22,393 nucleotides of DNA from a virus: IMG/VR virus record IMGVR_UViG_3300021138_000190, positions 1 through 22,393 of that record, one strand, 5' to 3'. Below, in pieces: positions 1 to 22,393 of the stretch (the first letter of the stretch is position 1; the number at the start of each line of letters is the position of its first letter). The translations under genes and the position numbers were made by a program. The notes under the pieces are model-generated. The model ran no database searches and was not told where the DNA came from. It saw only the letters and a program-made list of their open reading frames with translations.

Positions 1-80
1 TGGACTCAGGTATTTCAAGCGATTATATGGGTCAATTAGACAAAGAATTAAGACGTCGCCCAGGAAAGTTTGGCAAGTAA
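1..80 (+). CDS. C-terminal end of an unidentified protein (partial)
   Basis: An open frame enters from the left edge (first full codon at base 3) and ends at TAA 78-80. The visible 25 residues end in a basic tail (KELRRRPGKFGK). This is too little to identify a family. It lies just upstream of, and in the same direction as, the plus-strand genes that follow, so it probably belongs to the same transcription unit. The start is outside the window. Confidence 0.6.
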   Translation, partial: DSGISSDYMGQLDKELRRRPGKFGK

Positions 81-95
81 CTCATAGTTTAGCCT

Positions 96-118
96 TACAA
101 CCCATATAGGGTTTTGTA
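96..118 (+). terminator. Small hairpin between two genes (weak terminator or processing site)
   Basis: TACAA CCC, loop ATATA, GGG, bulge TT, TTGTA forms a stem of eight pairs. No long T run follows, only TTTT inside the 3' arm. It sits between the upstream stop at 80 and the next start at 152. A partial terminator or an mRNA processing or stability element is possible. Confidence 0.3.
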
Positions 119-151
119 GGTTTGTCTCCTAGCACTAATAAGGAGCATTAC

Positions 152-700
152 ATGGCAGACGTACCTCTACTCGGACAACGACCACCTCAAGCAGACCCTT
201 TATTCCGTCTGCTGTATTGCCTTGTCTGTGGAACACTGGATGAATTACCTCCTTATGAGGGTCCATCCGATACAGACTACCTACTCGCTATCGCATGTGA
301 GACACACGTGTTTCCTTCGGGAGAACCCCACAAGGGTAAACTCTTCGTTTTGCCGCTTAGAATCTGGGCAAAGCCAGAATCCAAAAGAGAGATCATCCGT
401 CAACTTAAGGGTGGTGGATCTGCAGGACTTGCAGAGATCGATGACACATTTTATGAATCTCGATCATCATTTATGGATGGAGCGATGGAATGCTACGGTC
501 GCCATAATAAGCCCTCAAATGGATGTTCTGATTGGCATGCAAAAGACCGTATGCTAATCCCTAAAACAGTAAAAGAACGTAAAGCAGAAGGTCTAGGGAG
601 TTACAAGGATGAGGCAGGTCCAAAGACCTATCTCTGTGATTTTTGCCCAGTGGCGGTCGCTGTGGCACAACGTAAGAGAAAGTTACTGGGACAAATCTAA
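152..700 (+). CDS. Conserved phage protein with paired cysteines, function unknown
   Basis: A 182-residue soluble protein. ATG 152 is chosen because AAGGAG (140-145) lies six bases upstream; an in-frame TTG at 122 lacks such a site. Near the N-terminus is CLVCGTLDELPPYEGP and near the C-terminus YLCDFCPVAVA, so two CxxC pairs could together bind one zinc. From memory, actinophage genomes carry similar proteins with this beginning, a KGGG segment and the CDFCP ending, annotated only as hypothetical. The stop TAA overlaps the next ATG by one base (TAATG), indicating translational coupling. No enzyme motif is visible. It could be a nucleic-acid-binding or scaffold protein, but that is inference. 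Confidence 0.8.
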   Translation: MADVPLLGQRPPQADPLFRLLYCLVCGTLDELPPYEGPSDTDYLLAIACETHVFPSGEPHKGKLFVLPLRIWAKPESKREIIRQLKGGGSAGLAEIDDTFYESRSSFMDGAMECYGRHNKPSNGCSDWHAKDRMLIPKTVKERKAEGLGSYKDEAGPKTYLCDFCPVAVAVAQRKRKLLGQI

Positions 701-972
701 TGGCACAAATCCAATTCTTAGTTACCGTTGAAGATGACGGAACGATTACTACCCTTCCTACAACAGCCCCTACAGCAGGTCTTGCTAGGACAGCGACTAC
801 ATACGATGTTTTTCAAACCTGTAAGGAACTCTGCACAGAGATTGAAACCCACATTTTAGTAAATCGCATTGCTCAGACTGTAGTGGCAAGTCTTACCCCT
901 ATTAGTCCCAGTGCTGAAATTCCTTTAAAAATAAAGGATGCATTGAGCGATAGAGGCATAACAACCGAATAA
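700..972 (+). CDS. Small hypothetical protein
   Basis: A 90-residue protein starting at ATG 700 inside the TAATG overlap with the gene before it. The N-terminal half is Thr/Ala rich (DDGTITTLPTTAPTAGLART) and the rest looks helical. There are no membrane segments and no signal peptide. The single CKELC pair is probably not a metal site. I do not recognise the family. Its tight coupling to the Cys-pair protein suggests that the two are made together. Confidence 0.7.
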   Translation: MAQIQFLVTVEDDGTITTLPTTAPTAGLARTATTYDVFQTCKELCTEIETHILVNRIAQTVVASLTPISPSAEIPLKIKDALSDRGITTE

Positions 973-990
973 ACCCAATAGACTTGAGGG

Positions 991-1929
991 ATGAATCGCC
1001 CAGATGGTCTAGGTAAGTATGTCCAACCAGTTGATCTGGAACAGGGCGCTACTTCCTATTTCTCAGCACCAGAGGCTGATCTAGACCCCAAGTTATTTTC
1101 GGGTAATCAACTTAAGGGCTGGGTACGCAACGGCATCCTGCAGGTCTTATTTGATTTTCTTCATGAGGTTTACCGTCATGCAGACCTATGGACACATGTT
1201 TGGATCGCTGGATCTGGGGTTTCTTACCAGTGGTCAGCCGCCCGTGAACCTGGTGATCTTGATGTATTGATTGGGATTGATTACGTGCAATTCCGCCGTG
1301 CAAATCCTGAATACGTGGGATTAGGCGACGCTGAAATCAGCCAAATGTTGAATGAAGAATTTCGTGAACATCTTTATCCAGAAACTGCTGACTGGAATGG
1401 GTATGAAGTAACTTTCTATGTAAACCCAGGAGCAACAGACATTCGCAGTATTAATCCCTATGCAGCGTATGATCTTACCCATAATGAGTGGACTGTTACA
1501 CCCTCGCATCAAGGAGCACCACAAAATCCTGTATGGGATGCACACGCAGAGCGTGATGCAAAGTTTGCCAAGGAGATCACAGTCAGATACTCCAAAGCAC
1601 TTACTGACTTGCAAAACTCTCAAAACGATGCATCTAGACGTAATGCAGAAAATCGATTACAGCAATCGTTAGAACAAGGATCTGCTTTATATGAGGACAT
1701 TCACCATGCCCGTAAGTACGCATTTAGCAAGGGTGGTATGGGTTATGAGGACTTCTATAACTACAGGTGGCAGGCTGGAAAGAAGTACGGAACTGTCCCA
1801 GCACTTCGTAAAATGCACGAGTACCTTGAGGCATACAAAGAAGGAAATGCAGAAGAGAATTACGGCGTAAAACTACCAGATACTCAAACACTGATTCGTA
1901 GAGCGGCAACATACAGAGCAAAAGGATAA
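991..1929 (+). CDS. Nucleotidyltransferase-fold protein (pol-beta superfamily)
   Basis: A 312-residue protein. Residues 72-95 read IAGSGVSYQW...GDLDVLIGID: a Gly-Ser turn (G74, S75) followed by D89-x-D91. This is the hallmark of pol-beta-type nucleotidyltransferases, which transfer an NMP from an NTP using two metal ions. E139 in a following beta strand (YEVTFYV) is a candidate third carboxylate. The C-terminal half (about 190-312) is helical and charged. ATG 991 is the first possible start, because TGA lies two codons upstream. Its ribosome site (GAGGG) abuts the ATG directly, which is unusually close. Acceptor substrate unknown; it could act on RNA, protein or small molecules. Similar proteins in actinophages are annotated simply as nucleotidyltransferase. 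Confidence 0.75.
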   Translation: MNRPDGLGKYVQPVDLEQGATSYFSAPEADLDPKLFSGNQLKGWVRNGILQVLFDFLHEVYRHADLWTHVWIAGSGVSYQWSAAREPGDLDVLIGIDYVQFRRANPEYVGLGDAEISQMLNEEFREHLYPETADWNGYEVTFYVNPGATDIRSINPYAAYDLTHNEWTVTPSHQGAPQNPVWDAHAERDAKFAKEITVRYSKALTDLQNSQNDASRRNAENRLQQSLEQGSALYEDIHHARKYAFSKGGMGYEDFYNYRWQAGKKYGTVPALRKMHEYLEAYKEGNAEENYGVKLPDTQTLIRRAATYRAKG

Positions 1930-1932
1930 CTC

Positions 1933-2424
1933 GTGAACATATTGTTGAATTTAAATGGCGTACTAAGTTCGGACAGCGGAGATCCCATCATGTCTGGAGT
2001 CATGCTGTATTACTCCTTAAACACAAGTAACCGTGTTGTAATCATCACGTCAAAGAACAAGGCTGATGCAGAGAACTGGCTTAATTCACATGGAATCATC
2101 GGTTATGATGACCTAATTACTAAAGAAGTAGGAATTGAAGGCGATGATTTAACTAAGCGCCAGTTCAAGACAGCCCGTCACGGAGCACCCGTTGAGTTGT
2201 ATGTAGATGCTGATCCAGCCATGTGTGCTTGGGTGTTTGAACAGCAGAGAGTTCCTACAGTACTATTTACTCACCCTTCATACGCCCGTATAGAGAATCG
2301 CCCAGATGCACCCTCCAAACTTCGTAAATGGGCAGAGATTGAAGAGTCTGTAGATAGAGTTAACAGGGCTAGATCAGAAGATCGTATGAGACCTCAGCAT
2401 GAGATCGGTGAGTACTCCGATTAA
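1933..2424 (+). CDS. HAD-like protein with altered catalytic motif
   Basis: A 163-residue protein starting at GTG 1933 behind AAAGGA. The layout matches a HAD-superfamily phosphohydrolase: strand plus motif I at 3-11 (ILLNLNGVL), motif II at 36-40 (VIITS), a Lys/Arg region at 73-79, and motif IV-like D92-A-D94 after a beta strand. In active HAD enzymes motif I is DxD; here both aspartates are Asn (N6, N8), so the nucleophile is missing. The protein may be a ligand-binding or regulatory relative, or motif I may have drifted. The last 26 bases overlap the next gene. The HAD assignment comes from pattern and order of motifs only. Confidence 0.6.
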   Translation: MNILLNLNGVLSSDSGDPIMSGVMLYYSLNTSNRVVIITSKNKADAENWLNSHGIIGYDDLITKEVGIEGDDLTKRQFKTARHGAPVELYVDADPAMCAWVFEQQRVPTVLFTHPSYARIENRPDAPSKLRKWAEIEESVDRVNRARSEDRMRPQHEIGEYSD

Positions 2425-3925
2425 GATCATCTTTAGTGGGGCGGAAATCGGCTCAAATAGAACGCTCTTAGAAGGACAACAGGTTGAGTCGATGGGACTC
2501 AACTATTGGACTCTTCGTAAGCGTGGATTGCCCAAGACAAAAGACTGGCTTATCGGGGAACATTTCCCAAAATCTGTAAGTGTGTATATCGAATCAGGTG
2601 CCGCTCAAGCGGATAAGGCTGGTCTCTCAAGGGCTGAACTCACTAGTTTGGCTGCGGATTATCAAGAGTTCCTAGTCAATAATGCAGACAGGGCTACAGG
2701 CTTTCAAGAGTTTGATTCGACAGTTCTAGGACTTGAATGGGTAGAGAATCAGCGACCCTTCTTCGCTGGAGATCCCAAGTTATGGGTCATCTGGCACGAA
2801 TCCTACGGACTACCTAAACTCAAGGAGATGGCTCAAAGTTACAAGAACATCGCCATTCCCTACGAGACTATCGAGGCAGTAACTAACTTAGCATATCTCA
2901 CCAGAATGTATGAGAGACAGTTCGGGACTACCTTCCACGCTCTAAACTGCGCCAAGCCAGATAACCTCAGGCAGATACCGTTTACAACCTCCAGTACCCT
3001 TTCCTGGATTTCCCCTATGCGTAGAGGAGAGACAATCATCTGGGATAACAATAAACTGATGCGGTATCCCAAGAAGATGAAGGACCAAGCACGCATCCGT
3101 TACAAGGCTGTAGTGGAGAAGGCTGGGTTAGACTATTTAGCATTTAAAGAAGATAGTACCCTCGAAGCGACTAGAGTAGCGGTCTGGTCTTATAAGCAAT
3201 TGGAGTCATCGATGGATAAGAAAAAGCCTGATCTACATGTCATTGAGGGTGGTAAAAACACCGAAGTATCTGATAACAGTGATGACCTATACACAGGGTT
3301 AATGATGGAATTTGGGGGTATGCCTTCTGATAACAGTGCCCCTGAAGTACGGAAAAATATTGCTACTGAAGTGGTAATAAGAGACCCTGAAGAGATGACA
3401 AACCTACCAGTTTTTGGTTACAAGATGAAGACTGTGGTTGAGACAGATGATGACGGCAAAGACATCTTGCGTGAGGTCCCAGTCGTCCATACGCAACAGA
3501 GTTCCCTTCGTCAGTGCAATAGTTGCTTCGTTGCATCTAACTGCCCAGCGTTCAAACCTGACAATCAATGTGCGTTTAACCTTCCCGTAGAAGTAAAGAC
3601 TAAGGAACAACTCAAGGGTCTCCTTACTGCAATTATTGAAATGCAGGGTCAAAGAGTGGCATTTATGCGATTTGCAGAAGAAATGAACGGTGGATACGCA
3701 GATCCTAACCTCAGTCAAGAGGTGGATCGACTGATGAAACTCGTCGCCAATGTAAACGAGATGGATTCCAATAAGGAGTTCATTCAGATCACTGCAAGCC
3801 GTCAATCTTCGGGAGGAGTACTCTCCGCAATCTTTGGGGATCGTGCTCAAGCCCTGCGAGATCTACCTGAAACACTAAAAGAAGACAGTGTTACAAGGAT
3901 CATCCAGTCCTCTATTGAAGAATAG
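2399..3925 (+). CDS. Large conserved phage protein: possible TGT/DpdA-like barrel with C-terminal four-Cys cluster
   Basis: A 508-residue protein. Residues 8-270 alternate strands and helices as in a TIM barrel, with short motifs (VYIESGAAQAD 62-72, IPYETIEA 153-160, LSWISPMRRGETIIW 201-215, RYPKKMKDQAR 222-232). From memory these resemble phage queuine-tRNA-ribosyltransferase-like proteins (DpdA), which exchange guanine for a 7-deazaguanine in DNA. The usual DSG acid is Glu here (E65-S-G). After an acidic linker, C373, C376, C382 and C391 form a likely zinc site, followed by a helical tail with conserved-looking EMQGQRVAFMRFAEEMNGGYADPN character. ATG 2399 overlaps the previous gene; GTG 2408 is an alternative start. 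The existence of the gene is certain, the enzymatic role tentative. No preQ0-synthesis genes lie in the window. Confidence 0.6.
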   Translation: MRSVSTPIKIIFSGAEIGSNRTLLEGQQVESMGLNYWTLRKRGLPKTKDWLIGEHFPKSVSVYIESGAAQADKAGLSRAELTSLAADYQEFLVNNADRATGFQEFDSTVLGLEWVENQRPFFAGDPKLWVIWHESYGLPKLKEMAQSYKNIAIPYETIEAVTNLAYLTRMYERQFGTTFHALNCAKPDNLRQIPFTTSSTLSWISPMRRGETIIWDNNKLMRYPKKMKDQARIRYKAVVEKAGLDYLAFKEDSTLEATRVAVWSYKQLESSMDKKKPDLHVIEGGKNTEVSDNSDDLYTGLMMEFGGMPSDNSAPEVRKNIATEVVIRDPEEMTNLPVFGYKMKTVVETDDDGKDILREVPVVHTQQSSLRQCNSCFVASNCPAFKPDNQCAFNLPVEVKTKEQLKGLLTAIIEMQGQRVAFMRFAEEMNGGYADPNLSQEVDRLMKLVANVNEMDSNKEFIQITASRQSSGGVLSAIFGDRAQALRDLPETLKEDSVTRIIQSSIEE

Positions 3926-4108
3926 AGTGATCTGATAACAGCGTCACCCAGTACTTGAAACAGGGTGGTCGCATTCTAACTAACTTTAGGACCCATCCAA
4001 CAAGTTGCAGAACTTGCTTATTAGCAGGTGAATGGTAAGTTCAGACCCCTCACAATAAGGGACTCCCCACAAGGGGTATTTAAACAATTAGAGAAATAGG
4101 TTACCTAT
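3926..4108 (+). promoter_or_regulatory. Structured leader upstream of the ribonucleotide reductase gene
   Basis: This is the only sizeable gap in the plus-strand block. Visible structures are: 3941-3972 (GCG-CACCC paired to GGGTG-CGC with small bulges); 4001-4016 (CAAGTT-GCAG-AACTTG, perfect); an alternative pairing of GAACTT 4010-4015 with AAGTTC 4037-4042 that excludes the previous hairpin; 4047-4061 (CCCT-CACAATA-AGGG); and 4065-4076 (CCCC-ACAA-GGGG). A weak promoter-like pair, TTGAAA 3955-3960 with TAACTA 3977-3982, also lies here. I see no B12-box consensus of a cobalamin riboswitch. Transcription start and ligand, if any, are unknown. Confidence 0.4.
4096..4108 (+). promoter_or_regulatory. 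13-bp palindrome covering the nrdJ ribosome site
   Basis: ATAGGTTACCTAT is a perfect 6+1+6 inverted repeat that ends exactly one base before the ATG at 4109. Its AGG (4098-4100) is the only plausible ribosome-binding element. The site could be a protein operator or a translational control site. Confidence 0.4.
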
Positions 4109-6130
4109 ATGTCCATGTTTTCATTCCAATTAGCCAACGAGTTTGTGGCTCCGTATCGGGCAAAGAAAGCGCCCTTTGGATACCGAGATGCCGCAGGAAA
4201 CTCAGTAGGAGAGATTACTTTTCTCAGAACCTACTCTCGGCTTAAAGATGATGGAACCAAAGAGACCTGGGTAGATGTATGCGAGCGAGTCATCAATGGC
4301 ATGTACTCACTGCAGAAGGATCATGCCAAGTTGAACCGTCTACCATGGTCAGATGCCAAAGCAGCCTCCTCCGCCAAGGAAGCCTTTGATCGACTATTCG
4401 ATCTAAAGTGGACACCACCAGGTCGTGGGCTGTGGGTTATGGGTACCAAGATAGTCAATGAACAACGCAACTCAGCAGCCCTACAAAACTGTGCCTTTGT
4501 ATCTACCGCCTCAATGACCAAGATCGATCCAGCCAAGCCATTTGCATTCCTTATGGAGGCATCTATGCTTGGGGTAGGTGTGGGCTTCGATGCTAAGGGA
4601 GCAGACAAAGAATTCACCATCTATGAACCACAAGGAGAAACTACTTATGTCATTCCAGACACCCGAGAAGGCTGGGTCGAGTCGTCAAGCGCCCTCCTCA
4701 ATTCCTTCCTTAAGCCAGATCAGAAGCGCCCTGTATTCGACTACTCGCAGATCCGACCAGCAGGAGAGCCAATCAAGACCTTCGGTGGAACTGCGGCTGG
4801 TCCCGATTCCCTCGTCGAATTCCACGATGAAGTAACTAAGATGTTTGCGGGCCGTGCAGGGGAGTTACTTACTCGCACGGATATCGCAGATATTGGTAAC
4901 CGAATCGGCGTATGTGTAGTTTCTGGAAACGTCCGTCGTTCAGCCGAGTTACTTATGGGACGTATCGATGATGAAAAGTTCCTTAACCTCAAGAACTACG
5001 ATCTGTACCCAGAACGTGCCGCATTTGGATGGATGTCGAATAACTCTGTAGAAGTATCTGTAGGTCAAGATCTATCGCCTATTATTGAAGGAATCTCCAG
5101 AAATGGTGAGCCAGGAGTTATTTGGATGGATCTTAGCCGTAAGTATGGGCGACTAGCAGACCCAGAAAATAACAAGGACTGGCGTATCGCTGGATACAAT
5201 CCTTGTGCCGAACAGTCTCTTGAATCCTATGAGTGCTGTACTTTGGTAGAGACCTACTTAAATCGTCACACCGATCTAGAAGACTTTAAGCGAACCCTTA
5301 AGTTTGCGTATCTCTACGCCAAGACCGTAACACTGATCCCTACTCACTGGGAAGATACGAACGCAATCATGCAACGTAATCGTCGTATTGGTACGTCGAT
5401 CTCAGGAGTGGCTAATTTTGCGGATAATCGTGGTTTGCCAGTACTTCGTACTTGGATGGATGAGGGTTACAAGACAATCCAAAATTACGATAAGACATAC
5501 TCTGAGTGGTTGGGTATCCGTGAGTCGATTAAGACCACGACTATCAAGCCATCGGGAACAGTCTCTATCCTTGCTGGTGAGTCCCCAGGAGTTCACTGGA
5601 CTGTAGGTGGCGAGTACTTCAACCGAGCCATTCGTTTCCGTAATAATGACCCAATGCTTCCCCTTTTTCAAATGGCTAACTACCGTGTGGAACCAGCAAA
5701 TGAAGACCCTAAAGGAACTTCTGTTGTGTTTTTTCCAATCAAGAGTGAAGCCAAGCGATCTGAAAAGGAAGTATCTATCTATGAGAAGATGGCTCTTGCT
5801 GCTACCGCTCAACGCTACTGGTCGGATAACTCTGTCTCTGTAACTGTCTCGTTTGATCCTGAGACTGAGGCTAAGGCTATCGGCACTGCACTCCACATGT
5901 ACGATGGACAACTTAAGACGGTGTCATTCCTACCAATGATGGATAACGGCGCTTATCCACAGATGCCTTACACACAGATTACTGAACAGCAGTACACAGA
6001 CGAGGGAATCATGAAACTGTTTCCTATCGATCTTGCTGGTGTGTATGCTGGTATGGCGATCGATGCCATTGGAGAAGCCTACTGCACGACGGACGCATGT
6101 GAAGTAAAACTTATTAAGGATAACCAATGA
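4109..6130 (+). CDS. nrdJ: Adenosylcobalamin-dependent (class II) ribonucleoside-triphosphate reductase
   Basis: A 673-residue monomeric-type class II reductase. It makes deoxyribonucleotides from ribonucleoside triphosphates with a B12-derived radical. Visible landmarks are C128 (LQNCAF) and C377 (ECCTLVETY) as the active-site disulfide pair, C366 in NPCAEQ as thiyl radical site with E368, the GVGVGFDA segment (155-162), KPSGTVSILAGESPG (480-494), and a C-terminal C659-x4-C664 that shuttles electrons. This order matches the Lactobacillus leichmannii enzyme, though the protein is somewhat shorter than its 739 residues. ATG 4109 follows the palindrome at 4096-4108; a second in-frame ATG is at 4115. 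The stop overlaps the FkbM gene (ATGA). All key residues are present, so it should be active if the host supplies cobalamin. Confidence 0.95.
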   Translation: MSMFSFQLANEFVAPYRAKKAPFGYRDAAGNSVGEITFLRTYSRLKDDGTKETWVDVCERVINGMYSLQKDHAKLNRLPWSDAKAASSAKEAFDRLFDLKWTPPGRGLWVMGTKIVNEQRNSAALQNCAFVSTASMTKIDPAKPFAFLMEASMLGVGVGFDAKGADKEFTIYEPQGETTYVIPDTREGWVESSSALLNSFLKPDQKRPVFDYSQIRPAGEPIKTFGGTAAGPDSLVEFHDEVTKMFAGRAGELLTRTDIADIGNRIGVCVVSGNVRRSAELLMGRIDDEKFLNLKNYDLYPERAAFGWMSNNSVEVSVGQDLSPIIEGISRNGEPGVIWMDLSRKYGRLADPENNKDWRIAGYNPCAEQSLESYECCTLVETYLNRHTDLEDFKRTLKFAYLYAKTVTLIPTHWEDTNAIMQRNRRIGTSISGVANFADNRGLPVLRTWMDEGYKTIQNYDKTYSEWLGIRESIKTTTIKPSGTVSILAGESPGVHWTVGGEYFNRAIRFRNNDPMLPLFQMANYRVEPANEDPKGTSVVFFPIKSEAKRSEKEVSIYEKMALAATAQRYWSDNSVSVTVSFDPETEAKAIGTALHMYDGQLKTVSFLPMMDNGAYPQMPYTQITEQQYTDEGIMKLFPIDLAGVYAGMAIDAIGEAYCTTDACEVKLIKDNQ

Positions 6131-6723
6131 AGTACTTTCCGTACAGCAATAGCGAGGCAGGGCAAGAGTCATTTGTTCTCAATATGTTAGACGAGAAGCG
6201 TGATGGCTACTATGTTGAGATTGGAGCCTTCGAGTCTCGTAAGACTAGCAATACTTACTTACTCGAAGGCGGGTATGACTGGAAGGGTATGGCTCTAGAG
6301 ATCGTTCTAGAGCACGCCCGAGAGTACAACTCCAACAGAAACAACCCATGTATCTGTGCCGATGCAACAGACTTTGACTATCTGTCTTACTTCGTAGACC
6401 ATAACTTTCCTAAACAAATCGATTATCTGCAAGTAGATATAGAGCCAGCAAGTCAGACACTAAAAGCATTAAAGCAAGTGCCATTAGAACACTACAGGTT
6501 CTCCGTCATTACATTCGAGCACGATCTTTACTTTAGTGAAGAGAATATCGCTGTAAAAGAAGAGCAAAAGAAGTTACTTACATCTTTTGGTTATGAACTT
6601 GCTGTGGAGAATGTGATGGTAGATGCTCCTGGATGGCCTTTGAGAGAATTTGAGGATTGGTGGGTTGATCCTAAGATTGTTTCTAAAGACAAGTACAAAG
6701 ACTTAAAATTAAGATACATGTAA
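6127..6723 (+). CDS. FkbM-family SAM-dependent methyltransferase
   Basis: A 198-residue protein. YYVEIGAFES (28-37) is the SAM-binding motif I of the FkbM family. It is followed by a region typical of the family: TSNTYLLE (40-47), GMALEIV with an acidic residue ending strand 2 (54-60), NPCICADATDFDYL (73-86), QIDYLQVDIEPAS (97-109) and FSVITFEHD (126-134). These proteins usually O-methylate sugars or other small metabolites. The ATG lies in an ATGA overlap with nrdJ, so the two are translated together. It is the last gene before a strong terminator. The phage could use it to modify a surface glycan or nucleotide-linked sugar, but the substrate is unknown. Confidence 0.85.
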   Translation: MKYFPYSNSEAGQESFVLNMLDEKRDGYYVEIGAFESRKTSNTYLLEGGYDWKGMALEIVLEHAREYNSNRNNPCICADATDFDYLSYFVDHNFPKQIDYLQVDIEPASQTLKALKQVPLEHYRFSVITFEHDLYFSEENIAVKEEQKKLLTSFGYELAVENVMVDAPGWPLREFEDWWVDPKIVSKDKYKDLKLRYM

Positions 6724-6746
6724 TGTATTTAAGCAACTGATTGTTA

Positions 6747-6776
6747 AGGGGTGTAGAAATCTACGCCCCTATTTTT
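6747..6776 (+). terminator. Intrinsic terminator of the plus-strand block
   Basis: An 11-base stem AGGGGTGTAGA / TCTACGCCCCT (one G-T wobble) with a tiny AA-centred loop is followed by ATTTTT at 6771-6776. It lies 24 bases after the FkbM stop and faces a convergent minus-strand gene ending at 6787. It may also slow transcription from the other side, but there the trailing T run is poor. Confidence 0.9.
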
Positions 6777-6786
6777 AATGCGTTAG

Positions 6787-7119
6787 TTAGAAGTCTCCCC
6801 AATCAATACTCTTTTTGTGTTTAACTAGTGCTTGTACTAGCAAGTTAACCGTTGAATCTCTAATTAAATCAGGCTCTGTAGTTACAGTGGATGAGGGTGT
6901 AAGTAACTCTGGAGTCTTTTCATAGGATTTAGCAAACTCCTTTACACATTGCAGACTGCAAAACCAATGCGTAGATCCCCTAACACCTTCCCCAGTTATG
7001 TTACCTCCTAGATACCACCAGTCCTTAGGTTGTTCATGTAATCTTCCAAGGTCCATGTTCGGACTCGACATAGACAACTTCTCACAGTTATCACACTGAT
7101 ACGCATACCCTGCTGGCAT
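6787..7119 (-). CDS. Small zinc-finger-like protein (CxxC...FCSLxC)
   Basis: A 110-residue protein, the last gene of the minus-strand block. The N-terminus has C9-DN-C12; a second pair is in HWFCSLQCVKEFA (C54, C58). The FCS-x-x-C-x-x-F pattern resembles short treble-clef or TRASH/MYM-like zinc fingers. The region between contains a Trp-rich patch (DWWYLGG). The C-terminus is helical (LLVQALVKHKKSIDW). ATG 7119 directly follows the TAA of the gene before it (TAAATG). It is AT-rich like its three neighbours. Its fold probably binds protein or nucleic acid; the function is unknown. Confidence 0.75.
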   Translation of the reverse strand: MPAGYAYQCDNCEKLSMSSPNMDLGRLHEQPKDWWYLGGNITGEGVRGSTHWFCSLQCVKEFAKSYEKTPELLTPSSTVTTEPDLIRDSTVNLLVQALVKHKKSIDWGDF

Positions 7120-7611
7120 TTAACTCTCCCTAGAACTTTCGTCTTTTGAACATACCTTTTCATGTATCTCTAACTGCTGTTGAGCAGCGTTAACGTTCAT
7201 ATCTAAAGCACCAGATTCTTTCCTTTGACATGCCAAGTCATACCCCAGTTCTTCTATCACTAGATCACACCATGGGCATTGAAAATAGAAGCGCGTAAAG
7301 TCGTCTATTGCTCTCCATTTACTTGGAGCCAAAGATTGCCAATAGAACTTACTTCTTTCTTCTAAACTACCGTAGTTTGTGGTTAGTCTTGATGAACCAC
7401 CAGTATTACTAGGTGTGTAAGATCCACCAACGCTATTGGATATGTAAGTGGAATTACCAAAAGGAGCAGTGTTGTTTGTAATGGCGGCATTCCCATACTC
7501 ATTGATTCGATATGAGACATTATTTAGATATTCTTTATTTCTTAGGTATTCCTTCATATTATTTCCTAAGAATTCTTCTATATTAGGATCTAGAGGGTCA
7601 GGCATCTCCAT
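7120..7611 (-). CDS. C2HC zinc-finger-like protein, paralogue C of a tandem family
   Basis: About 163 residues from ATG 7611, which has AGAAG just upstream and overlaps the previous gene by 14 bases; ATG 7635 would add eight residues. The N-terminal two thirds is Asn/Ser/Gly-rich and looks disordered (NSVGGSYTPSNTGGSS). The C-terminal third has FYWQSLAPSKWRAIDD, then FYFQCPWCDLVIEE, and ends in IHEKVC. The order AP-x-x-W, CxxC, Hx3C is shared with the two genes upstream, although overall identity is low. A single zinc site from the two Cys, His and last Cys is likely. Function unknown. Confidence 0.7.
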   Translation of the reverse strand: MEMPDPLDPNIEEFLGNNMKEYLRNKEYLNNVSYRINEYGNAAITNNTAPFGNSTYISNSVGGSYTPSNTGGSSRLTTNYGSLEERSKFYWQSLAPSKWRAIDDFTRFYFQCPWCDLVIEELGYDLACQRKESGALDMNVNAAQQQLEIHEKVCSKDESSRES

Positions 7612-7861
7612 GTAACTTCTCGCATTCCTTTTCATGGGAAGAAATTAGATTCCTTTGATACTTACTAATCTTATAAGAATCTGCGTTTACGCTTTGTACA
7701 TTTATAATCCCATCACAATACTCACATTGTAAAATGTATAACTCCCCCTTAGATCTACTTGTTAGACCCACTTTCCAACCCATGGGTGCCCAGTACTTCC
7801 AGTAAACAATGTCTTCACCATTTGAATAGTAGGAAGGTGTTAAAACATCATCACTATTCAT
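7598..7861 (-). CDS. C2HC zinc-finger-like protein, paralogue B of a tandem family
   Basis: An 87-residue protein, the shortest and simplest member: VYWKYWAPMGWKVGL, then LYILQCEYCDGIINVQ, then ISSHEKECEKL. It is essentially only the shared module. ATG 7861 overlaps the end of the preceding gene by eight bases (stop TAG at 7854-7856). The next gene starts inside its last codons. No membrane or signal segment is present. The compact Trp-Cys-His arrangement suggests a small treble-clef-like or DNA-recognition zinc module, but I cannot name a family. Confidence 0.75.
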   Translation of the reverse strand: MNSDDVLTPSYYSNGEDIVYWKYWAPMGWKVGLTSRSKGELYILQCEYCDGIINVQSVNADSYKISKYQRNLISSHEKECEKLHGDA

Positions 7862-8282
7862 TTATGACTCCACTACACACTAAGTTGTGCTTACCTATCC
7901 ATTTGGATGGAAATGCCATTTCTCGCAAGAGAATTACCTTTGGTGTTCCAATCATGTGACGTTCAATGGTCATAATCCTGTCATCACAAATTTTGCATAC
8001 CAAAGTAACAAACTCACCATCTTCATTTTTCCATCCCAACGGGGCTAGAACATTAAAGAAAAACTTTTCGTACTCATCTACTGTGTAAGGTGACTTAGGA
8101 AACTTTGGATAGGAATTAGTCTTTGTAGCAGTGGGAAAAGTTATGCCTAAATCAAGTTCCATTTGCTCCCATGTAGGGTTGTCTTTAAGGGACTCACTAC
8201 TCCACGATTTCTTACGCTGTGGGTACTCGCTCTTGTGCTTGGCGATCATGTAGTCCTTGTATTTATCTCTAGGCTTATCCAT
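7854..8282 (-). CDS. C2HC zinc-finger-like protein, paralogue A of a tandem family
   Basis: A 142-residue protein. A basic N-terminal tail (about 1-30, many K/R) is followed by a helical stretch and the shared module: FFFNVLAPLGWKNEDG, VTLVCKICDDRIMT, GKHNLVC. ATG 8282 sits three bases after AGGGGG and a short distance after the GAAA-loop hairpin at 8301-8318. It is the first gene of the four-gene AT-rich cassette. The basic tail would suit nucleic-acid binding. Function unknown. Confidence 0.75.
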   Translation of the reverse strand: MDKPRDKYKDYMIAKHKSEYPQRKKSWSSESLKDNPTWEQMELDLGITFPTATKTNSYPKFPKSPYTVDEYEKFFFNVLAPLGWKNEDGEFVTLVCKICDDRIMTIERHMIGTPKVILLREMAFPSKWIGKHNLVCSGVINE

Positions 8283-8300
8283 TTTCCCCCTAAGAGATCA

Positions 8301-8318
8301 CCACCCCTTTCGGGGTGG
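8301..8318 (-). terminator. GAAA-loop hairpin between the transglycosylase and zinc-finger genes
   Basis: On the minus strand CCACCCC-GAAA-GGGGTGG is a perfect seven-pair GC-rich hairpin with a stable tetraloop. It lies 12 bases after the transglycosylase stop (8331) and 18 bases before ATG 8282. No T run follows on the minus strand. It may lower downstream transcription or protect the mRNA end. On the plus strand it is followed by CTTTCCC, also a poor U tract. Confidence 0.5.
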
Positions 8319-8330
8319 CTTTCCCTGCTC

Positions 8331-8879
8331 CTATTGCTTCTGCTTCTTGTTTATCTTGTGGATTGGTGTCTTGTACGGGTACTTCTCCATGTAGTACTTT
8401 ACTACAGGTTGGTTTACACCCTTCCAGTCTGACCAGTCTTTGCCAGCATCACTCATTAGATAAGCGATCTTGGCATTAGTCACAGGATTTAGCAGTTCTG
8501 CATTACTCGCTAAACCGTAGTACCCCCTTCGAGCATTTCCCATGCTTCCCAGCATGTTGATCTGGAAGAGACCGTAAGACTTGTCTCCTGTATGCCAGTT
8601 CCCGTTGTAATCGAGGGGATGTCCTTGTGATTCTTTCTTTGCTATTGCCCATGCTTCTTTGAGGTGGATTCCTTTGAACCCAGTCGCTTTAAGAAGTTGT
8701 ACGAGGTCTCTATCCGTGAGGATTTTGGCTCCGAAGTACTTCCCTAAGGTAATTGCATGTGCTGGGGCTGGGGCTAGTGCTGGGGTTGCTATCCCTAGTC
8801 CTATCGCTATTGCGAGGGCTGGACTAGTGAGTAGGCTTACCAGTACTACCTTCCCACGGTTGGTTAGTTTTATAGTCAT
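8331..8879 (-). CDS. Secreted lysozyme/transglycosylase-like protein (SLT fold)
   Basis: A 182-residue protein from ATG 8879. It has a long signal peptide: basic N-region (MTIKLTNRGK), hydrophobic core to about residue 35 and an Ala-rich stretch ending in AHA, a good signal peptidase I site. The mature part has AWAIAKKESQGHP with the likely catalytic Glu, then DKSYGLFQINMLGS, the family's SxGLxQI motif, and NPVTNAKIAYLM, all in the order seen in SLT/goose-lysozyme-like enzymes that cut peptidoglycan. The ATG follows the integrase TGA by one base and uses GGAG inside the integrase end, so it is coupled to integrase. A lysis enzyme, a cell-wall remodelling factor or a lysogeny-expressed gene are all possible. 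Confidence 0.8.
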   Translation of the reverse strand: MTIKLTNRGKVVLVSLLTSPALAIAIGLGIATPALAPAPAHAITLGKYFGAKILTDRDLVQLLKATGFKGIHLKEAWAIAKKESQGHPLDYNGNWHTGDKSYGLFQINMLGSMGNARRGYYGLASNAELLNPVTNAKIAYLMSDAGKDWSDWKGVNQPVVKYYMEKYPYKTPIHKINKKQKQ

Positions 8880-8880
8880 T

Positions 8881-10149
8881 TCACTCCATAAAGTCATTGG
8901 TAAGTTCCCCTGCCGTTGACTGTTGGTGACGGATACGGTGGAGATACCGCTCTGTCGTCTTAATCGACTGGTGACCTAGACGTTCCTTGACCTCGTGCAA
9001 GTCCACCCCGTTCTTTAACAACTGGGTGGCGTTAGCGTGCCGTAGGTCGTGGGTTCTAGGAGTCCATCCGATTCCTGATTTGTCTATTGCTTTGTTCCAT
9101 TCGGTTCTCCATACCTCACGAGGCAAGTGACTTGTTTCGTCTATCATGGGCTTAGGCTTTGACTTGGACTGACGGTACTTGCGTACCGCTTCGCCACAGG
9201 TCTGGCATCTGCAGGCTCCATGCGTGTATGCATAGAGAGTTCCATGGTCGAACAGTTTTCCTCCCTTAGAGAATGACCCTAGGGGACTTGCTGTACCTCG
9301 TGAAGATTCCAGTTTACCTGCTGTTAACACAATGGTTCTAGGGAAGAGCAGGTCTTCTTTCCTTAGAGAGTTAGACGTGACATGGGCTTGGATGTCATGT
9401 ATTAGGGCTTTAGATAGGGTTATAGAGCGTTTTCTGCCTGATTTAGTACCCTCTATTACTCTGAACCTCTCGCCGTTATTATGCGAGGCTCCCAGATCGC
9501 TAACTCTACGCTGGACGTATACCTCGCCAGTAATGAAGTTAAAGTCCTTGACCCTGATCTCGGTTGCTTCACCGAAGCGACATCCACTAGATACCAGAAA
9601 CTTGGCAAGTAACTTTGACGCTGGGTTTGCTAAATTTGAAAGTATCTTCTTAAAATCCTCAGGCTCTAGAATGTTCTGGATGTTTGGTTGATTCTGGGGG
9701 ATAGCAATGCCATGAGCAGGATTCTCGCCCTGAATTAGTTCTTCTTCCAGAACCGATCGATACATCGACCCGATACATGCCTTGATCTGAGAACGGCTAG
9801 AGGCTGGCATCCCCTTAGATTTAAGCAGAGATAGGAGCGTTACTACATGACGACGATGTATAGCCTCCAAGGGATAACCACCGATGTTAAGGCGTACGTG
9901 CTTGTTAAATAGCAGTGTGTAGTTCTTCTTAGTGATGGGCATAAGATCTGCTCCAACTATCCACTTATCAAAATAAGAACCTAAGGTAAAAGACTTCCCC
10001 TTAACCATGGGAGCACTGTCTAGTAGTTCAGCCAGTGTGCCAGCACGTTCAGCCTCTAAACGGTTGCTGTATGTTCCAGCAGAGCAACGCTTACCAGCAT
10101 GTCGGTAATAGGCGGTGAACCTGTCACCACGAGTTACTACATAAGCCAT
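8881..10149 (-). CDS. int: Tyrosine-type phage integrase with zinc-finger-like insertion
   Basis: A 422-residue site-specific recombinase from ATG 10149, which has AGGGAGGTGAT eight bases upstream; start codons at 10158 and 10155 would overlap that site. An N-terminal arm-binding domain and core-binding SAM-like domain (about 55-145) precede the catalytic domain: R191 (SSGCRFGE), a Lys in TKSGRKRSIT (235-244), H367-x-x-R370 (THDLRH), H393 (LGHQ) and nucleophile Y402 (TTERYLH). Between the Lys hairpin and HxxR lies an extra segment with H302-G-T...C313-x-C315-x-x-C318 followed by EAVRKYRQ, resembling a small zinc module found also in the HNH protein here. Integration by this enzyme implies a temperate phage. 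Confidence 0.95.
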   Translation of the reverse strand: MAYVVTRGDRFTAYYRHAGKRCSAGTYSNRLEAERAGTLAELLDSAPMVKGKSFTLGSYFDKWIVGADLMPITKKNYTLLFNKHVRLNIGGYPLEAIHRRHVVTLLSLLKSKGMPASSRSQIKACIGSMYRSVLEEELIQGENPAHGIAIPQNQPNIQNILEPEDFKKILSNLANPASKLLAKFLVSSGCRFGEATEIRVKDFNFITGEVYVQRRVSDLGASHNNGERFRVIEGTKSGRKRSITLSKALIHDIQAHVTSNSLRKEDLLFPRTIVLTAGKLESSRGTASPLGSFSKGGKLFDHGTLYAYTHGACRCQTCGEAVRKYRQSKSKPKPMIDETSHLPREVWRTEWNKAIDKSGIGWTPRTHDLRHANATQLLKNGVDLHEVKERLGHQSIKTTERYLHRIRHQQSTAGELTNDFME

Positions 10150-10184
10150 AAACATCACCTCCCTTTACATGTTAATAGAATCAA

Positions 10185-10213
10185 ACATTACTAATCAATA
10201 CAGATAAAGTCAA
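10185..10213 (-). promoter_or_regulatory. Probable sigma-70-type promoter of integrase
   Basis: On the minus strand TTGACT (10213-10208) is followed by exactly 17 bases and TAATGT (10190-10185), a TAnnnT -10 element. Expected transcription start is near 10178, giving a leader of about 29 bases before ATG 10149 that contains the strong AGGGAGG site. It would allow integrase and the genes beyond it to be expressed separately from the upstream operon. Confidence 0.6.
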
Positions 10214-10399
10214 AAACTGACACCACATAAATAGTGGATAGGTACTCAACTACAGGGACTTACAGGCGATACAACTAACTCAGTCTTTAGGCCAGGAGTT
10301 ACTTCAAGTTACTTAATAGTTATCTTGCCGTAAGTGCTTAGTTCATCTGCGAATCTTTGATACACGAGGTTTTAAGTATTCGATCTTTCCGCATTCCTC

Positions 10400-10465
10400 T
10401 ACCTTGTGAAAGGTAAGAGCCCCAATTACTTGAGGCTCTCCCTGTATGGGGAGATTACAACTCCC
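10400..10465. repeat. Three consecutive perfect inverted repeats
   Basis: TACCTT-GTGA-AAGGTA (10400-10415), AGAGCC with GGCTCT around a 12-base loop (10416-10439), and GGGAG-ATTACAA-CTCCC (10449-10465). They lie directly after the excisionase-like gene stop (10477, minus strand). No T run follows, so they are not typical terminators. They could be protein-binding sites at attP or RNA elements at the end of the upstream transcript. Confidence 0.5.
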
Positions 10466-10476
10466 ACACTTAGGGT

Positions 10477-10659
10477 TCACTGTGTCTTTCTTCTCTTTGT
10501 CGCTATCCAATGGTCAACTACTTGCTTGCTCCAGATTGGTGTCTTGCCTACGTACTGGGACGGCTCGGGAAGGGTGCCACGCTTTCGACTCTGCTTGATC
10601 GTGCCTGTCTTTAGACCCGATAAAGTTGCGATGTCTGAATATGTTAGCCATTCGTCCAT
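10477..10659 (-). CDS. Excisionase-like winged helix-turn-helix protein
   Basis: A 60-residue basic protein. LTYSDIATLSGLKTGTIKQS (5-24) is a MerR/HTH_17-type helix-turn-helix: a tyrosine-containing entry, then the recognition helix. It is followed by a wing (VGKTPIWSKQVVDHW, 37-51). Such single-domain proteins act as excisionases or small DNA-binding regulators. It lies upstream of integrase in the same direction, with the candidate attP between them, which fits an Xis role that bends attachment DNA. The ribosome site is weak (GAGAG). It could instead be a transcription factor for the integrase promoter. Confidence 0.7.
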   Translation of the reverse strand: MDEWLTYSDIATLSGLKTGTIKQSRKRGTLPEPSQYVGKTPIWSKQVVDHWIATKRRKTQ

Positions 10660-10686
10660 GCTTAGTTGCTCTCTTTCGATTGTCTT

Positions 10687-10989
10687 TCATTTGAGGTTCT
10701 CTTTGTTGATTGCAATAAGCCCATCTAAAGACTCGAATAGATCATCTGGCATCACATCGTTGGAAAGCATAAGTAACTCCACAACCTTAAGTAATCCCCA
10801 GACGAGTAACTCTCCGTCTATACCTTCTCTTTCTGAGATCTCTTTTAGACGAGCATTGGCTAGGTGTTCTGTGATCTCTTCTGGCAAAGGATTTTCACGA
10901 GCAGACTCTACCTTGAATCCATGAGTGATCTTCATAAACTCTGTTGCTAGAGTCAGTCCCTTAATTGCATCTGATTGATCTTTGGTCAT
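10687..10989 (-). CDS. Small acidic hypothetical protein
   Basis: A 100-residue, all-helical-looking acidic protein (ENPLPEEITEHLANARLKEISEREG in the middle, LLVWGLLKVVELLML near 61-75). The latter is amphipathic rather than a clear membrane segment. ATG 10989 overlaps the stop of the membrane-protein gene (ATGA). No cysteine motif and no recognised family. It lies between a membrane protein and the excisionase-like gene. Confidence 0.7.
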   Translation of the reverse strand: MTKDQSDAIKGLTLATEFMKITHGFKVESARENPLPEEITEHLANARLKEISEREGIDGELLVWGLLKVVELLMLSNDVMPDDLFESLDGLIAINKENLK

Positions 10990-11225
10990 TGCTTACTCCC
11001 ACTCTTGATTACTTTTAACAGGATGTTTAGTGTCTCTACAACTTTACGAATCATGATAGTTCTTACAACATGCACAAGCATCGATGCATCGAATGCAACC
11101 AGCCACCAATTTACATGACTAGTAAACGGGTAATAGAGGAGATCTACTGTCCAGACTACGATCAAGACCTTCTCTACGAACCATGCGTCATCCCATACAC
11201 GTCTTATCAGTTTCATAATTATCAT
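10986..11225 (-). CDS. Small membrane protein with about two transmembrane segments
   Basis: A 79-residue protein. Hydrophobic runs at about 17-34 (FVEKVLIVVWTVDLLYYP) and 40-58 (WWLVAFDASMLVHVVRTIM) flank a short loop; both ends are basic. ATG 11225 directly follows the TAG of the previous gene, with GGAG eight bases upstream; ATG 11216 (MKLIRR) is an alternative. It may be a holin-like or superinfection-related membrane protein, but nothing specific supports either. Confidence 0.7.
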   Translation of the reverse strand: MIIMKLIRRVWDDAWFVEKVLIVVWTVDLLYYPFTSHVNWWLVAFDASMLVHVVRTIMIRKVVETLNILLKVIKSGSKQ

Positions 11226-11429
11226 CTAATGCTCTCCAACTCTTTTAAGGGTGATCTCGTTAAGGTAGTCATACTCGGGTAAACCGTTGTTGTTTTGGTG
11301 ACCGTTATCTTTAGAGCAGTCAGGGCATTGCCTTTGTACTGGGACAGTACAGCCACACTTACAGTTACACTCTGGCTCACTGTTGAAGTCGTCATCGAAT
11401 AGCGACTCGTCAAGGATGTCATCATTCAC
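11226..11429 (-). CDS. Small Cys-rich zinc-ribbon-like protein
   Basis: A 67-residue protein starting at GTG 11429 with GGAGGG seven bases upstream. The GTG begins immediately after the TAA of the preceding gene. An acidic N-terminus (MNDDILDESLFDDDF) is followed by a dense cysteine cluster, CNCKCGC then CPDCSKDNGH, that could hold one or two zinc ions. An overlapping open frame, one base shifted, has a poorer amino-acid make-up and is rejected. Function unknown. Confidence 0.7.
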   Translation of the reverse strand: MNDDILDESLFDDDFNSEPECNCKCGCTVPVQRQCPDCSKDNGHQNNNGLPEYDYLNEITLKRVGEH

Positions 11430-11594
11430 TTAATACCCTCCTAAGCATCTACTGCTTCTAGTGTGTCTAAATTGTGCATCTCGTATCTCAGTCAGAGTGG
11501 GGGCATACAAGTCTGTGCTACAGGCAGAGCATAGGAATGTGTATTCCTCACCCTTTGCATCCCATTCAAATCCTTTGTAAATACTTCTACGCAT
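11430..11594 (-). CDS. Small zinc-finger-like protein related in pattern to the 7.1-8.3 kb family
   Basis: A 54-residue protein from ATG 11594, which has AGGAG four bases upstream; a longer frame to 11663 lacks this. The pattern is FEWDAKGEEYTFLCSACSTDLYAP, then H-x6-C at the end (RHTRSSRC). This recalls the W / YxFxCxxC / H...C order of the cassette at 7120-8282, in shorter form. One zinc could be bound by two Cys, His and Cys. Confidence 0.65.
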   Translation of the reverse strand: MRRSIYKGFEWDAKGEEYTFLCSACSTDLYAPTLTEIRDAQFRHTRSSRCLGGY

Positions 11595-11718
11595 ATGTCT
11601 CCTACTCTTGTTAATTGGAAATCGGGTAGGGGCAGGTACGGCTACGGTAAGGCTACCGATCATGACCGTCCTTCATGGCAAATGTGTATAAATCCATGTT
11701 GACCCCAGCCCGATAAAT

Positions 11719-11880
11719 CTAGTTGGTTAAGTTCTTCTTGCAGTTAAAGCAGAAGAAGATCACAGGCTCTCCCTGTGTATTGGTGATGTACTTACCAGTC
11801 TCTTTAAGACCTTCGTTATTGCATGAATCACAAAGATCAAGTTGACCCAATGTAACTCTTTGCGCTGTTACGTATCCCAT
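11719..11880 (-). CDS. Small CxxC...CxxC zinc-ribbon protein
   Basis: A 53-residue protein: LDLCDSCNNEG then, after a beta hairpin, VIFFCFNCKKN. The two CxxC pairs are spaced as in a zinc ribbon. The start is uncertain: ATG 11880 (MGYVTAQRV) gives the most natural N-terminus, while ATG 11922 lies one base after an AGGAG and would add 14 residues. Between this gene and the next (11594) are about 120 bases without a clear gene. Confidence 0.6.
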   Translation of the reverse strand: MGYVTAQRVTLGQLDLCDSCNNEGLKETGKYITNTQGEPVIFFCFNCKKNLTN

Positions 11881-11926
11881 GAAGTTACTTATCCTTATCC
11901 TATGAAGAGAAGTACGCAACATACTC

Positions 11927-11974
11927 CTAAAATAAAATCCCACCAATGATGAATGACCCAATTAATAAACTCAT
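11927..11974 (-). CDS. Very short hydrophobic peptide (15 residues)
   Basis: ATG 11974 overlaps the TGA of the preceding gene (ATGA), and the frame MSLLIGSFIIGGILF ends at TAG 11927, which itself lies inside the TAGGAG site of the next gene. The coupling to both neighbours argues for translation. The peptide is wholly hydrophobic and could span a membrane, or its translation may only serve to couple neighbours. Chance is a real alternative at this length. Confidence 0.3.
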   Translation of the reverse strand: MSLLIGSFIIGGILF

Positions 11975-12324
11975 GCATTCTTACACTCACATGAATCTTC
12001 TGTCTCATCACATTCACTGCATAGCGAGGAATCCCAAACCACCCAGTGGTCACTGAGATCTGTCCATGGGTTCTCTGTGATGAAGTACCCCTCACGATTG
12101 ACCAGTGAATAGCCAGCACACACTGTGCGGTTGTCACCATCATCGATGAGAGACCATACTTTGTTTGTATCGATCTGACTTATTACATACTCAAGATCTT
12201 GTCCCTGTGCTTCAAAGAGAATCCCACCGCCTGCTTCACTAGTCCACCAGTTAGCATCGAGATTGATAGGGTTCTTTACAGGCTTATAGACGGTGTACCA
12301 CTCGTCCTCAGTAATCCTGCTCAT
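11971..12324 (-). CDS. Hypothetical protein with C-terminal Cys cluster
   Basis: A 117-residue acidic protein rich in Trp and beta-strand character. The C-terminal tail has CSECDETEDSCEC, four or five cysteines that could bind a metal. The middle (AGYSLVNREGYFITENPWTD) resembles short hypothetical proteins widespread in actinophages, to my recollection. ATG 12324 overlaps the preceding gene (ATGA). No catalytic motif seen. Confidence 0.7.
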   Translation of the reverse strand: MSRITEDEWYTVYKPVKNPINLDANWWTSEAGGGILFEAQGQDLEYVISQIDTNKVWSLIDDGDNRTVCAGYSLVNREGYFITENPWTDLSDHWVVWDSSLCSECDETEDSCECKNA

Positions 12325-12749
12325 ACATCTACCCCTATCTTTTCAGAGGTATGTCCAGCATTGAATCCAGCCAGCCAAGCATCTCGGTATGCTGTCTCAA
12401 AACTGCGTGCCGTATCTTCCAGAAGTTCTGCATCGTAATTTTCGAAAGGTTCCCATGCGCTTACTTGTTCATTTGCTATTACTTCATAGCCTCCAGTTGT
12501 GTAATCGCATGTAACTGTTGCAATCGCATTACTAATGGCGTAGGTAGTGACTTCATCTTGCAATCTTGAAGGTAGATCTTTAAATTGAATCTCGGTTGAG
12601 ATCTCTATCGTTGGCTCACCTTCGATGTACTCGATAATTGCTGAATACGACTCGATGATCTCTGAGTCCGTGGTCTCATCCTCCTTTATCTTAGTCAGAT
12701 GAGTATTGAGAGCAGTAAGTAACTTCTGCTTGTCGATTAAATTGCTCAT
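12321..12749 (-). CDS. Acidic hypothetical protein
   Basis: A 142-residue, strongly acidic protein of mostly helical prediction. ATG 12749 lies just after the preceding stop at 12752 with GGAGA upstream. The C-terminal part (ARSFETAYRDAWLAGFNAGH) has a regular aromatic/Ala helix. No cysteine pairs, no membrane segments. Part of the continuous minus-strand operon. I do not recognise it. Confidence 0.7.
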   Translation of the reverse strand: MSNLIDKQKLLTALNTHLTKIKEDETTDSEIIESYSAIIEYIEGEPTIEISTEIQFKDLPSRLQDEVTTYAISNAIATVTCDYTTGGYEVIANEQVSAWEPFENYDAELLEDTARSFETAYRDAWLAGFNAGHTSEKIGVDV

Positions 12750-12751
12750 AG

Positions 12752-13504
12752 TTAGTCTCCTACCTTCTGGAAGTTATGTTTTTGGTTAGTATTCAAAAGA
12801 TCTTTTTGAACCCGAAGCGATGATAGAGGCAATGACTTGTATCGAATCAGAGTTCTGTTGGAAGGAACACTGTAAGCCACAACAAACTTTCGCCCCTGAG
12901 TTTGGACTACTACTCCTTGGCGTAGTTTTGCCAGAGATTGTACCCATACCAAATCATTGATCTTGACGTTGTAAGGCTCTACAGCCTGATGGTCATAGAG
13001 TCGATCGTTTACTAACTTCGTGATTAACTCACGCTGTGCCTCACCCAAAGACTCTAGGTCTAACCGAACCTTAGCCTTCTTAATCGACTTAACTGCAGAG
13101 TCTGCAGGAAACAATCTCCAGAATGTAGAGTTATTGTTGTAGTACTTTAGATCTGCAGGTAGTTCTGTCCCTGTCTTCCATGCGTATGACCATGACTGCT
13201 TGAAACGGGTCTTATTGCCATCTCCCTTGCCCCTCTCCATGGTCACAGAGTCCTTGGTGTAGTAATTACCCGTCATGATAGAGCCATCTTCGTTGACGAG
13301 ATACTCCCACTCTCGTTCGACTGTCTCAGTGACAAGAGTAAAGTCCTTATAGACCTCCTCCTGAATGTCATAGCCCACTGTAGTGGTGCGAGTGACTTGG
13401 TTCTGGGCAGTCTTATGCACCTGACCCGTGTGGTCTACGTAACCGATCGTGTAAATGCTTGAACCTGTACGCAGGTCTTTGATTTCATCTAGGTATTTAC
13501 TCAT
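12752..13504 (-). CDS. Hypothetical protein with SH3/KOW-like C-terminal segment
   Basis: A 250-residue protein. The first 110 residues are Thr/Val rich and look like beta strands. Residues about 180-235 (NDLVWVQSLAKLRQGVVVQTQG, KFVVAYSVP) have the strand-turn pattern of a small barrel such as SH3 or KOW, a common nucleic-acid or protein-binding fold. ATG 13504 overlaps the stop of the coiled-coil gene (ATGA). Function unknown. Confidence 0.7.
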   Translation of the reverse strand: MSKYLDEIKDLRTGSSIYTIGYVDHTGQVHKTAQNQVTRTTTVGYDIQEEVYKDFTLVTETVEREWEYLVNEDGSIMTGNYYTKDSVTMERGKGDGNKTRFKQSWSYAWKTGTELPADLKYYNNNSTFWRLFPADSAVKSIKKAKVRLDLESLGEAQRELITKLVNDRLYDHQAVEPYNVKINDLVWVQSLAKLRQGVVVQTQGRKFVVAYSVPSNRTLIRYKSLPLSSLRVQKDLLNTNQKHNFQKVGD

Positions 13505-14118
13505 AGTGCTAAATCCCTCGCTTCCATTACCTTCTCAATAAGCACCTGCAGTGTGGTGGCATCCATTGCAAACCTAGTCACTGCGACATAATCGCCAGAC
13601 TTGTTGCGAGTATTCTCACTCCGAACCTCGACGGTATCTGCACGAGCACCGATGATGGTACGAAGAGAATCGATCGCTGATTTAGAGACTCGCTCGTTGC
13701 GTTCCTCTGCCTCACGTACTACACGATTGCGTTCCTCTTGGTCACGCTTCATCTCCTCCTCTACGCGCTTGGCTTCTGCTTCTGCCTCTGACCACTTAGC
13801 ATCTAGAACCGCATACTCACTGACGATGTCCTGAGGACGACTGAGCCAATACACTGTCCCGTTACCTTGCGTTGCCCACTGCTCCGACTCCACGAGAAAT
13901 CCGATAGAGCGAGCACCAGCCTCGGCTGGCTCGAAGTTGAGATCATCTGGCTTACCAGATCGCACTACTTCATAGCCATACTTATCTAAGTTAACTAACT
14001 TTGCCTTGGCGACATCACGCCGTCTTACTTTGTTGATGTCCTTCTTCTCTGCTGAGGAATAGTCCCATGATGGAATGATTGCGTACTCTACGCCAAGTTT
14101 AAGATCGCCTTGTTTCAA
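13501..14118 (-). CDS. Coiled-coil protein downstream of the VWA protein
   Basis: A 205-residue protein beginning at TTG 14118, chosen because AAAGGAG lies six bases upstream; a longer in-frame version to 14166 has no such site. The N-terminal 105 residues form a probable beta domain (GVEYAIIPSWDYSSA...YGYEVVRSGK). Residues about 108-150 are an almost uninterrupted E/K/R/A coiled coil. A small alpha/beta tail follows. It is adjacent to the AAA+/VWA pair and may bridge or adapt that complex; that is inference from position only. Confidence 0.7.
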   Translation of the reverse strand: MKQGDLKLGVEYAIIPSWDYSSAEKKDINKVRRRDVAKAKLVNLDKYGYEVVRSGKPDDLNFEPAEAGARSIGFLVESEQWATQGNGTVYWLSRPQDIVSEYAVLDAKWSEAEAEAKRVEEEMKRDQEERNRVVREAEERNERVSKSAIDSLRTIIGARADTVEVRSENTRNKSGDYVAVTRFAMDATTLQVLIEKVMEARDLAL

Positions 14119-14175
14119 TTTATTCTCCTTTGAGATAGGGAGCGTGACCCCACGATCACGCCCCACACTTATTAG

Positions 14176-16188
14176 TTACGCGTTAACTAGCCGACGAGAG
14201 ATCGCATACTTAACGATGGCTCTTGCCATGGTTACGATGTCAAACGGATTGCTGATGATGGCACCGACTTCACAGTGGTGCGCTGACTCAGCAGTCAGAC
14301 TGAATGAGTCATAAGTTGTCTCTGGAATGTAAGCGAAGGAGGTCAAGACACCAGCACGAGACATGCGGTCGATAGCCTCATGATTCTCTCTCTGATCTCC
14401 GTACCATGCTCCATCTGTAATGATGAAGAACACCTTCACCTTACGCTCTGACTCTGCTAGTAACTTGGTCGCATACTTGATCGCATAGTCTGGTGTAGTT
14501 CCACCACCACTGAATGCATCCCTGATCGAAGAATCTGACTTCTCATTCCCCCGATAGAGCACGCGAGTCTGGTCATCGAATGTCAACACCGTAGTGCTGG
14601 CATCGATACGGTCTAGTGCTCTCTTAACTGCATACATGGCTCGGTTCGCGTTAGCGATCTTGGTGCCACTCATGCTTCCAGAGTTATCAAGAGCGATCAC
14701 GCACTCGATGTCAGTCGCATCTTCACGCCCCTCATTCCATTGATCGAAGATCGTATCGAATGCTTCGCCCTGAATGTGGCGACCGATGTTGACCCGACCA
14801 GAGTTCTCGAACCTGTCCCAGTTGGGTTCGTGTTCGATACGCAACCGCTCAAGTTCACGACCGAATGATCGTGATGCTTCTACTGTTGCTGAATCTGGCA
14901 CGAGGTTATTCCAGCGAGCACGCTCTGGCTCTTTGGAGTTGTTTGATGCGAGAGTTGGAAGTCCACTGATGATACGGATGATGTCATCGATCTCTTGTGC
15001 CACCCCAGACTCACTGAGAAGGTCACCGAGAATCGTCTCGATCATTACCCCAGCCTCAGCACCTGCAGTCAGTGATGGAGTATCGCTCTGCTCTGCATCG
15101 CCCTCTGCATCATCTCCCTCTAAGTCAGGAGTAACTTCATCATCGCCCGCAGGAGAATCAGGAGTTACTTCTTCGTCATCACTGTCGAAGTCCGACCAGT
15201 CGATGTCATCTGCATCTACGATCATTGGTGGCTTCTCAGATGGAGTGATCGGTAGATCATCCCCCTCGACATCTTTGCCCAGCATGCGATCACGCTCCCG
15301 TGTCTGCTGGCGTGGAGGTACTGGACGAGAGTTCGATGACTCGATGCCTTCAACTGGTCGCAAGCCATGACCGAAGGGGTCGATGACTGAGATCGGAGTG
15401 CCATTCTCGTCACCTATACCGCCCTTTACTGCCTTGTACTTCTTGCCTGTACCCTCGCCCTCACCCTCACCCTCACCCTCACCGTCTTCACTAGTTGGAA
15501 GGAGGTCGTGGTAACTCTTGATGAGTTCCTTAGCCTTCTCAGTGTCAGCAGGGAACACTACGGTACGATAAGAATCCACGATCGATAGAAACTCTGACAC
15601 CTTCTCATGCTCTGGGTATAGGGCACGAGACTGACGACGAAGTTCTACGGGAAGATACTTACGACCGCAGAGCAGTGGGTAGGACTTGGCGAAGATCTCA
15701 TCGTTGCTCTTGAAGTGAATCAAGATAACAGCAGTGAACCATGGGACAGTCGATGGGTACTTGCTAGTGAAGAATGACTCGATGCGCTGATCTTCTAGAG
15801 CATTGAATGCACCCCAGTATCGGTTGTCGATGACCCACTGCACGATGTCACTGGACTCGCGTGGTGTGTAGAGGATGTGTGAGACCTCATGAAGATCAAG
15901 ACCTTTAATGCCAGCGATTGACTCGGGAGTATTAAGTTCCCCGATCTCATTGGCATTGAAGGTCACCGTGTCAGACCCAGACCATGCTGGTGCTTTGATC
16001 TGTGCATGCTCGACCGTCACTGTGACAGGTCGAAAGGTAAACGCAGAGTTAACACGGGAGAAGAATCCAACGAATCGCTCGATGCGCTTGCGCTTCTCCT
16101 CCTGCTCTTGGGTCTCTTTGCTGATCTGTTCGATACCCTCTGTGAAGATCTTAGCGATCTGTCCGAGGTCAGTGACGTTGGGCTTCAT
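14176..16188 (-). CDS. CobT-like VWA-domain protein with zincin-like HEVSH motif
   Basis: A 670-residue protein. Domains in order are: an N-terminal alpha/beta region with H100-E-V-S-H104 and, about 30 residues later, NALEDQRIE (E132), the usual spacing of the metallopeptidase-like region in CobT/VWA proteins; a helical part; an acidic, low-complexity linker (about 234-375) with a GE dipeptide run; and a C-terminal VWA domain with MIDAS D501-x-S-x-S505, T565 and D592. Such proteins work with a MoxR/CobS-type ATPase as a chelatase or remodelling machine. The ATPase gene lies immediately upstream (stop 16197, start 16188, AAGGAG between them). Phage homologues are often called CobT, though cobalt chelation is unproven for phages. 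The target is unknown. Confidence 0.85.
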   Translation of the reverse strand: MKPNVTDLGQIAKIFTEGIEQISKETQEQEEKRKRIERFVGFFSRVNSAFTFRPVTVTVEHAQIKAPAWSGSDTVTFNANEIGELNTPESIAGIKGLDLHEVSHILYTPRESSDIVQWVIDNRYWGAFNALEDQRIESFFTSKYPSTVPWFTAVILIHFKSNDEIFAKSYPLLCGRKYLPVELRRQSRALYPEHEKVSEFLSIVDSYRTVVFPADTEKAKELIKSYHDLLPTSEDGEGEGEGEGEGTGKKYKAVKGGIGDENGTPISVIDPFGHGLRPVEGIESSNSRPVPPRQQTRERDRMLGKDVEGDDLPITPSEKPPMIVDADDIDWSDFDSDDEEVTPDSPAGDDEVTPDLEGDDAEGDAEQSDTPSLTAGAEAGVMIETILGDLLSESGVAQEIDDIIRIISGLPTLASNNSKEPERARWNNLVPDSATVEASRSFGRELERLRIEHEPNWDRFENSGRVNIGRHIQGEAFDTIFDQWNEGREDATDIECVIALDNSGSMSGTKIANANRAMYAVKRALDRIDASTTVLTFDDQTRVLYRGNEKSDSSIRDAFSGGGTTPDYAIKYATKLLAESERKVKVFFIITDGAWYGDQRENHEAIDRMSRAGVLTSFAYIPETTYDSFSLTAESAHHCEVGAIISNPFDIVTMARAIVKYAISRRLVNA
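15453..15486 (-). repeat. Hexanucleotide tandem repeat coding Gly-Glu in the VWA protein linker
   Basis: About five copies of a CTCACC-type hexamer (GGTGAG on the coding strand) encode GEGEGEGEGEG at residues 236-246. The first copy has drifted to CTCGCC. Slippage could change linker length in steps of two residues without breaking the frame. Confidence 0.8.
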
Positions 16189-16196
16189 GGCTCTCC

Positions 16197-17072
16197 TTAT
16201 ACGTTGGCGTAATTAGTGGTGATCTTCTCCTGCGAGATGTTGAGATCTTCCTTGATGTTCCATGATGCACCCTCAAGGAGCATCTTCACTGCAGGTCGTT
16301 CTTCGTCCGTGAAGTTATTGGTGAACACTTCACAAGCAAGATCGAAGTTGAGTTCCTTCGCTACAAGTTCGAAGGTCTTCAAGATACGAGGAGTGATGGG
16401 AGTCTCGAACACTGTGCCCTTGCTTGACTGCCCGAGATCGACACCGCGTGATTGTGAACGCATGCCGAAGGCTAGATCAAGCAGTGACTCTGACTTAATG
16501 AATTGCTTCTCGATGTTGCGGTCGTACTCATAACGCAACTTGAGTTGAAAGCGATCAGCCCACGATTCAGAGAGAGGCATACGCCCACGATACATCGGGT
16601 TCCAGTCTGCGATCACTACGAGATCTGGATGAGCATTGACTGTCGTGTAGTCATTGGCAGTCAGTGTCAGAGTGCGACGATGGTCTAGTGCAGGATGGAA
16701 GAAGAATTGTGCATTCTTCGCAAGTTGATCGATCTCACCGAGATTGAGCACCCCACCATTGCGCCATACATCGACGTAGATCGAGTCGACCCACTCTAGG
16801 CTCCCGTTACGAGAGACCCAGTTGCCTTGCAGTTCATTGGCACTGAGTGCCGAGTTAGATGGAAGAGATACATACGGAAGCCCTGCTTGGCTTGCGTAGT
16901 ACTGGGCGAAGGATGTCTTGCCTGTGCCAGCATGCCCAGAGTTGAGGATGTTGATCTTGTGCTTACGGGCGAAGTCTGCGATACCAACTCCTGTGACACC
17001 GCAGAAGTTACGGTCGATGTAATGCTCTTGTGAATCCCTGCTTGGGACAAGCGAGAAGAGATTGTTGCTCAC
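16197..17072 (-). CDS. MoxR/CobS-like AAA+ ATPase
   Basis: A 291-residue ATPase from GTG 17072, which has AAAGGAG eight bases upstream; an in-frame start at 17117 lacks this. Walker A is G46-HAGTGKT53 (K52). The Walker B strand reads VLNLGEID (108-115), with Glu113 present but Gly112 where Asp is normal. VIADWNP matches the sensor-1 segment and SWADRF the arginine-finger region of MoxR/CobS proteins. Partner VWA protein is encoded directly downstream. Together they probably form an ATP-driven remodelling or metal-insertion machine. The altered Walker B could weaken magnesium binding or be typical of phage homologues. Confidence 0.85.
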   Translation of the reverse strand: MSNNLFSLVPSRDSQEHYIDRNFCGVTGVGIADFARKHKINILNSGHAGTGKTSFAQYYASQAGLPYVSLPSNSALSANELQGNWVSRNGSLEWVDSIYVDVWRNGGVLNLGEIDQLAKNAQFFFHPALDHRRTLTLTANDYTTVNAHPDLVVIADWNPMYRGRMPLSESWADRFQLKLRYEYDRNIEKQFIKSESLLDLAFGMRSQSRGVDLGQSSKGTVFETPITPRILKTFELVAKELNFDLACEVFTNNFTDEERPAVKMLLEGASWNIKEDLNISQEKITTNYANV

Positions 17073-17097
17073 GTAGTGCTCCTTTGATTGTGTTGGG

Positions 17098-17766
17098 TTA
17101 GTTGTAACGGCTTGCACAGATCTTGCCCATGCCTGCCACGATGGACTTGCGAACGGTCAAGGTACGACCGCAGTGACAACAGCATCCAGTCTGTGCTCCA
17201 AACTCTGATGCTTGCTTAAGAGTAAGCCGTTCTTCTGGCTTGATCTCATTGATGATGCGAAAGTTCACGACCCACTTGCGATACTCGTGATTAAACTCGT
17301 ATGCACGAAGTCGCTTGCTCTCTTTGTTTACTTGTCGCACTGAGTACACGATGCCGTCATGCAGGTACGCACCGACCTCTAACTCAACAGGCTTCATAGG
17401 TAACTGAGTGAGATTAGTTATCAGCGCATACGCTTGGTCTCGATTGAGTTGCGATGTTGGAAGAGACAGAAGTAACCGAGCATTGGCTCGTGATGCTATC
17501 AGCGACTCTATGTAAGCCACCTGCTTCTCACTCGCTGGCAAGATCTTGCTTTCGATCTTAGGGCATGAAAGAAGTTGCTCGATAATACGAGAGGCATGTC
17601 GCTTGTTGATCTTCGATGCATCGTCAATCTTGAATCCATGCATGCGTTGATCTAGCAACTGCTGAATAAACTTGGCTTGTGCTGGTGAGCAATAGTGCAC
17701 CTTAAACTCGCCATGCTGGTTACTGGCTGGTGCACCTGCTGTCTTGCCTGCTGTAATAGTGCTCAC
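17098..17766 (-). CDS. DUF6011-like zinc-knuckle protein
   Basis: A 222-residue protein starting at GTG 17766 (TAGTG overlap with the previous gene). The C-terminus has TGCCCHCGRTLTVRKSIVAGMGKICASRYN: a CxxCGRxLT knuckle, then S-x-x-x-G-x-G-x-x-C, the signature I associate with DUF6011. The N-terminal part has two repeats that begin SPAQAKFIQQLLDQR and SEKQVAYIESLIASR, short helical motifs resembling those in other phage DUF6011 proteins. It lies upstream of the AAA+/VWA pair in the same operon. Likely a nucleic-acid-associated protein; the role is not established. Confidence 0.8.
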   Translation of the reverse strand: MSTITAGKTAGAPASNQHGEFKVHYCSPAQAKFIQQLLDQRMHGFKIDDASKINKRHASRIIEQLLSCPKIESKILPASEKQVAYIESLIASRANARLLLSLPTSQLNRDQAYALITNLTQLPMKPVELEVGAYLHDGIVYSVRQVNKESKRLRAYEFNHEYRKWVVNFRIINEIKPEERLTLKQASEFGAQTGCCCHCGRTLTVRKSIVAGMGKICASRYN

Positions 17767-17924
17767 TAGTTGCTCCTCTCTTGAGAGATTTTGAGAGCCA
17801 GTGGTGCGCGTTCGCTATCGCTGGCTTCTTCGATGTCATCCCAGTCTTCGTTGGTGAAGTTAGCAGTGTCGATGATGTAGCACTGCGAGCCTCCGTAGTT
17901 TCCATCCATTGCGAAGTAGCACAT
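17766..17924 (-). CDS. Small hypothetical protein
   Basis: A 52-residue protein starting at ATG 17924 two bases after the previous stop, with GGGGA upstream; a longer frame to 17948 would overlap more and lacks support. MCYFAMDGNYGGSQCYIID suggests a beta hairpin; the rest is acidic. No known family. Confidence 0.65.
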   Translation of the reverse strand: MCYFAMDGNYGGSQCYIIDTANFTNEDWDDIEEASDSERAPLALKISQERSN

Positions 17925-17926
17925 TG

Positions 17927-18202
17927 TTATTCCCCGTCCTGTACCCATGCATCGAGTCGAAGTGCATCGATCACGTTGCTTGCTGATACTGTCTTTGAAT
18001 TACGAAACTCAACACCCTCTGGAAGATCGATCATGAGATCGTAGTCTTCGTCATAGAAGGCATCGATTGCTTTGATTGCTACAGGCACCATGAATTGAGG
18101 CACTGGTGGGTAGCAGTTGGAAGAGAAGTGAATCGAGATCTGTTGCTCGATGTTCGAAACAAACTCGCCAGAAGCAAGTTCCATTGCACGCATTGAACCC
18201 AT
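17927..18202 (-). CDS. Conserved small phage protein of unknown function
   Basis: A 91-residue protein from ATG 18202 (TAATG overlap with the gene before). Recognisable stretch: NIEQQISIHFSSNCYPPVP followed by MVPVAIKAIDAF and LPEGVEFR. From memory, similar small proteins occur in many actinophages as hypotheticals. It appears to be a compact alpha/beta fold. No metal or enzyme motif. Confidence 0.75.
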   Translation of the reverse strand: MGSMRAMELASGEFVSNIEQQISIHFSSNCYPPVPQFMVPVAIKAIDAFYDEDYDLMIDLPEGVEFRNSKTVSASNVIDALRLDAWVQDGE

Positions 18203-18336
18203 TATTTTGCTCCCTTATGTTCGGTCTTGCTGTGAGTACTTAGAGTGAGGTGTGCGAAGCCAGAGCGGACATGAATCTCTCGGGCTGGCTTGCACTTGGT
18301 GCATGTAACTGTTCGCTTTAGATTTATTTCCGCCAT
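18202..18336 (-). CDS. 44-residue CxxC/His zinc-finger-like protein
   Basis: ATG 18336 to TAA 18202, one base overlapping the next ATG. The sequence has TCTKCKPAREIHV then HLTLSTHSKTEH: C12-x2-C15 and several histidines, a possible C2H2-like site. It starts just before the stop of the upstream membrane-protein gene is cleared, with GAGGAG upstream. Basic overall. Function unknown. Confidence 0.6.
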   Translation of the reverse strand: MAEINLKRTVTCTKCKPAREIHVRSGFAHLTLSTHSKTEHKGAK

Positions 18337-18339
18337 GAC

Positions 18340-18470
18340 TTAGTTCTCCTCTTCTTCCAGAGACTGCAGAGATGAATCAGGAGTAAGGGTGTGATCTAGT
18401 ACTACGCAGAACCCTGCTACAGCACCGCATACGACCAGCAGAGAGAGGAATAGATCGAAGGTACTCATAG
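18340..18470 (-). CDS. Small single-pass membrane protein
   Basis: About 43 residues from ATG 18470, which lies in an ATGA overlap with the upstream gene. A single hydrophobic segment (FDLFLSLLVVCGAVAGFCVV, 4-23) is followed by an acidic tail ending EEEEN. A longer in-frame reading to 18564 is a shadow of the upstream gene. N-out/C-in or the reverse cannot be decided. Role unknown. Confidence 0.65.
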
Positions 18471-18791
18471 GGAAAACACCGCCCTTCTCACGATGCCTTG
18501 GTGCTTGCTGGTGGTCACTGAATAGCGAACCGATGGGACAGACCAGCCCCCTACATGATGCCATGCAATGGGTGTTCCGTAGGAGTACACGACATAATCA
18601 GGTTGCTCATGACCCATCTGAGCCACGAGGTCATAGTCCAGTCGACCGAACCCCATGCTCTGCATGTTGTCGGATGCCCAGATTACCCCAGCCATGGAAT
18701 TAGCCTTGAATTGAACACGTGAAGCGATGAGATCGATCGCGCCGATATTGGTAACGCTTCGACCAGAGATCTCTTTATAGATAATGCTCAT
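18465..18791 (-). CDS. Conserved small phage protein (SYGTPIAWH motif)
   Basis: A 108-residue protein from ATG 18791, with AAAGG seven bases upstream and an ATGA overlap with the preceding gene. Characteristic parts are SNMQ-like MQSMGFGRLDYDL and YVVYSYGTPIAWHHVGGW, then VRYSVTTSKHQ near the end. I recall this YGTxIAW...YSxTTSxHQ pattern from many phage hypotheticals. A small beta-rich domain with conserved Trp, His and Tyr; no assigned function. Confidence 0.8.
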   Translation of the reverse strand: MSIIYKEISGRSVTNIGAIDLIASRVQFKANSMAGVIWASDNMQSMGFGRLDYDLVAQMGHEQPDYVVYSYGTPIAWHHVGGWSVPSVRYSVTTSKHQGIVRRAVFSL

Positions 18792-18937
18792 TTGTTGCCT
18801 TTCCATTGGGTGAGTGTGCATGTATAGCCATCTGGCGTGTTCTTGCAGTGGCTGTAGACAGGGTGATGAGTGACCCTGAACCCCAGAGCGCATAGCCCTA
18901 TGAGAAGGGCTAGAAGGACGATGTAAGCCTGTTTCAT
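18788..18937 (-). CDS. 49-residue protein with N-terminal signal or membrane segment
   Basis: ATG 18937 to TGA 18788, overlapping both neighbours by ATGA. The N-terminus (MKQAYIVLLALLIGLCALGF) is a basic start plus a hydrophobic core, either a signal peptide or an anchor. The rest has two cysteines (HCKNTPDGYTC) that could form a disulfide outside the cell. The C-terminus is short and basic. Confidence 0.6.
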   Translation of the reverse strand: MKQAYIVLLALLIGLCALGFRVTHHPVYSHCKNTPDGYTCTLTQWKGNK

Positions 18938-19032
18938 AGGCGTGCCTGCTCTAGTTCTAGGTACTCGATGATCTCATCGATGTTGAGGGCGTTGGCGTGT
19001 GCCTTTTCCAATAGTTCGTCGTATCTGCTCAT
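18934..19032 (-). CDS. 32-residue acidic helical peptide
   Basis: ATG 19032 with AAGGA six bases upstream; the stop overlaps the next ATG (ATGA) and the start overlaps the preceding stop. The sequence is one amphipathic helix (DELLEKAHANALNIDEIIEY). The double coupling supports real translation despite its length. Function unknown. Confidence 0.55.
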   Translation of the reverse strand: MSRYDELLEKAHANALNIDEIIEYLELEQARL

Positions 19033-19163
19033 GCATCTTCCTTCTCTAAGGCTTCTAGGGTGCTTCTGTATAGATCGACCACAATCCTCTTGCTGAGTGC
19101 GAGGTCGATGTTATTGAGTTCTAAGTGGTCTGGAAACTTGCGAGCACTAGGAGTTGGTTCCAT
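19029..19163 (-). CDS. 44-residue hypothetical protein
   Basis: ATG 19163 sits in a TAATG overlap with the upstream gene; the stop TGA at 19029 overlaps the next ATG (ATGA). Charged, helical (LALSKRIVVDLYRSTLEALE). No known motifs. Confidence 0.55.
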   Translation of the reverse strand: MEPTPSARKFPDHLELNNIDLALSKRIVVDLYRSTLEALEKEDA

Positions 19164-19426
19164 TACTTGCCCACCTTTGAGTCAGCGATGGCGATCACAA
19201 GTTCGCGCAGTGCTTCGTAGTGCTCGCGCTTGCGCTCATCCCTGATGTACTGCTCCCACTGCTCGACAGTGGACTCTTCACCGAATGCCAACTTGAAGGC
19301 ACCGAAGAGGCTGACATAGACCTCGATCGCCTCTGGCGCATAGTCCAGATTTGAGATGCGGAGGTAGTCGGGATGAGTGAGAAGTTCTGCCTTGATCTTT
19401 GCGCGTGCTTCGCCTGCTGTGGTCAT
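19163..19426 (-). CDS. Hypothetical helical protein
   Basis: An 87-residue protein from ATG 19426 (TAATG overlap; AAAGGAG eight bases upstream). Mostly helical with regularly placed aromatic residues (YAPEAIEVYVSLFGAFKLAF, 28-47) and a charged C-terminal half. No cysteines. Position near the start of the long minus operon suggests early expression. Confidence 0.7.
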   Translation of the reverse strand: MTTAGEARAKIKAELLTHPDYLRISNLDYAPEAIEVYVSLFGAFKLAFGEESTVEQWEQYIRDERKREHYEALRELVIAIADSKVGK

Positions 19427-19506
19427 TACTTTGCTCCTTTAATGTCGATGTGTAGGCACACTCGGTTGCCTCGGATTACGCAAGTTGAGCATCTGATCTG
19501 GGACAT
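19426..19506 (-). CDS. 26-residue Cys-containing peptide
   Basis: ATG 19506 to TAA 19426; both ends are TAATG overlaps with neighbours, and AAAGGGGCG precedes the start. It has RCSTCVIRG (CxxC) and a third Cys, perhaps a minimal metal knuckle. It also ends in KGAK, like the 44-residue protein at 18202 and the protein at 19506-19688; in all three cases this reflects the AAAGGAGCAAAGTAATG-type junction that carries the next ribosome site. Confidence 0.5.
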   Translation of the reverse strand: MSQIRCSTCVIRGNRVCLHIDIKGAK

Positions 19507-19688
19507 TATTTCGCCCCTTTGATGATGCTCTTAATTTCCAGAGACTGTAGAAGTTCCAGTGTGTATCCATCCGACTTAGTGGAGAAGATACGAGAGCCAT
19601 CCGCTAGGCGAAGGTCGATGTATTGGGGCTTAATTACGCCACGAGCGATGACTTTGCCATCTACCCCTACGAAGGTACTTGATTTCAT
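19506..19688 (-). CDS. 60-residue hypothetical protein, first gene of the minus operon
   Basis: ATG 19688 with AAAGG upstream. A beta-rich small protein (FVGVDGKVIARGVIKPQYID, then RIFSTKSDGYTLELLQSLEI). The Gly-turn-strand pattern suggests a small barrel. It is the most promoter-proximal gene recognised in the long minus-strand run; upstream is the 1.25-kb non-coding region with a structured leader. Confidence 0.6.
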   Translation of the reverse strand: MKSSTFVGVDGKVIARGVIKPQYIDLRLADGSRIFSTKSDGYTLELLQSLEIKSIIKGAK

Positions 19689-19719
19689 TGGATTTGCCTT
19701 TCATTAGAGAGAGCACCAG

Positions 19720-19771
19720 ATTGCCCCCAGAACAGCCACCAGAGAGGTCTGGGAGCCGATCTGAGGGCAAT
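19720..19771 (-). other. Structured leader element 1 of the long minus operon
   Basis: A perfect seven-pair closing stem (ATTGCCC 19720-19726 with GGGCAAT 19765-19771) encloses a perfect hairpin CCAGA-GAGG-TCTGG (19739-19752). It lies about 30 bases upstream of ATG 19688 and would be in its mRNA leader if transcription starts further right. It may be a riboregulator or protein-binding RNA. Confidence 0.4.
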
Positions 19772-19777
19772 TAGTAG

Positions 19778-19851
19778 TCGGTGGGTTCACTGTGCTTGGA
19801 GCGGATTGAGTACCGTCTGCAACCCTTTAGAGGTCAGTCCATCCCCACCGA
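19778..19851 (-). other. Structured leader element 2, 74-base closed domain
   Basis: A perfect eight-pair stem (TCGGTGGG 19778-19785 with CCCACCGA 19844-19851) encloses about 58 bases with two smaller pairings (CGG/CCG; CCT-TTAG-AGG). On the plus strand TTTT follows. The size is tRNA-like, but no TTC-type T loop is present on either strand, so I do not call a tRNA. Confidence 0.4.
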
Positions 19852-19940
19852 TTTTGATCTAATTTGTATCGCCTGTTGCCTGTCGTAGATCGCTGGTCGC
19901 AGTGCGCTTAGTACATCCGATTTACGGAGATAAGTACCTA

Positions 19941-19953
19941 GCCCCATAGGGGC
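19941..19953. repeat. Inverted repeat GCCCC-ATA-GGGGC
   Basis: A perfect five-pair GC-rich palindrome in the non-coding region. It resembles the CCCCTA/TAGGGG theme seen again at 20046-20068, 20162-20184 and 20219-20237. Confidence 0.6.
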
Positions 19954-20040
19954 GAGCGTTGCGAGTTGCTGATCGTCATCCCTGACAGGTCATGCAGTCC
20001 GTTATGTAGTTGAGCACCCTACGAGGTTTTAGTCACCGCG

Positions 20041-20069
20041 CTGGTTGCCCCTAGAGGATTCTGAACCAG
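20041..20069. repeat. Inverted repeat CTGGTT...AACCAG
   Basis: A perfect six-base stem around a 17-base loop that contains most of copy 1 of the 23-bp direct repeat. It is followed five bases later by the hairpin at 20074-20088. Confidence 0.5.
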
Positions 20070-20073
20070 TGAC

Positions 20074-20088
20074 CAGATCGAAGATCTG
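20074..20088. repeat. Perfect hairpin CAGATC-GAA-GATCTG
   Basis: A six-pair stem with a three-base loop. A second site at 20623-20637 has the same architecture with a compensating A-T to G-C pair change. Confidence 0.6.
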
Positions 20089-20099
20089 AGCACCTGCGC

Positions 20100-20123
20100 G
20101 TACACCCACTAACTCGTGTGTAC
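20100..20123. repeat. Inverted repeat GTACAC...GTGTAC
   Basis: A perfect six-base stem around a 12-base spacer, followed by CTTTTT a few bases later (20131-20136). It could be a weak plus-strand terminator or a dimer-binding operator. Confidence 0.4.
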
Positions 20124-20218
20124 CTTGAACCTTTTTCACTTCTGGCTCAGATTTTAATGAGTGCCCCTAGGGGATTCTGACCCATTTAAAACCGTTACCG
20201 CGTGCGTTCATGTACGAA

Positions 20219-20237
20219 TGTACCCTATAGGGGTACA
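20219..20237. repeat. Inverted repeat TGTACCC-TATAG-GGGTACA
   Basis: A perfect seven-base stem with a five-base spacer. The half-sites would suit a dimeric DNA-binding protein. It also supplies the partial acceptor partner for direct-repeat copy 2. Confidence 0.5.
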
Positions 20238-20279
20238 GGAACCTAATCAGGGCACACCCATACGGGGGCGTTATGTCCG

Positions 20280-20295
20280 ATTTATACCCATAAAT
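20280..20295. repeat. Inverted repeat ATTTAT-ACCC-ATAAAT
   Basis: A perfect six-base, AT-rich palindrome with a four-base centre, in an AT-rich stretch (20278-20340) of the region. Operator or unwinding-element candidate. Confidence 0.5.
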
Positions 20296-20352
20296 TGATG
20301 TAGATAGTTAGTATGTGACGTAGATCACACGAAGTTATATGTCGTGTCATGT

Positions 20353-20370
20353 GGTTACTTGCGAGTAACC
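20353..20370. repeat. Inverted repeat GGTTACT-TGCG-AGTAACC
   Basis: A perfect seven-base stem with a four-base loop. Its half-site contains GTTACT, a word that is frequent throughout the window. Confidence 0.55.
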
Positions 20371-20427
20371 CCAGTGATGTGGTACGCGTGAGAACCGCCC
20401 AAAGGGTTTTTCTTCCAGAGATGATAA

Positions 20428-20521
20428 GAGAAGAGAGAGAGAGATAGATACATCCCTCGATTGCATGCATTGATACATGGCATGCATGTACCCCTAGTGA
20501 GTACATCGATCGCATGCATGC
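20428..20521. repeat. GA tract followed by clustered GCATGC sites
   Basis: A purine run with GA repeats (about 20428-20444) is followed within 80 bases by four GCATGC palindromes (20463, 20480, 20512, 20516) embedded in longer alternating CATGCATG. A further ATGCAT is at about 20590. Iterated short palindromes next to a purine tract recall origin or centromere DNA. Confidence 0.5.
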
Positions 20522-20622
20522 ATGTAACTATTGAAGCAACCTGACAGAACACAGGAAGTATCACGAGTTAGATGGTGCGCGTGTGCATGGATGCATCGAG
20601 ATCGTTAGTACCTGATAACACG

Positions 20623-20637
20623 CAGGTCGGAGACCTG
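20623..20637. repeat. Perfect hairpin CAGGTC-GGA-GACCTG
   Basis: A six-pair stem with a three-base loop, matching the hairpin at 20074-20088 except for one covarying pair and one loop base. Confidence 0.6.
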
Positions 20638-20894
20638 ACAGTCTGGTGTTGCGAGCACTCACGCACGCCTGCAATTCAGCAGTAGCCGAACGCTGTCACC
20701 CAACTCGTCACCGAGCATCGTTACAGACCTGCATCTGAGCGTGTGTTAACGGTTTAGCACCTGACTTGTAATGAGGTAGGAACCGTAAACATCGCAGATC
20801 CGTCGACCCCCCCATGGTTAGATGCGATCGCACAGGGAACAGGCCCAGGGCTCAGACTCGACATTTGACTTTTTTCGATTTAGAGTAGCCAAAA

Positions 20895-20917
20895 ACCACT
20901 TTTACCACCCCTACCAC
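20895..20917. repeat. Three ACCAC words at exact 9-bp spacing
   Basis: ACCAC begins at 20895, 20904 and 20913, in the 60 bases downstream of the HNH gene stop (minus strand). A short iteron-like array. Confidence 0.4.
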
Positions 20918-20939
20918 ATGAGAGTTGAGGCCTAAAAAG

Positions 20940-21947
20940 TCAGACAGTAGCCTTTTTTACGAGTTCCACGCCCTTGTCGATGTTGCATTTGGCATGGGCT
21001 AACTTGACGTTATCAAGGATGTCATGACCGCCCTTGGCAAGGGGCACCACATGCTCTACATGAGGGTATAACTCCCACCCAGGTTGGCCTTGGACGTGGT
21101 TTGCCTCAAAGTCAAGGGGTAGATGGCAGAGGTAGCAGTCCGTACCATCACGGTCAATGATCTGTTGACGGGTGTAGTACTGGGTAGGCACGCCCCGTTT
21201 AATGGCTCTCTCACGGTTACTGTGGGGTCTACGATGTGGGTTGTTCTTTCTCCACTCTTTTTCCCTGTCTTTATATGCAGGTTCCTTGGATTTTTGAGAC
21301 ACATAGGCATTCATGACACCCTTACAGAGGCCGCAGGCATTGCCATTGTTGTTTTTACGGCAACGGGTGTAGTCACCCACAGTAACTCCGTGTTGGTTAT
21401 TGAGCATCTCCTGCTTTTTAGCCTTCTCTAGGGCTTTAGCCTCTTTTTCAGCGGCAAGGCGAGCCTGGCGTTCTAGCGAGCGTTGCTTTCTCTCTTCTCT
21501 GGCTATACGCTTATTATTCTCGGCCTCTAAAAGTTTTTTCTCTCTGAGTAACGCCTTTTCAGCCTTACGCTGCTCTATACCCTCACGCTTTATGCGTTTA
21601 CGCTCAGCAATAGCCAGTAACTTCTCCTGATGAGCAATACGACGGCGTTCTTTCTCTTGTTTGTACAAAATGCCGCGCTGTCGTCTCTCCTCTTTGCGAG
21701 CCAGAGCCTCCGCTTTCTTTTTAGCCCTAGCCTCTTCCTGCGCCTTCTTGCGAGCGATGCGGGCTGGCTTGATGACCTTCTCTTCATACTTCTCTTTGTG
21801 AGCCCTCTGCTTATCAGTGTTGTATGTCTTGCGGCGATGCTCGTTATGAGCAACGGTGCACTCCTCACAACGCTTCTCATCTTCTCTTCTGTGTTTTCTG
21901 TAGCCTGATTCAGTTCCACAGATCTCACGAATGACGGATGGGTTCAT
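20940..21947 (-). CDS. HNH endonuclease with two zinc modules and a long charged coiled coil
   Basis: About 335 residues from ATG 21947. Domains in order are: module 1, CGTESGYRKH...CEECTVAHNEHRR (10-40); a long Lys/Arg/Glu-rich coiled coil (about 45-185); module 2, QHGVTVGDYTRC...CGLCKG (about 190-215); a basic linker; and an HNH domain with CYLC, HVEHVVPLAKGGHD, then N and HAKCNIDKG. The HxxH...N...H order is that of metal-dependent DNA nucleases, the four Cys of which hold a structural zinc. ATG 21995 is an alternative start (AAGG five bases upstream), but the residues it adds look unlike the module. It may be a homing-type or packaging-related nuclease; a free-standing homing enzyme would not need the coiled coil. 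Confidence 0.85.
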   Translation of the reverse strand: MNPSVIREICGTESGYRKHRREDEKRCEECTVAHNEHRRKTYNTDKQRAHKEKYEEKVIKPARIARKKAQEEARAKKKAEALARKEERRQRGILYKQEKERRRIAHQEKLLAIAERKRIKREGIEQRKAEKALLREKKLLEAENNKRIAREERKQRSLERQARLAAEKEAKALEKAKKQEMLNNQHGVTVGDYTRCRKNNNGNACGLCKGVMNAYVSQKSKEPAYKDREKEWRKNNPHRRPHSNRERAIKRGVPTQYYTRQQIIDRDGTDCYLCHLPLDFEANHVQGQPGWELYPHVEHVVPLAKGGHDILDNVKLAHAKCNIDKGVELVKKATV

Positions 21948-21992
21948 AGATAGTAGCCTAACACATAGAGTGTGTAACAGAACTCTCTCTGA

Positions 21993-21998
21993 CATAAT
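21993..21998 (+). promoter_or_regulatory. -10 element for a leaderless transcript
   Basis: CATAAT ends six bases before ATG 22005, so the expected transcription start coincides with the first codon, a common arrangement in Actinobacteria. No ribosome site precedes the ATG. The -35 region is poor (GTGTGT at 21970-21975), so the call is moderate. Confidence 0.45.
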
Positions 21999-22004
21999 CG
22001 CCTT

Positions 22005-22112
22005 ATGACAGCCTGTGAATGGTGCAAAGGCAGCGGAATCCTGCAATCTGATGAGGATTGCCCATGTGTCAGCCTGCAATGTGGCTGCAAGGCCTGTAAG
22101 GATAACGAATGA
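22005..22112 (+). CDS. 35-residue CxxCxGxG zinc-knuckle protein
   Basis: ATG 22005 to TGA 22112. The sequence begins MTACEWCKGSG, a CxxCxGxG motif as in DnaJ-type zinc fingers, and has CPC and CGCKAC further on: seven cysteines in 35 residues, enough for one or two zinc ions. The stop overlaps the next ATG (ATGA), coupling it to the ParB-like gene. The start lacks a ribosome site but has a -10 element positioned for leaderless translation. Divergent from the HNH gene. Confidence 0.65.
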   Translation: MTACEWCKGSGILQSDEDCPCVSLQCGCKACKDNE

Positions 22113-22393
22113 ACCTCAACCCTAATCAATTCAGGATTCCTGTCCCAGAGAATGTCGAACAAAAGTACGCGGGAGGAAAGGGTCATCTAGAGGGTGATCC
22201 TACCGAGAGTGCTACGGGTATGGTCTCTGTTCATGCGTTAAAGCCGTTGATGGAGTTTGATCGTTTGGGCGAGCACGCCCACTCCAATAGCCGAGAGGTT
22301 GTCAACAGCATCGCTGCGGATATCAAGTCAGGTAAAGGCATCACCAATCCCATCATGGTGGCATATGACCACAAGAACAAGTGGGGCTATATC
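22109..22393 (+). CDS. ParB-like nuclease-domain protein (N-terminal part, cut by window edge)
   Basis: 95 residues are visible from ATG 22109 and run off the right edge. VSVHALKPLMEFDR (about 39-52) followed by a helix and IAADIKSGKGITNPIMVAYD (about 69-88) matches the start of ParB/Srx-type domains: strand, L-x-x-hh-x-x-R, helix, then G-I-x-x-P-I-x-V and a beta strand. The ExNHR-type core motif would lie just beyond the edge. ParB-like proteins in phages act as nucleases or CTP-dependent DNA clamps, or in adenine-modification systems. Coupled by ATGA to the CxxCxGxG protein. The partition role is not shown; no ParA is visible. Confidence 0.65.
   Translation, partial: MNLNPNQFRIPVPENVEQKYAGGKGHLEGDPTESATGMVSVHALKPLMEFDRLGEHAHSNSREVVNSIAADIKSGKGITNPIMVAYDHKNKWGYI

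Follow-up and report, generated by a model that had tools for sequence, protein, structure and literature searches.

A new mosaic family of small C2HC proteins at a fixed position in uncultured phages, present as three tandem copies in one of them

Three tandem C2HC genes behind a phage lysin

We analysed 22,393 nucleotides of a virus record (IMG/VR IMGVR_UViG_3300021138_000190), and refer to this whole 22.4 kb stretch as the window. Three adjacent minus-strand genes, copies A, B and C, lie in it between a lysozyme-like gene (the lysin) and a B12-dependent ribonucleotide reductase (RNR); the same region also holds an FkbM-like gene, a weak Pfam match, and a further small gene, D. The features are as follows.

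4109-6130, plus strand: B12-dependent RNR, the constant right-hand, convergent neighbour in relatives
6747-6770, no strand assigned: intrinsic-terminator-like hairpin that closes the cluster, with its T-run on the plus strand, 3' of the convergent FkbM-like gene
6787-7119, minus strand: gene D, a zinc protein of 110 aa with CxxC...FCxxxC and weak zf-FCS similarity
7120-7611, minus strand: copy C, about 163 aa, an Asn/Ser/Thr-rich N-terminus and a C2HC domain
7598-7861, minus strand: copy B, 87 aa, a C2HC domain alone
7854-8282, minus strand: copy A, 142 aa, a disordered N-terminus with WEQMELDL, then a C2HC domain (C96, C99, H132, C136)
8148-8171, minus strand: codons for copy A residues 38-45, WEQMELDL; in relatives W[VHTQE]Q[DPM]EL[PDT][FYL]
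8301-8318, minus strand: GNRA-tetraloop hairpin CCACCCC-GAAA-GGGGTGG, between the lysin and copy A
8331-8897, minus strand: lysin (SLT_3/SLT), the constant left-hand neighbour of the C2HC gene
8881-10158, minus strand: tyrosine integrase

The three genes overlap or abut and each has a Shine-Dalgarno context, by which copy C, whose open reading frame extends to 7635, probably starts at 7611 instead. The start codon of gene D directly follows the stop codon of copy C. This three-copy layout is not an assembly error, since a separate contig (L002) is identical to the window over 9304 bases. The original prediction had placed the cluster behind the integrase; it is indeed downstream of that gene, but the lysin intervenes, so that the cluster stands directly behind the lysin.

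Alignment of copies A, B and C revealed three shared elements, AP-x2-W[KR], Phi-x-C-x2-C-D and H-x3-C, and pairwise shuffle tests gave z-scores of 6.3 (A-B), 5.4 (B-C) and 4.2 (A-C). A stronger test of homology than the shuffles was a profile built from the homologues of other phages only and run against 150 open reading frames of the window, among which it matched exactly A (E 1.2e-10), B (4.4e-10) and C (2.4e-7). By this profile comparison the three are homologous, and the tandem duplication with strong divergence that had been read from their shared motifs is borne out. A tree gave no reliable order for the duplications of A, B and C, its branches being long. Gene D was rejected as a family member with the same profile (E 2.4) and is unrelated, as had been foreseen. 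Also rejected was the gene at 11430 (E 0.02), for which a resemblance to the family had been claimed; 11430-11663 encodes the orthologue of another small protein, conserved in its own right (CxxC...Hx5C, ending LGGY; approximately 50-57% identity), whose own family is found also at L005:6404-6559 and L009:8123-8278.

The zinc ligands C, C, H and C, together with the tryptophan of GW[KR], are invariant in an alignment of 21 domain sequences, and the C2HC protein is predicted to bind zinc. The AlphaFold models of A and B follow the same order, alpha-beta-beta-[CxxC]-beta-alpha-[HxxxC]. Confidence in these models is moderate (pLDDT 86-89 in the core of copy A), and a Foldseek search with them against solved structures found no match at E<=0.001. 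Two known groups invite comparison. The zf-C3HC/NuBaID BIR-like domain (PF07967) has GW, CxxC and HxxxC in the same order as the C2HC family; however, only one of 28 members matches it, the score of copy B (E 0.005, 17.2 bits) is below the Pfam gathering threshold of 22.2, and the moderate-confidence models gave no fold match. Classical C2H2/CCHC and BED-type fingers likewise separate CxxC and Hx3-4C by a strand and a helix, but in the C2HC family the interval is approximately 20-35 residues, and neither profile nor structure matched.

A core gene at one fixed position

No close relative of the window was found among sequenced phages. Scans of viral contigs, whether with one protein or with three sequences, recovered nothing beyond the same phage, tblastn against the phage collection gave no convincing homologue (best E near 1), and GTDB genome contigs yielded neither a homologue with the family alignment nor a prophage with the integrase alignment. 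Relatives were reached through the integrase: at 62-65% integrase identity they carry one copy A homologue directly after the lysin gene, or two C2HC genes in the case of L004, whereas the more distant integrase relatives L015 and L016 are without one. C2HC profile searches eventually reached approximately 90 open reading frames. Pfam, PHROGs, NCBIfam, PADLOC and the PDB gave no match to the family, and a sequence profile search of the PDB was negative as well; the family is a new one, made up of small proteins in which the C2HC signature is invariant.

In relatives the gene order is fixed as Xis-Int-lysin-C2HC, followed by convergent RNR-DpdA, and copy A is the positional orthologue of their single gene. 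Among 76 contigs having both flanks, some of them near-duplicates so that the numbers are not independent, 72 have one C2HC gene, two (L004 and L087) have two, and two have three, the latter both being the phage of the window. The second copies in L004 and L087 have an N-terminus similar to that of copy C, rich in Asn, Ser and Thr. The C2HC gene is thus a core gene, fixed in position, in an uncultured phage clade, with local growth in copy number. The host group of this clade is probably actinobacterial, since two neighbouring genes have their nearest annotated relatives in Streptomyces phages; no C2HC domain match came from BRock and GiJojo, two Streptomyces phages that share DpdA and a nucleotidyltransferase-like gene.

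Two elaborations of the protein were seen. Some members (L045, L046, L078, L083 and L084) end in an extra CYKCxGxGILQSGEECDC knuckle like the DnaJ-type zinc motif, and the second copy of L087 (4219-4893) joins a long Thr/Asn-rich N-terminus to a C-terminal GGARVFDGTNWVEISG stretch resembling phage structural proteins.

This distribution bears on the proposal, made in the original prediction, that the cluster is a free-standing cassette for defence or superinfection immunity, formed by tandem duplication behind the integrase. Three diverged copies in tandem, in an operon layout of overlapping or abutting genes, are what such a cassette might look like, but the gene occupies one fixed core position and is single in nearly all relatives, PADLOC returned nothing, and no toxin, nuclease or membrane feature was seen. 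We therefore regard a cassette as very improbable; the cluster matches no known system and is not a demonstrated defence cassette. The order next to integrases was recovered in other phage genomes as the fixed Xis-Int-lysin-C2HC series, but not as a tandem of three, and homologues, while mostly single, are not scattered over unrelated places: they keep the one position in nearly every relative.

Replacement of the zinc half

The evolution of the C2HC gene is of more interest than its tandem arrangement. Of the neighbourhood genes compared, it changes fastest; between L029 and L042, for example, identity is 93% in the RNR, 91% in the integrase and 87% in the lysin, but 48% in the C2HC gene. This change is not spread evenly along the gene. 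Between L009 and L011, identity is 97-100% over most of the lysin and over the C2HC gene's first 240 bases, and 58-77% from there on; dS is 0.077 before GW[KR] and saturated after it, and third-position identity is 0.96 before vs 0.47 after. Among 196 close pairs, which are not phylogenetically independent, identity falls by more than 15 points after GW[KR] in 84 and rises in none, and the change points cluster, in separate clades, at the GW[KR] codon or up to 26 codons after it. Reciprocal mosaics were found as well, L033/L034 (tail 46%, centre 95%, zinc half 100%) and L038/L039 (tail 69%, centre 91%, zinc half 97%). Hence the middle part of the gene is kept, with the docking-like motif and the first helix as far as GW[KR]; the zinc half is exchanged between relatives, and in one clade the N-terminal tail is exchanged too.

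Positive selection as the sole cause of the variable half was rejected; synonymous sites also drop in identity after GW[KR], which argues for recombination rather than selection alone. Where halves have not been exchanged dN/dS is mostly 0.1-0.4 in both of them, indicating that the alleles are functional. The simplest reading is recurrent replacement of the zinc half by divergent functional alleles. The replaced tract runs on into the stretch before the RNR, where accessory genes differ between contigs: this hotspot, seen in L023, L043 and L045 and equivalent to 6127-7119 in the window (the FkbM-like methyltransferase and gene D), holds small WHLTSK-type zinc proteins (phrog_3424) as well as glutaredoxin-like, HNH and tryptophan-halogenase-like genes, named here from their translations. 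Mosaic phage genes that exchange parts at their domain borders show a similar abrupt internal break in identity and exchange with neighbouring cargo; what sets the C2HC gene apart is that separate clades have the break at the GW[KR] codon or up to approximately 26 codons after it, around a conserved docking-like motif.

At the other end of the gene stands a further conserved feature. The window has only two strong GC-rich hairpins, of which the GNRA hairpin is one; it lacks a clear T-run and is kept at the lysin-C2HC junction in the relatives examined, with compensatory stem changes at pairs 4, 6 and 8. In clades 2 and 3 a second inverted repeat, roughly AACTAACT..CCTGGCAGCCAGG..AGTTAGTTAGTTAG, is placed after this first hairpin and ahead of the C2HC gene (L031, L036, L071, L091, L111 and others); it could be an attachment site or a regulatory element.

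Because the first hairpin is conserved, covaries and lies directly upstream of the C2HC gene, we have kept alive the possibility that the protein is a nucleic-acid-binding regulator of the integrase/lysin operon, in which the C2HC domain would bind DNA or the hairpin and control early or lysogeny transcripts, while the conserved motif would recruit RNA polymerase or another transcription factor. The succession of CxxC and HxxxC on a beta-beta-alpha-like scaffold resembles nucleic-acid-binding fingers, and Xis, HTH-like and integrase genes precede the C2HC gene. However, the hairpin is nearly unchanged, and for a protein reading such a fixed site the exchange of its whole zinc half would be odd; moreover, no known DNA-binding finger and no fold was matched. 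On balance we hold such a regulator to be unlikely.

The docking-like motif and a proposed role

What stays constant while the zinc half is replaced includes a short motif, W-x-Q-x-E-L-P-[FYL], which the single-copy relatives have in common with copy A (WEQMELDL) and which is located in the disordered stretch upstream of the zinc domain. It reads W[VHE]Q[DPM]EL[PDT][FYL] in the first homologue set, and W[TQ]QPELPF, WEQM[TP]IPF, YQEEL[NS]LIPY or YKEP[ND]LPY in members fetched by a pattern for the domain only. Its presence in members retrieved by synteny or by this domain-only pattern means that it is not only a product of ascertainment. Copy A alone of the three copies keeps it. On a contig without other window genes (L048:2758-2985), a protein of 75 aa has the same motif, as WHQPELPF, and the same FYSNVSKK linker, but no zinc domain.

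The motif recalls those by which proteins bind the bacterial sliding clamp, DnaN. A review (PMC11139829) gives two canonical forms of the clamp-binding motif, Q-phi-x-[LM][FL] and Q-phi-x-[LM]-x-[FL], and counts peptides with QLELDF or QVELEF among the binders. QMELDL of copy A fits the second form, and its location in a disordered N-terminus is as in Hda, one of the known beta-clamp binders along with Pol III alpha and Pol IV. The likeness has its limits: most relatives (QDELPF/QPELPF) agree with this form at positions 1, 4 and 6, whereas their position 2 is D or P instead of an aliphatic residue; in part of clade 3 the Q is replaced by E; and no known clamp binder has the zinc domain of this family. 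In five long relatives the pattern occurs once per genome, no other phage protein carries it, and no DnaN domain is encoded, so the clamp would be the host's.

We believe that the C2HC protein is most likely a docking adaptor with an exchangeable zinc module, encoded at the edge of a recombination hotspot. In the model that we propose, the protein would attach through its conserved motif to a conserved hub of the host, for which the beta sliding clamp DnaN is the likeliest candidate; its exchangeable zinc domain would contact a variable partner, either a host or anti-phage protein or a nucleic acid, during takeover or lysogeny; extra copies would widen the range of targets. A role in host interaction, which the original prediction had also suggested, is plausible because the gene changes fastest of those compared and its zinc half has been repeatedly replaced. 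Nothing points to a known defence system. As a whole, a new mosaic family of zinc-binding adaptors that dock on a host hub, most likely DnaN, is the reading we adopt, with somewhat less than even confidence. Against it stand the departures from the canonical motif, the confinement of the motif to one protein per genome, the missing PDB fold match for models of moderate confidence, and copies B and C, where a clamp role would have been lost or be different. The more specific version, a phage replisome adaptor in which a constant clamp-docking motif and a recombination-swapped zinc half make up a retargetable host-takeover or anti-defence protein, with three versions stacked in the window, is doubtful; both the clamp binding and the takeover or anti-defence role are putative.

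Much of the same evidence would serve an inhibitor that acts in anti-defence or host takeover without the sliding clamp, its zinc half binding diverse proteins of hosts or rival phages and so driving allele exchange and duplication. The rate of change, the exchangeable half, the growth in copy number and the adjoining accessory hotspot all suit it, but it leaves the conserved W-x-Q-x-E-L motif unexplained and sits poorly with dN/dS below 0.5 in nearly all pairs; we consider it improbable.

The adaptor that we propose rests on a pattern that is itself sharp and testable, in which a docking-like motif stays constant and the zinc domain attached to it is swapped at a recurrent intragenic point. 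The core gene family that this work defines was without annotation and belongs to uncultured phages that are probably actinobacterial. Should its motif bind the clamp, the family would represent a naturally occurring series of phage proteins directed at the replication machinery, whose effector ends are interchangeable.
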